The notes under the pieces were generated by a model. That model made no database searches. It was given only the letters and a program-made list of their open reading frames with translations, and had not been told where the DNA came from. Positions 1 through 64,000 of a stretch of DNA of 64,000 bases are shown here, in pieces (the first letter of the stretch is position 1; each line of letters starts with the position of its first letter). Both the position numbers and the translations under genes were made by a program. Source of the stretch: Agrococcus jejuensis (GTDB taxonomy: Bacteria; Actinomycetota; Actinomycetes; Actinomycetales; Microbacteriaceae). The stretch is from contig NZ_LT629695.1 of assembly GCF_900099705.1 (NCBI RefSeq), positions 3,224,001-3,288,000 on the forward strand, written 5' to 3'.

Positions 1-133
1 CGAAGCCCTTCTGCTCGATCAGCGCCGTCGAGAGCGGCGTGAACGCGCCGGGGAAGCGCTGGATGCGCCCCGACGCGAGCCCGAGGCGGAACGCCTGCCG
101 CTTCGCGCGGGCGTCGATGGGGGAGGAGAGCAC
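1..133 (-). CDS. prpB: Methylisocitrate lyase PrpB, N-terminal part (cut by window edge)
   Basis: Splits 2-methylisocitrate into pyruvate and succinate, the last step of the methylcitrate cycle. Only the first 44 codons are visible, reading leftward. They include RFPGAF and PLSTALIEQKGF, which match the conserved N-terminus of the PEP mutase/isocitrate lyase superfamily in PrpB. The start is GTG at 133-131, whose G is also the last base of the prpD stop codon (TAGTG), so translation is probably coupled to prpD. A CAGGGA ribosome site lies about 8 bases upstream inside prpD. Third gene of the gntR-prpD-prpB operon; prpC is expected beyond the edge but cannot be seen. Confidence 0.85.
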   Translation of the reverse strand, partial: MLSSPIDARAKRQAFRLGLASGRIQRFPGAFTPLSTALIEQKGF

Positions 134-1641
134 TAGAACAGTCCCTGCGTCGTGTCCGGCACGATGAGCCCACTCGGCGCGACGACGTTGAGCGACCGCA
201 CCTCGTCGGCGCTGAGCTCGGGCAGGCGCTCGGCGAGGCCGATGAAGCGGGCGAGCTCGGCGGGGTCGATGACGCCGTCGGCGAGCGTGTGCAGCTTCTC
301 GAGGTACTGCGCCCGAGCGAACGGGCGCGCGCCGGCGGGGTGCGCGTCGGCGACGGCGATCTCGTCGACGATGCGCTCGCCGCTCGCGAGCTCGATCTCG
401 ATGCGGCCGCCGAACGCCTTCACGTCGGGGTCGGGGTCGTGGTAGCGCGCGGTCCACACGGGGTCCTCGACGGTCGTGACCTTCTGCCACAGCGCGACGG
501 TGTCGGGGCGACCGGCGCGCTCGGGCGCGTACGAGTCGACGTGGTGCCAGCCGCCGTCCTGCAGCGCGACCGTGACGATGTACGGGATCGAGTGGTCGAG
601 CGTCTCGCGGCTCGCCGTCGGGTCGTACTTCTGCGGGTCGTTGGCGCCCGAGCCGATGACGTAGTGCGTGTGGTGGCTCGTGTGCAGCACGATCGACGCG
701 ACGTTCGCCGGGTCGCGCAGCTCGGGGCGCTCGGTGCCGAGGCGGCGGGCGAGGTCGATCCACGCCTGCGCCTGGTACTCGGCCGAGTGCTCCTTCGTGT
801 ATGTGTCGAGGATCGCGCGCTTGGGCTCGCCCGCGACGGGCAGCGGCACCTCGTAGCGCGCGTCCCAGCCGCCGAGCAGCCACGGGATGACGCCGTCCTC
901 GCCCTCGTAGATCGGCGTGGGGCTCGTCTGGCCGCGCATCGCACGGTCGACGGCCTCGACGGCCATCTTGCCCGCGAACGCGGGCGCGTGCGCCTTCCAC
1001 GTCGAGATCTCGCCCTTGCGCGACTGCCGGGTCGCCGTGGTCGTGTGCAGCGCCTGGCCGACGGCCTGGAAGATCGTCTCGCGGTCGAGGCCGAGCAGCG
1101 TGCCGATGCCCGCGGCGGCCGAGGGGCCGAGGTGCGCGACGTGGTCGATCTTGTGCTCGTGCAGGCAGATGGCGCGCACGAGGTCGACCTGGATCTCGTA
1201 GCCCGTCGCGATGCCGCGCACGAGCGCCGCACCGTCGGCACCCGTGTGCTGCGCGACGGCGAGGATCGGCGGGATGTTGTCGCCGGGGTGCGAGTAGTCG
1301 GCGGCGAGGAACGTGTCGTGGAAGTCGAGCTCGCGCACGGCGACGCCGTTCGCCCACGCCGCCCACTCGGGGCTCACGCGGTCATCGATGCCGAAGACGG
1401 CTGCTCCCGGTCCGAAGGGGTGTCGCTGCGCCTGCTCGCGCGCCGCCGTGACGGGGGCGCGCGTGAGGCTCGCGATCGCGACCGATGCGTTGTCGAGCAC
1501 GCGGTTCACGATCATCTCGGTGACGTCGGCGTCGACGGCGACGGGGTCGGCGGCGACCTCGGCGATGCGCCACGCGAGCTGCTGCTCGCGGGGCAGGTGC
1601 TCGGCGCTGCGATGGGCTCGGAGGTTGTGGAGCTCGGTCAT
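133..1641 (-). CDS. prpD: 2-methylcitrate dehydratase PrpD (MmgE/PrpD family)
   Basis: Dehydrates 2-methylcitrate to 2-methyl-cis-aconitate in cytosolic propionyl-CoA breakdown. The 502-residue length fits the family. Conserved stretches include RELDFHDT (about residues 103-110) and SHPGDN (about 117-122) in the helical MmgE domain, and [11 protein letters not shown] further on. The start ATG at 1641-1639 overlaps the stop of the regulator upstream (ATGA), so the two are translationally coupled, and it has the usual PrpD N-terminus [17 protein letters not shown]. Longer in-frame extensions would run into the regulator gene and are rejected. MmgE/PrpD proteins can have other substrates, but prpB next door makes the methylcitrate role likely. 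Confidence 0.93.
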
Positions 1642-2300
1642 CGGATCCTCTCGGGCGTGCGGTCGGTCGTGGCGGGCGCGAGCGTGCGCTCGATGCTCGC
1701 CAGGGCGTGGTGCAGGTGCACGTGGGTCGCGTGCGCTGCGAGGTCGGGGTCGCCGGCGGCGATGGCGCGGGCGATGAGCGCATGCTCGCCCGCCGAGGCG
1801 CGCAGGCGCTCGGGCCGGTCGCTCGCGAGGCGGCGCACGCGGCCGAGGTGCGCGCGCACGGGCTGCAGCGAGCGGGCGAGGAAGTCGTTCGCGACGCACG
1901 CCTCGATCGCGGCGTCGAGCTCGGCGACGCGCGCGTAGTAGGCGGCGACGTCGTCGGTGGCGTCGGCGCGCTCGAACGCCGCCGCGAGGGCGGGGAAGGG
2001 GTCGCGCGCGTCGGCGGGCTGCACGGCCGCGAGGCGTGCTGCGGACTCCTCGAGCGCGCGGCGCACGGCGAAGAGGTCGCGGATCTGCGCGAGGTCGACG
2101 TCGGCCACGACCGTGACGCGCGGGCTGCGCTGCACCGCGAGGCCCTCGGCCTCGAGCCGGTCGAGCGCCTCGCGCAGCGGCGTGCGGCTCACGCCGAGGC
2201 GGGCGGCCTGCTCGACCTCGGCGAGCACGGCGCCGGGGGAGAGCACGCCCTGCTGGATGTCGTCGCGCAGCGTGCGGTACACCCGCTCGCCTGCGCGCAT
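1638..2300 (-). CDS. GntR-family (FadR/FCD type) regulator of the prp operon
   Basis: Predicted DNA-binding regulator of 220 residues. Residues about 8-70 form a winged helix-turn-helix with the GntR signature ([19 protein letters not shown]). Residues about 75-205 form an all-helical FCD ligand domain with scattered Arg, Asp and His residues typical of metal- or organic-acid-binding FCD folds. The start ATG at 2300 has a strong GGAGG site 5 bases upstream. It is the first gene of the operon and overlaps prpD by 4 bases, so it probably controls its own operon in response to a methylcitrate-cycle intermediate. The effector is not deducible. Many actinobacteria use other regulator types (PrpR) here. 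Confidence 0.85.
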
Positions 2301-2330
2301 CGCATCCTCCGTCGGTCGCTGGATGCCCTC

Positions 2331-2358
2331 AGTGTATGCACTCGGTACTTCGATGTAC
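2331..2358 (-). promoter_or_regulatory. Promoter and likely GntR operator of the prp operon
   Basis: A near-perfect palindrome, GTACTTCGATGTAC (2345-2358), lies 45 bases upstream of the regulator start; only its two symmetric W positions differ. On the minus strand TACACT (2336-2331) is a plausible -10 box, which puts the palindrome in the spacer and -35 zone. This is a natural place for autorepression by the GntR protein. Confidence 0.5.
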
Positions 2359-2594
2359 TAGACGGGGCATCGCGGACTTCGCTATGGATGCAGAAGTTGC
2401 TACGACGACGCCGACGCCGACCAGTGCGCCAGCGCGCCGACGAGGAAGCCGGCGAGCATGACGCCGATGCCGGCGACGACGGGGTGATCGGGCCGTAGCG
2501 CTCGTGCGCGGACCGTGCGTCGGTGCCGGCCCAGTCGCTCGCGCTCGCGACGTCAGCGGCGCGGCCTTGGCGCAGTCTGCGGCCGCCCGAGCGA
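2359..2594. other. Non-coding stretch between prp operon and lipoprotein gene
   Basis: No gene is supported here. One minus-strand frame ending at 2400 reads like a membrane helix (VVAGIGVMLAGFLVGALAHW) but has no start codon and an in-frame stop not far upstream. It is at best a remnant. Confidence 0.4.
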
Positions 2595-2600
2595 TAGTCT
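2595..2600 (+). promoter_or_regulatory. -10 box TAGTCT upstream of the lipoprotein gene
   Basis: TAGTCT ends 6 bases before an in-frame ATG at 2607, the spacing of leaderless starts in this window. If transcription begins at 2607, the preferred start at 2682 would have a 75-base leader; otherwise a 25-residue N-terminal extension is made. Confidence 0.4.
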
Positions 2601-2681
2601 GTCGCAATGCGTTCCGTGTCGGGAGCGACGGCCTGTCGGGAGCGACGGAGCATGACTGCAGTGGTGTCGACGGGAGAGCGC

Positions 2682-3188
2682 ATGACGACGAGGACGAGAT
2701 GGTCGCTGGTCGCCGCGTGCTCGATCCTCGTGCTGACCAGCACGGGATGTGTCGTCTCCCCTTCCAGCGTCGCCATGACCAGTCCCAGCGACGCCATCGC
2801 CACGCCCGCAAGCGAACCCGACGCCGCGTCGCCGGACGACGTCGCTGCTCCGGACCTCTGCGACACGTCGACCGCGGAGACGATCGCACTGTTGGATGCC
2901 GCGCTGGATCGGATCGACAGGGCCACGTCGTCGGATGAGATCGACGCGGCCTCGCAGTCGATGTCGGAGCTGTTCAGTCAAGCCGGCACGGACATGGGGC
3001 AGCATTGCGGGCTCGAGCGCGTAGGTGAGGCGGCCTCGGAACTGATCGTCTGGGCGTCCTCGGCCGCAAGCAGTCGGCCACCCGTGAGCGCGAGCTTTGC
3101 GGAGGGCTTCCTGGGCTCCGTCTGCGAGCTTGACGTGGAGCTCGGCGTCGACTTCACGCCGCCCGCCCAGGTGGCGTGCGCCGGCTGA
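2682..3188 (+). CDS. Putative lipoprotein of unknown function
   Basis: Predicted 168-residue secreted lipoprotein. The N-terminus has a short charged region (MTTRTR), a hydrophobic core (SLVAACSILVL) and a lipobox TSTGC, so Cys22 should be lipidated. A Ser/Thr/Ala/Pro-rich linker of about 35 residues follows. Then comes a small helical domain with a D-x-C-D-T-S-T-AET start and Cys residues near both ends, which could pair outside the cell. The ATG at 2682 is chosen because GGGAGAG precedes it and it gives a normal signal peptide. In-frame ATGs at 2607 and 2652 exist, and 2607 has a leaderless-type -10 box. No family is recognised. Confidence 0.7.
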   Translation: MTTRTRWSLVAACSILVLTSTGCVVSPSSVAMTSPSDAIATPASEPDAASPDDVAAPDLCDTSTAETIALLDAALDRIDRATSSDEIDAASQSMSELFSQAGTDMGQHCGLERVGEAASELIVWASSAASSRPPVSASFAEGFLGSVCELDVELGVDFTPPAQVACAG

Positions 3189-3222
3189 GGGACGTGCGCG
3201 ACGAGACGACGCGCCGGCGCCG

Positions 3223-3693
3223 TCAGGCCCCGAGGTCGCGCTCGAGCACGGGCGCGAGGCGGAAGGGGATGAGCTCGCCCATCGACAGCCACGTCTCGGT
3301 GCGCTCGACGCCGTCGCACTGCAGCACGAGCTTGTTGACGCGGTAGAGATCCTCGGCGTCCTTGCAGACGCAGCGCACGAGCACGTCGGCCTGGCCGGCG
3401 ATGCCGTGCGCCTGCACGACCTCGGGGATCTCGCGCAGCTGCGCGACGACGTGGTCGATCTTCGGCTGGTCGACGTGCGTCGCCATGAACACCGTGAGCG
3501 GGTAGCCGAGCGCCTCGGCGTGCAGCCTGCGGTCGAAGCCCTGCAGCGCATCCGACGCCTCGAGCGCCTGCACGCGCGCCTGGACGGTGTTGCGGGCGAG
3601 GCCGAGCCGCTCGGCGATCGCGACGATCGTCGAACGGGGGTGCTCGGTCATGGCGAGCAGGATCTTCCGATCGGTGTCGTCGACGATGCGCAT
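3223..3693 (-). CDS. Lrp/AsnC-family transcriptional regulator (BkdR-like)
   Basis: A 156-residue regulator, the usual size for Lrp/AsnC. Residues about 3-60 form the helix-turn-helix (IVDDTDRKILLAM, then RSTIVAIAERLGLARNTVQ); residues about 68-150 form the RAM effector domain. It is divergent from the branched-chain 2-oxoacid dehydrogenase operon and the intergenic palindrome fits a site for it, so it is likely the local regulator, responding to branched-chain amino acids or oxoacids. The start at 3693 is favoured over the ATG at 3702 because a TAGGAT box lies exactly 7 bases upstream, giving a leaderless message starting at this codon. Confidence 0.88.
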   Translation of the reverse strand: MRIVDDTDRKILLAMTEHPRSTIVAIAERLGLARNTVQARVQALEASDALQGFDRRLHAEALGYPLTVFMATHVDQPKIDHVVAQLREIPEVVQAHGIAGQADVLVRCVCKDAEDLYRVNKLVLQCDGVERTETWLSMGELIPFRLAPVLERDLGA

Positions 3694-3700
3694 GCACAGC

Positions 3701-3706
3701 ATCCTA
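3701..3706 (-). promoter_or_regulatory. -10 box (TAGGAT) for leaderless lrp transcript
   Basis: TAGGAT on the minus strand, seven bases before the regulator start codon. No ribosome site is present between box and start. Confidence 0.5.
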
Positions 3707-3729
3707 TGCGTCGAGGATGGATGTGCGAA

Positions 3730-3761
3730 GCATTCTGCGCAATGCCGCGCGTCGGCATTGC
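3730..3761. promoter_or_regulatory. Inverted-repeat operator for the Lrp-type regulator
   Basis: GCAATGCC (3739-3746) and GGCATTGC (3754-3761) form a perfect 8-bp inverted repeat with a 7-base spacer. A further GCATT at 3730-3734 pairs with AATGC at 3741-3745, giving three phased half-sites. Multiple half-sites suit an Lrp oligomer. The right arm overlaps the -35 box of the bkd promoter. Confidence 0.65.
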
Positions 3762-3786
3762 TCGATCTGCTCCGCATCGCTAGCGT
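3758..3786 (+). promoter_or_regulatory. Promoter of the branched-chain catabolic operon
   Basis: TTGCTC (3758-3763), 17-base spacer, TAGCGT (3781-3786). Transcription would start near 3793, leaving a leader of about 60 bases before an AGGAGG site at 3841-3846. Confidence 0.5.
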
Positions 3787-3853
3787 GGCTGCACGCGGAC
3801 CCGCACCCAGGACCGCGAGCGCCCACGAGGCGCGTGGACGAGGAGGTCCAACC

Positions 3854-4996
3854 ATGTCGTTGACCGAGAACAGGTCGCTGACCGTACCCGCGCCGAACCC
3901 GGCGCTCGCTGCCGGCCTCGACGAGCCGCTGACCGTGCTGCACCCCGACGGGTCGCGGCACGCGAACGAGCTGCTCGACGCCCACCTGGGCGACGTCGAC
4001 GAGCACGCGCTCACCGACCTCTACGTCGACCTCTCGATCCTGCGGCGCATCGACGCGGAGGCGTTCGCGCTCACGCGTCAGGGCGAGCTGCTGCTGTGGC
4101 CGCCGGCCCAGGGCCAGGAGGCCGCGCAGATCGGCTCGGGCCGCGCGCTGCGCGACACCGACTTCGTCTTCGGCTCGTATCGCGAGCACGGCCTCGCGTA
4201 CCTGCGCGGCGTCGACCAGGGCGAGGCGATGCGCGTCTGGAAGGGGGTGCAGCAGTCGGGCTGGGACCCGATGGAGCACCACCTCGCCACGCCGCAGATC
4301 ATCATCGGCGCGCAGTCGCTGCACGCGACCGGCTACGCGATGGGCGCGAAGCTGGACGGCACCGACGACGTCGCCGTCGCCTACTTCGGCGACGGCGCGA
4401 CGAGCGAGGGCGACGTCAACGAGGCCATGGTGTTCGCGAGCGCGTTCCAGGCGCCGGTCATCTTCGTCTGCCAGAACAACCAGTACGCGATCTCCGAGCC
4501 CGTCGCGGTGCAGTCGGGCTTCCCGCTCGCGCTGCGCCCCACGGGCTTCGGCATCCCCGCGATCCGCGTCGACGGCAACGACGTGCTGGCCGTGCTCGCC
4601 GCGACCCGCATCGCCGTCGAGCGCGCTCGCTCGGGCGGCGGCCCCACGTTCATCGAGGCCATGACCTACCGGATGGGTCCGCACACCTCGACCGACGACC
4701 CCAAGCGCTACCGCTCGGAGGACGAGGTCGCGTCGTGGCGCGAGAAGGACCCGATCGTGCGCCTCGAGCGCCAACTCGAGCAGACGGGCGCACCGATCGA
4801 GCGCATCCGCGAGGAGGCGAGGATCCGCTGCGACGCCGTCGCGAAGGAGCTGCGCGCCGCCGTCACCGCCGTCTCGGTGCCCGACCACCGCACGCTCTTC
4901 TCGAACGTCTACACGACGCCCACGAAGCGCCTCGAGCGCCAGCTCGCCGAGCACGATGCGTTCGTCGCATCCATCGAGGGCGAGGTGGACGCATGA
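3854..4996 (+). CDS. bkdA: Branched-chain 2-oxoacid dehydrogenase E1 alpha subunit
   Basis: ThDP-dependent decarboxylase subunit that acts with E1-beta on 2-oxoacids from leucine, isoleucine and valine. It has 380 residues. The ThDP/Mg motif runs from GDG (about 179-181) to the NN pair near residue 208. The conserved GQEA (about 87-90) and SYREHG (108-113) segments and the phosphorylation-loop-like YRMGPHTSTDDP segment are present. The start has AGGAGG 7 bases upstream. The stop overlaps the next start (ATGA). The alternative is a pyruvate dehydrogenase E1-alpha, but the CoA-carboxylase and acyl-CoA dehydrogenase genes downstream favour branched-chain substrates. Confidence 0.9.
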   Translation: MSLTENRSLTVPAPNPALAAGLDEPLTVLHPDGSRHANELLDAHLGDVDEHALTDLYVDLSILRRIDAEAFALTRQGELLLWPPAQGQEAAQIGSGRALRDTDFVFGSYREHGLAYLRGVDQGEAMRVWKGVQQSGWDPMEHHLATPQIIIGAQSLHATGYAMGAKLDGTDDVAVAYFGDGATSEGDVNEAMVFASAFQAPVIFVCQNNQYAISEPVAVQSGFPLALRPTGFGIPAIRVDGNDVLAVLAATRIAVERARSGGGPTFIEAMTYRMGPHTSTDDPKRYRSEDEVASWREKDPIVRLERQLEQTGAPIERIREEARIRCDAVAKELRAAVTAVSVPDHRTLFSNVYTTPTKRLERQLAEHDAFVASIEGEVDA

Positions 4997-6045
4997 CCGC
5001 GGTCGACACGAGCGCGCAGACCACCACCGAGACGCTGCAGCTCGGCAAGGCCATCGGCGCCGCGCTGCACGACGCGCTCGAGGCCGACGAGAAGGTCTTC
5101 CTCATGGGCGAGGACATCGGCCAGCTCGGCGGCGTCTTCCGCGTGACCGACGGCCTGCAGGCGACGTTCGGCCCGCAGCGCGTCATCGACTCGCCGCTCG
5201 CGGAGTCGGCGATCATCGGCACCGCGATCGGCATGGCGTACCGCGGCTACCGGCCCGTCGTCGAGATCCAGTTCGACGGCTTCATCTACCCGGGCTTCGA
5301 CCAGATCGTCGCGCAGGTCGCGAAGCTGCACTACCGCACGAAGGGTCGCGTGCGGATGCCCATGGTCATCCGCGTGCCGTACGGCGGCGACATCGGCTCG
5401 GTCGAGCACCACTCCGAGAGCCCCGAGTCGTACTTCGCCCACACCGCCGGCCTGCGCGTCGTCACCGCGGCGACGCCGCAGGAGGCGTACTCCACGCTGC
5501 GCGCCGCGATCGCGAGCGACGACCCCGTGCTGTTCTTCGAGCCGAAGTCGCGCTACTGGTCGAAGGGCGAGGTCGACCGCTCGATCGTGCGCGACCTCGA
5601 CACCGCGACGGTGCTCGTGCCCGGCCGCGACGTGACGGTCGCGACCTACGGCCCCGTCGTGCAGACGGCGCTGCAGGCTGCCGAGGCCGCCGCCGACGAG
5701 GGCATCGAGATCGAGGTCATCGACCTGCGATCGATCTCGCCGCTCGACGTCGACACCGTGATCGCGAGCGTCGAGCGCACCGGCCGCCTCGTCGTCGCCC
5801 ACGAGGCGCCCAAGGAGGCGTCGGTGTCGTCGGAGCTCGTCGCGAGCGTCGTCGAGCGCGCGTTCGCGTCGCTGCAGGCAGCGCCCGAGCGCGTGACCGC
5901 CTACGACACCCCGTACCCGCCGAGCGCGTTCGAGGAGTCGTACCTGCCGAGCGTCGACCGCATCCTCGATGCCGTCGACCGTGCGCTCGGTCGCCGCCAC
6001 TCGCGCTCGGATGCGCAGACCACGCTGCAGGGAGGCGCCCGATGA
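4993..6045 (+). CDS. bkdB: Branched-chain 2-oxoacid dehydrogenase E1 beta subunit
   Basis: Partner of the preceding E1-alpha in the heterotetrameric decarboxylase. It has 350 residues. It shows the transketolase-like central region (MGEDIG near residue 39, DSPLAES near 67), RVPYGG and HSESPE in the substrate region, and the C-terminal transketolase domain with [12 protein letters not shown]. The start overlaps the E1-alpha stop and its own stop overlaps the E2 start, so the three proteins are translationally coupled as expected for a complex. Confidence 0.92.
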
Positions 6046-7337
6046 CCACCTTCAAGCTGCCCGACCTGGGCGAGGGGCTCACGGAGTCCGAGATCGTGCG
6101 CTGGCTCGTCGCCGAGGGCGACACGGTCGAGCTGAACCAGATCCTTGCCGAGGTCGAGACGGCGAAGGCCGTCGTCGACCTGCCGAGCCCGTACGCGGGC
6201 GTCGTGCGCAGGCTGCACGCCGCCGAGGGCGAGACGATCGCCGTCGGCGCGCCGCTCATCGAGTACGACGTCGAGGGCGCGGAGCCCACGGATGCGCCGG
6301 CCCCGGCCGCCGAGGCGCCCGAGCCCGAGGAGCAGCCAGCGCCGGCGCGGCCCGTCGAGGAGCGTGCGCCCGCGCAGGAGCGCGTCAGCGTGCTCGTCGG
6401 CTCGGTGAAGGTCGGATCCGGCGCGCGCGCCACGCGTCGCCGCCGCACGTTCGAGCCGACGCCGTTCGTGCGCGACGAGCGCCGCCCGGCCCGGGCGTTC
6501 CCGCCCGTGCGCGCTCTCGCCCGCCAGCGCGGCATCGACCTGTCGAGCGTCGAGCCGACAGGGGAGGACGGCGTCGTGACGCGCGCCGACCTCGACCGGC
6601 TCTCGATCCCGGCGGCGGCCCCCACCGCCGCGCCCGCTCGCGCATCCCGTCGCGAGCGCGTCACGGGCCTGCGCAAGCACACGGCGAAGGCCATGACCGA
6701 CTCGGCGTTCTCGGCGCCGCACGCCGCGGTGTTCCTGCAGGTCGACGTCACCGAGACGACGCAGCTCGTCGCCGACCTCAAGGCGCGCGCGCGTGGCGGT
6801 GCAGCACCGACGTTCCTGTCGATGGCGTGCCGCGCCATCCTGCTCGCCGCCGCGCGCACGCCCGAGGTCAACAGCACGTTCCACGCCGACGCGAACGAGA
6901 TCGAGGTGCACGGCGCCGTCCACCTCGGCATCGCCGTCGCCACCGACCGCGGCCTCGTGGTCGCGAGCGTCGACGACGCCGACCTGCTCGACGCCACCGA
7001 CCTCGCCGGCCGCATCCGCGAGCAGGCCGAGAAGGCTCGCGAGGGTCGCCTGAGCCCTGCCGAGCTCACGTCGTCGACCATGACGGTGTCGAACGTCGGC
7101 GTGTTCGGCGTCGACGGCGGCGTGCCCATCCTCAACCCCGGCGAGTCCGTCATCCTCGCGCTCGGCACCGTGCGCCGCACGCCGTGGGAGCACCGCGGCG
7201 AGATCGCGCTGCGCGACGTCATGCAGATCACGGTGTCGTTCGACCACCGCGTGCTCGACGGCAAGGAGGCGAGCGCGTTCATCGCCGACGTCGGCGCGCT
7301 GCTCGAGCACCCCGGCCTGGCGCTCGCGCGCAGCTGA
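6042..7337 (+). CDS. bkdC: Dihydrolipoyl acyltransferase E2 of the branched-chain complex
   Basis: Core acyltransferase of the 2-oxoacid dehydrogenase complex, 431 residues. A single lipoyl domain (about 1-75) carries the lipoylated lysine in VETAKA (Lys42). An Ala/Pro/Glu-rich linker and a peripheral subunit-binding domain (about 150-190) follow. The catalytic domain ends with the active-site motif SFDHRVLDG (His402, Asp406). No lipoamide dehydrogenase (E3) gene is in the operon, so E3 must come from elsewhere in the genome. Start overlaps the E1-beta stop by 4 bases. Confidence 0.92.
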
Positions 7338-7351
7338 CCCGAAGGAGATCC

Positions 7352-8958
7352 GTGGACCGGCTCACGACGACCGTCGACGCCGCCTCGCCCGAGGGCGCGG
7401 CGCGCGCCGAGGCGATGGATGCGCTCGTCGACGACCTGCGCGAGCGGCTCGAGCGCGCGGCGCTCGGCGGCCCCGAGCGGTCCCGCGAGCGGCACGTCGC
7501 ACGCGGCAAGCTGCTGGCGCGCGACCGCGTCGAGCGGCTGCTCGACGTCGGCAGCCCCTTCCTCGAGGTCGCGCCGCTCGCCGCGACGGGCATGTACGAC
7601 GACGAGGCGCCCGCCGCCGGCGTCGTCGCGGGCATCGGCCTCGTGTCGGGCCGCCACGTCATGGTCGTCGCGAACGACGCGACCGTGAAGGGCGGCACGT
7701 ACCTGCCCATGACGGTGAAGAAGCACCTGCGCGCGCAGGAGATCGCCTCCGAGAACCGCCTGCCGTGCGTCTACCTCGTGGACTCGGGCGGCGCGTTCCT
7801 GCCGATGCAGGACGAGGTGTTCCCCGACAAGGAGCACTTCGGCCGCATCTTCTACAACCAGTCGCGCATGAGCGCCGACGGGATCGCGCAGATCGCGTGC
7901 GTCATGGGCTCGTCGACCGCAGGTGGCGCGTACGTGCCCGCCATGAGCGACGAGACGGTGATCGTGCGCGAGCAGGGCACGATCTTCCTCGGTGGCCCGC
8001 CGCTCGTGCAGGCCGCGACGGGCGAGGTCGTGTCGGCCGAGGACCTCGGCGGCGGCGAGCTGCACACGACGGTCTCGGGCGTCGCCGACCACCTCGCCGC
8101 CGACGACGAGCACGCGCTGCGCATCGTGCGCGACATCGTCGCGACGCTGCCGGCGAGCCCCGCGCCTCCGTGGGAGGTGCTGGCCGCGTCCGCGCCCGCC
8201 GTCGATCCCGCGACCCTCGGCGCCGCCGTGCCCGCCGACCTGCAGACGCCGTACGACGTGCGCGAGATCATCGCCCGACTCGTCGACGACTCGGCGTTCC
8301 ACGAGTTCAAGGCCGGCTTCGGCACGACGCTCGTGACGGGCTTCGCCCGCATCTGGGGGCATCCCGTCGGCATCGTCGCGAACGACGGCGTGCTGTTCTC
8401 GGAGTCGGCGCAGAAGGGCGCGCACTTCATCGAGCTGTGCGACCAGCGCGGCATCCCGCTCGTCTTCCTGCAGAACATCGCGGGCTTCATGGTCGGCAGC
8501 GAGTACGAGCGCGGCGGCATCGCGAAGCACGGCGCGAAGATGGTCACCGCCGTGGCATGCGCGCGCGTGCCGAAGCTCACCGTCGTCGTCGGCGGCTCGT
8601 TCGGCGCCGGCACGTACTCGATGTGCGGCCGCGCGTACTCGCCGCGATTCCTGTGGCTGTGGCCCAACGCGCGCGTCTCGGTGATGGGCGGCCCGCAGGC
8701 CGCATCCGTGCTGTCGACCGTGCAGCGCACGAACGTCGAGGCTCGCGGCGAGACGTGGTCGGCCGAGGAGCAGCAGGCGTTCGAGGCCCCGATCCGCGAG
8801 CAGTACGAGCGACAGGGCTCGGCGTACTACTCGACCGCGAGGCTCTGGGACGACGGCGTCATCGACCCCGCCGACACGCGCCGCGTGCTCGGCCTCGCCC
8901 TCGACGTCGTCGGCCAGGCGCCGATGCCCGACGTGCGCTACGGCGTCTTCAGGATGTG

Positions 8959-8959
<1 letters not shown>
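7352..8959 (+). CDS. accD1: Acyl-CoA carboxylase beta (carboxyltransferase) subunit, methylcrotonyl-CoA type
   Basis: Transfers CO2 from carboxybiotin to an acyl-CoA, probably 3-methylcrotonyl-CoA in leucine breakdown. It has 535 residues with both crotonase-like carboxyltransferase halves. [14 protein letters not shown] in the first and [20 protein letters not shown] in the second are the acyl-CoA and biotin oxyanion regions. The start is GTG at 7352 with GAAGGAG 5-6 bases upstream, 14 bases after bkdC. The Mycobacterium tuberculosis bkdABC neighbourhood has the same partner, AccD1. Propionyl-CoA carboxylase is the alternative; the operon context argues for the methylcrotonyl enzyme. Confidence 0.88.
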
Positions 8960-10901
<1,942 letters not shown>

Positions 10902-10905
<4 letters not shown>

Positions 10906-11390
10906 CCGAGCGCCGCATCCGACAGCGAGGCCTGTGGTTCGAGGAGCTCGAGCCCGGCACGATCTACGAGCACCGCCCCGGCCGCACGATGACCGAGGCG
11001 GACAACGTGCTGTTCACGACCCTCACGATGAACACGCAGTCGCTGCACCTCGATGCCGCGTGGGCGGAGTCGACGGAGTTCGGCGAGCGGCTCGTGAACT
11101 CGATGCACACGCTCTCGACGCTCGTGGGCCTCTCGGTGGCGCAGCTCACGCAGGGCACGATCGTGGCGAACCTCGGCTTCGGCGAGGTGCGCTTCCCCGC
11201 GCCCGTGCGGCACGGCGACACGCTCTACGCCGAGACGCGCGTGGTCGACGCGCGGCCGTCGTCGTCGAGGCCTGGACAGGGCATCGTGACGCTCGAGCAC
11301 ACCGGCCGCAACCAGCGCGGCGAGGTCGTGGCCGTCGCGACGCGCTCGGTGCTCATGCAGGGGCGGCCGACGGACGGGAGCGAGCAGTGA
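10902..11390 (+). CDS. MaoC-family enoyl-CoA hydratase
   Basis: A 162-residue single hot-dog MaoC-like protein. It has the [21 protein letters not shown] active region, where Asp and His occupy the usual catalytic Asp-x5-6-His places, and a C-terminal core ending [13 protein letters not shown]. Its operon position between acyl-CoA carboxylase and a CitE-type lyase suggests hydration of methylglutaconyl-CoA (or itaconyl-CoA). The M. tuberculosis counterpart is Rv2499c, beside citE. Start overlaps accA1 and stop overlaps the lyase start. Confidence 0.82.
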
Positions 11391-12271
11391 TCTTCGAGAT
11401 GGGCCCCGCCCTGCTGTTCTGCCCCGGCGACCGCCCCGACCGGTTCGCGAAGGCGGCGGAGCGTGCCGACGCCGTGATCCTCGACCTCGAGGACGCCGTC
11501 GGCCCCGACGCGAAGGCTGCGGCGCGCGAGGCGATCGCGAGCGCATCCCTCGATCCGGCGATGACGATCGTGCGCGTCAACGCGATCGGCGAGGGGATGC
11601 TCGAGGCCGACCTCGACGCCGCACGCCGCGCGGGCGTCACGACGATCATGCTCGCGAAGGCCGAGTCGCCGAGGCAGCTCGATGCGCTCGACGGCTTCGC
11701 GGTCATCGCGCTGTGCGAGACCGCCGCGGGCGTCGTGCACGCCGTCGACATCGCCGCGCATCCGAACGTCGTCGCGCTCATGTGGGGCGCCGAGGATCTC
11801 GTCGCGTCGCTCGGCGGCACCTCGAGCCGCGACGAGACGGGCGCCTACCGCGCCGTCGCGACCCACGCGCGCAGCCACGTGCTGCTCGCCGCCGCCGCGA
11901 GCGGCAAGCGCGCGATCGACGCCATCCGCACCGACATCGCCGACGTCGACGGCTGCCGCGTCGAGGCGATCGACGCCTCCGCGTCCGGCTTCTTCGCCAA
12001 GGCGGCGATCCATCCCGCGCACGTCGCACCCATCCGCGAGGCGTTCGCACCGTCGGCCGACGAGGCCGCGTGGGCAGAGCGCGTGCTCGCTGCCGCCGCC
12101 GAGCATCCCGGCGTCTTCTCGTTCGAGGGACGCATGGTCGACGAGCCCATCCTGCGCCATGCGCGCAGCGTGCGCGCTCGCGCCGCATCCGACCCCCTGC
12201 CCACCAGGCAGGACCCCGCTGAGCCCGACGAGGGCACCGACGCGCCACGAGCGCACGAGGAGGCATCATGA
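11387..12271 (+). CDS. CitE-family CoA-ester lyase (HMG-CoA or citramalyl-CoA lyase type)
   Basis: HpcH/HpaI (CitE) fold enzyme of 294 residues. [14 protein letters not shown] and [11 protein letters not shown] are the family's N-terminal CoA and Mg-binding region, and MWGAEDL supplies a Mg/substrate acidic residue. In M. tuberculosis the corresponding gene (Rv2498c) has been reported as a lyase acting in leucine and itaconate breakdown, so cleavage of 3-hydroxy-3-methylglutaryl-CoA to acetyl-CoA and acetoacetate is a reasonable guess. A GTG at 11387 overlapping the upstream stop is used; an ATG at 11399 is also possible. The last 30 residues are low-complexity and charged. Confidence 0.85.
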
Positions 12272-13491
12272 CCGCCATCGACCACCACGTGACGTCGAGC
12301 GAGCTGCCCGTCGACGGCACCGAGCTGCTCGACCCCGAGCTGCAGCGCCTCGCCGCCGAGGTGCGCGCGTTCGCCGACGACGTCGTCGCGCCCGCGAGCT
12401 ACGAGTACGACACGCAGCGCCGCCTCCCGATCGAGATCATCCACCAGATGGGCCGCATGGGCCTGTTCGGCCTGCCGCTGCCGACCGAGTACGGCGGCCA
12501 GGGCAAGTCGTACATGCACCTGTGCGTCGCCGTCGAGCAGCTCGCGCGCGTCGACCAGTCGATCGCCGTCACGCTCGAGGCCGGCCTCGGCCTCGGTGCC
12601 ATGCCCATCTACCGCTTCGGCACCGAGGAGCAGCGCCGCACCTACCTGCCGAGCCTCGCGCGCGGCGAGGGCCTCGCGGCGTTCGGCCTCACCGAGGCCG
12701 GCGCGGGGTCGGATGCGGGTGCCACGAAGACCACCGCGACGCTGTCGGACGGCTGGTGGACGATCGACGGCACGAAGCAGTTCATCACGAACTCCGGCAC
12801 GCCCATCACGAACGTCGTCACCGTCACCGCCGTGACCGGCGAGGTCGAGAAGCGCGACGGCACGCGCGGGCCCGAGCTGTCGACGATCATCGTGCCCGTG
12901 CCGATCGACGGCTTCACGGCGCTGCCCGCCTACGACAAGGTCGGCTGGCACACGTCGGACACGCATCCGCTCGTGTTCGACGGCGTCAAGGTGCCCGAGG
13001 CGAACCTGCTCGGCGAGCGCGGCCGCGGCTTCGCGAACTTCCTCTCGATCCTCGACGAGGGTCGCGTGGCCTTCGCGGCGCTGTGCGTCGGCGCGGCGCA
13101 GGGCTGCCTCGAGCAGGCGATCGCCCGCGCGAAGGAGCGCGTCGTGTTCGGCCGGTCGATCGGCGACAACCAGCACATCGCGTTCACGATCGCGCGCATG
13201 CAGTCGCGCGTCGCCGCCGCTCGTGCCGTGATGCACGACGCCGCGCGCCGCATCGACGCAGGCATCCCGTTCACGAAGGAGGCGTCGCTCGCGAAGCTCA
13301 TCGGCTCGGAGGCCGCCATGGCCAACGCCGCCGACGCGACGCAGATCTGGGGCGGCTACGGCTTCATGAACGAGAACGTGGTCGCGCGGCACTACCGCGA
13401 CGCACGCATCCTCACGCTCGGCGAGGGCTCGACCGAGGTGCAGCTCGCGATCATCGCGAAGCAGCTCGGATTCGACAAGTCGTTCGGATAG
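12268..13491 (+). CDS. Acyl-CoA dehydrogenase (isovaleryl-CoA or 2-methylacyl-CoA type)
   Basis: FAD-dependent alpha-beta dehydrogenation of a short branched acyl-CoA, passing electrons to ETF. It has 407 residues with the three acyl-CoA dehydrogenase regions: helical N-terminus, beta middle domain (AFGLTEAGAGSDAGA near 140, FITNSG FAD contact) and helical C-terminus. The likely catalytic base is Glu386 in GEGSTE. Last gene of the eight-gene operon, overlapping the lyase stop. It corresponds to fadE19 in the M. tuberculosis bkd cluster. It may serve isovaleryl-, isobutyryl- or 2-methylbutyryl-CoA. Confidence 0.9.
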   Translation: MTAIDHHVTSSELPVDGTELLDPELQRLAAEVRAFADDVVAPASYEYDTQRRLPIEIIHQMGRMGLFGLPLPTEYGGQGKSYMHLCVAVEQLARVDQSIAVTLEAGLGLGAMPIYRFGTEEQRRTYLPSLARGEGLAAFGLTEAGAGSDAGATKTTATLSDGWWTIDGTKQFITNSGTPITNVVTVTAVTGEVEKRDGTRGPELSTIIVPVPIDGFTALPAYDKVGWHTSDTHPLVFDGVKVPEANLLGERGRGFANFLSILDEGRVAFAALCVGAAQGCLEQAIARAKERVVFGRSIGDNQHIAFTIARMQSRVAAARAVMHDAARRIDAGIPFTKEASLAKLIGSEAAMANAADATQIWGGYGFMNENVVARHYRDARILTLGEGSTEVQLAIIAKQLGFDKSFG

Positions 13492-13527
13492 CAGGGCTCG
13501 TTCAACTCGGCGCGCTGCGCCTCCCCA

Positions 13528-13561
13528 CCGCGGCGACGATGCTTCGGTATCGTCGCCGCGG
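13528..13561. promoter_or_regulatory. 15-bp hairpin with TTCG loop between operon end and YibE/F gene
   Basis: A stem of 14 Watson-Crick pairs plus one G-T pair closes a TTCG tetraloop (13543-13546). It ends one base before an ATG and has no T-tract. It could terminate the upstream operon or act as an operator, since its right arm contains a TATCGT -10-like box (13548-13553). Confidence 0.6.
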
Positions 13562-15004
13562 ATGAGCGAGGAGCGCATGGGACGGCACGGCGGGCTGCAG
13601 CACGGACCTCGACACGACGACGAGGACGTGCACGACAGCGACCCCGTGCTCGACGCGGAGGTGCGGCGGCGCGAGCGGCTGCGCGATCGGCTATTGCGGC
13701 GCGAGCAGCGCGACGAGCATCCGCACGACCACGCGCACGGGCACTCCCACGGCCCTGTCGCGCCGACGACGCCGCGCACGCGCCTCGTGCTCGCGGCGCT
13801 GCTCGGGCCGATGCTGCTCATCGCGCTCATCGGCATGGCGGTCCTGTGGCCGCATGCCGACGAGATGCCCGAGTCGCTGCCGTTCGCGGCGGCGGGCGCC
13901 GACGTGCTCGAGGTCGAGGCGACCGGCTCGCCCGACCCGGCGACGCAGATCGTCGATGCGACGCTCGACGGCGAGGCGATCACGGTCACGGTCGCACCCG
14001 AGGTCATCGACTCGATCCACGCCGGCGATCGCCTGCGCGTGCTCTACATCCCCGAAGCCGAGATCTACGGCAGCCCGTACGTCTTCGTCGACTTCGCGCG
14101 CGAGATCCCGCTGTGGATCCTCGCGGCGCTCTACATCCTCGTCGTCGCGCTCGTCGCTCGCTGGCGCGGGCTCGCGGCCATCGTGGGCCTCGTCGGCGCC
14201 GGCGCGATGATCCTCGTCTTCACGCTGCCTGCGCTGCTCACGGGGCAACCCGGGCTGCCAGTCGCGCTCGTGACGGCCGCCGTCGTGATGTTCATCGTCC
14301 TGTACGTCGCGCACGGGTTCACGGCGCGAACGTCCACGGCCTTGCTGGGCACGCTCATCGGCCTCGCGTTCACCGCCGGCATCGGCTGGCTCGCGACGCA
14401 GGGCACGAGCATCACGGGCACCGCGACCGAGGATGCGCGCCTGCTGCTCATCCGCGCCGACCTCGACCTGCAGCAGGTCTTCCTCTGCGGCCTCGTGCTC
14501 GCCGGCATGGGCGTGCTCAACGACGTCACGATCACGCAGGCGTCGGCCGTGTGGGAGCTGCGCGCCGCGTCGCCGCTCGCCTCGCGTCGTGAGCTCTTCG
14601 GGCGCGCGATGCGCATCGGTCGCGACCACATCGCCTCGACGGTCTACACGATCGCGTTCGCCTACGTCGGTGCCGCGCTGCCCGTGCTCATGATCATGGT
14701 GCTCACGGAGGCGCCCGGGAACGTCGGATGGACGACGGGGCAGGTCGCCGAGGAGATCGTGCGCACGCTCGTCGGCTCGATCGGCCTCGTGCTCGCGATC
14801 CCGATCACGACGGCGATCGCCGCCGTGGTCGTGCCGTCGCCTGCCGAGCTCGAGGAGGTCGAGGAGGAGGCCGCCGCGGATGCGTCGGGCGAGATCCCCG
14901 TCGTCGACGTGCTCGCCGGCGTCGAGGTCGGCGACCACGACGGCCTGCGCGACGACGAGCGTCCGGACCCGGCGGCCGAGGACGAGGTGCGGCGGCAGCG
15001 CTGA
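13562..15004 (+). CDS. YibE/F-like membrane protein with His-rich N-terminus
   Basis: Predicted 480-residue polytopic membrane protein of the YibE/F family, function unknown. The cytosolic N-terminus carries a histidine run (DEHPHDHAHGHSHG, about 55-68) that could bind metal. A first membrane helix at about 75-100 is followed by an extracytoplasmic domain of about 80 residues and roughly seven membrane helices between 185 and 430, then an acidic C-terminal tail. The conserved GMGVLNDVTITQASAVWEL loop is present. The start is uncertain: ATG 13562 follows a -10-like box by 8 bases, while ATG 13577 has GAGGAG before it. Confidence 0.8.
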   Translation: MSEERMGRHGGLQHGPRHDDEDVHDSDPVLDAEVRRRERLRDRLLRREQRDEHPHDHAHGHSHGPVAPTTPRTRLVLAALLGPMLLIALIGMAVLWPHADEMPESLPFAAAGADVLEVEATGSPDPATQIVDATLDGEAITVTVAPEVIDSIHAGDRLRVLYIPEAEIYGSPYVFVDFAREIPLWILAALYILVVALVARWRGLAAIVGLVGAGAMILVFTLPALLTGQPGLPVALVTAAVVMFIVLYVAHGFTARTSTALLGTLIGLAFTAGIGWLATQGTSITGTATEDARLLLIRADLDLQQVFLCGLVLAGMGVLNDVTITQASAVWELRAASPLASRRELFGRAMRIGRDHIASTVYTIAFAYVGAALPVLMIMVLTEAPGNVGWTTGQVAEEIVRTLVGSIGLVLAIPITTAIAAVVVPSPAELEEVEEEAAADASGEIPVVDVLAGVEVGDHDGLRDDERPDPAAEDEVRRQR

Positions 15005-15107
15005 GCGCGTCGCGCATGCCGCGCGCGTCGGCCGTCGGCGGCGCGCACCCGCGGTCTACGATCGTGACGGCTGGTCGCCGCGGGTGCGACGGAGATGGGG
15101 TCGCGCG

Positions 15108-15980
15108 GTGACGCAGCAGCAGGTCGTGCCGGTGCTCGAGATCGGTGGCACGCACGTGACCGCCGCGCTCGTCGACCTCGCGTCGCACGGCGTGCTCGCG
15201 GAGCACCGCGGGCATCCCGATGCGCAGGGCTCCGCCGACGCGCTGCTGTCGGGCTGGATCGAGACGGCGCGCCTGCTGGGCGACGTCGAGGGCGACTGGG
15301 TCGTCGCGATGCCCGGCCCGTTCGACTACGACGCCGGCATCGGCCGGTTCCGCGACGTCGGCAAGTTCGACAGCCTCGACGGCGTCGACGTGGGTGCCGC
15401 GCTGCGCGAGGCGCTCGGCGCCGACGTGCGCTTCGTGAACGACGCGGATGCGTACGGGCTCGGGGAGTGGTTCGCCGGTGCTGGCGAGGGATCGTCGCGC
15501 GCGGTCGTGCTGACGCTCGGCACGGGCCTCGGCAGCGCGTTCGTCGCCGACGGCGCGCCCGTGTCGTCGGGCGACTCGGTGCCGCTCGACGGCGAGATCC
15601 ACTTCGAGGAGCTGCGCGGCCTGCCCATCGAGGACGTCGTCTCGCGCCGTGCGCTCATGGCTGCCGGCCTCGCGGCGACGGGGGTCGAGCGCGACGTGCA
15701 CGAGCTCGCCATCGCCGCCCGCGCGGGGGAGCCGGCGGCGGCGGCCGTCCTCGCTGCCGGGTTCTCGGCGGTCGGCGAGGTCATCCGCCCGTGGCTCGAC
15801 CGCTTCGGCGCCGAGGTGCTCGTCATCGGCGGCTCGATGTCGCGCTCGTGGGATCTCGTCGAGCCGGCCGTGCTCGCGGGCCTCGACGGCTGGGCCGGAC
15901 GCCTCGAGCGAGCGGCGCTCGGCGACACGGCACCCCTGCTCGGAGCGGCGTGGTTCGGACGAGGCTCTCGAGTGGTGTAG
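15108..15980 (+). CDS. ROK-family sugar kinase
   Basis: Predicted cytosolic ATP-dependent sugar kinase of 290 residues. The N-terminal phosphate loop (VLEIGGTHVTAALVD), the catalytic-Asp region VNDADAYGLGE and the second phosphate motif LTLGTGLGSAFV match the ROK/hexokinase fold. The Cys-rich zinc motif of many ROK proteins is absent; the equivalent stretch reads EIHFEELRGLPIED. The start is GTG at 15108 with GGGG about 8 bases upstream. A TACGAT box at about 15057 may drive it. The substrate is unknown. Its last codons overlap the likely tRNA-Ala promoter. Confidence 0.82.
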   Translation: MTQQQVVPVLEIGGTHVTAALVDLASHGVLAEHRGHPDAQGSADALLSGWIETARLLGDVEGDWVVAMPGPFDYDAGIGRFRDVGKFDSLDGVDVGAALREALGADVRFVNDADAYGLGEWFAGAGEGSSRAVVLTLGTGLGSAFVADGAPVSSGDSVPLDGEIHFEELRGLPIEDVVSRRALMAAGLAATGVERDVHELAIAARAGEPAAAAVLAAGFSAVGEVIRPWLDRFGAEVLVIGGSMSRSWDLVEPAVLAGLDGWAGRLERAALGDTAPLLGAAWFGRGSRVV

Positions 15981-15983
15981 GCT
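15978..15983 (+). promoter_or_regulatory. Putative -10 box (TAGGCT) for tRNA-Ala
   Basis: TAGGCT overlaps the kinase stop codon; TTCGGA at 15954-15959 is a weak -35 at 18-base spacing. Transcription would start about 20 bases before the mature tRNA. Confidence 0.35.
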
Positions 15984-16008
15984 TGCAGGGTTGCTTCGGC
16001 AGCGAAGA

Positions 16009-16084
16009 GGGTCTGTGGCGCAGCTGGTAGCGCACCTGCATGGCATGCAGGGGGTCGGGAGTTCGAGTCTCCCCAGATCCACCA
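16009..16084 (+). tRNA. tRNA-Ala (anticodon GGC)
   Basis: A complete 76-base cloverleaf. The acceptor GGGTCTG pairs with CAGATCC and includes a G3-T70 wobble, the alanine identity element. The D stem is GCGC/GCGC. The anticodon stem CCTGC/GCAGG encloses loop ATGGCAT with anticodon GGC at 16042-16044. The T stem is GGGAG/CTCCC with loop TTCGAGT. CCA is encoded at 16082-16084. Confidence 0.97.
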
Positions 16085-16087
16085 AGG

Positions 16088-16113
16088 GAAGCCCCGCCGG
16101 ACGGCGGGGCTTC
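16088..16113 (+). terminator. Intrinsic terminator after tRNA-Ala
   Basis: An 11-bp perfect stem, GAAGCCCCGCC with GGCGGGGCTTC, and a 4-base loop begin four bases after the CCA. A short T-rich run follows. Confidence 0.85.
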
Positions 16114-16126
16114 TGTCGTTCCCGGC

Positions 16127-17389
16127 CTACAGGACGTCGACACGTGTGACGTCGTGGTAGCGCCGCAGTTCGGTTACGTACGAGGGGTCGAGGTCGAGAT
16201 TGCCCTGCGCTGTCACCATCGAGGTCGTCCACGCCTTCTGGTGATCGCTGGACGGTGTGAGAAGGACGCCTGTAGTGCGGTATCCCTCCCACCCGCTCTC
16301 GAGACCGAAATCGTGGTGCAGCAGCTCCGCACGCGTCCGGAAGACCGCCTCTGAAGTTGGCGTGAGCTCCGACGCGGCCATGAACATCAGTGGTCCGTCG
16401 ACCCCAGCGCTGCGAGCACTGCCGGGGAGAATGACACGGGTCCGCGTGGCGAGGGTCGCGCGTCGCCACTTTCTGGTGGCGTCGACGAACTCGAGGACGC
16501 GCCGTCCCACCTCGACCCTTAGTCCAACCGGGATGCCGTCAAGATGTCGTAGGACTTCGAGTCGCTCAAGCTCCCGTTCACGGCCGATCTCGGTGCGGCC
16601 AATGTCTTCCTGCACACTTCGCAGTAGGAAGTGTGCCTCTGTCTCCGCGTGACCAGCTGGCTCTAGCGGGGCTCGCCCGGCCCAAGCATGTGTCCGGCCG
16701 TTGGCTCCCCAAGCGGGCAAGTCGCCAGCATCGGCAAGGTCATCAGACGCGGCAATCTCGTAGTACCGGACCGGCTCTCTGCCGAGTTCGAATGGTTCGC
16801 CAACAACTCGATCCAAGTAGTCGAGCACCCAAGTTGCGGATCGAAGGTGGTCGAACAGAAACTCCCAGTCGCCTCGCGTCAGAACTACCGCGCGTTCCTC
16901 TCCGGAGTCGGGTGTGTAGCCTGCCGGCACTTCATCGTGGTCGATCAGCACTACCGTGAGCCAGTCGATCTCGTCACCGTGCACCTCGACTGAGTTGCCT
17001 CTTCGATTCGACATAGTGCGAGATCTCGACCGGAGTGCGCGCACGGAGCCAGCTGCCTGACGGAGGGCTCGAGCGATGTTCTTATCGAGCCAGCCACGTT
17101 CGCGATCCGCCTCGCCGCTTGACTCCGCACGACTCTTTGATTGCAACATGATTGCCCTCGTGCCCAGGAAGATGATCCCGTCGCTGACCTCGCGACTGCG
17201 TCCGGCCGCTGACTCCTCGAGCGGTTCGAGGACAAAGTCGGGCAGACCCCAGATCTCCACTGCACGTCGAGACGCGTCTTCCGCAGCCACCCCGCGCGGG
17301 CGATCCGCTGCCAAGGGTGTCGGCGGTGTGATCTCGCGAAGGATCGTCCCCGAGTCGGTTTCGACGACAAGCAGCAGATTCTCATGCAC
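16127..17389 (-). CDS. Orphan protein of foreign composition, possible PD-(D/E)xK-like core
   Basis: A 420-residue protein with no confident family. Near the N-terminus, SDGIIFLG (Asp70) is followed by IMLQSKSR (Gln83, Lys85), with acidic Glu45 or Glu55 before. This layout resembles the D...(D/E/Q)xK core of restriction-like nucleases with a degenerate acidic position; this is inference. The rest is mixed alpha/beta with Trp-rich stretches. Codon use is clearly less GC-biased than its neighbours (for example CTT, AGT and CGA codons), and it sits alone beside a tRNA gene, which suggests acquisition. The GTG start at 17389 has no good ribosome site, so the start is uncertain. Confidence 0.6.
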   Translation of the reverse strand: MHENLLLVVETDSGTILREITPPTPLAADRPRGVAAEDASRRAVEIWGLPDFVLEPLEESAAGRSREVSDGIIFLGTRAIMLQSKSRAESSGEADRERGWLDKNIARALRQAAGSVRALRSRSRTMSNRRGNSVEVHGDEIDWLTVVLIDHDEVPAGYTPDSGEERAVVLTRGDWEFLFDHLRSATWVLDYLDRVVGEPFELGREPVRYYEIAASDDLADAGDLPAWGANGRTHAWAGRAPLEPAGHAETEAHFLLRSVQEDIGRTEIGRERELERLEVLRHLDGIPVGLRVEVGRRVLEFVDATRKWRRATLATRTRVILPGSARSAGVDGPLMFMAASELTPTSEAVFRTRAELLHHDFGLESGWEGYRTTGVLLTPSSDHQKAWTTSMVTAQGNLDLDPSYVTELRRYHDVTRVDVL

Positions 17390-17554
17390 GCAGGAAGGCT
17401 AGCCGTCCCCTGCGACATGGTCTCGCTTCGCCGACGTTAAGCTAGTGGCAACGTCTTGGATCGACCAGGCTGCGGGTCTCAGAATCAGTGACGAACTCTC
17501 GCGTTCGATATGTAGTCCCGGAATGCCTTCGCGCCGTGCACGAGTATCGCGGTG

Positions 17555-18247
17555 CTACTCGGCAGCGAGCACCTCGACGACCCTCTTCGCCGTCGCCTTC
17601 GCCGACGCGGGGTTCTGGCCCGTCACGAGGCGGCCGTCGCTGACGACGTACGGCACGAACGGCAGCACGGCCTTCGCGTAGCGCGCGCCGCGCGCCTGCA
17701 GCGCCGCCTCGGCGTCGAACGGCACGAGCTCGGTGACCTGCGCGAGGCGCTCCTCGGTCCACGAGAAGCCCGTGAGCCGCTTGCCGTCGACGAGCAGCGA
17801 GCCGTCGGGCAGCGTGACGTCGAGCAGGCCGCAGCAGCCGTGGCACACCGAGGCCACGACGCCGCCGTGCGCCCAGATGCTCGCCGCGAGCCGCTGCAGG
17901 CCCTCGTCCTCGGGGAAGTCGAACATGACGGCGTGCCCTCCTGTGTAGAGGATCGCGTCGAAGTCGCCCGCGTCGATCTGGCTCGGCTTCGCCGTACGCT
18001 GCAGCAGCGCCATGCGAGCGGGATCGGCGTGCCACGCCTTCGCCGTCGCGTCGAGGTTCGGGAACGCGAGCGAGCGCGGCTCGAGCGGCACGGCGCCGCC
18101 GGTGGGGGAGACGAGCACCTGCTCGAACCCGGCCGCCTCGAAGACCTCCCACGCGTGCGTGAGCTCCGAGAGCCACAGGCCCGTGGGCTCGTCGGAGTCG
18201 CCGTAGCGGTCGACGTTGGTGACGACATGGAGCACGCGCTTCGCCAT
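17555..18247 (-). CDS. DJ-1/PfpI-family (Hsp31-like) protein
   Basis: Class I glutamine-amidotransferase-like protein of 230 residues. The nucleophile elbow is ASVCHGCCG with Cys135 and adjacent His136, and YTGGHAVMFDFPED supplies the conserved Gly/Glu region. The Hsp31/GlxIII branch typically acts as a glyoxalase, chaperone or protein deglycase; which applies here cannot be told. The ATG at 18247 gives the normal N-terminus MAKRVLHVVTN. A longer in-frame start upstream is not needed. It stands alone, divergent from the YCII gene. Confidence 0.85.
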   Translation of the reverse strand: MAKRVLHVVTNVDRYGDSDEPTGLWLSELTHAWEVFEAAGFEQVLVSPTGGAVPLEPRSLAFPNLDATAKAWHADPARMALLQRTAKPSQIDAGDFDAILYTGGHAVMFDFPEDEGLQRLAASIWAHGGVVASVCHGCCGLLDVTLPDGSLLVDGKRLTGFSWTEERLAQVTELVPFDAEAALQARGARYAKAVLPFVPYVVSDGRLVTGQNPASAKATAKRVVEVLAAE

Positions 18248-18281
18248 GGCACCATCATGCCCACCGATGCGCCGGCAGGCG

Positions 18282-18287
18282 TAGCGT
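18282..18287 (+). promoter_or_regulatory. -10 box TAGCGT for leaderless YCII gene
   Basis: TAGCGT ends six bases before the ATG at 18294, leaving no room for a ribosome site. Confidence 0.45.
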
Positions 18288-18293
18288 GCAGCC

Positions 18294-18635
18294 ATGACGT
18301 TCTACTTGATCTCGTTCCCCAGCGGGGAGATGCAGCTCGACGAGGGTGGCCTCGAGCAGGCGAGCATCGACTCGCACCAGGTCATCCGCGACGCGAAGGC
18401 CGCCGGCGTGTACGTGTTCGGCGGTGGCATCAACGAGGGCGTGCCGCCCGTGCGCGTCGCCGCCGACGGCACGGTCGAGGAGGGCACGTACGCGCAGACC
18501 GCCCGCCTCGAGGGCGGCTACACGATCCTGAACCTGCCCGATCGCGCTGCTGCCGAGGAGTGGGCCGCGAAGATCGCCAAGGCGTGCCGTTGCCGGCAGG
18601 AGCTGCGGGAGTTCTGGTTCGACGAGGAGTCGTAG
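18294..18635 (+). CDS. YCII-related domain protein
   Basis: A 113-residue alpha/beta-barrel-like protein with the YCII/EthD-type ferredoxin-like layout: an N-terminal strand FYLISFPSG, the helix DSHQVIRDAKAAGVYVFGGG, and a C-terminal strand after LEGGYTILNLPDRAAAEEWAAKI. The small Cys pair ACRCRQ near the end is unusual. Members of this family occur with ECF sigma factors or as stand-alone enzymes. No partner is nearby, so function is unknown. Likely leaderless. Confidence 0.75.
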   Translation: MTFYLISFPSGEMQLDEGGLEQASIDSHQVIRDAKAAGVYVFGGGINEGVPPVRVAADGTVEEGTYAQTARLEGGYTILNLPDRAAAEEWAAKIAKACRCRQELREFWFDEES

Positions 18636-18653
18636 GAGCGTTCGTCGGGCTCG

Positions 18654-20087
18654 TCACGTACGCATCGGTGCGCGCGGTGGTGATCCGCGCAGCCTCGACC
18701 GGCGCCGGTAGGCGCTCGTGACGCGCCAGCGCCGACGCGTCGCCGATGCCAGCCGCGGTGCGGTCGTGCCGACCTCATCGGGTTCAGCATCGATCGCGGC
18801 GGCGACCGTCAGCGCTCCGCGATGCACCTCGGCGTGGTGGAAGCGGCACAGCAGGATGCCGTTCGCCACGTCGGTGCGGCCATCGTCGGCCCATCGCACG
18901 ACGTGGTGCGTCTCGCACCACGCCGGCGGCGCGGTGCAGCCCGGTGCTCGGCAGCGCCGATCGCGAGCGACGATCGCTCGACGCTGCGACATCGAGAACA
19001 GCCTCCGACGTCGGCCGAGACGCAGCGGCTCGCCATCGGCGCGTTGCACGACCGTCTGCACGAAGCCGTCGCAGAGGATGCGGGCCGCGACATGCACCGG
19101 CACGGGCAGCCCGGATCGCTGCAGCGTCGCGAGATCGGCGAGGCGGTCGGCACGCCCGTGCAGCGCGTCCTCGGCGACCGTGATGACGAGCGTCGGCGCC
19201 TCGTCGCAGACCTTCGGCGCCTCGGTCGCGGCGTAGTGGGCGGCGACGTCGGCGAGCGCATCGATGCGGCGCTGCTGCGGCGTGCGCTCGTCGGCGGGCC
19301 GCTCGACGGCATCCGACTCGTCGGCGCCGCAGGAGTCCTCGAACACGACTCGGCGCGGCATCACCATCGCGTCGAGGAGAGCCTCGAACGCGTCGCCCTG
19401 CTCGGGCATCGCCAGGAACTCGCCCTTGAGCATGCCGTCGCGCCGCCTGCTCGTGCGCAGGTACCGCTGCGCCAGCTGGTCGTCGTGGCGCGGCTCCTCG
19501 CCGTCGGGGTCGAGGTGCGCGATCCAGCGTCTGGCGACGGTGGCGAGGTCCTCGGGCACCATGGGCGCGCCGTCGTCGGCGGGATCGGCGCCGCACGCGT
19601 GCGCCACGAGGTCGAGCTCGGCGATCTCGAGGTCGTCGGGCGCGATGCGCGCGCTCGAGGCGACGAGCGGCTCGACGATCGCGTGCGCCTGCGCGATCCC
19701 GATCGCTCCCATGGCAAGCGCCGCCGCGACGTGCCGATGCGGCACGGGGATCGTCGCGCCGGACAGGCCGAGCCGCGAGCGCGTCGCATCGGCGACTGCG
19801 CACAGGGTCGACGCCTCGCGCGAGCGCACGCCCACGCGGTGCTGCACCAGCTCGCGCACCGACCGGTGACCGGCGGCACGCGCGAGGGAGTCCTCGGGCG
19901 CGAGCCCGTCGGACCGAGCGGCGATCTCGCCGGCCACCCGCACGAGCGCCGCGTCGATCGCCCGCCGACGGGCCGCGAGCTCGTCGAACGCGACGATCAG
20001 CTCGGCGTTCGGCAGCGCACCAGGCGACAGGGAGCCGGCGACGAGCGCGTCGGTGACCGCCGTCTCGACCGTCTCGTCGTCGCGCAT
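18654..20087 (-). CDS. DUF222 / HNH endonuclease domain protein (13E12-repeat type)
   Basis: A 477-residue protein with an N-terminal helical DUF222 domain (about 20-330) and a C-terminal HNH nuclease domain (about 370-430). The metal and catalytic residues lie in CRAPGC, WCETHHVVRW, GRTDVANGILLC and RFHH. It is the actinobacterial 13E12-like family, often multicopy and mobile-looking. Predicted role is DNA cleavage of unknown purpose. A consensus LexA box 39 bases upstream indicates SOS induction. The last 30 residues are Arg-rich and probably disordered. A TATCCT -10 candidate lies at 20117-20112. Confidence 0.9.
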   Translation of the reverse strand: MRDDETVETAVTDALVAGSLSPGALPNAELIVAFDELAARRRAIDAALVRVAGEIAARSDGLAPEDSLARAAGHRSVRELVQHRVGVRSREASTLCAVADATRSRLGLSGATIPVPHRHVAAALAMGAIGIAQAHAIVEPLVASSARIAPDDLEIAELDLVAHACGADPADDGAPMVPEDLATVARRWIAHLDPDGEEPRHDDQLAQRYLRTSRRRDGMLKGEFLAMPEQGDAFEALLDAMVMPRRVVFEDSCGADESDAVERPADERTPQQRRIDALADVAAHYAATEAPKVCDEAPTLVITVAEDALHGRADRLADLATLQRSGLPVPVHVAARILCDGFVQTVVQRADGEPLRLGRRRRLFSMSQRRAIVARDRRCRAPGCTAPPAWCETHHVVRWADDGRTDVANGILLCRFHHAEVHRGALTVAAAIDAEPDEVGTTAPRLASATRRRWRVTSAYRRRSRLRGSPPRAPMRT

Positions 20088-20125
20088 CCGTCACCGCCTC
20101 GTTCGACCTCCAGGATACCACCAGA

Positions 20126-20141
20126 TCGAACATACGTTCGA
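20126..20141. promoter_or_regulatory. LexA (SOS) box
   Basis: TCGAACATACGTTCGA matches the actinobacterial/Bacillus-type LexA consensus CGAACRNRYGTTYG at every position. It lies between the DUF222-HNH start (20087) and the DUF2200 stop (20178), just upstream of the probable -10 box of the HNH gene. Confidence 0.88.
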
Positions 20142-20177
20142 AGCGGTCCGGGCCTGTGGAGAACGCGGCTGGCGCGA

Positions 20178-20546
20178 TCAGGACGCGGCGGGAACCTCCC
20201 AGCGCAGCACCTTCGCCATGGGCTTGCCCTTCGCGAGCTCGTCGACGAGCTTGTCCATCCAGCGGATCTGCTGCATGAGCGGATCCTCGATCTCCTCGAC
20301 GCGGATGCCGCAGATCATGCCGCTGATCGACACGGCGGCGGGATGCATCGCCGGCGCGTCGGCGAAGAACGTGCGGAACGACCGATCGTCGGCCACGGCA
20401 GCGGCGATGCCCGCCTCGTCGTAGCCGGTGAGCCAGGTGATGACCTCGTGCAGCTCGGCGACCGTGCGGCCCTTGCGCTCGACCTTCGTGACGTAGTGCG
20501 GGTACACGCTCGCGAACGGCATCGCGAAGATCCGGTGCTCGGCCAT
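20178..20546 (-). CDS. DUF2200 family protein
   Basis: A 122-residue protein that matches the DUF2200 pattern: HRIFAMPFASVYPHYV at the N-terminus, then TVAELHEVITWLTGY and a C-terminal MDKLVDELAKGKPMAKVLRW segment. It is a compact soluble alpha/beta protein of unknown function that occurs widely in bacteria. It is a single gene on the minus strand, upstream of and codirectional with the HNH gene but separated from it by the LexA box. Confidence 0.85.
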   Translation of the reverse strand: MAEHRIFAMPFASVYPHYVTKVERKGRTVAELHEVITWLTGYDEAGIAAAVADDRSFRTFFADAPAMHPAAVSISGMICGIRVEEIEDPLMQQIRWMDKLVDELAKGKPMAKVLRWEVPAAS

Positions 20547-20583
20547 GCGCCCATCCTGTCGCAGCCCGCCGCGCAGAGCGACC

Positions 20584-21237
20584 TCAGCCCGCGACGCGCA
20601 CCGTGAGCCAGCCGTCCTCCGACGTCGTCACGTCGAGCGCGGCGACGGCATCCACGATCGCGATCGCCGACGACAGGCGCGACGCCGGGTACGTCCCGAC
20701 GACTCCGATCGCTCGCATCCCGGCCGCCGCAGCGGCCTCGAGGCCTGCGGGCGCATCCTCGACCACGACGCAGTCCGCGGGCTCGAGCCCGAGAGCCCGC
20801 GCAGCATGCAGGTACGGATCGGGCGCGGGCTTGCCGGGGATCGGCAGCGACGACGTCACGAACACGTCGGGCACCGGCAACCCGGCGGCGGCGATGCGTC
20901 CGCGCGCGAGGGGCTCGCTGCCCGAGGTCACGATCGCCCAGGCCGAACCAGGCAGCGACGACACGAGCGCCACCGCCCCCGGCAGCGCCACGACGTCGGC
21001 CGTGTCGCCGACCTCGAGCTCGACGATGCGCGCGAGCGACGCCGCCACGCGGTCGGCGGGCACGTGCTCGGCGACGATGTCGCGCGCCGGCCGCCCGTGC
21101 TCGACGATGCGGAAGCCCTCGATGCCCTCCTCGGCCGCCCACGTCGCCCACGACCGGTCGACGGCGGGCGTGGAGTCGACGAGCGTGCCGTCGAGGTCGA
21201 GCAGCAGCGCTCGCGCGCGCAGCGTCAGATCGGTCAC
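20584..21237 (-). CDS. HAD-superfamily phosphatase / phosphoglucomutase-like hydrolase
   Basis: A 217-residue HAD hydrolase. The nucleophile motif LLDLDGTLVDS holds the catalytic Asp pair, VTSGS is motif II, the PGKPAPDPYL lysine is motif III, and VVEDAPAGLEAA is the Mg-binding motif IV. A helical cap inserted after motif I makes it subclass I, like beta-phosphoglucomutase and sugar phosphatases. The GTG at 21237 overlaps the stop of the PRD regulator (GTGA), so it is the last gene of the PTS operon. It probably dephosphorylates or isomerises a sugar phosphate in that pathway. Confidence 0.87.
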   Translation of the reverse strand: MTDLTLRARALLLDLDGTLVDSTPAVDRSWATWAAEEGIEGFRIVEHGRPARDIVAEHVPADRVAASLARIVELEVGDTADVVALPGAVALVSSLPGSAWAIVTSGSEPLARGRIAAAGLPVPDVFVTSSLPIPGKPAPDPYLHAARALGLEPADCVVVEDAPAGLEAAAAAGMRAIGVVGTYPASRLSSAIAIVDAVAALDVTTSEDGWLTVRVAG

Positions 21238-23165
21238 AGCACCCTCAGCAGTCCCTGGATGAAGCCCTCGTACGACGTGCCCTCGTCGACGAGGGTGCGC
21301 ACGTTGTCGGCGCTCACGAGCGCGTGGATGAAGCCCTCGAACAGCGGCCCCATCGTCTCGCGCTGCGCGCGCGTGAACGCGAACATCGCCACGAGCCGCA
21401 CCTGCTCGCCCGCCCAGTCGATGGGCTCGTCGCACACGTGCACGGCGATGCCGGGCCGCACGGCATCCGTCGTGAGGGCATGCGGGATGGCGGCGCCGCT
21501 CGAGAACGACGTCGGCGACATGCGCTCGCGCTCGCGCACGTCGTCGACGAAGCCGTCGACGACGTAGCCGGATGCCGCGAGCCGGTCGGCGAGGATGCCG
21601 AGCAGCGCGTCGCTGCCGACGCCGGCGTCGCCGCGCGAGAACAGCGCGGGGTCGAACATGTCGACGAGCTCGGTCGCGACCCGGGAGCGCAGCTTGCGCC
21701 GCGCGATGCCGCGCACGGCGTCCGAGAGCGCATCGAGCTCGGCGACGGTCGGGATGACGCCGACGCGCAGCACCGCGAGGCCGGCGGCGTCGAGCGGCAC
21801 GGTGCTGACGACGGCGTCGACGTCGACGCGCGCCCAGTCGGTCGTGGGGTCGGTGACGACGACGTCGACCTTGCCGATGCCGTCGATCGCGTCGTCGACG
21901 GCGCGCGACAGGGCGCGGTGCACGTCGTAGTAGCGCGGCACGTGCACGGCCACGCTCACGCGGCGGTCGCGCTCGTGCAGCCCCTGGAATCGGGCGCCGA
22001 CGTGGAAGGACAGCAGCGCGATCTCCTCCTGCACCACCGCGATGTCGAGGGCGTGCTGCAGCTGCTGCGCCACGAAGACGGCGATCTCGTAGACGAGCGG
22101 ATGCGTGTCGCGGATCGAGAGCCCCTCGGGCACGGTGCTCGACGTGCGCGAACGGGCGCGAGCGTCGAGGTGCTGCACGTGCATGGCGAGGAACCCGACG
22201 AAGCGGTCGCCCGAGAGGTCGATGTCGTAGACGTCGCGCACGCGGTCGACGATCGTGCGCACGAGGGCGACGTAGCGGTCGTCGACGAAGGGGGCGCCGT
22301 CGTCGTCGCCGTCGGAGAGCCGGTCGGGAAGCGCGTTCTCGGCGAGCAGGAAGCCGAGGTAGTGCACCTCGGGGTCCGGCAGGTGCACGTCGAAGAGCTC
22401 CTCGACGACCTTCGAGAGCCGCTCGCGGGCGAGCTCGAGCGACGGCGACTCGCGCACGTCGGGCACGCCCACGACCGTGTGGCCCTGGCGCACGCGGTCG
22501 GCCATGACGGCGATGTGCGTCACGAGCACGTCGGTCGACGCGGCGTTGACGCCGAGGCCGGCCTGCTCGAGCACGGCGTGGATGCGGTCGCGCAGCGAGC
22601 GCACCGCCTCGCCGCCCCAGGCGGTCGCGAGGTCGTCGACGTCGATCGCCTGCGTGCGGGCCGCGACGTCGTCGACGAGCAGGCGGCGCACGGCGCGGCG
22701 CAGCGCGAGCTCGGCGCCCTGCGCCGACACGTCCGCGCGCGAGCGCACGAGCCGCACGTCGTGCTCGGCGAGGATCGCGCGCGCCTTCACGAGGTCGCTC
22801 TCGATCGTCGAGTCGCTCACGTGCAGCGCGTCTGCGAGGTCGTGGATGCTGCACGGCGCCGTCGCCGTGATGATCGTGCGCACGAGCCACGCGAGCCGCT
22901 CGGAGGGCGTCGCCGGCGCGCGCGCCGCGTCGCGATCGGTCGCGCGCTGCGCCGAGCGCGCCGCCCAGTACGCGTCGACGTCGAGCCGGTAGCCGTCGCG
23001 CGTCGTCGCGACGACGTCGCCGAGGGCGCGGCGCGCGGCGACGACGTAGGTGCGCACCGACCGCGTCGACACCTGCAGGCGCTCCGCGAGCTCCGCGGCG
23101 GTGAGCGTGCCGGAGGGGGCGTCGACGAGGGCGTCGAGCAGCCGCTGCTCGCCTGCTCTCGTCAT
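21234..23165 (-). CDS. PRD-containing PTS transcriptional regulator (BglG/MtlR/LicR class)
   Basis: A 643-residue PTS-controlled activator. An N-terminal helix-turn-helix (LTAAELAERLQVSTRSVRTYV, about 18-38) and a second Mga-like HTH (about 105-125) are followed by two PRD domains (about 190-410) with His residues in VTHIAVM and GFLAMHVQH. A GAT_B/EIIB-like stretch follows, and a C-terminal EIIA domain carries its phospho-His in SGAAIPHALT. Phosphorylation by HPr and the local PTS should set its activity. The start overlaps the kinase stop (ATGA). It is encoded inside the operon it presumably controls. Confidence 0.88.
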   Translation of the reverse strand: MTRAGEQRLLDALVDAPSGTLTAAELAERLQVSTRSVRTYVVAARRALGDVVATTRDGYRLDVDAYWAARSAQRATDRDAARAPATPSERLAWLVRTIITATAPCSIHDLADALHVSDSTIESDLVKARAILAEHDVRLVRSRADVSAQGAELALRRAVRRLLVDDVAARTQAIDVDDLATAWGGEAVRSLRDRIHAVLEQAGLGVNAASTDVLVTHIAVMADRVRQGHTVVGVPDVRESPSLELARERLSKVVEELFDVHLPDPEVHYLGFLLAENALPDRLSDGDDDGAPFVDDRYVALVRTIVDRVRDVYDIDLSGDRFVGFLAMHVQHLDARARSRTSSTVPEGLSIRDTHPLVYEIAVFVAQQLQHALDIAVVQEEIALLSFHVGARFQGLHERDRRVSVAVHVPRYYDVHRALSRAVDDAIDGIGKVDVVVTDPTTDWARVDVDAVVSTVPLDAAGLAVLRVGVIPTVAELDALSDAVRGIARRKLRSRVATELVDMFDPALFSRGDAGVGSDALLGILADRLAASGYVVDGFVDDVRERERMSPTSFSSGAAIPHALTTDAVRPGIAVHVCDEPIDWAGEQVRLVAMFAFTRAQRETMGPLFEGFIHALVSADNVRTLVDEGTSYEGFIQGLLRVL

Positions 23166-23812
23166 GCTCGCCCCTCGCGCGCGGTCGTGGTCGCATCCCG
23201 CCGCATCCGCGCGACGATCCAGTCGACGATCGCCTCGGTGTCGACGGTGGCGAAGTCGGTGGTGTCGACCTCGAGCGTCGGCCCGAGCTCGAACGTGCCG
23301 TAGCCCCGCTCGTCGTAGCGTCGGCGGAACTCCTGCCTCGTCAGGATGCCAGGTGCGCTCGCGCGGTCCAGCACGTCGTCCCCGGCTGAGTACGTGTCGA
23401 GCACGAACGACGGATGGCGCGACGGGTCGAGGTCGCGGGCGCGCTGCCGGTCGAACAGCACGTCGAACTCGGCGACGAGCCGCACGGTGCACGGGTCGTA
23501 GCCGTGCCGCGCGCAGAGGTCGACGAGCTGCGGGCGCTGCTTGTCGCTGAACGGGTAGTCCGAGAGCACGGGCACGCCGGTCGCCATCGTCGCGTCGAGC
23601 GCGGCGAGCCAGTCGTCGAGGGCGCGGCGCTCGTGCTCGGCCTTCTCAGCGGCGTCCGCGAAGCCGTACCGCTCGTAGCGGGCGAGCTTCGCGTCGTCGA
23701 GCGCCACGGTGACGATGCCCGGCACCCGCCGCTCCACGGCGGCGCCGAGCACGCTCTTGCCCGTGCCCGGGTAGCCGGCGAGGAGCAGCAGGGTGCCGCG
23801 CGTCGTCGTCAT
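23162..23812 (-). CDS. P-loop kinase (AAA/zeta-like) of the PTS operon
   Basis: A 216-residue nucleotide-binding protein with Walker A GYPGTGKS (about 13-20), a DDAKLARY segment after strand 2, and VLSDYPFSDKQRP as a likely Walker B/substrate region. The fold resembles small-molecule kinases of the AAA_33/gluconate-kinase type. In an operon with PTS enzymes, an aldolase and a HAD phosphatase, phosphorylation of a sugar or sugar phosphate is the simplest guess, but not proven. The ATG at 23812 has AGGCAC upstream, and its stop overlaps the regulator. Confidence 0.75.
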   Translation of the reverse strand: MTTTRGTLLLLAGYPGTGKSVLGAAVERRVPGIVTVALDDAKLARYERYGFADAAEKAEHERRALDDWLAALDATMATGVPVLSDYPFSDKQRPQLVDLCARHGYDPCTVRLVAEFDVLFDRQRARDLDPSRHPSFVLDTYSAGDDVLDRASAPGILTRQEFRRRYDERGYGTFELGPTLEVDTTDFATVDTEAIVDWIVARMRRDATTTAREGRA

Positions 23813-23820
23813 CGTCGTGC

Positions 23821-24678
23821 CTACGCGGCCTGCGCCACGGGCGTCGAGCCGAGGAAGAGGCCCGCCTTGCGGCGCACGACCTCGGCGACGGCGTCGTTCG
23901 CCGGCACGATGTTGTTGCGCAGCGACGTGTGGTCCTCCGTCGCGCCGAACGTGCGCTTCGCGGCGCGGGTCCACGCGACGATGAGCTCGGTGCCGACGTT
24001 GAACTTGCGCACGCCGCGCGCCGTGAGCGCGGTGTAGTCGGCCTCGTCGACGCCCGTGCCGCCGTGCACGACGAGCGGCGTGGGCACGGCCTCGTGGATG
24101 CGCTGCAGCAGGTCGAGGTCGATCGCCGTCTTCCCCTTGTACGAGCCGTGGTGCGTGCCGATGCTCACGGCGAGCGCGTCGGCCTGGACCTGCTCGACGA
24201 ACGCCGCCGCCTCCTCGGGCTGCGTCAGCTGCCCGTGCGCGACCGAGATGCCCTCCTCGGTGCCGCCGATCGTGCCGATCTCGACCTCGACCGAGACGCC
24301 CTTCTCGCGGGCGAACTCGATGACGCGGCGCGAGGCGGCGACGTTCTCGGCGAACGGACGCGACGAGCCGTCGAACATGACCGACGAGTAGCCGGCGTCG
24401 ATGGCGTCGCGGATGTCGGTGAGGCTCGTGGCGTGGTCGAGGTGCAGCACGACGTCGACGATCTCGTCCTCGGCCATCGACCTGCAGACGGCGACGAGGT
24501 TCTTCATGCCGACGTAGCGGGCCGTGCCCGGCGACGTCTGGATGACGATGGGCGCGCCGATGTCGCGGGCCGCGGCGATCATGGGCGGCACCATCTCGAG
24601 GTTGTGGGCGTTGAACGCGCCGACGGTGTAGCCGACGCGCTGGGCCTCGGCGAGCACGGGGGCGAGGGTCGTGTACAT
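23821..24678 (-). CDS. Class II fructose-bisphosphate/tagatose-bisphosphate-type aldolase
   Basis: Zinc-dependent aldolase of 285 residues, GatY/KbaY/FbaA-like. LHLDHATS supplies the catalytic Asp and first zinc His, VEVEIGTIGG holds the conserved Glu, VSIGTHHGSYKGK holds the second zinc His and phosphate loop, and VVHGGTGV the third His. It cleaves a ketose phosphate to DHAP plus an aldehyde. The ATG at 24678 has AGGAGG 10 bases upstream. Located between a small helical protein and the P-loop kinase in the PTS operon. It is shorter than glycolytic FbaA (about 340), which supports a catabolic sugar role. Confidence 0.9.
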   Translation of the reverse strand: MYTTLAPVLAEAQRVGYTVGAFNAHNLEMVPPMIAAARDIGAPIVIQTSPGTARYVGMKNLVAVCRSMAEDEIVDVVLHLDHATSLTDIRDAIDAGYSSVMFDGSSRPFAENVAASRRVIEFAREKGVSVEVEIGTIGGTEEGISVAHGQLTQPEEAAAFVEQVQADALAVSIGTHHGSYKGKTAIDLDLLQRIHEAVPTPLVVHGGTGVDEADYTALTARGVRKFNVGTELIVAWTRAAKRTFGATEDHTSLRNNIVPANDAVAEVVRRKAGLFLGSTPVAQAA

Positions 24679-24728
24679 GGGGGAGTGACCTCCTGGTCGG
24701 TGGTGGGATGCGGGACGCCGGATGGCGT

Positions 24729-25121
24729 TCAGTAGTTGGAGCGCAGGATGCGCTTCGAGACGGCCATGTGGTCGTCGATCCTCGCGATCCACCGGTCGAG
24801 GCCCTCGCGGTCCTTCGCGGTCGCCGCGGCGGACCGCTTCGCCTCGAAGAGCTCGAGCAGCGCGTGGTACGCGGGGCCGTAGACCTCGCGCTCGGCGAGG
24901 CTCGCCTCGAAGTGGCCGATCGCGGCGTCGAGGTCGCCCCGCGCCCGCTCGGCCGCACCGAGGCGGTCGAGCAGGGCGGAGCGGCCGTCGGCGTCGGCGG
25001 CGCCGAGCTGCTGCTGCAGGTCGACGATCTCGGCGTCGAGCTCGGCGAGGCGCTCGGGCGTCGGGCCCGTCTCGACGGGCGCGGCTGCCTCGGGCTTGGG
25101 CTTGCGGCTGAAGAGTCCCAT
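24729..25121 (-). CDS. Small helical (TPR-like) protein of the PTS operon
   Basis: A 130-residue protein with no recognised family. A short basic N-terminus (MGLFSRKPKP) and acidic linker precede a predicted coiled coil (LAELDAEIVDLQQQLGAADA) and a pair of TPR-like helices (GDLDAAIGHFEASLAEREVYGPAYHAL in pattern), ending with ISKRILRSNY-like basic residues. The N-terminus resembles membrane-associated or secretion-linked small proteins but has no signal peptide. Good AAGGAG site 7 bases upstream. It lies between EIIC and the aldolase, so it may be an accessory or scaffold of this pathway. Confidence 0.65.
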   Translation of the reverse strand: MGLFSRKPKPEAAAPVETGPTPERLAELDAEIVDLQQQLGAADADGRSALLDRLGAAERARGDLDAAIGHFEASLAEREVYGPAYHALLELFEAKRSAAATAKDREGLDRWIARIDDHMAVSKRILRSNY

Positions 25122-25143
25122 GGTCTCGCTCCTTCCCGGGCGC

Positions 25144-26448
25144 CTAGAGCGCCCGCATGATGGGGCCGACGATGAAGGCGAAGAAGAGCGCGGCCACGAT
25201 GGTGTCGGAGTCGGTCGCCGACAGGTTCGGGAAGCCGAGGCTCAGGAACGCCGTCACGAGCAGCGCGGGCAGCAGCGTGATGAACAGGCCGTGCACGACG
25301 CCACCGACGATGGCGCCGCGGCGACCGCCGACGGCGTTGCCGAAGATGCCGGCCGTGCCGCCCGCGAAGAAGTTCGTGAGCATGCCGGGCACGATGACGG
25401 CGAAGCCGAGCAGCGGCAGGCCGAACATGGCGATGAGCGTGCCGACCGTGGTCGTGATGAAGCCGATGATCACCGAGTTCGGTGCGTACGGGAACAGCAC
25501 GGGGCAGTCGAGCGCGGGCTTCGCGTTCGGCACGAGGCGCATCGAGATGCCGCGGAACGCGGGCACGATCTCGCCGAGCATGAGGCGCACGCCCGCCATG
25601 AGCACGTACACGCCGACGACGAACTGGATCGACTGCATGAAGGCGTACATCACGAAGTCCGTGTCGCCCGTGAACTCCGTCACGGCATCCGGGCCGGCGA
25701 CGATCGCGGTGATCGTGAACAGCGGCACCATGACGACGGCGAGGGACATGTACGTGTCCTGCAGGAACTCGAGGCTGCGGGGCAGCTTCAGCTCCTCCCA
25801 CGACGACTGCTTGCCGCCGTCGCGCTCGACCTTGCGGTCGCGCACGGCGTAGGCGACGCCCGCCTCGACCATGTAGCCGACGGTGCAGAAGTGGCCGAGG
25901 GCGATGGAGTCGTTGCCGGTGATCCTCCGCACGATCGGCTGGGCGATCGCGGGCATCGCGACGGCGAAGATGCCGCCGACGATGCTCGAGACGACGATGA
26001 CGGCCCAGCTGGGCAGGCCGGCGGCGCTGGCGAAGATCACCGTCATCGTCGCCATCCAGAGGATGGCCTGGCCGGTGAGGAAGATGTACTTCCAGGGCGT
26101 GATGCGCGCGAGCAGGATGTTCACGACGAAGATGCCGAGGAACGTGAGCGCGATCTCGCCGCCGAGGCCGAGGTCGTTCGTCGCGAAGCCGTTGACGGCC
26201 TCGATCGAGGGCACGATGCCCGTGAGGCCGAACGCCGACTCGAAGACGACGCCGAAGTACGTCAGCGTGCCGACGATGATCGACGAGCCGGCGGCGAGCA
26301 CCTGGAAGCCCAGGAGCGTCTTGAACGTGCCGATGATCGTCTCGCCCGGCCCCTTGCGCTGCAGCAGCAGGCCGAGGAGCGCGACGGACGCGATGACGAT
26401 CGACGCCTGCGTGAGGACGTTGGCGATGATCCAGTCGATGACGGGCAT
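25144..26448 (-). CDS. PTS EIIC membrane permease, ascorbate/UlaA (SgaT) type
   Basis: A 434-residue integral membrane transporter with about ten hydrophobic segments. It matches the UlaA/SgaT family: the N-terminal NVLTQASIVIASVALLGLL, the KTLLGFQVLAAGSSIIVGTL segment, and C-terminal glycine-rich helices around MFGLPLLGFAVIVPGM. It moves the sugar while EIIB phosphorylates it. The start shares a base with the EIIB stop (TGATG). UlaA-type permeases are not limited to ascorbate, and no ascorbate-6-phosphate lactonase or decarboxylase is encoded here, so the substrate is open. Confidence 0.88.
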   Translation of the reverse strand: MPVIDWIIANVLTQASIVIASVALLGLLLQRKGPGETIIGTFKTLLGFQVLAAGSSIIVGTLTYFGVVFESAFGLTGIVPSIEAVNGFATNDLGLGGEIALTFLGIFVVNILLARITPWKYIFLTGQAILWMATMTVIFASAAGLPSWAVIVVSSIVGGIFAVAMPAIAQPIVRRITGNDSIALGHFCTVGYMVEAGVAYAVRDRKVERDGGKQSSWEELKLPRSLEFLQDTYMSLAVVMVPLFTITAIVAGPDAVTEFTGDTDFVMYAFMQSIQFVVGVYVLMAGVRLMLGEIVPAFRGISMRLVPNAKPALDCPVLFPYAPNSVIIGFITTTVGTLIAMFGLPLLGFAVIVPGMLTNFFAGGTAGIFGNAVGGRRGAIVGGVVHGLFITLLPALLVTAFLSLGFPNLSATDSDTIVAALFFAFIVGPIMRAL

Positions 26449-26753
26449 CAGTCGGCTGCCTTCGCCTGCACGACGGGCAGGAGGCGCTCGGCGATCTCGC
26501 CCTTGTCGACGATGTTGCGGAGGTACACGACGTCGATCGCCGGGTCGAGCTCGTACTTCTCGATCTGCGAGCGGAAGTTCTCGGCCGACACGATGATGTC
26601 GGTCCGCACGCTCGCGACGGCCGAGATGCCGTCGTGGTGGAGGCGTGCGTCGACGCCTGCGGCGCGCAGCACCTCCTCGGACTCCATCTGGCACGCGAGG
26701 CTCGAGCCGAGCCCGGCGCCGCAGATGAAGGTGATGTCGAGTCGACGTGCCAT
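26448..26753 (-). CDS. PTS EIIB component
   Basis: A 101-residue cytosolic phosphocarrier. The phospho-cysteine is Cys11 in the P-loop-like FICGAGLGSS motif, typical of EIIB of the ascorbate/galactitol classes. The rest alternates strands and helices (TDIIVSAENF, DVVYLRNIVDK). The start at 26753 has AAAGGAG 6 bases upstream. Accepts phosphate from the EIIA encoded just upstream and passes it to sugar bound by the EIIC downstream. Confidence 0.88.
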   Translation of the reverse strand: MARRLDITFICGAGLGSSLACQMESEEVLRAAGVDARLHHDGISAVASVRTDIIVSAENFRSQIEKYELDPAIDVVYLRNIVDKGEIAERLLPVVQAKAAD

Positions 26754-26820
26754 GGCACGCTCCTTTCGATGGGCCGCACGCAACCCTGCGTGGGCGGTTC
26801 GGTGGTGATGCGGGATGGGT

Positions 26821-27270
26821 CTACGGGGTCAGCAGGGCGCGCAGCTCGTCGACGGTCGTCGCCTGCTCGATGCGGGCGACGCGGTCGGGGTCGCCGATGA
26901 TCGCGACGAGGCTGCGAAGCGCCTCGAGGTGGGTGTCGGCGTCGGGGGCTGCGAGGCACACGACGACGCCGACGGGGTCGTTGTCCTCGCTGCCGAACGC
27001 GACGGGCGGCTCGATGGTGGCGACGCTGATCGCGAGGCGGTGCACGCTGCCGTCGGGGCGGGCGTGGGCGAGCGCGACGCTCGGCACGAGCACGAAGTAG
27101 GGGCCGTACTCGAGCGCGGCGGCGACGATGGCGTCGACGTAGGCGGCGTCGATGCTGCCGTCGGCCACGAGCGGCTCGGCGGCGGCGGCGACGGCGGCCT
27201 CCCACGTGCCGGCGGCGACGCGCAGGCGGATGCGGTCGTCGGTGACGAGCTCGGCGAGCTGGCCGCTCAC
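26821..27270 (-). CDS. PTS EIIA component (fructose/mannitol/ascorbate class)
   Basis: A 149-residue EIIA-2 domain protein. The phospho-histidine is His69 in ALAHARP, preceded by the YGPYFVLVPSVA strand that is diagnostic of the family; VVVCLAAPD and HLEALRSLVAII follow in order. The start is GTG at 27270 with GGAG 7 bases upstream; it overlaps the stop of a possible 46-codon leader reading frame. First recognised enzyme gene of the PTS operon. Confidence 0.88.
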   Translation of the reverse strand: MSGQLAELVTDDRIRLRVAAGTWEAAVAAAAEPLVADGSIDAAYVDAIVAAALEYGPYFVLVPSVALAHARPDGSVHRLAISVATIEPPVAFGSEDNDPVGVVVCLAAPDADTHLEALRSLVAIIGDPDRVARIEQATTVDELRALLTP

Positions 27271-27407
27271 AGCGCGGCTCCGGTCGCGTTCGTCGTCGCC
27301 GTGCTCGTGCGGCGCGTGTGCGGCGTCATCATCGTCGGTGCCCTCTCGACCTCGTCGTCCTGCGTGTGCGGCAGCGCCGAGGTGAGGCAGCGCTGCACGG
27401 TTCCCAT
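27267..27407 (-). CDS. Possible leader peptide / small ORF before EIIA
   Basis: A 46-codon frame starts at ATG 27407 (MGTVQRCLTSALPHTQDDE) and stops at 27267, overlapping the EIIA GTG by four bases in the same coupled style as other genes in the operon. An internal double ATG is preceded by GAGAGGG. The C-terminal half is Thr/Arg rich and unlike a folded domain. It may be a translated leader or chance. Confidence 0.25.
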   Translation of the reverse strand: MGTVQRCLTSALPHTQDDEVERAPTMMTPHTRRTSTATTNATGAAL

Positions 27408-27542
27408 GCTCGGCCGGGCGGTGGGGCGCCCTCCAACCGACGTGCTTCCGCGTGCGGGCGTCGAGGCGGAAGCGCGGCTGGGCGGGCCTGTCGTGGCGGG
27501 CTGGACCGGGCGTGCGGGGCGAGCCGGTGGCACGCTCGAGGC

Positions 27543-27997
27543 ATGAGCGACGCCATCCGCATCGCGCCCGCGACACGCGCCGACGCCGACGCGATGCGCG
27601 CGCTCGTCGTCGCTGCGTACGGCCACTTCGTCGAGCGGATGGGCAAGGAGCCCGGCCCATGCGCGCCGATGCCGCCGAGCTCGCCGCCTCGGGCGACGTG
27701 ACGCTCGCGTGGCGCGGCGATGCGCTCGTCGGGATGATCGTGATGCGGATGCAGGCGGATGCGGTGCACGTCGGCACCGTGGCCGTCGCGCCGAGCGAGC
27801 AGGGGAGCGGCCTCGGCTCGCGCCTCCTCGCGCTCGCCGAGCAGCGCGCCGTCGACGCCGGCACGCCGGTCGTGCGCCTCTTCACGAACGCGCGCATGAC
27901 CGAGAACCTCGCGTACTACCCGCGCCGCGGCTACGTCGACACGCACCGCGCGACCGACGACGGCTTCGACCGCGTGTTCTTCGAGAAGCGGCTCTGA
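27543..27997 (+). pseudogene. GNAT N-acetyltransferase with an apparent frameshift
   Basis: Reads as one acetyltransferase in two frames. From ATG 27543 the first frame gives SDAIRIAPATRADADAMRAL ending ERMGKEPGP, the normal N-terminal half of this family. At about 27656-27660 the frame must shift by one base (a C appears missing before ATGCGC). It then continues with MRADAAELAASGDVTLAW and the acetyl-CoA loop VAVAPSEQGSGLGSRLL to 27997. Without the shift the first frame stops at 27701. A natural mutation, a sequencing error or re-initiation at ATG 27659 are all possible. Intact length would be about 151 residues. The substrate is unknown. Confidence 0.65.
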
Positions 27998-28043
27998 CGC
28001 GCCCTTCGCCGAGCGCGAACCCCCTATCGCTCGACGCGCTCAG

Positions 28044-28064
28044 CGACATATCGTCGACACATCG
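28044..28064. promoter_or_regulatory. Tandem repeat upstream of padR (possible operator)
   Basis: CGACATATCG and CGACACATCG are repeated head to tail at 11-base spacing, 44 bases before the PadR start. Such AT-richer repeats stand out in this GC-rich context and are a plausible autoregulatory site. Confidence 0.35.
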
Positions 28065-28107
28065 CCGACGGTCGCGCACCGCGACGTCCACGGCGGGAGG
28101 GAGCATC

Positions 28108-28683
28108 ATGCACGGCTACCAGGACCAGTTCGGATTCGGCGGGGGCGCAGGTCGCGACTTCCGCCTCGGCCGCCACGGCGGCGGCATGTGGGAGGCGATG
28201 GAGCACCTGCGCAGCCAGTTCGAGCGCAAGGCGCCCGGCGGCCGCATGGGCCGCGGCGACGTTCGCCAGGCGGTGCTCGCGCTGCTGCGCGAGCAGCCCA
28301 TGCACGGCTACCAGCTCATCACCGAGATCGAGCAGCGCTCCGGCGGCGCGTGGCGCCCGAGCCCCGGCTCCGTCTACCCGACGCTGCAGCTGCTCGCCGA
28401 CGAGGGTCTGATCGTGGCCGAGGAGGCGGGCGGTCGCAAGACCTACGCGCTCACCGACGCGGGCCGTGTCGTCGCGGATGCCGCTGCCGAGCAGGCCGCG
28501 CCGTTCGCGACCGACGACGAGCCGGCCGGCCCCGGATTCTCGGCGCTCCCGAAGGCGGGCTTCGAGCTGGCCCAGGCCGCGGCGCAGGTCGGTCGCACGG
28601 GCACGCCGGAGCAGGTGCAGGAGGCCGTCGACATCCTCGACGACGCCCGCCGTAGGCTCTACTCGATCCTCGCTCGCGACTGA
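28108..28683 (+). CDS. PadR-family transcriptional regulator
   Basis: A 191-residue PadR regulator. A glycine-rich, probably flexible N-terminus (about 1-45) precedes the PadR winged helix (about 50-125): VRQAVLALLREQPMHGYQL, then GSVYPTLQLLADEGLI and KTYALTDAG. The C-terminal part has a helix suited to dimerisation. The start ATG at 28108 has GGGAGGGAG upstream. The Gly-rich leader plus winged helix is the arrangement seen in actinobacterial PadR proteins that repress multidrug or stress genes. Followed 50 bases later by the AarF-type kinase gene, which it might control. Confidence 0.88.
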   Translation: MHGYQDQFGFGGGAGRDFRLGRHGGGMWEAMEHLRSQFERKAPGGRMGRGDVRQAVLALLREQPMHGYQLITEIEQRSGGAWRPSPGSVYPTLQLLADEGLIVAEEAGGRKTYALTDAGRVVADAAAEQAAPFATDDEPAGPGFSALPKAGFELAQAAAQVGRTGTPEQVQEAVDILDDARRRLYSILARD

Positions 28684-28733
28684 GCGCGGACCTGAGCACG
28701 ACGCCCCGGCCTGCCGGGACGCGGGGAGGTGCG

Positions 28734-30425
28734 ATGGCCGAGTCGACGCCCTCCCGCGCCCGATACCGCCGCATCCTGCGCTTCGCCGCCCGTCAACTCG
28801 CGGTGACGTGGTGGTTCGAGATCGCGATGCCGCGCATCGGCCTCGCCCGCCTCGCCGCGCGCAGCCGCTCGCGTCGCATGACGCGGTTCGCGCGCAGCTT
28901 CCACAACTTCGCCGTCGAGCTCGGCGGCCTCATGATCAAGGTCGGCCAGTTCATGTCGTCGCGCCTCGACGTGCTGCCGCCCGAGATCACGAAGGAGCTC
29001 GAGGGGCTGCAGGACGAGGTGCCCGCCGTGCCCGGTCCAGCGATCCGCGCCGCGGCCGAGGGCGAGCTCGGCACGGCCCTCGCGCGTGCGTTCGCAGCCG
29101 TCGACGACGCGCCGATCGCGGCGGCATCCCTCGGCCAGGCGCACCGTGCCACGCTCACGGATGCCGACGCCGACATCGCGGGGTTCCGCGACGCCGTGCT
29201 CAAGGTGCAGCGGCCCGGCATCGCCGAGATCGTCGCGACCGACCTCGCCGCGCTGCGTCGGGTCGGCGGCTGGCTCAGCCGCTTCCGCCTCGTCTCCGAC
29301 CGCGCCGACATGCCCGCGCTCGTCGAGGAGTTCGCGCGCACGAGCGAGGAGGAGATCGACTACCTGCACGAGGCGCAGTCGGCCGAGCGCTTCGCCGAGA
29401 TCTTCGCCGACGACGACGGCGTCGGCGCCCCCGACGTCGTGTGGGAGCGCACCACGAGGCGCGCGCTCACGCTGCAGGACGTCACGGCGATCAAGATCAC
29501 CGACCACGACGCGCTGCACGCCGCCGGCATCGATCCGAGCGCCGTCGCGCACCGCTTCGCGACGACGATGTTCGCGCAGCTGTTCACGCACGGCTGGTTC
29601 CACGCCGATCCGCACCCCGGCAACGTCTTCGTGACGCCGCTCGAGGGCACGGATGCCGAGGGCCGCCCGCGCTGGCGGCTCACGTTCATCGACTTCGGCA
29701 TGATGGGCGCCGTGCCGCCGACGACGCGGCGCGGCCTGCGACGCATGCTCATCGCGGCGGCGGCGCGCGACGGGAAGGGCCTCGTCGACGGCATCCGCGA
29801 CATCGGCGTGCTGCTGCCGTCGGCCGACACCGCCGAGCTCGAGCGCGCGATGACGCAGGCGTTCGCGCGCTTCGGCGGCATGGGCTTCGCCGAGCTGCGC
29901 GACGTCGACCCTCGCGAGTTCCGCGCGTTCGCGCTCGAGTTCCAGGAGCTGCTGCGCACGCTGCCGTTCCAGCTGCCCGAGGACATGCTGCTCGTCATCC
30001 GCGCCATGTCGCTCACGTCGGGCGTGTGCTCGTCGCTCGATCCCGCGTTCAACATCTGGGATGCCGTCGAGCCGTACGCGAGCCGGCTGCTGCAGGAGGA
30101 GCGCGGCAACGTCGTGCAGGACGTCGCGCGGCAGGCGCTCGAGACGGCGCGCGTGGCCGCGACGCTGCCGCAGCGCATCGACGCCGCCGTCACGCGCATC
30201 GAGGAGGGGCGGCTGCAGGTCGCCGTGCCGCGCGTCGAGCGCCGGCTCGAGCGCCTCGAGCGCGGCCAGGGCCGCGTCGTGTCCGCGGTGCTGTTCGCGG
30301 GCCTGCTCGTGGGCGGTGCCGTGCTGCACGGCGACGGCATCGGCATCGGCACCGTGCTCATGGTCGTCGCGATCGCGCCGCTCGCGCACGCGGTGCTCGG
30401 CGGGCTGCTCTCCCGTCGGCGCTGA
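28734..30425 (+). CDS. ABC1/AarF/UbiB-family atypical kinase
   Basis: A 563-residue membrane-associated protein kinase-like protein. It carries the family KxGQ motif (KVGQ, 69-72), the ALGQAH-type loop (AASLGQAHRA), the catalytic HADPHPGN loop and the FIDFGMMG metal-binding motif. Two hydrophobic segments near the C-terminus (about 515-555) should anchor it in the membrane. UbiB/COQ8 homologues support quinone synthesis or membrane lipid homeostasis; in actinobacteria the target (menaquinone or other isoprenoid lipid) is not established. GGGGAGG precedes the ATG. Confidence 0.9.
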   Translation: MAESTPSRARYRRILRFAARQLAVTWWFEIAMPRIGLARLAARSRSRRMTRFARSFHNFAVELGGLMIKVGQFMSSRLDVLPPEITKELEGLQDEVPAVPGPAIRAAAEGELGTALARAFAAVDDAPIAAASLGQAHRATLTDADADIAGFRDAVLKVQRPGIAEIVATDLAALRRVGGWLSRFRLVSDRADMPALVEEFARTSEEEIDYLHEAQSAERFAEIFADDDGVGAPDVVWERTTRRALTLQDVTAIKITDHDALHAAGIDPSAVAHRFATTMFAQLFTHGWFHADPHPGNVFVTPLEGTDAEGRPRWRLTFIDFGMMGAVPPTTRRGLRRMLIAAAARDGKGLVDGIRDIGVLLPSADTAELERAMTQAFARFGGMGFAELRDVDPREFRAFALEFQELLRTLPFQLPEDMLLVIRAMSLTSGVCSSLDPAFNIWDAVEPYASRLLQEERGNVVQDVARQALETARVAATLPQRIDAAVTRIEEGRLQVAVPRVERRLERLERGQGRVVSAVLFAGLLVGGAVLHGDGIGIGTVLMVVAIAPLAHAVLGGLLSRRR

Positions 30426-30488
30426 CGCGCCCGCGTGGCACATGTCGGCGCGGCTGTCCACGCCCTCCTCGCAGCACGGCTGCGCACG

Positions 30489-30494
30489 TAGCGT
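30489..30494 (+). promoter_or_regulatory. -10 box TAGCGT for leaderless alcohol dehydrogenase gene
   Basis: TAGCGT ends six bases before the ATG at 30501; no ribosome site is present. Confidence 0.45.
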
Positions 30495-30500
30495 CCGAGC

Positions 30501-31688
30501 ATGCGAGCACTAACCTGGCACGGCATCGAGGACGTCCGAGTCGCCGAGGTGCCCGACCCCGTCATCCAGCTGCCGACCGACGCGATCATCCGCGTCACCT
30601 CCGCCGCGATCTGCGGCTCCGACCTGCACCTGTACCGCGTGCTGGCGCCCTACCTGACCCAGGGCGACGTGCTCGGCCACGAGACGATGGGCGTCGTCGA
30701 GGAGGTCGGCTCCGACGTGACGAGGCTGCAGGTCGGCGACCGCGTCGTCATCCCCTTCGTCATCGCCTGCGGTGCGTGCTTCATGTGCGACCGCCAGCGC
30801 TTCTCGCAGTGCGAGACGACGCAGGACCGTGACCAGGGCACGGGCGCCTCGCTCTTCGGCTACACGTCGATGTACGGCGCCGTGCCCGGCGGGCAGGCCG
30901 AGCGGCTGCGCGTGCCGTTCGCCGACGTCGGCCCGATCGTCGTCGGCTCCGAGCACCCCGACGAGCGCTACCTGTACCTCTCCGACATCCTGCCCACGGC
31001 GCACCAGGCGCTCGAGTACGCCGACCTCGCCGCCGGCGAGACCCTCGGCGTCATCGGCCTCGGCCCCGTCGGGCAGCTCGTCGTGCGCCTCGCGATGCGC
31101 CGCGGCATCCGCGTGCTCGGCACCGACCCGCAGCCCGAGCGTCGTGCGCTCGCCGAGGAGTGGGGCGCGACGGCCTTCGACGTCGACGACGCGGTGGAGG
31201 GGATGCGCGACGCGACGGGCGGGCGCGGTCCGGACGCCGTCGTCGAGGCGGTCGGGATGGAGGCGCACGGCAACCCCGTCGCGTCCGCCGCCATCAGCCT
31301 CGCGAGCCGACTCCCGAAGGGGATCGCACAGCAGGCGATCGAGCACGGCGGCATCGACCGGCTCTCGGCGCTCATGACCGCCATCGACGTCGTGCGCCGC
31401 GGCGGCACGCTCTCGATCTCGGGCGTGTACGGCGGCGCCGCCGACCCGATGCCGCTGCGGGTCATGTTCGACAAGGGCATCGCGGTGCGCTTGGGGCAGT
31501 GCGACGTGCGGCGCTGGATCGACGACCTGCTGCCCATCGTCGAGGAGGAAGGCGACGTGCTCGGCCTCGAGTCGCTCGCGACCCATCGCCTGCCGCTCGA
31601 CGACGCGCCCGGCGCGTACCGCACGTTCCAGCGCAAGGAGGACGGCTGCATCAAGGTCGTGCTCAAGCCCGAGCTGCGTCGGGCCTGA
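30501..31688 (+). CDS. Zinc-dependent alcohol/formaldehyde dehydrogenase-like (MDR) protein
   Basis: A 395-residue medium-chain dehydrogenase. Catalytic zinc ligands are Cys38 (ICGSD) and His60-Glu61 (GHETMG). A structural zinc site CGACFMC...C uses Cys90, 93, 96 and 104. The NAD-binding Rossmann motif is GLGPVGQLV (near 188). The insertion pattern and the C-terminal QRKEDGCIKVVLKP resemble glutathione-independent formaldehyde dehydrogenases and related 'FDH-like' enzymes common in actinobacteria. The true substrate is unknown. Probably leaderless and monocistronic. Confidence 0.87.
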   Translation: MRALTWHGIEDVRVAEVPDPVIQLPTDAIIRVTSAAICGSDLHLYRVLAPYLTQGDVLGHETMGVVEEVGSDVTRLQVGDRVVIPFVIACGACFMCDRQRFSQCETTQDRDQGTGASLFGYTSMYGAVPGGQAERLRVPFADVGPIVVGSEHPDERYLYLSDILPTAHQALEYADLAAGETLGVIGLGPVGQLVVRLAMRRGIRVLGTDPQPERRALAEEWGATAFDVDDAVEGMRDATGGRGPDAVVEAVGMEAHGNPVASAAISLASRLPKGIAQQAIEHGGIDRLSALMTAIDVVRRGGTLSISGVYGGAADPMPLRVMFDKGIAVRLGQCDVRRWIDDLLPIVEEEGDVLGLESLATHRLPLDDAPGAYRTFQRKEDGCIKVVLKPELRRA

Positions 31689-31694
31689 TCGCCG

Positions 31695-32660
31695 TCAGCG
31701 GCCGACGCGCGTGCCGAGGCGCCTCGCGGCCGCCGTGCCGAGCGCGGTCACGGCGCGCGTGACGGGGGAGCGTCGCACCAGGCGCCCCTCGACCGGACCG
31801 GACGGGTGCGGGCCGGGCCCGGGCAGCAGCCTGCCGACGATGCCGGCGGCGCGCACCGTGGTCGCGGGAGCGAGGCCGTGCACGCGCATCGCCACGTGCG
31901 TCCACCACGGCAGACGCACGTGGGTGCGTCCGGCCAGCACGCCGTCGACCATGGCGCGTGCTGCGCGCTCGGCCGACGTCGACACGAGCGGCAGCGACGC
32001 GCCCGCGCCGAACCACGCCGCCTCGCGGCTGGGGTCGCCGCGGTAGCGGGCGACCTCGTGCGAGCCCGTGCGCATGAGGCCGGGCACGATCGTCGTCGCC
32101 GTCACCCCCGTGCCCGCGAGCTCGGCCGCGAGGCCCTCCGTGAACCCGATGGCTCCGGCCTTCGCCGCCGTGTACGGCAGCAGATGCGGCACCGCGACCG
32201 AGCCGCCGATGCTCGTGACGACGCCGATGCGGCCGCGCCGGCGTCGACGCATGGCGGGCAGCACGGCCCACGCCAGGTGGATGGGGCCGCGCAGCATGAC
32301 GTCGATCGCGAGGTCGAAGTCCTCGACGCGCATCGCCTCCGCCGGACCGACGTCGATGACGCCCGCGACGGCGAAGGCGGCGTCGACGGGGCCGAGGTCG
32401 CGCTCGACAGCCGCGATCCACCGCTCCACCGAGTCCGCGGATGCCACGTCGCAGACGCTCCCGTGCATGCGGGCCGAGCCTCGTGCCGCGCCCTCGAGCC
32501 TGCGCAGCGCGTGCTCGACGCCTGCCTCGCCGCGCGCGGAGACCGCGACGCTCCACCCGCGGCGCGCGAGGTCGAGCGCGACGAGGAGCCCCAGGCCCCG
32601 CGATCCGCCGGCGACGACGGCGACGCGTGGCGAGCGGGTGGACGAGCGAAGCATTCCCAT
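31695..32660 (-). CDS. Short-chain dehydrogenase/reductase
   Basis: A 321-residue classical SDR with a long tail. The cofactor loop is GGSRGLG (variant of TGxxxGxG) after AVVAG. The Asn-Ala-Gly-type motif is AVAGVID. The catalytic Ser lies in SIGGSV, with PYTAAK as the YxxxK pair. About 90 residues follow the core (from about 235), including a hydrophobic stretch VRAAGIVGRLLPGPGP, unusual for soluble SDRs and suggesting membrane contact. The ATG at 32660 lacks a clear ribosome site; ATG 32654 is an alternative. Convergent with the alcohol dehydrogenase gene. Confidence 0.85.
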   Translation of the reverse strand: MGMLRSSTRSPRVAVVAGGSRGLGLLVALDLARRGWSVAVSARGEAGVEHALRRLEGAARGSARMHGSVCDVASADSVERWIAAVERDLGPVDAAFAVAGVIDVGPAEAMRVEDFDLAIDVMLRGPIHLAWAVLPAMRRRRRGRIGVVTSIGGSVAVPHLLPYTAAKAGAIGFTEGLAAELAGTGVTATTIVPGLMRTGSHEVARYRGDPSREAAWFGAGASLPLVSTSAERAARAMVDGVLAGRTHVRLPWWTHVAMRVHGLAPATTVRAAGIVGRLLPGPGPHPSGPVEGRLVRRSPVTRAVTALGTAAARRLGTRVGR

Positions 32661-32722
32661 CGGGCGACCGTACGCGTCGCGAGGGTGCCGAGCGCAGTCC
32701 CTTGACGTCGCGGGATGCCGCC

Positions 32723-33517
32723 TCAGGCGAACGCGTGCACGGCGAGCCATGCCGTGAGCGCGAGGCCGACCACCACGACGACCGTGTCGCGCACGCGCCA
32801 CCGCAGCCGGTGGCGCTCGGTGCGGCGCGCCGTCGCGCCGAACGCGCGCGCATCCATCGCGAGCGCCACGCGGCTCGCGTGCCGCAGCGCGCCGACGAGC
32901 AGCGGCACGACGTAGCCCATCCACCGGCGCGCGACGGCGAGCGGACCGCGCCCGCCGGCCATGCCGCGCACGCGGTGGGCGGCGCGGATGACGTCGAGCT
33001 CGTGGCCGAAGCGCGGCACGAAGCGGAACGCCGCGAGCGCCGTGTAGCCGATGCGGTACGGCACGCGCAGGTGCTGCACGAGCGCGCGCGTGAGGTCGGG
33101 GCCCGACGTCGTGAGGCCCGAGACGAGCGAGAGCGCCACGAGGGCGGCGATGCGGGATGCGGTCGCGAGGCCCACGAGCCACTGCGCGACGGTGAACGGA
33201 CGGCCGAGCGCCGTCCAGAGCACGTCGGACGGCGGCAGGCGGTCGGCATCCACCCACACGCCGAGCGTCACCGACAGCAGCGCGACCGCGAGCGGCAGCG
33301 CGACGAGCAGCGCGACGAGCGTGCGCCAGCCGAGCCGTGCGCCGACGACGAGCAGCACGACGGCGGCGGCGAGCGCGACGAGCGGGGTCACGACGTCGCG
33401 CGACAGGAGCACGACCACCATGGCGGGCAGGGTCGCGGCGACCTTCGACAGCGGGTCGAGGTGGTGCAGGAACCGCAGCGGGGACGCGGTGCGCTCGGCG
33501 TAGGCGTCGACCGTCAC
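32723..33517 (-). CDS. ecfT: ECF transporter transmembrane subunit EcfT
   Basis: A 264-residue integral membrane protein that couples ATPases to a substrate-binding S subunit for vitamin or metal uptake. It has about five hydrophobic segments plus the cytosolic coupling helices with Ala-Arg-Gly-like motifs: AMDARAFGATARRTE near the C-terminus and RVRGMAGGRG. The start is GTG at 33517, overlapping the ATPase stop by four bases. No S-component gene follows within the available sequence: the next gene is an SDR. Confidence 0.87.
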   Translation of the reverse strand: MTVDAYAERTASPLRFLHHLDPLSKVAATLPAMVVVLLSRDVVTPLVALAAAVVLLVVGARLGWRTLVALLVALPLAVALLSVTLGVWVDADRLPPSDVLWTALGRPFTVAQWLVGLATASRIAALVALSLVSGLTTSGPDLTRALVQHLRVPYRIGYTALAAFRFVPRFGHELDVIRAAHRVRGMAGGRGPLAVARRWMGYVVPLLVGALRHASRVALAMDARAFGATARRTERHRLRWRVRDTVVVVVGLALTAWLAVHAFA

Positions 33518-35247
33518 GAGGCGCCGCCTGGCAGGTCGTGCATGCGGGCGACGCCGCGCCACGCGTCGTGGTGGCGCAGCGCGCGCATGGCGTCGGCGAG
33601 CGGCGGGCGGCGCAGGCCGGCGTCGACGAGCGCATCGCCCGCGAGCACGGCCTCCGCGCGATCGAACGCGGCGATGCGACCGTCGGCGACCACGCACACG
33701 TGGGTCGCCACGTCGGCGACGAGCTGCATGTCGTGCGTCACGACGAGCACGGTCGTGCCCTGCGCGCGCATGCCGGCGAGCAGGGCGACGAGCTCGGCGG
33801 CGCGGGCGCGATCCTGCCCGAACGTCGGCTCGTCGAGCGCGAGCACCTCGGCGCCCGCGATGAGGGACGTGCCCACCGAGAGGCGACGCTTCTGCCCGCC
33901 CGAGAGCAGGAAGGGATGCTGCTCCCGCAGCTCGGCGAGCCCGAAGCGCTCGAGCATCGCGTCGACGCGCGGCGCGATCGCGGCGGCGTCGAGTCCCTGC
34001 ACCTCGAGCCCGTGCGCGAGCTCGGCGGCGACGGACTCGCGGATGAGCTGGTGCTCGGGGTTCTGGAACACGAACCCGATCGTGCGGGCGAGCGCGCGCA
34101 CGTCGGCCGTCGCCGGGTCGAGCCCCGCGATCGTGACGGTGCCGCGCGGTGGGGCGTCGACCCCCGCGATCGCCTGCAGCAGCGTCGACTTGCCCGCGCC
34201 GTTCGTGCCGACGATCGCCACGAACGCGCCGCGCTCGACGTCGAGCGACACGTCGTGCAGCACGTCGCGCGCGTGGCGTCCACGCCCCCGCTTCACGGAG
34301 AGCCCGCGCACCTGCACGACGGGGTCGTCGGCCCCGGGGGCTGGCGAGGGACTCGCGGGCAGCGCGGGCAGCGTCGGCTTCGCGTCGAGCGCCGCGGCGA
34401 GCTCGGCGGGCGTCACGGGCATCGGCTCGAGCACGAGGCCCGCCTCGCGCAGCCGCCGAGCGGCGAGCGTCGCGACCGGCATCCACACGCCGAGCGCGGC
34501 GAGCTCGTCGTGGCGAGCGCGCAGCACCGCGTCGACCGTGCCCTCGAGCGCGACGGCGCCGGACGCATCCAGCACGACCATGCGATCGACGAGCGCGATG
34601 GCGTGGTCGAGGTCGTGCTCGACGAGCACGATCGCGCGATCGCCGGCCGCGACGACGTCGGCGAGCGCGGCGTAGACGCCCTCGATGCCGGCGGGGTCGA
34701 GGTTCGCGGTCGGCTCGTCGAGCACGATGAGCGGCGTCTCCATGGCGAGCGCGCACGCGATCGCGAGCCGTTGGCGGCCGCCGCCCGAGAGCAGGTCGGG
34801 GCGGTCGTCGCGCCGCTCCCACAGCCCTACGCGGCGCAGCGCCCGCTCGGCGCGCTCGAGCACCTCGGCGACCGGCACCTCGAGGTTCTCGGGCCCGAAG
34901 CACACCTTGTCGAGCACCGTGCCCGTCACGATCTGCGCATCCGGATCCTGGAACACCATCGCGACGTGCGCGCTCAGCACGCCCACGGCGTGCTCGCGGG
35001 TGTCGAGGCCGTCGACGACGACCGAGCCCGCCATCGTCGCCGGGACCGCGTGCGGCACGAGGCCGTCGAGCGCGAGCGCGAGCGTCGACTTGCCGCAGCC
35101 GCTCGGCCCCGACAGCAGCACGACCTCGCCGGGCGCGACCGAGAACGAGACGGATGCGGGGCGGGCGACCGTGGCGCCCTCGTGCCGGATCGACACGCCG
35201 TCCACGACGAGCGGCATGGGCGCGGGCGGCTGGTGCGGCGCGGGCAT
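33514..35247 (-). CDS. ecfA: ECF transporter fused double ATPase (EcfA-EcfA')
   Basis: A 577-residue protein with two ABC ATPase domains in one chain, as in YkoD-like and other actinobacterial ECF ATPases. Domain 1 (about 12-260) has Walker A GPSGCGKST, signature LSGGGRQR and Walker B LIVLDEPTANLD. Domain 2 (about 310-560) has GTNGAGKST, LSGGQKRR and VLALDEPTFGQD. A Pro/Ala linker joins them. The start ATG 35247 has GAGGAG 3 bases before it; ATG 35217 is an alternative that removes a Pro-rich leader. Forms the energising module with EcfT. Confidence 0.88.
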   Translation of the reverse strand: MPAPHQPPAPMPLVVDGVSIRHEGATVARPASVSFSVAPGEVVLLSGPSGCGKSTLALALDGLVPHAVPATMAGSVVVDGLDTREHAVGVLSAHVAMVFQDPDAQIVTGTVLDKVCFGPENLEVPVAEVLERAERALRRVGLWERRDDRPDLLSGGGRQRLAIACALAMETPLIVLDEPTANLDPAGIEGVYAALADVVAAGDRAIVLVEHDLDHAIALVDRMVVLDASGAVALEGTVDAVLRARHDELAALGVWMPVATLAARRLREAGLVLEPMPVTPAELAAALDAKPTLPALPASPSPAPGADDPVVQVRGLSVKRGRGRHARDVLHDVSLDVERGAFVAIVGTNGAGKSTLLQAIAGVDAPPRGTVTIAGLDPATADVRALARTIGFVFQNPEHQLIRESVAAELAHGLEVQGLDAAAIAPRVDAMLERFGLAELREQHPFLLSGGQKRRLSVGTSLIAGAEVLALDEPTFGQDRARAAELVALLAGMRAQGTTVLVVTHDMQLVADVATHVCVVADGRIAAFDRAEAVLAGDALVDAGLRRPPLADAMRALRHHDAWRGVARMHDLPGGAS

Positions 35248-35325
35248 GGGCTCCTCGACGTGGGGCGATGGCGCGGCGGCCCGCGGCAGCGCCACCTTAC
35301 CCGCGGGCGCGCAGGCTTCCCTCGA

Positions 35326-35331
35326 TAGCGT
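35326..35331 (+). promoter_or_regulatory. -10 box TAGCGT for leaderless DUF1648 gene
   Basis: TAGCGT ends exactly six bases before the ATG at 35338. Confidence 0.45.
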
Positions 35332-35337
35332 CGAGGC

Positions 35338-35820
35338 ATGGCAGCGCGCACCCGACCGGCATGGCAGCACGGCAGTGCACCGGGTGTCCGCGCACTCCGC
35401 ATCGCGACGCTCGTGGCCGCGGCGGTCGGCATCGTCGCCGCGCTCGTCGCCTTCCCGACCCTGCCCGCGGTCATCCCGACGCACTTCGGCATCACGGGTG
35501 AAGCGGATGCATTCGGACCGCGCTGGACGCTGCTGCCGCTGCTCGCGCTCTGGGCGGCGCTGCAGCTGCTGTTCGCGTGGGTGTCGACCCATCCCGAGTG
35601 GGGCAACCTGCCCGTGGCGATCACCGAGGCGAACGCGCAGCGGGTCTACCGCGAGACCGAGCGCATGCTCGTGCTGCTCGGCGCCGCGCTCGTCGTCGTG
35701 TTCGGGGGCATCGTGCTCGCGATCGTCGGCCTGCCGGGGCAGCTCGTGCTGGGGATCGGGGTCGTCGCGGTGCTCGTCGTCACGGTCGTCGGCATCGTGC
35801 GCATCGTGCGCGCCGCCTGA
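35338..35820 (+). CDS. DUF1648-domain membrane protein
   Basis: A 160-residue protein with four predicted membrane helices (about 20-42, 63-82, 110-130, 133-155). The loop after helix 1 has the DUF1648 signature IPTHFGITGEADAFG, found in SdpI-like immunity proteins and in small actinobacterial membrane proteins. No SdpI C-terminal domain is present. Function unknown; it is alone between the ECF module and an amidohydrolase. Probably leaderless. Confidence 0.8.
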   Translation: MAARTRPAWQHGSAPGVRALRIATLVAAAVGIVAALVAFPTLPAVIPTHFGITGEADAFGPRWTLLPLLALWAALQLLFAWVSTHPEWGNLPVAITEANAQRVYRETERMLVLLGAALVVVFGGIVLAIVGLPGQLVLGIGVVAVLVVTVVGIVRIVRAA

Positions 35821-35830
35821 CGCCCGCTCG

Positions 35831-35836
35831 TAGGCT
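35831..35836 (+). promoter_or_regulatory. Putative -10 box (TAGGCT) for the amidohydrolase gene
   Basis: TAGGCT lies 57 bases before the amidohydrolase start. An AGGAGGAG ribosome site at about 35881-35888 completes a normal leader. Confidence 0.35.
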
Positions 35837-35893
35837 GGATGCGGTCGTCCGCGACGCCGCGGTACGACGGCAGGACCCGCAGGAGGAGCGCGC

Positions 35894-37087
35894 ATGACCG
35901 GCCACGAGACCACCCCCATCACGAGGCTCGCGAACGTCCGACCCTGGGGCGGCGGAGCGGTCGACCTCGACGTCGACGGCACGACCATCGCTGCGGTCCA
36001 CCCGCACGGTCAGGCACCGAGGCACGAGGGGGTCGTCGTCGACGGCCAGGGGCTGTGCGCCCTGCCCGGCCTCGTGAACGCGCACGCGCACGTCGACAAG
36101 TCGTGGTGGGGCCTGCCGTGGCAGTCGTACGGCGGCGAGGGTGGCACCGACGGCCGCATCCAGCACGAGCGCGCGCGGCGCGGCGAGCTCGGCATCCCGT
36201 CGACCGGCATCACGGGCGCCGTGCTGCACGAGATGGTGCGCCACGGCACGACGGCGATCCGCACGCACGTCGACGTCGACCTCGGCATCGGCCTCGCGGG
36301 CATCGAGGCGGTGCAGGAGGCCGCGGCGGCGTACGGGGGAGCGCTCGACGTGCAGATCGTGGCGTTCCCGCAGGACGGCGTGCTGCGCCGCCCCGGCGTC
36401 GACCGCCTGCTGCGCGATGCGGTCGAGGCCGGCGCCGTGCATGTCGGCGGGCTCGACCCCGCCTCGATCGACCGCGACCCCGTCGGACAGGTCGACCTCA
36501 TCCTCGGGCTCGCGGCCGACACGGGGGTCGGCGTCGACATCCACCTCCACGATCCCGCCGAGCTCGGCGTGTTCCAGATCGAGCTCGTGCTCGAGCGCGT
36601 CGAGCGCCTCGGCCTGCAGGGTCGCGTCGTCATCGCGCACGGCTTCGCCGTCGCGCAGCTGCCGCCCACGCGGCGCGCCGAGCTGCTGCAGCGCATGGGC
36701 GAGCAGGGCGTCGGCATGACGAGCGTCGCCCCGCTGCGCCTGCCGCAGCTGCCCATGCACGAGCTCGCGGATGCGGGCGTGCGCCTCGGGCTCGGCACCG
36801 ACGGCATCCGCGACCTGTGGAGCCCCTACGGCGATGGCGACACCCTCGCGATCGCGCGTCAGTACGCGAGAGCGTCGAGCCTCGTGCGCGACGAGGACCT
36901 GCTGGCCGCCGTGCGCCTCGCGTCGACCGACGGCGCGTGGGCGGTCGGCCGCGACGTGCACGACCTCGTCGAGGGCGCTCGCGCCGACGTCGTGCTCGTC
37001 GACGCCGAGCACGCGATGGATGCGCTCGTGCGGCTGCCGGAGCGCCGCATGGTGATCGCGGGCGGCCGGATCGTCGCGACCGCCTGA
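35894..37087 (+). CDS. Amidohydrolase (cytosine-deaminase-like)
   Basis: A 397-residue metal-dependent hydrolase. The first metal motif is NAHAHVDKSW (HxH), then THVDVDLGIG, IHLHDP and VIAHGFA supply further His ligands, and GLGTDGIRDLWSPYGDGD carries the catalytic Asp. This pattern and the HVDK tail after the HxH are typical of cytosine deaminase-like N-acyl or amidine hydrolases. Substrates in this clade range from cytosine and creatinine to herbicide-type amides, so none is assigned. AGGAGG about 7 bases before the ATG. It is separated from the next operon by a promoter and operator. Confidence 0.85.
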   Translation: MTGHETTPITRLANVRPWGGGAVDLDVDGTTIAAVHPHGQAPRHEGVVVDGQGLCALPGLVNAHAHVDKSWWGLPWQSYGGEGGTDGRIQHERARRGELGIPSTGITGAVLHEMVRHGTTAIRTHVDVDLGIGLAGIEAVQEAAAAYGGALDVQIVAFPQDGVLRRPGVDRLLRDAVEAGAVHVGGLDPASIDRDPVGQVDLILGLAADTGVGVDIHLHDPAELGVFQIELVLERVERLGLQGRVVIAHGFAVAQLPPTRRAELLQRMGEQGVGMTSVAPLRLPQLPMHELADAGVRLGLGTDGIRDLWSPYGDGDTLAIARQYARASSLVRDEDLLAAVRLASTDGAWAVGRDVHDLVEGARADVVLVDAEHAMDALVRLPERRMVIAGGRIVATA

Positions 37088-37134
37088 ACCAGGCATCGGG
37101 TCGGCGCATCGGCGCGCCGATCCGTGCACGACCC

Positions 37135-37163
37135 TTGACGTCGGCGCTGCACCCGTCTACGTT
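37135..37163 (+). promoter_or_regulatory. Strong promoter of the CoA-dependent catabolic operon
   Basis: TTGACG (37135-37140), exactly 17 bases, then TACGTT (37158-37163). This is the best -35/-10 pair in the window. The start point would be near 37170, at the edge of the operator palindrome. Confidence 0.75.
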
Positions 37164-37170
37164 CTCATCT

Positions 37171-37186
37171 AGTCGTCTAGACGACT
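37171..37186. promoter_or_regulatory. Perfect 16-bp operator palindrome, GntR/HutC type
   Basis: AGTCGTCTAGACGACT is a perfect palindrome centred on GTCTAGAC, the core typical of HutC-subfamily GntR operators. It covers about +1 to +16 of the transcript, ideal for repression. The only HutC-type regulator in the window is the sixth gene of this operon (43574-44290). Confidence 0.8.
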
Positions 37187-37216
37187 TGGTACGAGGATGT
37201 GACGAGAGGAGCGACG

Positions 37217-38167
37217 ATGGCGTCGTTGAAGGAAGCACGGTTCGAGCTGGTCGAGGTGCCGGAGCGGTTCGGCCCCGTCGAGGTGCTCGTCGACCGACGC
37301 GCGGTGCTCGACCACGCGTTCGCCCAGGATGACTTCCGCGACTGGTACTTCGTCGACTCGCCCTTCGGTGGACCGGTCGCCCACCCGCTCGTGCTCGCGA
37401 ACGAGCTGCTCTTCCTCTTCTACCAGGGGTACGACGGCAACACGGCGCAGGGACTCCACACCCACGAGCACCTCACGTTCCGCTCTCCGATCCGCCACGG
37501 CGAGACCGTGACGATCGACGGCGGGTACACCGAGAAGTACGAGCGCCGCGGCCAGGGCTACGTCACGCTCGAGGCCACCGCGACCGGAGCCGACGGCCGC
37601 GTGCTCGTCGAGCACGTCGGCCGCGAGATCATGCGCACCGTCGCAGGCGACGTGGTCGGCGGTCGACGCTCCGAGGGCGAGCCGCGACCCCGAACCGTGC
37701 TCGGCACGGTCGACGCGTCTGCGCCGATGGCCGAGCGCGCCGCGCACGGGCTGCCCGAGCGCGCCGCCCTGCCGTCGCGCACCACGACCTTCACGCAGGA
37801 CCAGATGTCGGTGTTCTCGTGGGCAGGCCGTGGCTTCGCCAACGTGCACACGAGCGTCGAGAAGGCGGCGCAGTCGGGCCTCGACCGCACGATCGTGCAG
37901 GCGCAGCAGCAGACCGGCCACGTGCTCGCCAACCTCGTCGACGTCTTCGGGGCCAGCTGGTTCACGAGCGGCGACCTCGACCTGCGCTTCGTCTCGCCCG
38001 CGTTCGTCGGCGACGCACTCACGACCTCGGGAGCCGTGCTCGGCGAGACCGACGGCCGGCTCGAGGTCGAGGTCTGGGTCGAGAAGGCCGATGGCACGCG
38101 CACGGCCGTCGGCTGGGCCTCCGCCGCGATCGACGACGACGACCGACGGCCCGCCAGCATCCTCTGA
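37217..38167 (+). CDS. MaoC-like double-hot-dog protein, paralogue 1 (degenerate dyad)
   Basis: A 316-residue protein made of two hot-dog domains (about 1-140 and 190-305), the FAS1-like dehydratase/MaoC layout also used by mesaconyl-CoA hydratases. Its N-terminal active region reads QDDFRDWYFVD, where the His expected after the Asp is Tyr44. The C-terminal domain keeps FANVHTS. It is a paralogue of the third gene in the operon: both share YERRGQGYV and IVQ-QQQ segments. It may be a structural or specificity partner in a heteromeric hydratase. First gene after the promoter; GAGAGGAG precedes the ATG. Confidence 0.75.
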   Translation: MASLKEARFELVEVPERFGPVEVLVDRRAVLDHAFAQDDFRDWYFVDSPFGGPVAHPLVLANELLFLFYQGYDGNTAQGLHTHEHLTFRSPIRHGETVTIDGGYTEKYERRGQGYVTLEATATGADGRVLVEHVGREIMRTVAGDVVGGRRSEGEPRPRTVLGTVDASAPMAERAAHGLPERAALPSRTTTFTQDQMSVFSWAGRGFANVHTSVEKAAQSGLDRTIVQAQQQTGHVLANLVDVFGASWFTSGDLDLRFVSPAFVGDALTTSGAVLGETDGRLEVEVWVEKADGTRTAVGWASAAIDDDDRRPASIL

Positions 38168-38277
38168 TCCCACCGGCTCGCGGTCCCGCGAGCCCCACGA
38201 ACGCTCGGCGTCGGGCGCCTGCGAGCCTCGGCGCCGAGCATCCCCATCCGGCAGCCCCATTCGACGAAGGAGTCACC

Positions 38278-39627
38278 ATGGCCGCCACCATCCCCACCAA
38301 TCAGAGCGAGCGCACGAACCTCGCGCGCCGCGCCGCCGTCGCGAGCCTCGTCGGCACCGCCGTCGAGTGGTACGACTACTTCATCTTCGGCACGGCATCC
38401 GCGCTCGTGTTCGGACGCCTGTTCTTCCCCAGCGACGGGGATCCCATCTACGGCACCCTCGCGTCGTTCGCCGTGTTCGGCGTCGGCTTCTTCGCTCGCC
38501 CGCTCGGCGGCATCGTCTTCGGGCACTTCGGCGACAAGTTCGGTCGCAAGGCGGCGCTCGTCACGACGCTCATGATGATGGGCATCGCGACGTTCCTCAT
38601 CGGCCTCCTGCCGACGACCGACCAGATCGGCATCGCGGCGCCGATCCTGCTGGTCGTGCTGCGTCTCATCCAGGGCTTCGGCGTCGGTGGCGAGTGGGGC
38701 GGCGCCTCGCTGGTCGCGGTCGAGTACGCGCCGGAGGGCAAGCGCGGCGCGTACGGCAGCTTCCCGCAGATCGGCAACGCCGTCGGCCTCGTCATGTCGA
38801 CGACCATCTTCGCCATCGTCTCGACGCTGCCCGACGAGCAGCTGCTGTCGTGGGGCTGGCGCCTGCCGTTCCTGCTGAGCGCCGTGCTCATCGGCGTCGG
38901 CCTGTTCATCCGCTTCAAGCTCACCGAGACGCCGACGTTCCAGGCGGCGCAGGAGGCGCTCGAGGCGAAGGCCGACGCCGACAAGCCCAAGGAGCAGCTG
39001 CCGATCGCCGAGCTCTTCCGTCGCTTCAAGCGCCCGCTGCTGCTCGCGATGGGCATGCGCTTCGGTGAGGCGGTGTTCGGCTACATCATCCTCACGATCG
39101 GCCTCACCTTCGCGACGAACTACACCGACGTCCCGCGCACCGACGTGCTCATCGCCTCGGCGATCGCCGCGGCCATCGCGATCTACACGTACTACTTCTT
39201 CGGCAGGCTCAGCGACCGGATCGGACGCCGCAAGGTCTTCATCCTCGGCGCCGTCGTGGGTGCGGTGGTGTCGTTCCCGTTCTTCTGGATCCTGGACGCC
39301 GGCAACATCCCGATGATGTACGTCATCTACGCGGTGGCGTACGCGATCGGCGTCGGCGCCGTCTACGGGGTCGAGCCATCGTTCTTCTCCGAGCTCTTCG
39401 GCACGAAGGTGCGCTACACCGGCGTCTCGCTCGCCGCGCAGCTGCCTTCGGTGCTCATCGGCCTGTGGCCGCTCGCTTCGACGGCCATCTTCGCCGCGAC
39501 GGGCGGCGACCCGTGGCCCATCGCGCTCATCACGGTGCTCGCGCTCGCGCTCGGTGGCCTGTGCGCGTACCTCGCACCCGAGACGAACGGCGCCGACATG
39601 AACGCGATCGGCGAGGAGACGCGATGA
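38278..39627 (+). CDS. MHS-family MFS transporter (carboxylate/proton symporter)
   Basis: A 449-residue major facilitator with 12 predicted membrane helices. EWYDYFIFGTASALVFG in helix 1 and the loop motif GHFGDKFGRK are typical of the metabolite:H+ symporter family (ShiA, ProP, KgtP, citrate permeases). A second loop GRLSDRIGRRK marks the second half. It likely imports the acid degraded by this operon. Good GAAGGAG site 5-6 bases before the ATG. The stop overlaps the next start (ATGA). Confidence 0.9.
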   Translation: MAATIPTNQSERTNLARRAAVASLVGTAVEWYDYFIFGTASALVFGRLFFPSDGDPIYGTLASFAVFGVGFFARPLGGIVFGHFGDKFGRKAALVTTLMMMGIATFLIGLLPTTDQIGIAAPILLVVLRLIQGFGVGGEWGGASLVAVEYAPEGKRGAYGSFPQIGNAVGLVMSTTIFAIVSTLPDEQLLSWGWRLPFLLSAVLIGVGLFIRFKLTETPTFQAAQEALEAKADADKPKEQLPIAELFRRFKRPLLLAMGMRFGEAVFGYIILTIGLTFATNYTDVPRTDVLIASAIAAAIAIYTYYFFGRLSDRIGRRKVFILGAVVGAVVSFPFFWILDAGNIPMMYVIYAVAYAIGVGAVYGVEPSFFSELFGTKVRYTGVSLAAQLPSVLIGLWPLASTAIFAATGGDPWPIALITVLALALGGLCAYLAPETNGADMNAIGEETR

Positions 39628-40631
39628 CATCGCATCGCGACCTCACCGATCCGCGTCGCGCCGCCGACGTCGACGACCTCGAGGCCGGCCTCAAGGAGCC
39701 CGAGTTCGAGCGGCTCGCGATCCCCGAGGCCCTCGGACCCGCGACGGTCGTGGTGGACGACCACAAGATCAAGCGCTTCGCCTTCACGCAGGACGACCAC
39801 CACCCGTGGCATCTCGACGCGAGCCCGTTCGACGGGCGTCGCATCGGCCACGCCTCGCTGCTCGGCAACGACCTCGTGCAGCTGTTCACGACCGTCTACG
39901 CCGCGAGCCGCGTCGTCGGTCTGCACACCGAGGAGCAGCTCTGGTTCGACTCGCCGGCCTTCCTCGACGAGGAGGTGACGCTCGCCGGCACGTACACCGA
40001 GGCCTACGAGCGGCGGGGGCAGGGCTACGTCGTCATGGAGGCGACCGCGGTCGGCGCCGACGGTCGCAGCATCCTGCGCCACCGCGGCATCGAGATCCTG
40101 CGCACGAGACCCGGCGACGTCGCGGGGCGCGGCAGCGCGACACCTGCGGACGCGGACGAGCGCGTGACCGGCGAGGTGCCCGATGGTGCGCCCGCGTTCG
40201 ACGCGGATGCGCCGGCGGTCGGGCAGGTGCTGCCGACGCTCGCGAAGACGTTCACGACCGAGCAGGCCGCCGTGTTCTCGCGCATCGGCGAGTACGTGCG
40301 CAACATCCACAACGACCTCGCGCTCGCGCGGGAGGGCGGGATGCGCGTGCCGATCGTGCAGGGCCAGCAGCAGTACGGCGCGATCGCCGAGCTGCTCACG
40401 CGAGCGTTCGGCACGAGGTTCCTCGCGGGCGGATGGCTGCGCGTGAAGTTCCTGAAGACCGTCGACGTGCACGAGCCGATCGCCGTGAGCGGCATCGTCA
40501 CGGGCGTCGACGACGACCGCGTGCACCTGCAGGTGTGGGTGCGCAGAGCCGACGGCGCGCTCAGCGCCGCGGGATGGGCGAGCGCGCCCATCCCGTCCGA
40601 GACCAGCGTCTCGACAGAGACCGGGAAGTGA
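39624..40631 (+). CDS. MaoC-like double-hot-dog hydratase, paralogue 2
   Basis: A 335-residue two-hot-dog protein. The N-terminal active region TQDDHHPWHLD retains an Asp (57/58) and His63 at the spacing of the (R)-specific enoyl-CoA hydratase motif, unlike paralogue 1. The second domain holds VRNIHND. Predicted to add water to, or remove it from, a CoA thioester. The overlap with the transporter stop and near overlap with the ThDP gene show a tightly coupled operon. The paralogue pair flanks the transporter gene, as after a duplication. Confidence 0.78.
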   Translation: MTSHRDLTDPRRAADVDDLEAGLKEPEFERLAIPEALGPATVVVDDHKIKRFAFTQDDHHPWHLDASPFDGRRIGHASLLGNDLVQLFTTVYAASRVVGLHTEEQLWFDSPAFLDEEVTLAGTYTEAYERRGQGYVVMEATAVGADGRSILRHRGIEILRTRPGDVAGRGSATPADADERVTGEVPDGAPAFDADAPAVGQVLPTLAKTFTTEQAAVFSRIGEYVRNIHNDLALAREGGMRVPIVQGQQQYGAIAELLTRAFGTRFLAGGWLRVKFLKTVDVHEPIAVSGIVTGVDDDRVHLQVWVRRADGALSAAGWASAPIPSETSVSTETGK

Positions 40632-40645
40632 AGAGGAAGACGGAC

Positions 40646-42334
40646 ATGACGAACGAGATCACCGGCGGCAAGCTCGTGGTGCAGATGCTCGAGTCGCTCG
40701 GCATCACGAAGGTGTTCGGCGTGGTCGGCGGGCAGACGCTCGCGATCACCGACGCCATCATCGACAGCCCCACCATCGAGATGGTGCACACACGACACGA
40801 GAACGCGGCCGCGGTCATGGCCGACGCGTACGGGCGTCTCACCGGGCGTCCCGCGGTCGCGATCGCGACCACGGGGCCCGGCGCGACCAACCTGCTCACG
40901 GGGGTCGGCGGCGCGTTCCGAGACTCGAGCCCTGCGTTCATCGTCACGTGCAACAACAACGGCGAGAACATCCACAAGGACGACGCGCAGAACGCCGACC
41001 ACGTCGAGATCTTCAAGCCGTTCACGAAGTGGTCGCGCCTCGTGGCTCACCAGACGAGCATCGTCCAGGCGATGGGCGAGGCGTACGTCAACGCGATGAC
41101 GGGCAACCCCGGTCCCATCCACCTCGACTTCGCCCGGGACACGATCGAGCAGACGTTCGACGCGCCGACGGTGCCCGAGGTGCATCCGCTGCGCTCGTGG
41201 GTCGGCACGCGCCCCGTCGCCGCGTCGGATCGCGTCGCCGAGGTGGCTGCGCGCGTGCTCGCCGCCGAGCGGCCCGTCATCTGGGTCGGCAACGGCGCGA
41301 ACCGCGCCCAGGCATCCGACGACGTGCTCGCGCTCGCCGATGCGCTCTCGATCCCGGTCATCACGACGTTCAACGGCATGGGCGCCGTGCCGACGACGCA
41401 CCCGCTCGTCTTCGGAGCGCTGAGCCGCATGGGCACGAACCTGTCGACGCGCGTCATCGGCGACGCCGATCTCGTGCTCGCGCTCGGCAACAGCCTGAAT
41501 GCCGTGTCGACGACGCGCTGGCGCCGCGCGCTGCCCGACGTCGTGCAGGTCGACGTCGACCCCGCGATGATCGGTCGCTACTACGCGGAGGTCACGACGG
41601 GCGTGGTGGGAGACCTCGGCGCCTTCGCGCGCGACCTCGTCGCCGCCACGGTCGACGACGCCGCGGGAGCGCGGGAGGCGCGCGCTGGCTGGATCGCCGA
41701 GCTGCAGCAGGCGGAGCGCGAGTGGTGGGCCATGTCCGACGACCTCAGCCCCGAGAACGAGGGCTCGATCTCGCCAGCGGTCGCCGTTCGCGCACTGCGC
41801 TCCGTGACGCCCGAGGATGCCGTGCTCATCCCCGATGCGGGCAACCCCGGCGTGTGGTCGTACCTGTGGGAGATGGCGAAGCCGTACCGCTACATCAAGC
41901 CCGTCGGCTTCGGCAACATGGGCTTCGCCCTGCCCGCCACGGTCGCCTCGGTCGTCGACGACCCGTCGCGTCCCGTGCTCGCGCTCATCGGCGACGGCTC
42001 GCTCGGCATGAGCCTCGGCGAGCTCGAGACGCTCGCGCGCGCAGGCGGCCCCGCCGTCGTCGTGGTGCTCAACGACTCGTCGTACGGCAACATCCGCCAG
42101 GAGCAGGTGCTGCACTTCGACGGTCGCACGATCGGCGTCGACTTCCTCGACGTCGACTTCGCCCAGGTCGCGCGCGGCATGGGCGTCGAGGGCGTGCGCG
42201 TCACCGACGTCGACGCACTCGTCGCCGCGGTGCGCGACGGCTTCGCGAGTGGCCGGCCGCTGCTCGTCGACGTCGTGCTCGACCGCGCGGCAGACGCGTG
42301 GACGTACCCTGCATTCGCACCGCACGCGGGCTGA
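40646..42334 (+). CDS. ThDP-dependent enzyme, acetolactate-synthase-like, substrate unknown
   Basis: A 562-residue three-domain ThDP enzyme. The PYR domain has the cofactor-activating Glu52 in TRHENAAAVMADAYGRLTG. The middle domain follows (about 195-330). The PP domain has the ThDP motif GDGSLGMSLGE...LND with Mg ligands. It is not obviously oxalyl-CoA decarboxylase or glyoxylate carboligase, and no ACT-type regulatory subunit is nearby, so anabolic acetolactate synthase is unlikely. In this operon it may decarboxylate or ligate a 2-oxo acid or cleave a 2-hydroxyacyl-CoA. The ATG at 40646 has GAGGAAG upstream; GTG 40628 would overlap the previous stop. Confidence 0.82.
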   Translation: MTNEITGGKLVVQMLESLGITKVFGVVGGQTLAITDAIIDSPTIEMVHTRHENAAAVMADAYGRLTGRPAVAIATTGPGATNLLTGVGGAFRDSSPAFIVTCNNNGENIHKDDAQNADHVEIFKPFTKWSRLVAHQTSIVQAMGEAYVNAMTGNPGPIHLDFARDTIEQTFDAPTVPEVHPLRSWVGTRPVAASDRVAEVAARVLAAERPVIWVGNGANRAQASDDVLALADALSIPVITTFNGMGAVPTTHPLVFGALSRMGTNLSTRVIGDADLVLALGNSLNAVSTTRWRRALPDVVQVDVDPAMIGRYYAEVTTGVVGDLGAFARDLVAATVDDAAGAREARAGWIAELQQAEREWWAMSDDLSPENEGSISPAVAVRALRSVTPEDAVLIPDAGNPGVWSYLWEMAKPYRYIKPVGFGNMGFALPATVASVVDDPSRPVLALIGDGSLGMSLGELETLARAGGPAVVVVLNDSSYGNIRQEQVLHFDGRTIGVDFLDVDFAQVARGMGVEGVRVTDVDALVAAVRDGFASGRPLLVDVVLDRAADAWTYPAFAPHAG

Positions 42335-42371
42335 CGCACGGACCGAGACGACACGAAGGGAGGCTGCGACG

Positions 42372-43574
42372 ATGCAGACCTCAGGACACCCGACCGGACC
42401 GCTCGACGGCGTGAAGGTGCTCGACCTCTCGAGGTTCATCGCGGGCCCGCTGTGCGCGCAGATCCTCGGCGACTTCGGCGCCGAGGTCGTCAAGGTCGAG
42501 CGCCCTCGTGGCGAGGACTCGAGGCACCACGGGCCCTACTGGCAGGGCGAGAGCATCTACATGTTCCTCTACCACCGCAACAAGCAGGCGGCGTCGCTCG
42601 ACACGAGGCACCCCGAGGCGCTCGGCATCCTCGAGGATCTCGTGCGGTGGGCCGACGTCGTGGTCGAGAACTATCGGCCGGGCACGCTCGAAGCCATGGG
42701 CCTGGGCTACGAGCGGATGCGCGAGCTCAACGACGACGTCATCCTCGTGTCGATCTCGGGGTTCGGCCAGACGGGACCCGACTCGCGCCGGGCGCTGTTC
42801 GACGCCATCTCCCAGGCGTCGTCGGGCCTCATGAGCATGACGGGGGAGCCCGACGGCAAGCCGACCCTCTCGGGCACCTACATCGCCGACTACACGACGG
42901 GCTACCAGGGCGCGATCGGCGCGATGGCGGCGCTCATGCACCGCGATCGCACGGGCGAGGGGCAGCTCGTCGACGTCGCGTCGTACGACACGATGTTCTC
43001 CGCGCTCGGCACGCGGCTCATCGCCGAGCTCATGCTGGGGCTCGAGATGCCGCGCTCCGGATCGCGCGACCTGCTCACGGCACCCGTCAACGTGTACGAG
43101 GCCGCGGACGGCCCGATCTACATCCAGGCGGGCACGGCGTCGCTGTTCCCCAAGCTGTGCGCGGTCATGGAGCGCGACGACCTCGCCGCCGACGAGCGGT
43201 TCGCGACGGTCGAGGGCCGCATGGCGGAGCAGGAGCACCTCGAGTCGGCGATCCAGGACTGGGCGGGGTCGCGCACCTGCGCCGACATCGCCGCAGCGCT
43301 CGACGAGGTCGGCGTGCCCTACGCGAAGGTCGCATCGGTCAAGGAGGTCGCGGCATCGCCGCAGATCGCTGCGCGCGGCATGGTCGTCGAGGCCGAGCAT
43401 CCCAAGCTCGGCACCATCCGCATGCCGGCGAATCCGATCCACATGGAGAAGTCGCCGCCGACGGTCCGCAAGGCGCCGCCTCGCGTGGGAGAGGACAACG
43501 ACCACGTCTACCGTGACATCCTCGGTCTGTCGGCCGACGACGTCGAGCGGCTGCGAGCGGAGGGCGCGATCTGA
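42372..43574 (+). CDS. CaiB/BaiF-family (class III) CoA-transferase
   Basis: A 400-residue class III CoA-transferase. It has the N-terminal CoA fold (GVKVLDLSRFIAGPLCAQ), ERPRGED, and SISGFGQTGP. The likely catalytic nucleophile is Asp173 in IADYTTG. Transfers CoA between carboxylic acids, probably activating the imported acid with succinyl-CoA or acetyl-CoA, or racemises an acyl-CoA. Formyl-CoA transferase is one member, but the neighbouring ThDP enzyme does not look like oxalyl-CoA decarboxylase. The stop shares a base with the regulator start (TGATG). Confidence 0.88.
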   Translation: MQTSGHPTGPLDGVKVLDLSRFIAGPLCAQILGDFGAEVVKVERPRGEDSRHHGPYWQGESIYMFLYHRNKQAASLDTRHPEALGILEDLVRWADVVVENYRPGTLEAMGLGYERMRELNDDVILVSISGFGQTGPDSRRALFDAISQASSGLMSMTGEPDGKPTLSGTYIADYTTGYQGAIGAMAALMHRDRTGEGQLVDVASYDTMFSALGTRLIAELMLGLEMPRSGSRDLLTAPVNVYEAADGPIYIQAGTASLFPKLCAVMERDDLAADERFATVEGRMAEQEHLESAIQDWAGSRTCADIAAALDEVGVPYAKVASVKEVAASPQIAARGMVVEAEHPKLGTIRMPANPIHMEKSPPTVRKAPPRVGEDNDHVYRDILGLSADDVERLRAEGAI

Positions 43575-44290
43575 TGCAACGGGCTCCGAGGTACTCGGTC
43601 ATCCACGACGACATCGTCGAGCAGGTGCGCACCGGCACGCTCGAGCCGGGGATGCGCCTGCCGAGCGAGTCCGACCTCGCCAAGCGCTACGGCGTGAGCC
43701 GCATGACCGTGCGGCAGGCGCTCGACCTGCTGGCCTCCGACGAGATCGTGGTGCGCAAGCACGGCAGCGGCACCTTCGTGCGCGAGCAGTCGCGCCAGGG
43801 CCGCCACATCGATCGCCTGCGGTCGTTCGCGGCGGAGCTCGCCGACGTCGACGTCGTCGTCGGCAGCGAGGTGGTGCGGGCGGAGCTCGTGGATGCCCCT
43901 GCTGACGTCGCCGAGGCGCTCGGGCTCGAGGCGGGGGACCCAGTGCATCGGCTGACGCGCGTGCGCACGGTCGACGGCGTCCCCGCAGCGCTCCAGGACA
44001 CGTGGATCCCATCGCACGTGGCGCCGAGCCTCACGCGCGAGCCGCTCGAGGGCGGCTCGCTGTACCGCACCCTCGCGGAGCGGCACGGCGTGCGGCTGCG
44101 CTGGGCCGACCAGTCGATGACGGCCGAGCTGCTCGGTGTCGACGAGGCGACGCTGCTGCGCGTCGAGCCCGGCGGCGCCGTGCTGCGCGGCATGCGCACG
44201 ACGTACTCCGACGCCGACGAGCCTGTGGAGTTCACGCACGGCTGGACGCTGCCGAGCTTCCCGCTGCTGCTGCGGATCGACGCCGAATGA
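43574..44290 (+). CDS. GntR-family regulator, HutC subfamily (UTRA domain)
   Basis: A 238-residue regulator. The winged helix (about 5-72) carries RLPSESDLAKRYGVSRMTVR and HGSGTFV. The UTRA ligand domain (about 90-236) contains DTWIPSHVAPSLT and ends in the usual VEFTHGW strand. HutC regulators generally repress by binding palindromes with a GTCTAGAC-like core, which is what sits at the operon's start site. The ligand is probably the substrate or an early product. Start and stop both overlap neighbours, so the protein is made at operon level (autoregulation). Confidence 0.9.
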   Translation: MQRAPRYSVIHDDIVEQVRTGTLEPGMRLPSESDLAKRYGVSRMTVRQALDLLASDEIVVRKHGSGTFVREQSRQGRHIDRLRSFAAELADVDVVVGSEVVRAELVDAPADVAEALGLEAGDPVHRLTRVRTVDGVPAALQDTWIPSHVAPSLTREPLEGGSLYRTLAERHGVRLRWADQSMTAELLGVDEATLLRVEPGGAVLRGMRTTYSDADEPVEFTHGWTLPSFPLLLRIDAE

Positions 44291-45705
44291 TCGCGCTCGA
44301 TCGAGCCGTCGTCGCCGTCGACGTCGGCACCTCCGCCGTGCGCGCCGCGCTCGTCTCGGTCGACGACGGCATCCTTCGCGCCGTGCGCGTGGCACGGACC
44401 GAGGGCGTCGGCGGCGCGACCTACGTCGCCGACGCCCTCCAGCGCGACGTCGAGGGCGCGGTCGCAGCGCTCGAGGTCGATGGGCGACCCGCGGCGCTGG
44501 CGATCGCGGCGCACATCGGTGCCGTAGCCGTCGACGATGCGCTGCAGCCGGTCGTAGCGCCCGGATCGTGGTCGGATGCGCGCGGCCTCGAGCTGCTCGC
44601 CGACATGACGGAGCCGATCCTGCGGCACGTGCTCGCTGCGTCGGGCCGTCCTGCGCCCGCGGGTGGCGGACTCGCGCTCGCAGCCTCGCTCGTCGGCACG
44701 GATGCGGCGCGGCGCGTGGCGAGCGTGCTGAGCCCGAAGGACCTGCTCGTCGCGCGCCTCACGGGTCACGTCGGCGCCGACGTGGTCGACGCCGCGTACA
44801 CGCTCGCGTTCGACGTCGCCGCCGCACGTTGGTCGGACGCCGCCGACGCGCTCGGCGTGCCGCGGGGCTGGCTGCCACCCCTCGCCACGCCCGATGCCCT
44901 GGTCGCGACGCTCGACGAGCACGCGGCGGCGCGGTGTCGTCTCGCACCGGGCACGTCCGTCGTGTCCGGAGCGCCCGATGGCTCGGCGGGCATCGGCATC
45001 CTGCTCGGCACGCGCACGGATGCGATCGCCGACGTCGCGGGCACGACCGACGTGCTCGGCCGTCTGCTCGTCGACCTCGCCGACGCGCCGCGCGGCAGCG
45101 TGCGGAACCCGGCGCTCGTGCCGAGCCGTTGGATCGCCGGAGGAGCGACGGGCATGACCGGGGGAGCCGTCGCCAGGTGGCGCGCGCTCGTCGGTGCCGT
45201 CGACGAGCACGCCATCGCCGACGTGCCCGTCGGGGCGCGGGGGCTGCAGGTCGTGCCGGGCATGTCCGGCACGCGGTTCCCGCGCTGGCGTGCAGACGAT
45301 CTCGGCGCGCTCGTCGGTCAGACGCCGGCGCACGGCGCGGCCGAGATCCTGCGTGCTGCGCAGGAGGGCGCGAGCCACGTCGTGCGCGAGGGCGTCGACG
45401 TGCTCGATCCGTCGGGCTCGCTGCCCGTGGTCCTCGCAGGTGGCTCCACGCGATCGGAGCACGTCGTGCGCATGCGCGCCGCGATCCTCGGGCGGTCCGT
45501 GCTCGTCTCGAGCGATCCCGACGTCACCCTCGCGGGGGCCGCCGGACTCGCGCTCGTCGGAGCGGGGCTCGTGGACGATCTCGACGAGGCACGAGATCGA
45601 CTCGGGATCGCGCTCCGGCACGTCGATCCGGACGCACGCGACGTGACGGCGTACGCCGAGCAGCACGAGGCGTGGCGTGCGACGTGCGACGCGCTCGTCG
45701 GCTGA
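44287..45705 (+). CDS. FGGY-family carbohydrate kinase, substrate unknown
   Basis: A 472-residue FGGY kinase. The N-terminal phosphate loop is VAVDVGTSAVRAAL, the hinge region includes SGAPDGSAGIGIL (catalytic Asp), and the C-terminal domain has VLAGGSTRSEHVVRMRAAIL. It phosphorylates a sugar, polyol or related hydroxy compound. Its presence with CoA-transferase and hydratase genes is unusual and suggests that the substrate carries both hydroxyl and carboxyl functions or yields a polyol fragment. Last gene of the operon, overlapping the regulator stop and followed by a strong terminator. Confidence 0.85.
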   Translation: MIALDRAVVAVDVGTSAVRAALVSVDDGILRAVRVARTEGVGGATYVADALQRDVEGAVAALEVDGRPAALAIAAHIGAVAVDDALQPVVAPGSWSDARGLELLADMTEPILRHVLAASGRPAPAGGGLALAASLVGTDAARRVASVLSPKDLLVARLTGHVGADVVDAAYTLAFDVAAARWSDAADALGVPRGWLPPLATPDALVATLDEHAAARCRLAPGTSVVSGAPDGSAGIGILLGTRTDAIADVAGTTDVLGRLLVDLADAPRGSVRNPALVPSRWIAGGATGMTGGAVARWRALVGAVDEHAIADVPVGARGLQVVPGMSGTRFPRWRADDLGALVGQTPAHGAAEILRAAQEGASHVVREGVDVLDPSGSLPVVLAGGSTRSEHVVRMRAAILGRSVLVSSDPDVTLAGAAGLALVGAGLVDDLDEARDRLGIALRHVDPDARDVTAYAEQHEAWRATCDALVG

Positions 45706-45715
45706 CCTGCACCGC

Positions 45716-45760
45716 ACGACGAAGGGTCGCCCACCTGCACGGTGGGCGCCCCTTCGTCGT
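45716..45760. terminator. Bidirectional terminator hairpin
   Basis: A long stem of about 20 bp (one bulge) runs from ACGACGAAGGG to CCCTTCGTCGT around loop TGCA. It sits between the convergent kinase and DUF3043 genes. Confidence 0.85.
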
Positions 45761-45774
45761 TCAGCGACCGAGGG

Positions 45775-46344
45775 TCACTCGGGGAAGTTGAAGAGCTTGA
45801 CCTGCGGCTTCGGCATGCGCATGAAGGGCAGCTGCGCGGCGCGCATCGACGCGTACCAGGCGACGCCCTTCGTCTTGCCGGGGCCGAACTTCGCGGTGAT
45901 GCGGCGCTTCACGAGGAACGACAGCAGCAGGCAGTCGAGCACCGCGACGGCGATGAACGCCCACAGCACGACGTTGGCGATGAGGCGCACGTCCATCGAC
46001 TCGAAGAACGTGAGGATGATGACGACGATCATCGCCGGGATCATGAGCATCGCGACCGAGAGGCGAGCGTCGACGTAGTCGCGCACGTAGCGCTTGACCT
46101 CGCCCTTGTCGCGGGCGGGGAGGTAGCGCTCGTCGCCGCGCTCGAAGCCGAGGCGCTGCTCCTCGCGGAGCTTCGCCATCTGCTCGCGCGACTCCTTCTT
46201 CGCCTCCTTGCGATCCGTCGGCACGAGCGGGCGCTGGTTGCGCGCGACCTGCTGGCTGCGCTTGGGGGTCGCCGCGCCCTTGCCGTTCGCCTTCGTCGGC
46301 TCCGGCTGCACGACGACGTCCTTGGGCTTCGAGAAGAGAGGCAC
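45775..46344 (-). CDS. DUF3043 membrane protein
   Basis: A 189-residue protein typical of actinobacteria. A charged, Lys/Glu-rich N-terminal half (about 1-100) with KKESREQMAKLREEQRLG probably forms a helix. Two membrane segments (about 110-130 and 135-155) follow, then a basic C-terminus with FGPGKTKGVAWYASMRAAQ. The start is GTG at 46344 with AGGA 5 bases upstream. Function unknown. Its position beside the M20 peptidase and erpA-ctaC genes is a common Microbacteriaceae arrangement. Confidence 0.85.
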   Translation of the reverse strand: MPLFSKPKDVVVQPEPTKANGKGAATPKRSQQVARNQRPLVPTDRKEAKKESREQMAKLREEQRLGFERGDERYLPARDKGEVKRYVRDYVDARLSVAMLMIPAMIVVIILTFFESMDVRLIANVVLWAFIAVAVLDCLLLSFLVKRRITAKFGPGKTKGVAWYASMRAAQLPFMRMPKPQVKLFNFPE

Positions 46345-46395
46345 TGCGATCCTGACGTCGATTCGGAACCCCCATGGTACCGCCGACGCCGCTCG

Positions 46396-46401
46396 TAGGA
46401 T
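46396..46401 (+). promoter_or_regulatory. -10 box TAGGAT for leaderless M20 peptidase gene
   Basis: TAGGAT ends seven bases before the ATG at 46409; the intervening bases contain no ribosome site. Confidence 0.45.
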
Positions 46402-46408
46402 CGGATGC

Positions 46409-47794
46409 ATGGCATCCGCAGATCTCGACCAGCTCCGCTCCGCCGTCGACGGCGGCTTCGACCGCGCCGTCGGCGACCTCAAGGACCTCGTGCGCATCCC
46501 GAGCGTCTCGTGGTCGGCGTACGACCGCGCGCACGTCGCGGCGAGCGCCGAGGCCGTGCGCGAGCTCGTCGCGGGCACGGGCCTGTTCGACGAGGTGCGC
46601 ATCGAGCAGGTCGACGACGAGCAGGGCCGCGAGGGCCAGCCGGCGGTGCTCGCGCGACGTCCGGCACGCAACGGCGCACCGACGGTGCTGCTGTACGCGC
46701 ACCACGACGTGCAGCCGTGGGGCGACGAGGCGCTGTGGCGCACGCCGCCGTTCGAGCCGACCGAGGTGGGGGAGCGCCTCTACGGTCGCGGCGCGTCCGA
46801 CGACAAGGCGGGCGTCATGACGCACGTCGCCGCCCTCCGCGCCCTCGCCGAGACGCATCCCGACCCCGACCTCGGCGTCGTCGTCTTCATCGAGGGCGAG
46901 GAGGAGTTCGGCTCGCGCTCGTTCGGCCGCTTCCTGCAGACGCACGCCGAGACGCTCGCCGCCGACGTCATCGTCGTCGCCGACTCCGACAACTGGTCGA
47001 CCGAGGTGCCCTCGCTCACGGTCGCGCTGCGCGGCAACGTCACGTTCCGCCTCGGCGTGCGCACGCTCGAGCACGCGAGCCACTCCGGCATGTACGGCGG
47101 TGCCGTGCCCGACGCGATGCTCGCGGCCATCCGCCTGCTCGACACGCTGTGGGGTGCCGACGGCTCCGTCGCCGTCGCAGGCCTCACGAGCCACGACGCC
47201 GCGACGCCCGAGCGCAGCGAGGAGCAGCTGCGCGAGGAGGCGGCGCTGCTCGAGGGCGTGCAGCCGATCGGCTCGGGCAGCGTGCTCTCGCGCATGTGGT
47301 TCCAGCCGTCGATCACGATCACGGGCATGGATGCGCCGAGCGTCGCCGACGCCTCCAACACGCTGCTGCCCGAGGTCGCCGTGCGCGTCTCGGCGCGCAT
47401 CGCCCCCGGGCAGAGCGCGCAGTCGGCGTTCGACGCGCTGCGCACCCACCTCGAGGCGCACGTGCCGTTCGGCGCGCACGTCGAGATCTCCGACGTCGAC
47501 CTCGGCGAGCCCGTGCTCGTCGACGTCGACGGCTGGGCGGCCGGCGAGGCGCAGGCTGCCATGGCCGATGCGTGGGGCGCCGAGCCGGTCCTGCAGGGCA
47601 TCGGCGGGTCCATCCCGTTCATCGCGTCGCTCGTCGCGCAGTTCCCCGAGGCGCAGATCCTCGTGACGGGCGTCGAGGACCCCGAGACGATGGCGCACAG
47701 CCCCAACGAGTCGCAGCACCTCGGCGTGCTGCGCAAGGCGATCCTCGCCGAGGCGGCGCTGCTCGCTCGCGCGAACGCGCGCCCGGTGCGATGA
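46409..47794 (+). CDS. M20-family metallopeptidase (dipeptidase)
   Basis: A 461-residue cytosolic di-zinc exopeptidase. Zinc ligands lie in LLYAHHDVQPWG (His), GRGASDDKAG (bridging Asp) and IEGEEEFGS (catalytic Glu and ligand). The lid/dimerisation domain (about 215-340) includes EHASHSGMYGG, and the last ligand His is in MAHSPNESQ near the C-terminus. This matches the CNDP-like dipeptidases of actinobacteria that hydrolyse dipeptides. Monocistronic, divergent from DUF3043. Confidence 0.9.
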   Translation: MASADLDQLRSAVDGGFDRAVGDLKDLVRIPSVSWSAYDRAHVAASAEAVRELVAGTGLFDEVRIEQVDDEQGREGQPAVLARRPARNGAPTVLLYAHHDVQPWGDEALWRTPPFEPTEVGERLYGRGASDDKAGVMTHVAALRALAETHPDPDLGVVVFIEGEEEFGSRSFGRFLQTHAETLAADVIVVADSDNWSTEVPSLTVALRGNVTFRLGVRTLEHASHSGMYGGAVPDAMLAAIRLLDTLWGADGSVAVAGLTSHDAATPERSEEQLREEAALLEGVQPIGSGSVLSRMWFQPSITITGMDAPSVADASNTLLPEVAVRVSARIAPGQSAQSAFDALRTHLEAHVPFGAHVEISDVDLGEPVLVDVDGWAAGEAQAAMADAWGAEPVLQGIGGSIPFIASLVAQFPEAQILVTGVEDPETMAHSPNESQHLGVLRKAILAEAALLARANARPVR

Positions 47795-47851
47795 TCGAGG
47801 CAGTGGAATGACCGACGCGCATCGCGCGTTCGATCTCCTGAAGGGGGCATC

Positions 47852-48223
47852 ATGACCGACACCACCACCACGACCCCGGAGGCCGTCGAGCACGAGCACG
47901 GCGTCGCGCTCACCGACGCGGCCGCCGACAAGGTGCGCCGCCTCCTCGAGCAGGAGGGCCGCGACGACCTGCGTCTGCGCGTGGCCGTGCAGCCGGGCGG
48001 ATGCTCGGGCCTCATCTACCAGCTCTACTTCGACGAGCGATACCTCGACGGCGACGCCGTGCGCGACTTCGACGGCGGCGTCGAGGTCATCGTCGACCGC
48101 ATGAGCGTGCCGTACCTCGATGGCGCGACCATCGACTTCGAGGACTCGATCCAGAAGCAGGGCTTCACCCTCGACAACCCCAACGCGCAAGGTTCCTGCG
48201 CCTGCGGCGACAGCTTCCACTGA
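47852..48223 (+). CDS. erpA: A-type iron-sulfur cluster insertion protein ErpA
   Basis: A 123-residue HesB/IscA-family carrier. The three cluster-binding cysteines are in QPGGCSGLIY and the C-terminal CACGDS motif. LTDAAADKVRRLLEQEGR is the conserved N-terminal helix. It hands 4Fe-4S or 2Fe-2S clusters to client proteins; the respiratory genes that follow (including the Rieske protein) are plausible clients. GAAGGGGG precedes the ATG. A terminator separates it from ctaC. Confidence 0.93.
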   Translation: MTDTTTTTPEAVEHEHGVALTDAAADKVRRLLEQEGRDDLRLRVAVQPGGCSGLIYQLYFDERYLDGDAVRDFDGGVEVIVDRMSVPYLDGATIDFEDSIQKQGFTLDNPNAQGSCACGDSFH

Positions 48224-48230
48224 TCCATCC

Positions 48231-48264
48231 ACGAAGGCCCCGGCGTCCGCGCCGGGGCCTTCGT
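48231..48264 (+). terminator. Terminator after erpA
   Basis: A perfect 15-bp stem, ACGAAGGCCCCGGCG with its complement, and a 4-base TCCG loop lie 8 bases after the erpA stop. Confidence 0.85.
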
Positions 48265-48365
48265 CGTGCCCGGCGCCGTGCGACACGCCCGGCCCCGACC
48301 CGAACCTGCCCCTGGGCGTCTCGCGACACCCATCGGCCGGTCCTCAGCGGTTCCTGGGCGCGTAC

Positions 48366-48371
48366 TAGGAT
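48366..48371 (+). promoter_or_regulatory. -10 box TAGGAT of the ctaC-ctaD-ctaF operon
   Basis: TAGGAT with transcription expected near 48378 leaves a leader of about 29 bases that holds an AAGGAA ribosome site before the TTG start. The -35 is not obvious. Confidence 0.45.
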
Positions 48372-48406
48372 TGAGCCGCACAGCACGCATACGTAAGGAA
48401 GCAGTC

Positions 48407-49330
48407 TTGCGCACTCGTCGACCCCTCCGTTGGCTCGCGATCCCCGTGGTCGGCGTGCTCTCGCTCGCACTCGCGGGCTGCACGCAGGAGCAGCTGCAGG
48501 GATGGCTCCCGTCCACCCCCGGCGTCACGAACCACGTCGACCGCATCGTCGGCCTGTGGGTCACGTCGTGGATCGTCCTGCTCGCGGTCGGCGTCATCAC
48601 CTGGGGCCTCATGCTCTGGGCGGGCATCGCCTACCGTCGCCGCAAGGGCCAGACCGGCTTCCCCGTGCAGCTGCGCTACAACATGCCGATCGAGGTCTTC
48701 TTCACGGTCGTGCCCGTGATCCTCGTGGTCGGCTTCTTCGCCTTCACCGCGCGCGACCAGGCCGCCATCGAGGAGCCGATCGACGACCCCGACGTCTCGA
48801 TCACCGTCTTCGCCAAGCGCTGGGCGTGGGACTTCATGTACGAGACCCAGCAGGCCTCGAACGGCGAGGCCTCCGACGCGGTGTACTTCCAGGGCATCCA
48901 GGGCCAGGAGCTCGAGGGCGGTGGCGTCTCGACCGAGGAGCTGCCGACGCTCTACCTGCCCGTGAACTCGTCGATCGAGATCACGCTCGAGTCGCGCGAC
49001 GTCGCGCACTCGTTCTGGATCGTGGACTTCCTCTACAAGAAGGACACGCTGCCGGGCGTCACGAACCACTTCTACTTCGAGACCGGCGACGTCGAGGGCG
49101 TCTTCATGGGCAAGTGCGCCGAGCTCTGCGGCGAGTACCACTCCCTGATGCTCTTCCAGGTCGAGGTCGTGTCCCAGGCGGAGTACGACGCCTACCTCGA
49201 GAGCCTCGAGACCGAGGGCAACGTGCTCTCGGGCACCGATGAGATCGAGCAGTTCGGCGAGGGCCTCAACCCCGTCGTGAACCCGTCGAGCCCCGTGGGC
49301 GGCTCCGAGTCCGAGGAAGAGGGTCACTGA
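48407..49330 (+). CDS. ctaC: Cytochrome c oxidase subunit II (CtaC), lipoprotein
   Basis: A 307-residue subunit II of the aa3 oxidase. A signal peptide ends in the lipobox LALAGC (Cys24 region), so it is a lipoprotein. Two membrane helices follow (about 50-75 and 95-115), then the cupredoxin domain with the CuA site: His in DVAHSFWI and [12 protein letters not shown]. An acidic tail ends the protein. The start is an unusual TTG at 48407, chosen because AGGAA lies 6 bases upstream and it gives a proper signal peptide. Its stop overlaps the ctaD start (TGATG). Confidence 0.93.
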
Positions 49331-51048
49331 TGGCCACCGCCACCGTCACCGAGGAGCGCATGGGCTCCACGGGCTTCGAGCGCAAGGGCAACGTGCTCGT
49401 CAAGTGGATCACCTCCACCGACGCCAAGACCATCGGGTACATGTACCTGATCACGTCGTTCATCTACTTCGCGATCGCCGGCGTCATGGCGCTCATCATC
49501 CGTGCGCAGCTCTTCGAGCCCGGTCTCGAGATCGTGCCCACGAAGGAGCAGTACAACCAGCTGTTCACGATGCACGGCACGATCATGCTGCTCATGTTCG
49601 CGACGCCGCTCTTCGCCGGCTTCGCCAACGTGCTCATGCCGATCCAGATCGGCTCGCCCGACGTCGCCTTCCCGCGCCTCAACGCGTTCGCCTACTGGCT
49701 GTACTCGTTCGGCTCGCTCATGGCCGTCGCCGGCTTCCTCACGCCGCAGGGTGCCGCCTCCTTCGGCTGGACCGCGTACGCGCCGCTCAGCGACGAGACG
49801 TTCTCGCCAGGAGCGGGAGCGAACCTCTGGTTCCTCGGCCTCGCCTTGTCGGGCTTCGGCACGATCCTCGGTGGCGTGAACTTCATCACGACGATCATGA
49901 CGATGCGCGCACCGGGCATGACGATGTTCCGCATGCCGATCTTCACGTGGAACATCCTCATCACGTCGATCCTCGTGATCATCGCCTTCCCCGTGCTCGC
50001 GGCCGCGATGTTCGGCATGGCCGCAGACCGCCTCTTCGGCGCCCACATCTACGACGCGGCCAACGGCGGCGTGCTGCTGTGGCAGCACCTGTTCTGGTTC
50101 TTCGGGCACCCCGAGGTGTACATCATCGCGCTGCCGTTCTTCGGCATCATCTCCGAGATCCTGCCGGTGTTCTCGCGCAAGCCGATCTTCGGCTACAAGA
50201 CGCTCGTCTACGCGACGATCGCGATCGCGGCCCTCTCGGTCGCGGTGTGGGCGCACCACATGTACGTCACGGGATCCGTGCTGCTGCCATGGTTCGCGCT
50301 CATGACGATGCTCATCGCGGTGCCGACCGGCGTGAAGATCTTCAACTGGATCGGCACGATGTGGCGCGGCTCCATCACGTGGGACTCGCCCATGGTGTGG
50401 TCGATCGGCTTCCTCGTGACCTTCGTCTTCGGTGGCCTCACGGGCGTCATCCTCGCCTCGCCGCCGCTCGACTTCCACCTCTCCGACGGCTACTTCGTCG
50501 TCGCGCACTTCCACTACGTCGTCTTCGGCACCGTGGTGTTCGCGATGTTCGCGGGCTTCTACTTCTGGTGGCCGAAGTGGACCGGCAAGATGCTCAACGA
50601 CCGTCTCGGTCACGTGCACTTCTGGTTCCTCTTCATCGGCTTCCACATGACGTTCCTCATCCAGCACTGGCTGGGCGTCATCGGCATGCCGCGTCGCTAC
50701 TACAGCTACCTGCCGGAAGAGGGCTACACCTGGATGAACCAGGTCTCGACCGTGGGCGCGTTCATCCTCGCGTTCTCGATGGTGCCGTTCCTCTGGAACG
50801 TCTACATCACCGCTCGCCACGGCGAGAAGGTCACGGTCGACGACCCGTGGGGCTCCGGCCGCTCGCTCGAGTGGGCCACGAGCTGCCCGCCGCCGCGTCA
50901 CAACTTCACGTCGATCCCGCGCATCCGCAGCGAGTCGCCCGCCTTCGACCTGCACCACCCCGAGGTGGGCCCGCAGGTGGGCGTGGGCCCGTTCAAGGAT
51001 GCTCCCGAGGCTCCCGTGCTCGACATCTCCGAAGGCAAGGTGAAGTAG
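49330..51048 (+). CDS. ctaD: Cytochrome c oxidase subunit I (CtaD)
   Basis: A 572-residue heme-copper oxidase catalytic subunit with 12 membrane helices. The heme a ligand His is in [11 protein letters not shown]. The CuB/heme region [14 protein letters not shown] has the crosslinked His-Tyr pair, AHHMYVTG gives the two other CuB His, and [10 protein letters not shown] the heme a/a3 His pair. The K- and D-channel residues look conserved. The last 60 residues are a soluble tail. Partner of ctaC upstream and ctaF downstream in the bcc-aa3 supercomplex. Confidence 0.96.
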
Positions 51049-51051
51049 CCG

Positions 51052-51471
51052 ATGCGCGCCAACATCGCGATCCTCTGGACGCTCTCGGTCTTCTTCCTGC
51101 TCTGCGCAGCCGGCTACACGATCTGGCACATGCTCGCCTACGCGGGCGAGGTCGAGTGGGTGGGCACGATGGGCATGGGCCTGTGCGCCATCCTGGCCGC
51201 GTTCATCGCCGCCTACATGGGCATCGTGCACCGCACCTCGGGCGGCGTGCTGCCCGAGGACGACCAGTCGGCCCTCATCGACGACGGCGATCCCGAGCTC
51301 GGGCACTTCGCGCCCTGGTCGTGGTGGCCCATCGCCCTCGCTGGTGCGCTCATGCTCACCTTCATGGGCCTGGCGATCTCGGTCTTCCTGCTGCCGATCG
51401 GTGCTGCCCTCGTGGTCATCATGCTCGTCGGCTGGGTCTACGAGTTCTACCGCGGCAACTTCGGCCGCTGA
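51052..51471 (+). CDS. ctaF: Cytochrome c oxidase subunit IV (CtaF)
   Basis: A 139-residue actinobacterial subunit IV with four predicted membrane helices (about 5-25, 36-56, 90-110, 112-132). ANIAILWTLSVFFLL and WVGTMGMGLCAILAAF are typical. It stabilises the aa3 oxidase in the supercomplex. Starts 3 bases after ctaD and is followed by a terminator, ending the operon. Confidence 0.92.
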   Translation: MRANIAILWTLSVFFLLCAAGYTIWHMLAYAGEVEWVGTMGMGLCAILAAFIAAYMGIVHRTSGGVLPEDDQSALIDDGDPELGHFAPWSWWPIALAGALMLTFMGLAISVFLLPIGAALVVIMLVGWVYEFYRGNFGR

Positions 51472-51484
51472 CCCGAGCCACGCC

Positions 51485-51516
51485 CGAACGCCCCGACCGC
51501 GAGGTCGGGGCGTTCG
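51485..51516 (+). terminator. Terminator after ctaF
   Basis: A 14-bp perfect stem, CGAACGCCCCGACC with GGTCGGGGCGTTCG, closes a GCGA loop. It also faces the convergent kinase gene. Confidence 0.85.
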
Positions 51517-51531
51517 TCGTCTGCGGCACGG

Positions 51532-52092
51532 TCAGGATCGGGATGCGGCGAGCGTGCGCATCCACCGGTCCGTCTCGCCCTGGCTGCGCAGGCGCACGAG
51601 CGTGAGGTGCGGATGGCGTGCGGCGGCGACAGCGGGCAGGTCGCGGTACTTGGCTCGCGTGCGCCACGCCCAGCGCACGATGTGGTCGCGATCGGTGACG
51701 AACGTCCACAGCGCAGGTTCGACGTTGCCGTGCCAGAGCTCGATGCGCTGCAGCCGTCGGCGCAGCGTGCGGCGCACGACGCGCTGCATCGAGACGGCGA
51801 CGGGGTAGTCGAGCCAGACGAGCAGGTCGGCGCGCGCGGCGAGACGCTCGCGCGCGATGCGGTACTGCCACTCGGTGACCCAGCGATCGCGAGCGACGAA
51901 CGCGTCGACGTCGTCGGAGAACGACGGGCGCGGCGTCCAGTCGGCGCCCCAGTGCAGCCCGTCGATCTCGACGTGGTCGATGCCGAGCGCGTCGCCGATG
52001 CGTCCGGAGAGCGTCGTCTTGCCCGTGCCTGCGGTGCCCGCGACGATGATGCGGTCGGGCCGGCGGGGGAGCGGGTCGTCGGGTCCGAGCAC
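51532..52092 (-). CDS. P-loop NTPase, adenylate-kinase / topology-modulation-like
   Basis: A 186-residue nucleotide-binding protein. Walker A is VAGTAGTGKTT (about 17-27), followed by GIDHVEIDGLHWG, and a substrate-lid region rich in Arg (RRTLRRRLQRIELWHGN). This is the FlaR/'DNA topology modulation' type of small P-loop kinase, whose true activity is uncertain. It stands on the minus strand downstream of the oxidase genes and has no obvious partner. Confidence 0.82.
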   Translation of the reverse strand: MLGPDDPLPRRPDRIIVAGTAGTGKTTLSGRIGDALGIDHVEIDGLHWGADWTPRPSFSDDVDAFVARDRWVTEWQYRIARERLAARADLLVWLDYPVAVSMQRVVRRTLRRRLQRIELWHGNVEPALWTFVTDRDHIVRWAWRTRAKYRDLPAVAAARHPHLTLVRLRSQGETDRWMRTLAASRS

Positions 52093-52135
52093 CCGATGGA
52101 CGCTACCAGCGCCCTCCTGGGCGCCCCGGGGCGCA

Positions 52136-52309
52136 TCAGGCGTCGCTGCGACGCGGCTCGAGCAGCGACGGCACCTTGGCGTCGATGAGCCGGTAGAGGC
52201 CCGCGAGCACGCCGGCGAGCACCAGCACGAGGATCGCGTTCACGATCGCGGGTCCGAGGCCGAGCACGGTGACGTCCAGGAACGGGTACGGATACCAGGC
52301 CCGATCATA
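52136..52309 (-). pseudogene. Remnant of a Pr6Pr-like membrane protein (C-terminal fragment)
   Basis: An open frame of 57 codons without a start reads AWYPYPFLDVTVLGLGP, one membrane helix (AIVNAILVLVLAGVLAGLY) and a basic tail, ending with TGA at 52136. WYPYPFLD is characteristic of the C-terminus of Pr6Pr/FAR-17a-like actinobacterial membrane proteins of about 200 residues. The upstream part is missing; its place is taken by the zinc-ribbon gene in another frame, so this is probably a decayed gene. A GTG inside could in principle start a mini-protein. Confidence 0.5.
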
Positions 52310-52550
52310 GGTCGGCGGTCGCCGCCGGCGGGCACACGAGCTTGGCGCGTCCGAGCACGTGCAGCGTCTCGTGCCCGTCCCACGCCTGCCCGCACTCGGG
52401 GCAGCCGCGTGCGGTCGCGCGGCCCTCGCGGTCCTCGCCCCAGGCGCCGAGCTGCGCGGGCCCAGCGAGACGCACGAGGCGCGCGTTCCACCAGCGGTAG
52501 AAGCCTCCCGCGGCGCGGATGCGCGATCGCAGCGATTCCCTTCGTGCCAT
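52305..52550 (-). CDS. Small zinc-ribbon-like protein
   Basis: An 81-residue basic protein. An Arg-rich N-terminal half (RRESLRSRIRAAGGFYRWW) precedes a possible zinc site CPECGQ...C (two Cys in CxxC, a third Cys near residue 72, and a His in DGHETLH). No family is recognised. The ATG at 52550 is supported by a TACACT box exactly 7 bases upstream (leaderless). Divergent from the OhrR-like gene and overlapping the membrane-protein remnant at its 3' end. Confidence 0.6.
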   Translation of the reverse strand: MARRESLRSRIRAAGGFYRWWNARLVRLAGPAQLGAWGEDREGRATARGCPECGQAWDGHETLHVLGRAKLVCPPAATADL

Positions 52551-52557
52551 GATCATC

Positions 52558-52563
52558 AGTGTA
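52558..52563 (-). promoter_or_regulatory. -10 box TACACT for leaderless zinc-ribbon gene
   Basis: TACACT on the minus strand ends seven bases before ATG 52550. It lies in the divergent region shared with the OhrR-like gene. Confidence 0.4.
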
Positions 52564-52590
52564 CTCACGAATGCGTGGCAGGATGGCTGC

Positions 52591-53052
52591 ATGAGCCGAC
52601 GCGACGACCTCCTGCTGCTCGACGAGCAGGTCTGCTTCGCCATCGTCACCGCGGCGCGCAACGTCGTCGCGATCTACCGGCCCATCCTCGAGCCGCTCGG
52701 TCTCACGCATCCGCAGTACCTCGTCATGCTCGCGCTGTGGGAGCGTGCACCTCGGTCGCTGCGGGACCTCGCTGCCGCCGTCGCCCTCGAGCCCGCGACG
52801 CTGTCGCCGCTCGTGCGGCGGCTCGAGGCGCAGGGGCTCGCGACGCGCATCCGCAGCATCGTCGACGAGCGTGTGCTCGACATCGGGCTGACGGATGCGG
52901 GGCGTGCGCTGCGCGAGCAGGCGCTGCGCGTGCCCGAGCAGGTCATGGCCGCGACGGGCATGTCGGCCGAGGCCCTCGTGGCGCTGCGCGACGCCCTGGG
53001 ACCGTTCGCCGGCACCCGCAGCGAGGACCGCGCGACGGCCGACGGGTCCTGA
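52591..53052 (+). CDS. MarR-family regulator, OhrR-like with conserved sensing Cys
   Basis: A 153-residue MarR regulator. LLDEQVCFAIVTAAR followed by YRPILEPLGLTHPQYLVML is the OhrR-type N-terminus, and Cys15 sits where the peroxide-sensing cysteine of OhrR lies. The winged helix (about 35-110) includes LRDLAAAVALEPATLSPLVR and DERVLDIGLT. OhrR normally represses ohr, an organic hydroperoxide reductase, but no ohr gene is nearby. The ATG at 52591 has a CAGGAT box 6 bases upstream. It may regulate the divergent zinc-ribbon gene. Confidence 0.85.
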   Translation: MSRRDDLLLLDEQVCFAIVTAARNVVAIYRPILEPLGLTHPQYLVMLALWERAPRSLRDLAAAVALEPATLSPLVRRLEAQGLATRIRSIVDERVLDIGLTDAGRALREQALRVPEQVMAATGMSAEALVALRDALGPFAGTRSEDRATADGS

Positions 53053-53099
53053 GTGACGTAGCCTGGCAGGTGGACCACTTCCTAGGAGGACACCCCAGC

Positions 53100-53681
53100 A
53101 TGCCCGACCTCGCCAACGGCAAGTACGTCTCGCAGTCCGATGCGCTGCGCCAGTGGACGCCAGCCGCGCGCGACGTGCTCGTCGAGACCGCCGGCGTCTA
53201 CGGCGCCTGGGTGACGGAGCAGGAGGTCGGTCACCGCGTGCAGTCCGCGACGGGCATCACGACGAAGCAGCCGGCCGACGAGTGGGTGGGCGCCCTGCTC
53301 GCGCGCGTGGCGGCGGATGCCGTGACGCGCGACGAGCCGCGCCTCGCGTCGCTGTGCGTGCGCGCCGACCTCTCCGTCGGCGACCACGCGGGCTCGGCGC
53401 CCGGCGAGGGCGTGCAGGCGCGCGAGCTGCAGGCTGCGCAGGACCGGCTCGAGTGCTACCGCGCCTTCGGTGCGACGCTGCCCGAGGACGGCGGCCAGCC
53501 GCAGCTCACGCCGCGCCGATCGGTGGCCCGCGCAGCCGCGCCGGCCAAGCGGGTGGCGCGCGAGCGCACGCCGCGGCCCGCGCCCAACGGCACGATGCGC
53601 GTCGTCGTCTGCACGAGCTGCTTCATGGAGGTGCCCGCGGGCACCACGTGCCGCGACTGCGGCGCGACGCTGTCCGCCTGA
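53100..53681 (+). CDS. Conserved hypothetical protein with C-terminal zinc ribbon
   Basis: A 193-residue soluble protein. The first 95 residues look like a helical, winged-helix-like domain (TPAARDVLVETAGVYGAW, WVGALLARVAADAV). A Pro/Arg/Ala-rich linker follows, and the C-terminus is a zinc ribbon VCTSCFMEVPAGTTCRDC with two CxxC pairs. The AGGAGG site lies 10 bases before the ATG. Possible nucleic-acid binding; no family name is recognised. Codirectional with the OhrR-like gene, 48 bases after it. Confidence 0.7.
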   Translation: MPDLANGKYVSQSDALRQWTPAARDVLVETAGVYGAWVTEQEVGHRVQSATGITTKQPADEWVGALLARVAADAVTRDEPRLASLCVRADLSVGDHAGSAPGEGVQARELQAAQDRLECYRAFGATLPEDGGQPQLTPRRSVARAAAPAKRVARERTPRPAPNGTMRVVVCTSCFMEVPAGTTCRDCGATLSA

Positions 53682-53695
53682 CGGGCTGCGACTGC

Positions 53696-54724
53696 CTAAT
53701 CGCCGAGCGCCGCGCGCACGCGCGGCATGACCTCGGTGCCGAACAGCTCGATCGTGCGCAGGTTCGCGGCGTGCGGCGTGCCCGAGGCGTACTTGAGGTC
53801 GAAGCGGTCGAGGCCGAGGTCGCCGACGGCGCGCACGATCTTCGCCGCGACGGTCTCGGGCGAGCCGACGAACAGCGCGCCGTCGTCGCTCGCGGCGTCG
53901 TCGAACTCGCGCACGCTCGCGGGACCCCAGCCGCGCTCGGCGCCGATGCGGTTGCGCTGCGCGATCCAGTGCGGGCGCAGCAGCTCGCGCGCCTCGGCAT
54001 CCGTCTCGGCGACGAGACCGGGGGAGTGCAGGCCCACGCGGCCGCCCTCGTGCTCGAAGCGCTCCATCGCATCGCGGTAGAGGCTCGCGAACGGCGCGAA
54101 CGCCTTCGGGCTGCCGCCGATGACGGCGAGCATGAGGTCGAAGCCGTACCTGGCGGTGCGCACGACCGACTGCGGCCTGCCGCCCACGCCGACCCACACG
54201 GGCATCCGGCCGCCCGCGACCGACGCCTGCGAGCGCGGCCACACCTGCTGGTCGGCGAGCGACGCGCGCAGCGTGCCGCTCCACGTGACGGGCTCCTCGG
54301 CGACGAGCGCCGCGAGCAGCTCGAGGCGTTCCTCGAAGAGGGTCTCGTAGTCCTCGAGCCGGAAGCCGAACAGCGGGAACGACTCGACGAACGACCCGCG
54401 GCCCACGATGAGCTCCGCGCGGCCGTTCGACAGCCCGTCGATCGTCGCGAACTGCTCGAACACGCGCACGGGATCCGCCGACGACAGCACCGTGACGGCG
54501 GTGCCGAGGCGGATGCGCTCGGTCGCGGTCGCGAGGGCGCCGAGCACGATCTCGGGCGCCGTCAGCGCGAAGTCGGCCCGGTGGTGCTCGCCGAGGCCGA
54601 GGAAGTCCACGCCGACGCGGTCGGCGAGCACCCCCTCGGCGACGACCTCGCGGATCGTGCGGGGATGCGCGTCGGGCTCCGCACCCAGGACGTCGCCGAA
54701 GGTGTGGAGCCCGAACTGCAGCAT
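53696..54724 (-). CDS. LLM-class flavin-dependent oxidoreductase
   Basis: A 342-residue luciferase-like TIM-barrel monooxygenase. FGLHTFGD and DFLGLGEHHRADF start the barrel, RIRLGTAVTVLSSADP and AELIVGRGSF give flavin contacts, and VWVGVGGRPQSV is the phosphate region. It could use FMN or F420. It starts 7 bases after qcrB on the same strand, so it is probably transcribed with the cytochrome bc operon, though no respiratory role is known for this family. Confidence 0.87.
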   Translation of the reverse strand: MLQFGLHTFGDVLGAEPDAHPRTIREVVAEGVLADRVGVDFLGLGEHHRADFALTAPEIVLGALATATERIRLGTAVTVLSSADPVRVFEQFATIDGLSNGRAELIVGRGSFVESFPLFGFRLEDYETLFEERLELLAALVAEEPVTWSGTLRASLADQQVWPRSQASVAGGRMPVWVGVGGRPQSVVRTARYGFDLMLAVIGGSPKAFAPFASLYRDAMERFEHEGGRVGLHSPGLVAETDAEARELLRPHWIAQRNRIGAERGWGPASVREFDDAASDDGALFVGSPETVAAKIVRAVGDLGLDRFDLKYASGTPHAANLRTIELFGTEVMPRVRAALGD

Positions 54725-54731
54725 GTGCGGA

Positions 54732-56351
54732 TCAGTGGTGCGAGGCGCGCTCGACCTCGGCCTTCGTGACCGGCTCGATCCGGTCCTCGAAGAACCAGCG
54801 CGAGAGCGCTGCGCGCACGTGGGTGCCCGTGGTGATGCGGCCGCGCTCGTCGGGGCGCACCATGGTGGGCTCCGGCGACTCGAACGACTTCAGCTTCCAC
54901 GACTCGTACTCGTCGAGGCCCTGGTGCACCTCGATGTACTCGCCACCCGGACGGCGCACGATGCGGCCCGACTCGAAGCCGTGCAGCAGGATCTCGCGAT
55001 CCTTCTTCTGCAGGCCCAGCGCGACGCGCTTCGTCACCCAGAAGGCGATGATCGGCCCGAGGAAGATGAGTGCCTGCAGCACCCACGTGACCTGGAACAC
55101 GTTGAGGTGGAAGTGCGTGGCGATGAGGTCCGACGAGGCACCCGCCCACATGACCGCGTAGAACACGACGCCGGCGGCACCGATGGCCGTGCGCGTCGGA
55201 GCGTTGCGCGGACGGTCGGCGAGGTGGTGCTCCCGCTTGTCCTGCGTGACCCACTGCTCGATGAACGGGTAGAACATCACGAGCACGATGAAGAGTCCGA
55301 GGACCGCCATCGGGATGAGGATGTTCCACGAGAACGTCAGGCCGAACAGCTCGGTCTCCCAGCCCGGCGCGAGGCGCAGGGCGCCGTCGGCGAAGCCGAT
55401 GTACCAGTCGGGCTGCGTGCCAGCCGAGACGGGGGATGGGTCGTACGGGCCGTAGTTCCAGATCGGGTTGATCGTGAACGTCGCGGCGATCGCCATGATG
55501 ACGCCGAAGACGAGGAAGAAGAAGCCACCGGCCTTCGCGGCGAACACCGGCATGATCGGCACGCCGACGACGTTCTCGTTCGTGCGGCCGGGGCCGGCGA
55601 ACTGCGTGTGCTTGTTGAGCACGAGCAGCACCATGTGCATGCCGAGCAGCACGATGAGGATCGCGGGCAGCAGCATGATGTGCAGCACGAAGAGCCTGGG
55701 GATCACGTCGACGCCGGGGAACATGCCGCCGAAGAGCAGGTACGAGATCCAGCCGCCGACCAGCGGGATGGCCTTGACCATGCCGTTGATGATCGCGAGG
55801 CCGTTGCCCGAGAGCAGGTCGTCGGGGAGCGAGTAGCCCGTGAAGCCCTCTGCCATCGCGAGGATGAAGAGCAGGAAGCCGATGACCCAGTTGAGCTCGC
55901 GCGGCTTGCGGAACGCGCCCGTGAAGAACACGCGCAGCATGTGCAGGCCGATGGACGCCACGAACAGCAGGGCTGCCCAGTGGTGCACCTGACGCATGAG
56001 CAGGCCGCCGCGGATGTCGAACGAGATGTCGAGCGACGACGCGTAGGCGATGGACATCTCGATGCCCTTGAGCGGCACGTACGAGCCCTCGTAGGTCGTG
56101 TGGCCCATCGACGGGTCGAAGAAGAACGTCAGGAACGTGCCCGAGAGCAGGATCACGACGAACGAGTAGAGCGCGACCTCGCCGAGCATGAACGACCAGT
56201 GGTCGGGGAAGATCTTGCGACCGAGGTACGCCGTGACGCCCGAGATGCTCGTGCGCTCGTCGAGGTAGTTGGCAGCCCACGACGTGAACGTCTTGCGCTG
56301 CTGCGGCGCCTGCGACGCGGGCGCTGCGCTGGGGGACTGGGTGGTGGTCAT
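54732..56351 (-). CDS. qcrB: Cytochrome bc1-type menaquinol oxidoreductase, cytochrome b subunit (QcrB)
   Basis: A 539-residue actinobacterial cytochrome b, longer than the mitochondrial form because of an extended C-terminal tail. About eight membrane helices. The two b-heme His pairs lie in helix 2 (MRQVHHWAALLFVASIGLHMLR) and helix 4 (FVLHIMLLPAILIVLLGMHMVL). The Qo-site motif is present after helix 6 in the variant PDWY. It oxidises menaquinol. The start overlaps the qcrA stop (ATGA). Confidence 0.95.
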   Translation of the reverse strand: MTTTQSPSAAPASQAPQQRKTFTSWAANYLDERTSISGVTAYLGRKIFPDHWSFMLGEVALYSFVVILLSGTFLTFFFDPSMGHTTYEGSYVPLKGIEMSIAYASSLDISFDIRGGLLMRQVHHWAALLFVASIGLHMLRVFFTGAFRKPRELNWVIGFLLFILAMAEGFTGYSLPDDLLSGNGLAIINGMVKAIPLVGGWISYLLFGGMFPGVDVIPRLFVLHIMLLPAILIVLLGMHMVLLVLNKHTQFAGPGRTNENVVGVPIMPVFAAKAGGFFFLVFGVIMAIAATFTINPIWNYGPYDPSPVSAGTQPDWYIGFADGALRLAPGWETELFGLTFSWNILIPMAVLGLFIVLVMFYPFIEQWVTQDKREHHLADRPRNAPTRTAIGAAGVVFYAVMWAGASSDLIATHFHLNVFQVTWVLQALIFLGPIIAFWVTKRVALGLQKKDREILLHGFESGRIVRRPGGEYIEVHQGLDEYESWKLKSFESPEPTMVRPDERGRITTGTHVRAALSRWFFEDRIEPVTKAEVERASHH

Positions 56352-57442
56352 GCGCGCTGCTCCGTGGTGGTGCCGGCGACCTGCACGTGCTCATCCTCGT
56401 CGACGTCGTGGAGACGCTCGAAGTACGAGGGGCCGATGGGCTCGGTGAAGTCGCGCTGTGCGATGAGGTAGCCCTCGTCGTCGACCGTGATCGGCAGCTG
56501 GGGCAGGGGGCGCTTCGCGGGGCCGAAGATCACCTTGCAGTGGTTCTTCACGTCGAACGTCGACTGGTGGCACGGGCAGAGCAGGTGGTGCGTCTGCTGC
56601 TCGTACAGGGCGACGGGGCAGCCGACGTGGGTGCAGATCTTGGAGTAGGCGACGATGCCGTCGTACGACCAGCCTGCACGCTCGGGGGACTCGTTCAGCG
56701 CGTCGGCGGGCAGGCGCATGAGCAGCACGGCTGCCATGGCCTTCTCGTCGAGCGGGTGGTGCGACTCCTCGAGACCCTCGGGGATCACGTGGAACGCGGA
56801 GCCGTAGGACACGTCCTCGGCACGGATGGGGGTGCCCGTGGGGTCGAGGCACAGTCGCGTGCCCGTCTCCCACATGGTGTGGGCGAACACGTCCGTCGGC
56901 ACCTCGTCGGCCGGCGCGAGGTCGCGGAAGAGCACGACGGCGGGCAGCGGCACGACGGCGAGGGCGCCGATGAGCGAGTTGCGGATGAGCGAGCGGCGCG
57001 AGAAGCCCGACTCCTGGTCGCCGAGCGTGAAGACCTCGACGGCCTTGGCACGGGTCGCGTCGGAGCCGCGCGTCGCGTGACGCGGGTCGACGTGCTCCTC
57101 GTCGCTCATGAGCTGCTTCGACCAGTGCACGGCACCGATGCCGATCGACAGCAGCGCGAGCGCGATGCCGAGGCCCAGGAGGAGGTTGTTCATCCTGGTG
57201 GTCGTGAGGTCGCCCGGCGTGATCGGCACGGCGATGTACGCCGCGACGGCGATGATCGAGCCGAGTGCCGACACGAGGAACCACGTGAAGACCGTGCGCT
57301 CGGCGCGCTTCGCCTTCTCGGGGTGGAGGTCGGTCTGGCGCTTCCGGTGCGGGGGCAGCCCAGGGTTCTCGAACTCGCTCGATCGCTCGAGCGCCGCGTC
57401 GCGGTGGAGCTCGACGTCCTGCATCTTCGTCTCCTCGGACAT
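56348..57442 (-). CDS. qcrA: Rieske iron-sulfur subunit (QcrA)
   Basis: A 364-residue actinobacterial Rieske protein with three N-terminal membrane helices (about 48-70, 82-104, 165-185), unlike the single helix of proteobacterial forms. The 2Fe-2S ligands are in CTHVGCP and CPCHQS. Passes electrons from QcrB to QcrC. The ATG at 57442 shares a base with the qcrC stop; ATG 57424 is an alternative with GAGGAG before it. Confidence 0.94.
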   Translation of the reverse strand: MSEETKMQDVELHRDAALERSSEFENPGLPPHRKRQTDLHPEKAKRAERTVFTWFLVSALGSIIAVAAYIAVPITPGDLTTTRMNNLLLGLGIALALLSIGIGAVHWSKQLMSDEEHVDPRHATRGSDATRAKAVEVFTLGDQESGFSRRSLIRNSLIGALAVVPLPAVVLFRDLAPADEVPTDVFAHTMWETGTRLCLDPTGTPIRAEDVSYGSAFHVIPEGLEESHHPLDEKAMAAVLLMRLPADALNESPERAGWSYDGIVAYSKICTHVGCPVALYEQQTHHLLCPCHQSTFDVKNHCKVIFGPAKRPLPQLPITVDDEGYLIAQRDFTEPIGPSYFERLHDVDEDEHVQVAGTTTEQRA

Positions 57443-58239
57443 CAGTTGGGCTTCGCCGTCAGCCAGACCGTGATCGCCACGATGCCGCCGAGGCCGAAGA
57501 TCCAGATGAACAGACCCTCGGACACGGGGCCGAGCGAGCCCAGGTCGAAGCCGCCGACGCTCGGGTTCTCGTCGAGGAAGTGGAGGTAGGCGATGATGTC
57601 GGCCTTCTCCTCGGGCGAGATGTTGTCGTCGTTGAACACCGGCATGTTCTGCGGGCCCGTGAGCATGGCCTCGTAGATGTGCGCGGCGTCGATGTCGTGC
57701 AGGTCGGGGGCGAACTTGCCCTCGGTGAGCGCACCGCCGGCGCCGGCCACGTTGTGGCACATGGCGCAGTTGATGCGGAAGATCTCGCCACCGTTCGCCA
57801 CGTTCGCGTCGGCGGTGTCGAGCACCTCCTCGCTCGGCACGTCGGGTCCGGGCGCCATGGCGGCGATGTACTCGCCCATCGCGTCGGACTGCTCCTGCGA
57901 GAACTGCGGCGTGCGCGCCATGCCCTGCGGGCCGGAGAACGCGAGCGGCATGCGACCCGTCATGACCTGGAAGTCGACCGAGGCCGCGCCGACGCCGATG
58001 AGGCTCGGGCCCTCGGGCGTGCCCTCGGCGTTGACGCCGTGGCAGGAGGCGCAGTTCGCCTGGAAGAGCTGCTCGCCGTCGTCGACCGTGAGCTGCGTCG
58101 TCGCCTGCGACGACGCGTCTGCGGATGCGACCTGCCCGACGAACGTCGAGACGCCGCCTGCTGCGACGAGGCCGAGCACGAGGAGACCGAGGCTCGCGAG
58201 CGGGTGTCGCCTGCCGGTCTTCTTGCTGCGGTGTGCCAA
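57442..58239 (-). CDS. qcrC: Diheme cytochrome c subunit (QcrC)
   Basis: A 265-residue membrane-bound cytochrome with two c-type heme sites, CASCH (about 63-67) and CAMCH (about 157-161), and axial Met candidates in TGRMPLAF and PQNMPVF. An N-terminal helix (about 14-35) and a C-terminal helix (about 238-260) anchor it. It replaces a soluble cytochrome c by carrying electrons directly to the aa3 oxidase. The start is an unusual TTG at 58239 with AGAAGGG upstream, 13 bases after ctaE. Confidence 0.95.
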   Translation of the reverse strand: MAHRSKKTGRRHPLASLGLLVLGLVAAGGVSTFVGQVASADASSQATTQLTVDDGEQLFQANCASCHGVNAEGTPEGPSLIGVGAASVDFQVMTGRMPLAFSGPQGMARTPQFSQEQSDAMGEYIAAMAPGPDVPSEEVLDTADANVANGGEIFRINCAMCHNVAGAGGALTEGKFAPDLHDIDAAHIYEAMLTGPQNMPVFNDDNISPEEKADIIAYLHFLDENPSVGGFDLGSLGPVSEGLFIWIFGLGGIVAITVWLTAKPN

Positions 58240-58252
58240 GAGAAGCGCCCTT

Positions 58253-58888
58253 CTAGCGGAGCCAGTAGATGATGAGGTACAGGGCGATCCAGACCACGTC
58301 GACGAAGTGCCAGTAGTACGACACGACGATGGCGCTGGTCGCCTCCTTGTGACCGAAGTGCTTCACCGCGTAGGCGCGCCCGATCACGAAGAGGAAGGCG
58401 ATGAGGCCGCCCGAGACGTGGAGGCCGTGGAAGCCCGTGGTGATGTAGAACGCCGAGCCGTACGCGCTGGTCGCGAGCGTCACGCCCTCGTGCACGAGGA
58501 CGGCGTACTCGAACACCTGCAGGATGATGAAGACGGCGCCCATGGCGTAGGTGAGGAAGAACCACTCGACCATGCCCCAGGCCTTGACGTTCCACAGCGC
58601 GCCCGTGCGCTCCTTCTGCAGACGCTCGGCCGCGAAGACGCCGAACTGGCACGTCACCGACGACAGCACGAGGATCGTCGTGTTGATCGTCGCGAACGGC
58701 ACGTTCAGCAGCGAGGACTCGTTCTGGAACAGGTCGCCGGTGGTGGAGCGCAGGGTGAAGTAGATCGCGAAGAGAGCCGCGAAGAACATGACCTCGCTGC
58801 CCAGCCACACGATGGTCCCGACCGCGACGCTGTTGGGTCGACGCACGAGCTGCGTCGTCCCAGGGTGGGAGAGGGAGGTGCTGGTCAC
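58253..58888 (-). CDS. ctaE: Cytochrome c oxidase subunit III (CtaE)
   Basis: A 211-residue subunit III with five predicted membrane helices, the short actinobacterial form. [28 protein letters not shown] and [11 protein letters not shown] are family hallmarks. First gene of ctaE-qcrCAB. The GTG start at 58888 has no ribosome site but a TAGGAT box exactly 6 bases upstream, so the message is probably leaderless. Confidence 0.94.
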
Positions 58889-58894
58889 AGGTCC

Positions 58895-58900
58895 ATCCTA
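58895..58900 (-). promoter_or_regulatory. -10 box TAGGAT for leaderless ctaE-qcr operon
   Basis: TAGGAT on the minus strand ends 6 bases before the GTG of ctaE. A matching -35 is not evident. Confidence 0.55.
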
Positions 58901-58948
58901 GGCGACTCTCGGGGCGCTCTCGGCGGCAGGTGCCAGGCGTGGCGTCGA

Positions 58949-58954
58949 TAGGCT
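58949..58954 (+). promoter_or_regulatory. -10 box TAGGCT for leaderless trpD
   Basis: TAGGCT ends 7 bases before the trpD ATG at 58962. Its divergent partner box for ctaE is 48 bases away. Confidence 0.5.
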
Positions 58955-58961
58955 GTCGCCC

Positions 58962-60029
58962 ATGGAGCCCAAGTCCTGGCCCGGCGTCCTCGAGACGCTG
59001 CTGACCCCCGATGATCTCACGATCGGGCAGGCGGAATGGGCGATGGACCAGGTCGTCACCGGCCGCGCGGAGCCTGCGCAGCTCGGCGCGTTCCTCGCGG
59101 CCCTCCGCGCCAAGCGGGAGTCGGTCGACGAGCTCGTCGGATTCCGGGATGCGATCCTCGCGAACGCCGTGGATCTCCCGGGCGAGTCGCTCGTGCTCGA
59201 CATCGTCGGCACGGGCGGCGACCGTCACGGCACCGTCAACGTCTCGACCATGGCGTCGATCGTCTGCGCCGCGGCCGGCGTGCCGGTGCTGAAGCACGGC
59301 AACCGCGCCGTGTCGTCGCTCACGGGCGCGTCCGACGTGCTGACGGAGCTCGGCGTCATCCCCGACGACGACGACCCCGCGGTCGTGCGGGCGATCCTCG
59401 ACGAGGCCGGCATCTCGTTCGCGTGGGCCATGCGCTTCCACCCCGGATTCCGACACGCCGGACCCGTGCGTGCCGCGATGGGCGTGTCGACGGTGTTCAA
59501 CCAGCTCGGCCCGCTCGTGCACCCCGCGCGTCCCGAGGTCACGGCGTGCGGCGTCGCCGACCGCTCGCGCATCCAGAACTTCGTCGGCGTCTTCGCGACG
59601 CGCGGCGGCACGGCGTTCGTGTTCCGCGGCGAGGACGGTCTCGACGAGCTCACGACCACGGGCCACTCCGAGCTGTGGGAGGTCGTGCGCGGCGACGTCG
59701 TCGAGCACGACGTCGACCCGCGCGAGCTCGGCATCCCGCTCGCGACGATGGGCGACCTCGTCGGCGGCGACCCCAAGGCCAACGCCGACACCGTGCGCCG
59801 CACGATGGCAGGGGAGCAGGGGCCCGTGCGAGACATCGTGCTGCTCAACGCCGCCGCAGCCCTCGCGGCGTGGCGCGTGCACGCCGACCCGCGTCAGGGC
59901 GACCGGTCGCTGCGCGAGCGCATGGCCGAGACGCTGCTCGTCGCCGCCGACGCCATCGACTCGGGTGCGGCCGCGACGACCCTCGAGCGCTGGCGCGCCG
60001 CCGCGGCGCGCACCCGAACGGGCGCCTGA
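58962..60029 (+). CDS. trpD: Anthranilate phosphoribosyltransferase TrpD
   Basis: Joins anthranilate to PRPP in tryptophan synthesis. It has 355 residues. An N-terminal helical domain precedes the glycine-rich PRPP/Mg loop VGTGGDRHGTVNVST; KHGNRAVSS and the MRFHPGFRHA anthranilate site follow. GGDPKANADTVRR near the C-terminus is also conserved. It stands apart from other trp genes, next to ctaE, an arrangement common in Microbacteriaceae and their relatives. Probably leaderless. Confidence 0.94.
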   Translation: MEPKSWPGVLETLLTPDDLTIGQAEWAMDQVVTGRAEPAQLGAFLAALRAKRESVDELVGFRDAILANAVDLPGESLVLDIVGTGGDRHGTVNVSTMASIVCAAAGVPVLKHGNRAVSSLTGASDVLTELGVIPDDDDPAVVRAILDEAGISFAWAMRFHPGFRHAGPVRAAMGVSTVFNQLGPLVHPARPEVTACGVADRSRIQNFVGVFATRGGTAFVFRGEDGLDELTTTGHSELWEVVRGDVVEHDVDPRELGIPLATMGDLVGGDPKANADTVRRTMAGEQGPVRDIVLLNAAAALAAWRVHADPRQGDRSLRERMAETLLVAADAIDSGAAATTLERWRAAAARTRTGA

Positions 60030-60031
60030 GC

Positions 60032-61009
60032 GTGGAGCGGCGCGTCGCCGAGCAGGCGCTGGGCGCCGGCCCCATGGCGACGCTGCTCGAGGACCGCACC
60101 GTCGAGGCGCGTCTCGGCTCCCGCGACACCGTCGAGCCGTGGCGGCGCGCCGACATCCGCTGGGGCGACCACGGCACGCGCTCGCTGCTCGTCACGGCGC
60201 TCACGTCGGGCGCCGTGCTCGTCGCCTACGGCATCACGCTGCTGCTCGAGCAGCCGCCCGCGCTCGAGGCGCTGCTCGCGCTGCGCGTGCTCGGCATCGT
60301 GCTGCTCGTGCTCGCCATCGCGCTCGCGCCCGCATCCCGCGACGCGCGCCTGCTCGCGAGCTGGGCGCTCGTGCTGCACGCGCTCGTCGCCATCGCGGGC
60401 ACGGTCATGGTGTCGACCGACGTCTTCGGCAGGCTGCGCATCGGCGCCGTGTCGGCCGTCGAGTTCGCGGGCTTCATCACGTGGGTCGCCGTCATGCTGC
60501 TGCTGCGCATGCGGCATCCGCTCACGATCCTCACGAGCCTCATGGGCGGCTGCCTCGCCGGCCTCGCGTTCTTCGGCCGCGTGCTGCCGCTCGTGCGCGA
60601 GCGCTTCGCGGAGGAGGAGGGCGGGCAGGTCGCCGTGCTCACGGTCGACGACGACGCCATCGCGAGCCTCGTGATCGTGGGCGTCGGCGTGGCGCTCGTG
60701 GTCTTCGCGTGGTGGATCGACGGATGGGCGCGCGTGCTGCTGCCGCTCGAGGCGCCCGACGCCTCGGTGCCCGCGCGCAGCGAGCGCGACCGCATCCGCC
60801 TCGCCGGCATCCTGACGGCGTGCATGCTCGACCCCGTCGCGATCGTGCTGCTGCACCTCGCGAAGCAGCCGACCGCCGAGTCGCGGCTCGACCCCGACGA
60901 GGACTGGTTCGCGACGGCGCTGCTCGTCGTCGCCTACGCGAAGCTCACGATCTGCTGGGTCGCCGTCACGACGGTCGCGATCTGGCTGCTCGACCCCACC
61001 TGGTCGTAG
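60032..61009 (+). CDS. Polytopic membrane protein of unknown function
   Basis: A 325-residue protein with about seven hydrophobic segments (starting near residues 52, 78, 108, 140, 165, 210 and 295). It has no catalytic motif that I recognise. A charged loop LDPDEDWFATALL precedes the last helix. GTG 60032 begins 2 bases after the trpD stop and is used for coupling; ATG 60074 is an equally possible start. Followed by a terminator, so it ends the trpD transcript. Confidence 0.6.
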   Translation: MERRVAEQALGAGPMATLLEDRTVEARLGSRDTVEPWRRADIRWGDHGTRSLLVTALTSGAVLVAYGITLLLEQPPALEALLALRVLGIVLLVLAIALAPASRDARLLASWALVLHALVAIAGTVMVSTDVFGRLRIGAVSAVEFAGFITWVAVMLLLRMRHPLTILTSLMGGCLAGLAFFGRVLPLVRERFAEEEGGQVAVLTVDDDAIASLVIVGVGVALVVFAWWIDGWARVLLPLEAPDASVPARSERDRIRLAGILTACMLDPVAIVLLHLAKQPTAESRLDPDEDWFATALLVVAYAKLTICWVAVTTVAIWLLDPTWS

Positions 61010-61029
61010 CGGGCACGCAGCGTCCCGGA

Positions 61030-61073
61030 CAGCACGGAGGGGGCCGGCGATGCCGACCCCCTGCTTCGTGCTG
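61030..61073. terminator. Bidirectional terminator between membrane protein and glpK
   Basis: CAGCACG pairs with CGTGCTG and GGGGG-CGGC with GCCG-CCCCC, giving an imperfect stem of about 16 bp over 44 bases, between convergent genes. Confidence 0.7.
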
Positions 61074-61078
61074 ACGCC

Positions 61079-62593
61079 CTACTGCACGTCGTCGTCGACC
61101 CAGTCGAGGGTCTTCTGCACGGCCTTCTTCCAGTTGCGGTAGGTGCGCTCGCGCTCGGCCTCGTCGAGCTGCGGCTCCCAGCGCTTGTCCTCCTGCCAGT
61201 TCTTGCGCAGGTCGTCGAGCCCGCCCCAGAAGCCGACCGCGAGGCCGGCGGCGTAGGCGGCGCCGAGCGCCGTCGTCTCGGCGACGACCGGGCGCACGAC
61301 CGCGACGCGCAGGATGTCGGCCTGGAACTGCATGAGCAGGTCGTTCGCCACCATGCCGCCGTCGACCTTGAGCTCGGTGAGGTCCACGCCGGAGTCGGCG
61401 TTCACCGCATCCACGACCTCCGCCGTCTGGAACGCCGTCGACTCGAGCGCCGCGCGGGCGATGTGGCCCTTGTTCACGTAGCGCGTGAGGCCCACGAGCG
61501 CACCGCGGGCGTCTGGACGCCAGTACGGGGCGAAGAGGCCCGAGAACGCCGGCACGAAGTACGCGCCGCCGTTGTCGTCGACGCTCGTCGCGAGCTGCTC
61601 GACCGCAGGAGCGCTGTCGATGATGCCGAGGTTGTCGCGCAGCCACTGGATGAGCGAGCCCGTCACGGCGATCGAGCCCTCGAGCGCGTAGTGCGTGGGC
61701 TCGTCGCCGATCTTGTAGCCGACGGTCGTGAGCAGGCCGTTCTTCGAGTGGACGATCTCCTCCCCCGTGTTGAAGATGAGGAAGTTGCCCGTGCCGTAGG
61801 TGTTCTTCGCCTCGCCCTTGTCGAAGGCCGCCTGGCCGAACGTCGCCGCCTGCTGGTCTCCGAGGATGCCCGTGATGGGCGTCTCGCGCAGCAGGCTCGC
61901 GTCGCTCGCGACGCCGAACTCGCCCGACGACGACTTGATCTCGGGGAGCATCGAGGCCGGCACGCCGAAGTCGGCGAGGATCGACTCGTCCCACGAGAGC
62001 GTCTCGAGGTCCATGAAGAGCGTGCGGGACGCGTTCGTCACGTCGGTCGCGTGCACGCCGCCGTCGACGCCGCCCGTGAGGTTCCACAGCACCCACGTGT
62101 CGGTCGTGCCGAACAGCAGGTCGCCCGCCTCGGCCTTCTCGCGCGCACCCTCGACGTTCTCGAGGATCCACACGATCTTCGTGCCGGAGAAGTACGTCGC
62201 GAGCGGCAGGCCCACCTTGGCCTTGTAGCGCTCGACGTCGCCGTCGGCGAGCCGGTCGACGATCTTCTGCGTGCGCGTGTCCTGCCAGACGATGGCGTTG
62301 TACACGGGCTCGCCGGTGGTCTTGTCCCAGACGACGGCGGTCTCGCGCTGGTTCGTGATGCCGATGGCCTTCACGTTGTGGCGGGTGACGTTGGCCTTCG
62401 AGAGCGCCTGGCCGATGACCTCGCGCGCGTTGTTCCAGATCTCCTTCGGGTCGTGCTCGACCCATCCGGCCTGGGGGAAGATCTGCTCGTGCTCGAGCTG
62501 ACCCGTCGAGACGATGCTCCCGGCGTGGTCGAACAGGATGGCTCGCGTCGAGGTGGTGCCCTGATCGATCGCGATGACGTAGTCGTCGGCCAT
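61079..62593 (-). CDS. glpK: Glycerol kinase GlpK
   Basis: Phosphorylates glycerol to sn-glycerol-3-phosphate. It has 504 residues, the standard length. [15 protein letters not shown] is the phosphate loop, and [13 protein letters not shown] and [12 protein letters not shown] bind glycerol. The second FGGY signature [20 protein letters not shown] and the C-terminal [17 protein letters not shown] complete the fold. AAGGAG lies 5 bases before the ATG at 62593. Downstream of glpF across a strong hairpin. Confidence 0.96.
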
Positions 62594-62659
62594 TGTCACT
62601 CCTTCGTGGTGGGTTCTTCGCTGAGGCTAGGGGGAGCCGCTGTGCACGGCCCATGGGGT

Positions 62660-62692
62660 GGCGATGGAGGGGGACGCGCCCCCTCCATCGCC
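62660..62692 (-). terminator. Hairpin between glpF and glpK (attenuator)
   Basis: A perfect 14-bp stem, GGCGATGGAGGGGG with its complement, has a 5-base loop. Since glpF and glpK are codirectional, it would terminate part of the transcription and set a higher glpF to glpK ratio, or mark a separate glpK promoter. Confidence 0.75.
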
Positions 62693-62700
62693 GGGGTGGA

Positions 62701-63498
62701 TCAGGCCATGCCGCTCGCGAGCAGCACGGGCGCGAGGAGGCCGGCGAGCGCGCCACCGATGAGCGGTCCCACGACGGGCACCCACGCGTAGCCCCAGTCG
62801 CTGTCGCCCTTGCCCTTGATGGGCAGGACGGCGTGGGCGATGCGGGGCGCGAGGTCACGGGCCGGGTTGATGGCGTAGCCCGTGGGGCCACCGAGCGAGG
62901 CACCGATCGCGACGACCGTGAAGGCCACCGCGAGGGCGCCGAGCGGGCCGACGACCGTCGCGTCGCCGCCGCCGCCGTTGAGGCCGAACGAGAGGATGAC
63001 GAACACGAGCACGAACGTCGCGATGATCTCGGTGACGAGGTTCCAGCCGTACGAGCGGATGCCGGGGCCGGTCGAGAAGGTGCCGAGCTTCGCGCCCGGG
63101 TCCTCCTCGGCGTCGAAGTGCTGCTTGTACGCCGCCCAGGCGAGCACGGCACCGATGAAGGCGCCGACGAACTGGCCGAGGATCGAGATCATGTACGCGG
63201 CCCACGGCACCTCGGCGCCCGTGGCGAGGCCGTTGGCGATGAGGCCGACCGTGACGGCCGGGTTGAGCTGCGCACCCGAGTAGCCGGAGACGAGGACGCC
63301 TGCGAAGACCGCGAGTCCCCAGCCGAAGTTGATCATGAGGAAGCCGCCGCCGAAGCCCTTCGTCTTCGCGAGGACGACGTTCGCGACGACGCCGGCACCG
63401 AGGAGCAGCAGCATCGCCGTGCCCACGGTCTCCGACAGGAAGACCAAACCGAGATTGTCCAACTGGAACCTGCTTTCCACATCGACGCGGGCGGTCAC
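62701..63498 (-). CDS. glpF: Glycerol facilitator GlpF (MIP/aquaglyceroporin)
   Basis: A 265-residue channel with six membrane helices and the two half-helices marked by NPA boxes: SGAQLNPAVTVG (about 80-91) and YAINPARDLAPR. The Asp after NPAR, as in NPARD, is the hallmark of glycerol-conducting rather than water-only channels. The start is GTG at 63498; the GAGGG ribosome site lies in a hairpin arm just upstream. Works with GlpK, which traps glycerol as its phosphate. Confidence 0.93.
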   Translation of the reverse strand: MTARVDVESRFQLDNLGLVFLSETVGTAMLLLLGAGVVANVVLAKTKGFGGGFLMINFGWGLAVFAGVLVSGYSGAQLNPAVTVGLIANGLATGAEVPWAAYMISILGQFVGAFIGAVLAWAAYKQHFDAEEDPGAKLGTFSTGPGIRSYGWNLVTEIIATFVLVFVILSFGLNGGGGDATVVGPLGALAVAFTVVAIGASLGGPTGYAINPARDLAPRIAHAVLPIKGKGDSDWGYAWVPVVGPLIGGALAGLLAPVLLASGMA

Positions 63499-63502
63499 CC
63501 GG

Positions 63503-63520
63503 GCCCTCGCCAGCGAGGGC
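63503..63520 (-). promoter_or_regulatory. Hairpin that contains the glpF ribosome site
   Basis: GCCCTCGC and GCGAGGGC form a perfect 8-bp stem with a 2-base centre, four bases before the GTG of glpF. The GAGGG needed for initiation is in the 3' arm, so folding would hide it. It could equally be a DNA operator. Confidence 0.45.
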
Positions 63521-63526
63521 AGCGCC

Positions 63527-63532
63527 AGCCTA
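63527..63532 (-). promoter_or_regulatory. -10 box TAGGCT for glpF
   Basis: TAGGCT on the minus strand; transcription from about 63520 would begin right at the hairpin upstream of glpF. Confidence 0.4.
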
Positions 63533-63611
63533 TGCCTGCGCCATGCGCTGCGACAGGTGTGACACGTGAAGCGTCGCGGGACATCGCTGGCCGCGGTCGA
63601 GGCTGCGGGCG

Positions 63612-63617
63612 TAGGTT
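63612..63617 (+). promoter_or_regulatory. -10 box TAGGTT for dhaK
   Basis: TAGGTT lies 36 bases before the dhaK ATG; a GGGAG ribosome site follows in the leader. Confidence 0.4.
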
Positions 63618-63653
63618 GGCCGTGACGTCCACCCCCGATGGAAGTGGGAGACC

Positions 63654-64000
63654 ATGAAGAAGCTCATCAACGACCCGTCGAAGGTGGTGGACGAGGCCGT
63701 CGCAGGCATCGCCGCGGCGCACCCCGAGCTGCGCGTGATCGTCGATCCGCCCTACGTCATCGCACGCGGCGACGCGCCCGTGCAGGGCAAGGTCGGGCTC
63801 GTGTCGGGCGGTGGCTCGGGCCACGAGCCGCTGCACGGCGGCTTCGTCGGCTACGGCATGCTCGACGCGGCCGTGCCCGGCGCGGTCTTCACGTCGCCGA
63901 CGCCCGATCCGATCGTCGAGGCGACGAAGGCCGTCGACGGCGGGGCGGGCGTGCTGCACATCGTGAAGAACTACACGGGCGACGTGCTGAACTTCGAGAC
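63654..64000 (+). CDS. dhaK: Dihydroxyacetone kinase subunit DhaK (cut by window edge)
   Basis: The first 115 residues of the dihydroxyacetone-binding subunit. [19 protein letters not shown] is the usual N-terminus, [16 protein letters not shown] holds the substrate contacts and the loop that precedes the covalently binding His further on, and FTSPTPDPI and [14 protein letters not shown] are strongly conserved. PTS-dependent systems encode dhaL and dhaM next; these would lie beyond the edge. Divergent from glpFK, fitting a glycerol/dihydroxyacetone region. Confidence 0.93.

Follow-up and report, generated by a model that had tools for sequence, protein, structure and literature searches.

The seven same-strand genes at positions 37217-45705 of the window, the 64,000-nucleotide stretch of Agrococcus jejuensis DNA that was analysed, form an operon through which a sugar acid, or a polyhydroxy acid closely related to one, may be broken down in a CoA-dependent manner, with cleavage by a ThDP enzyme and capture by a kinase. 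We put the probability of this reading at about 45%. The open reading frames and domain profiles bore out the seven genes with the domains that an earlier, sequence-only reading had given them:

37135..37163, + strand: possible promoter TTGACG-17-TACGTT, read by eye, under the scan threshold
37169..37188, no strand assigned: operator palindrome CTAGTCGTCTAGACGACTTG, core GTCTAGAC, where the GntR/UTRA regulator probably binds
37217..38167, + strand: MaoC1, double hot-dog protein, predicted (de)hydratase, 316 aa; PF01575 44.4 bits, PF13452 23.9 bits; own clade
38278..39627, + strand: MHS-type proton symporter, 449 aa; TIGR00883 407.4 bits, shikimate transporter model 368 bits
39624..40631, + strand: MaoC2, double hot-dog paralogue, predicted (de)hydratase, 335 aa; PF01575 32.1 bits; clade apart from MaoC1
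40646..42334, + strand: ThDP enzyme of the acetolactate-synthase fold, 562 aa; PF02775/PF02776/PF00205; distinct orthologous group
42372..43574, + strand: class III (CaiB/BaiF) CoA-transferase, 400 aa; PF02515 417.8 bits
43574..44290, + strand: GntR/UTRA regulator (HutC superfamily), 238 aa; PF07702 122.3 bits, PF00392 78.7 bits
44287..45705, + strand: FGGY sugar kinase, 472 aa; PF00370/PF02782 over cut-off
45716..45760 (core), + strand: terminator-like hairpin without a T-run, -45.6 kcal/mol, z -6.67

The junctions between the genes are, in order, +110, -4, +14, +37, -1 and -4, so that only three of the six overlap, and not nearly all of them by 1-4 bases as had been stated; translation from the other possible GTG start, at 40628, would add a fourth overlap. 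The boundaries drawn earlier look right, since the upstream amidohydrolase gene (35894-37087) has no tblastn match across the 31 related loci. No strong promoter was seen: the consensus scan gave no match, and only the weak TTGACG-17-TACGTT pair, with a poor second hexamer, is visible. At the other end, where a strong terminator had been proposed, the hairpin at 45716-45760 is very stable, but it lacks a T-run, and the scan for T-run terminators gave no match.

The operator expected before the first gene was found as a 20-mer palindrome (37169-37188) with two mismatches to its own reverse strand, and shuffled versions of the window contained no match to it. Both the window and 23 of the 31 related loci carry a palindrome of the CTAGTCGTCTAGAC type 5' of the first gene; the exact 14-mer occurs in 18 of 29 genomes, the reversed pattern in none of the 29. 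Operator-like sites also precede a TRAP-class I CoA-transferase-CaiB' operon (L030) and a sugar-type importer-CaiB'-MaoC1 operon (L033), and lie between AroE-like and Gfo/Idh-SDR-CoA-transferase genes (L027, L031). Since the operator is thus also found elsewhere, before genes for importers and CoA-transferases, it delineates a regulon. The GntR and UTRA domains of the operon regulator score over cut-off, and the protein misses that of the HutC histidine utilisation repressor (TIGR02018, 127.6 of 220); it would bind the GTCTAGAC operator as a repressor.

Co-occurrence beyond this strain, whose failure the sequence-only reading had named as grounds for abandoning its proposal, was observed in 13 named genera. 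In all 31 related loci the ThDP and FGGY genes share a strand (FGGY homologues at 38-59%), and every stretch contains a CoA-transferase. In the family sample of 299 genomes, to which co-occurrence with an absence control applies, orthologues of MaoC2 and the ThDP enzyme were found together in four genomes and neither in the other 295. The identities of the ThDP relatives in this sample fall from at least 69% directly to 35-36%. The wider scan for loci used two peptide patterns, which relatives of middle identity could escape. The counts of 31 leave out distant ThDP loci (L036-L071, 25-31%), where the CaiB (28-38%) or regulator (26-31%) relatives nearby are likewise distant, as well as the short loci L001-L007 (L001 is the window, L002-L004 were replaced by the longer L072-L074, and L005-L007 are 34-36% relatives). 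Text searches of the open-access literature yielded no described pathway with such a gene set, which, together with the co-occurrence, supports the earlier view that the operon is self-contained and belongs to a pathway without a name.

The type of importer varies among the related loci (MHS, TRAP, sugar-type ABC and others). The operon symporter is a nearly full-length match to its best family, MHS, narrowly missing the cut-off of TIGR00883 (407.4 of 443.45). Its highest scores are with models for acids, shikimate among them, which we count against a sugar acid; MHS symporters transport carboxylates. The TRAP comparison concerns a single binding protein (L030), whose five best solved relatives are 4x8r, 4n8y, 4p1l, 4xfe and 7bbr. 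PMC11668362 reports glucuronate, galacturonate and 2-keto-3-deoxygluconate as the ligands of 4X8R, 4N8Y and 7BBR, and warns that ligands in TRAP protein crystals are often co-purified. The binding protein of L033 matches sugar-binding proteins; the importers of L073 and L074 look, by eye, like amino-acid types and count against a sugar acid. Taken together, the likeness of the TRAP binding protein and the presence of an FGGY kinase point to a sugar acid, and the simple hydroxy or unsaturated (mesaconate-like) acid proposed earlier is less supported, several importers being of the sugar or sugar-acid type. Quinate/shikimate, 2-carboxyarabinitol and isosaccharinate were also weighed; none was favoured, and the literature search for them came back empty.

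The known substrates of FGGY kinases are sugars and polyols. Both domains of the operon kinase exceed their cut-offs (FGGY_N 50.8 over 28.8 bits, FGGY_C 55.7 over 27). Its identity as a xylulokinase was rejected, with 132.4 of 380.25 for TIGR01312 and HIGA in place of XylB QMHG, the Met-His of which is presumably a substrate motif. When aligned, the Asp of its APDG stands one residue out of register with GGDN of XylB, where we assume the second-half Asp of FGGY kinases to be catalytic. SSADH-like aldehyde dehydrogenases occur in 4 of the 31 loci; given these genes, the released fragment could be an aldehyde rather than a ketose.

The MaoC domains of MaoC1 and MaoC2 (44.4 and 32.1 bits) both exceed the cut-off of 27 and predict hydratase activity, and the two proteins fall in separate clades of a tree from which MaoC segments below 220 residues (and, for CaiB, below 300) were left out, so that the MaoC1 pieces of L015 are absent. 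MaoC2 has an orthologue in 28 of the 31 loci. However, the L017 and L025 genomes, which hold the ThDP-FGGY core, contain no MaoC2 relative at E<=1e-20; the hydration step proposed earlier is therefore retained as an optional one and cannot be universal. Three more distant CaiB-MaoC pairs were noted, partly by eye: two, from a single genome, have carbohydrate genes around them, and the third adjoins hydantoinase-like genes and an amino-acid-type importer, which counts against a sugar acid.

From this material we infer the substrate class, the order of steps, the bond cut and the kinase substrate as follows. The acid would be imported by the MHS symporter and receive CoA from CaiB, and its CoA ester would be hydrated or dehydrated by MaoC1/MaoC2 where the substrate requires it. 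The ThDP enzyme would then cut the C-C bond at the (former) carboxyl end to leave a sugar fragment with a carbonyl group, most probably a ketose, which the FGGY kinase would phosphorylate for entry into central metabolism. Repression by the GntR/UTRA protein at its operator would be lifted by an intermediate.

The ThDP enzyme forms a tight orthologous group on a separate long branch, and its Glu52 is invariant in all 17 aligned members. It shares fold, ThDP motifs and Glu52 with acetolactate synthase, but is only 27-28% identical to E. coli IlvB and Gcl, and acetolactate synthase was rejected as its identity because it stays below the equivalog cut-off of TIGR00118 (350.7 of 538.35 bits). Glyoxylate carboligase was likewise rejected, since E. 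coli Gcl has Val where the operon enzyme keeps Glu52. The broad search for relatives gave a list of the best 120 of 755; the best solved relative is BbmA, with 289 bits against 212 for the solved lyases 7pt1-7pt4 (A1 profile).

In one alternative, dehydration comes first: a 2-keto-3-deoxy acid would be made from an aldonyl-CoA by CaiB and MaoC, with CaiB handing on the CoA; the ThDP enzyme would decarboxylate or ligate the free 2-oxo acid, and the resulting aldehyde or ketol would be oxidised or phosphorylated. In keeping with this, the enzyme leans weakly towards acetolactate synthase, Gcl and PoxB in the tree (88/87) and shares an HK[DE]D-x-Q stretch with Gcl in the alignment; an aldehyde dehydrogenase gene lies directly 3' of FGGY in L072 (5810/5811), and in L119 a DHDPS-family gene and a sugar-type importer come after a related CaiB-MaoC pair. 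In the alignment nothing in the operon enzyme matches the NARN-segment Arg of E. coli Oxc, a residue that we place in the CoA site; the enzyme may thus act on a free 2-oxo acid, which counts against our preferred reading. The acyl-CoA-binding arginines of ApbHACL/S are given as R260 and R400 in PMC11271303. However, the L017 and L025 genomes have the core but no MaoC2 relative, and the retention of CaiB in L025 is left unexplained; we regard this order as rather unlikely.

A bolder form of our preferred reading supposes an unrecognised style of catabolism in which CoA thioesters are the form in which aldonic or branched sugar acids are broken down, that MaoC hydratases dehydrate them where other pathways use metal-dependent sugar-acid dehydratases, and that a new ThDP family cleaves the sugar-acyl-CoA to a ketose captured by the FGGY kinase. 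In this specific form the proposal is doubtful, and we make it only tentatively. Among the papers that our searches of the open-access literature returned, none describes sugar-acid breakdown as CoA esters.

CaiB is a class III CoA-transferase by its PF02515 score (417.8 bits, cut-off 23.3), and its aspartate aligns with the one in Frc and YfdE that we take as catalytic. Tree and tblastn place an orthologue in 28 of the 31 loci; L073 and L074 carry a second CaiB type and L017 a class I CoA-transferase-like pair instead, the distance to the ThDP gene being about 8 kb in each case. A CaiB gene left of the window (L079), a distant relative (38%) in a stretch with a citrate/methylcitrate-synthase-like gene, was kept out of the pathway.

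A formyl-CoA loop in the style of 2-hydroxyisobutyrate or oxalate breakdown would have the ThDP enzyme split a 2-hydroxyacyl-CoA sugar acid into formyl-CoA and an aldose or ketose, with CaiB moving CoA from formyl-CoA to the next acid. The set found in every stretch (CoA-transferase, ThDP enzyme, kinase) suits such a loop, and the best solved relative of CaiB, 10uh (248 bits), is named a formyl-CoA transferase. The lyase step has a precedent in PMC7176365. On the other hand, the window genome matched neither of the two models run, for formyltetrahydrofolate synthetase and molybdopterin formate dehydrogenase, and the ThDP enzyme, 25% identical to E. coli Oxc, lies off the Oxc branch; it thus falls outside the oxalyl-CoA decarboxylase/2-hydroxyacyl-CoA lyase family by a test that is weak because Oxc alone, itself a long branch, represents that family. 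We consider the loop unlikely.

Among known systems, the Actinomycetospora 2-hydroxyisobutyrate pathway and oxalate Frc/Oxc resemble the operon in activating an acid with CoA before a ThDP enzyme of the same fold, and in E. coli frc/oxc a class III CoA-transferase likewise adjoins the ThDP enzyme; the operon differs from both in its sugar kinase and MaoC proteins, and its relatives in their sugar-type importers. HCL is a CoA ligase. Actinomycetospora activates its acid with HCL, not with a transferase, according to PMC7176365.

The earlier model, in which a non-sugar hydroxy or unsaturated acid of the mesaconate/itaconate type is imported, activated, hydrated and cleaved, now appears improbable. 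The mesaconate and itaconate CoA pathways use hot-dog hydratases and a class III CoA-transferase, families also present in the operon, and an MHS symporter would suit such an acid; to our knowledge, these pathways have no ThDP enzyme or FGGY kinase. CaiB scores 256.8 bits with the succinyl-CoA:mesaconate CoA-transferase model NF041294, far under the curated cut-off of 700, no citramalyl- or methylmalyl-CoA lyase was found among the seven genes by domain profiles, and the sugar-type importers of the relatives and the FGGY kinase do not fit. Least probable is that a ThDP dione hydrolase resembling IolD or cyclohexanedione hydrolase opens the ring of a cyclitol-type (quinate/shikimate-like) acid before any CoA steps, a reading for which speak the shikimate transporter as second-best model of the symporter, the AroE-like gene in L027/L031 and cyclohexane-1,2-dione hydrolase among the weaker solved ThDP matches (152 bits), since the AroE-like cluster is in only 2 of the 31 loci and no dehydroquinase was recognised in the stretches read, with models run on part of their genes.

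FGGY kinases also serve sugar pathways for xylulose, apulose and 3-keto-gulonate; we know of no CoA chemistry in these. The operon shares with them the kinase, here below the xylulokinase cut-off, and its relatives have sugar-type importers. Sugar acids are abundant in plants and soil, and the cluster provides a conserved operator, a ThDP group to which no reaction has been assigned, and binding proteins of importers that are open to direct screening, so that a modest set of ligands could be used to test which acid it is.

The cluster is rare and patchily distributed, as its ThDP orthologue was found only in the window's own genome in the order (396) and class (394) samples. No helpful catabolic plasmid came to light: five plasmid records hold ThDP relatives, at only 31-33%, and the plasmid search returned no kinase relatives. 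In the CaiB tree Nocardiopsis is placed among Agrococcus and Microbacterium (7 rows, 100/98), which, with the patchy distribution, fits transfer between lineages.

The operon at 37217-45705 is real, conserved and uncharacterised, and it is a good, testable lead for a candidate pathway. The enzyme families are known, but text searches of the open-access PMC literature found no account of their combination. The seven genes proposed by the sequence-only reading were all found in the window sequence on the + strand, and the domains assigned to them match the domain scan. The claim that nearly all junctions overlap by 1-4 bases did not hold, since overlaps occur at only three of six.

Genes of the operon in order, with domain-scan assignment and spacing to the next gene (bases)
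MaoC1, + strand, MaoC/FAS1-dehydratase double hot-dog protein; +110
Transporter, + strand, MHS-like symporter; -4
MaoC2, + strand, MaoC/FAS1-dehydratase double hot-dog protein; +14
ThDP enzyme, + strand, three-domain; +37
CaiB, + strand, class III CoA-transferase; -1
Regulator, + strand, GntR/UTRA; -4
Kinase, + strand, FGGY

No operon protein exceeded its cut-off among the NCBIfam models listed (best 25 for three proteins), and MaoC1 and MaoC2 had no NCBIfam matches, so curated equivalogs supply a name for none of the seven.

A protein search with the ThDP enzyme gave 755 relatives at E<=1e-60, the best 120 of which are all at least 67% identical and include proteins from Microbacterium, Herbiconiux, Nocardiopsis, Saccharopolyspora, Brevibacterium, Pseudonocardia, Prauserella, Streptomyces and Micromonospora, with one from Mesorhizobium. 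Scanning 84,980 species genomes by peptide pattern yielded 64 ThDP loci, 28 at 67-84% identity and the others at 31% or less; because two exact patterns were required, relatives of intermediate identity could have been missed. In an unbiased search of 299 family genomes, a relative of at least 69% was found in four (the window's own among them) and one of 35-36% in three more. From these identity gaps the orthologue group looks sharply bounded. Order (396 genomes) and class (394 genomes) samples held the orthologue in the window's genome only, and its distribution is thus rare and patchy.

Gene content was compared in 31 related loci with a ThDP orthologue (the 28 pattern-scan loci and three longer family stretches, L072-L074), spanning at least 13 genera. 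The FGGY kinase lies on the ThDP strand in all 31, the CaiB and MaoC2 orthologues are each present in 28, and the MaoC1 clade in 22, plus fragments in L015. MaoC1 (24 rows, 96/87) and MaoC2 (29 rows, 100/100) form separate clades, and CaiB (29 rows, 98/98) stands apart from a second type, CaiB' (9 rows, 87/94, less firm). MaoC2 is absent from L017 and L025, and the third locus without it, L028, is truncated by a contig end; in L013, L014, L015 and L035 it lies about 3 kb distant on the opposite strand. The same four of the 299 family genomes carry MaoC2 (at least 63%) and the ThDP orthologue, one additional genome having a MaoC2 relative at 37% only. By genome, MaoC2 accompanies the ThDP gene in 27 of 29, a count that leaves out the genomes of L009, L022 and L028.

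Where the CaiB orthologue is absent, L073 and L074 hold a second CaiB type and L017 a class I CoA-transferase-like pair, in each case about 8 kb from the ThDP gene. This pair recurs (L030 5939-7608, L017 137-1857, L027 19743-21448). The pair, whose first subunit was found in 8 of the 31 loci, scores low to named families, and in L017 the first subunit stays under its NCBIfam cut-off; Pfam CoA_trans exceeds its cut-off on the L030 relatives. Transferase activity is one possible function of the pair, hydrolysis of the IpdAB type another.

The ThDP enzyme retains the ThDP glutamate (E52) and the GDG...N motif. In the tree it forms its own long branch, which leans weakly towards acetolactate synthase, Gcl and PoxB (88/87) and does not group with E. 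coli Oxc, and its HKDDAQ aligns to HKEDFQ of Gcl. Neither formyltetrahydrofolate synthetase nor the molybdopterin formate dehydrogenase model matched in the window genome, which argues mildly against a large formyl-CoA/formate flow. The enzyme would cut a C-C bond at the carboxyl end of either a CoA ester or a free 2-oxo acid. The closest precedent is the thiamine-dependent cleavage of 2-hydroxyisobutyryl-CoA described for Actinomycetospora (PMC7176365).

An MHS symporter of at least 66% identity is present in 21 of the 31 loci, and L028, among the ten without it, is contig-truncated. By labels assigned mostly by eye, L017, L019, L020, L027 and L031 carry CUT1-like importers instead and L030 a TRAP set; the ABC set of L025 resembles the simple-sugar/nucleoside type, that of L073 and L074 the polar-amino-acid type. 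The solved structures nearest to the L030 TRAP binding protein are 4x8r, 4n8y, 4p1l, 4xfe and 7bbr. According to PMC11668362, the ligand is glucuronate in 4X8R, galacturonate in 4N8Y and 2-keto-3-deoxygluconate in 7BBR; the paper cautions that many such ligands co-purified. For the L033 binding protein, whose permease is PF02653, the matches are to sugar-binding proteins (76 bits at most), and that of L017 shows a weak sugar/sorbitol-type match (30 bits). Judging from these likenesses and the FGGY kinase in every locus, the best common denominator of the substrates would be a sugar acid or the acid formed by oxidation of a sugar.

Distant CaiB-MaoC pairs were also found outside these loci. In G244, a related genome carrying the cluster, two lie amid carbohydrate genes: L118 8463-10687, where genes for a DUF1537-type kinase and for a class II aldolase fall within the same 18 kb stretch, and L119 4150-7408, with a DHDPS-family gene and then a CUT1-like importer downstream. 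A further pair (L120 9616-11864) adjoins, by eye, hydantoinase-like and RidA-like genes and an amino-acid-type importer. Its surroundings weigh against a sugar-type substrate; possibly it belongs to another CoA-dependent pathway with the same enzyme pair.

An operator-like palindrome (37169-37188) lies directly downstream of a weak TTGACG-17-TACGTT pair; a promoter scan gave zero predictions. The hairpin downstream of the kinase gene (-45.6 kcal/mol, z -6.67) is without a T-run. The 31 loci contain 43 GTNTANAC sites. In 23 loci a site lies within about 110 bases of the operon's first gene; L033 has two, overlapping, before a sugar-type importer running into CaiB'-MaoC1. The eight loci that lack such a site are L013, L014, L015 and L035, which are split and divergently arranged, L017 and L025, which have no MaoC, and L022 and L028, which lie at contig ends. 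Another precedes the TRAP-CoA-transferase-CaiB' operon of L030, and L027 and L031 have one each between AroE-like and Gfo/Idh genes. The other 16 were treated as background; seven or more of these fall within CaiB or MHS genes. Of 29 genomes, 18 contain an exact copy of the 14-mer CTAGTYGTMTAKAC and none the reversed control; by coordinates the copy is the pre-operon site in 17 and is flanked by a regulator gene and an SDR gene in G244. We infer that the operon's own GntR/UTRA regulator binds these predicted sites.

Immediately upstream, on the same strand, 35894-37087 encodes a cytosine-deaminase-like amidohydrolase, slightly short of an amidohydrolase subfamily model (390.9 bits, cut-off 408), with matches in none of the 31 loci. 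Away from the operon, the stretch left of the window (L079) holds a distant second CaiB-type gene (10225-11679, 38% identity), and two further CaiB-family genes lie elsewhere in the genome. At and beyond the left edge, a PrpD-like gene (133-1899) and a citrate/methylcitrate-synthase-like gene (L079 14063-15187), read by eye from translations, suggest a methylcitrate cycle. Glycerol kinase-like (61079-62599), glycerol facilitator-like (62701-63498) and dihydroxyacetone kinase-like (63654-63998) genes were recognised by eye at the right edge.
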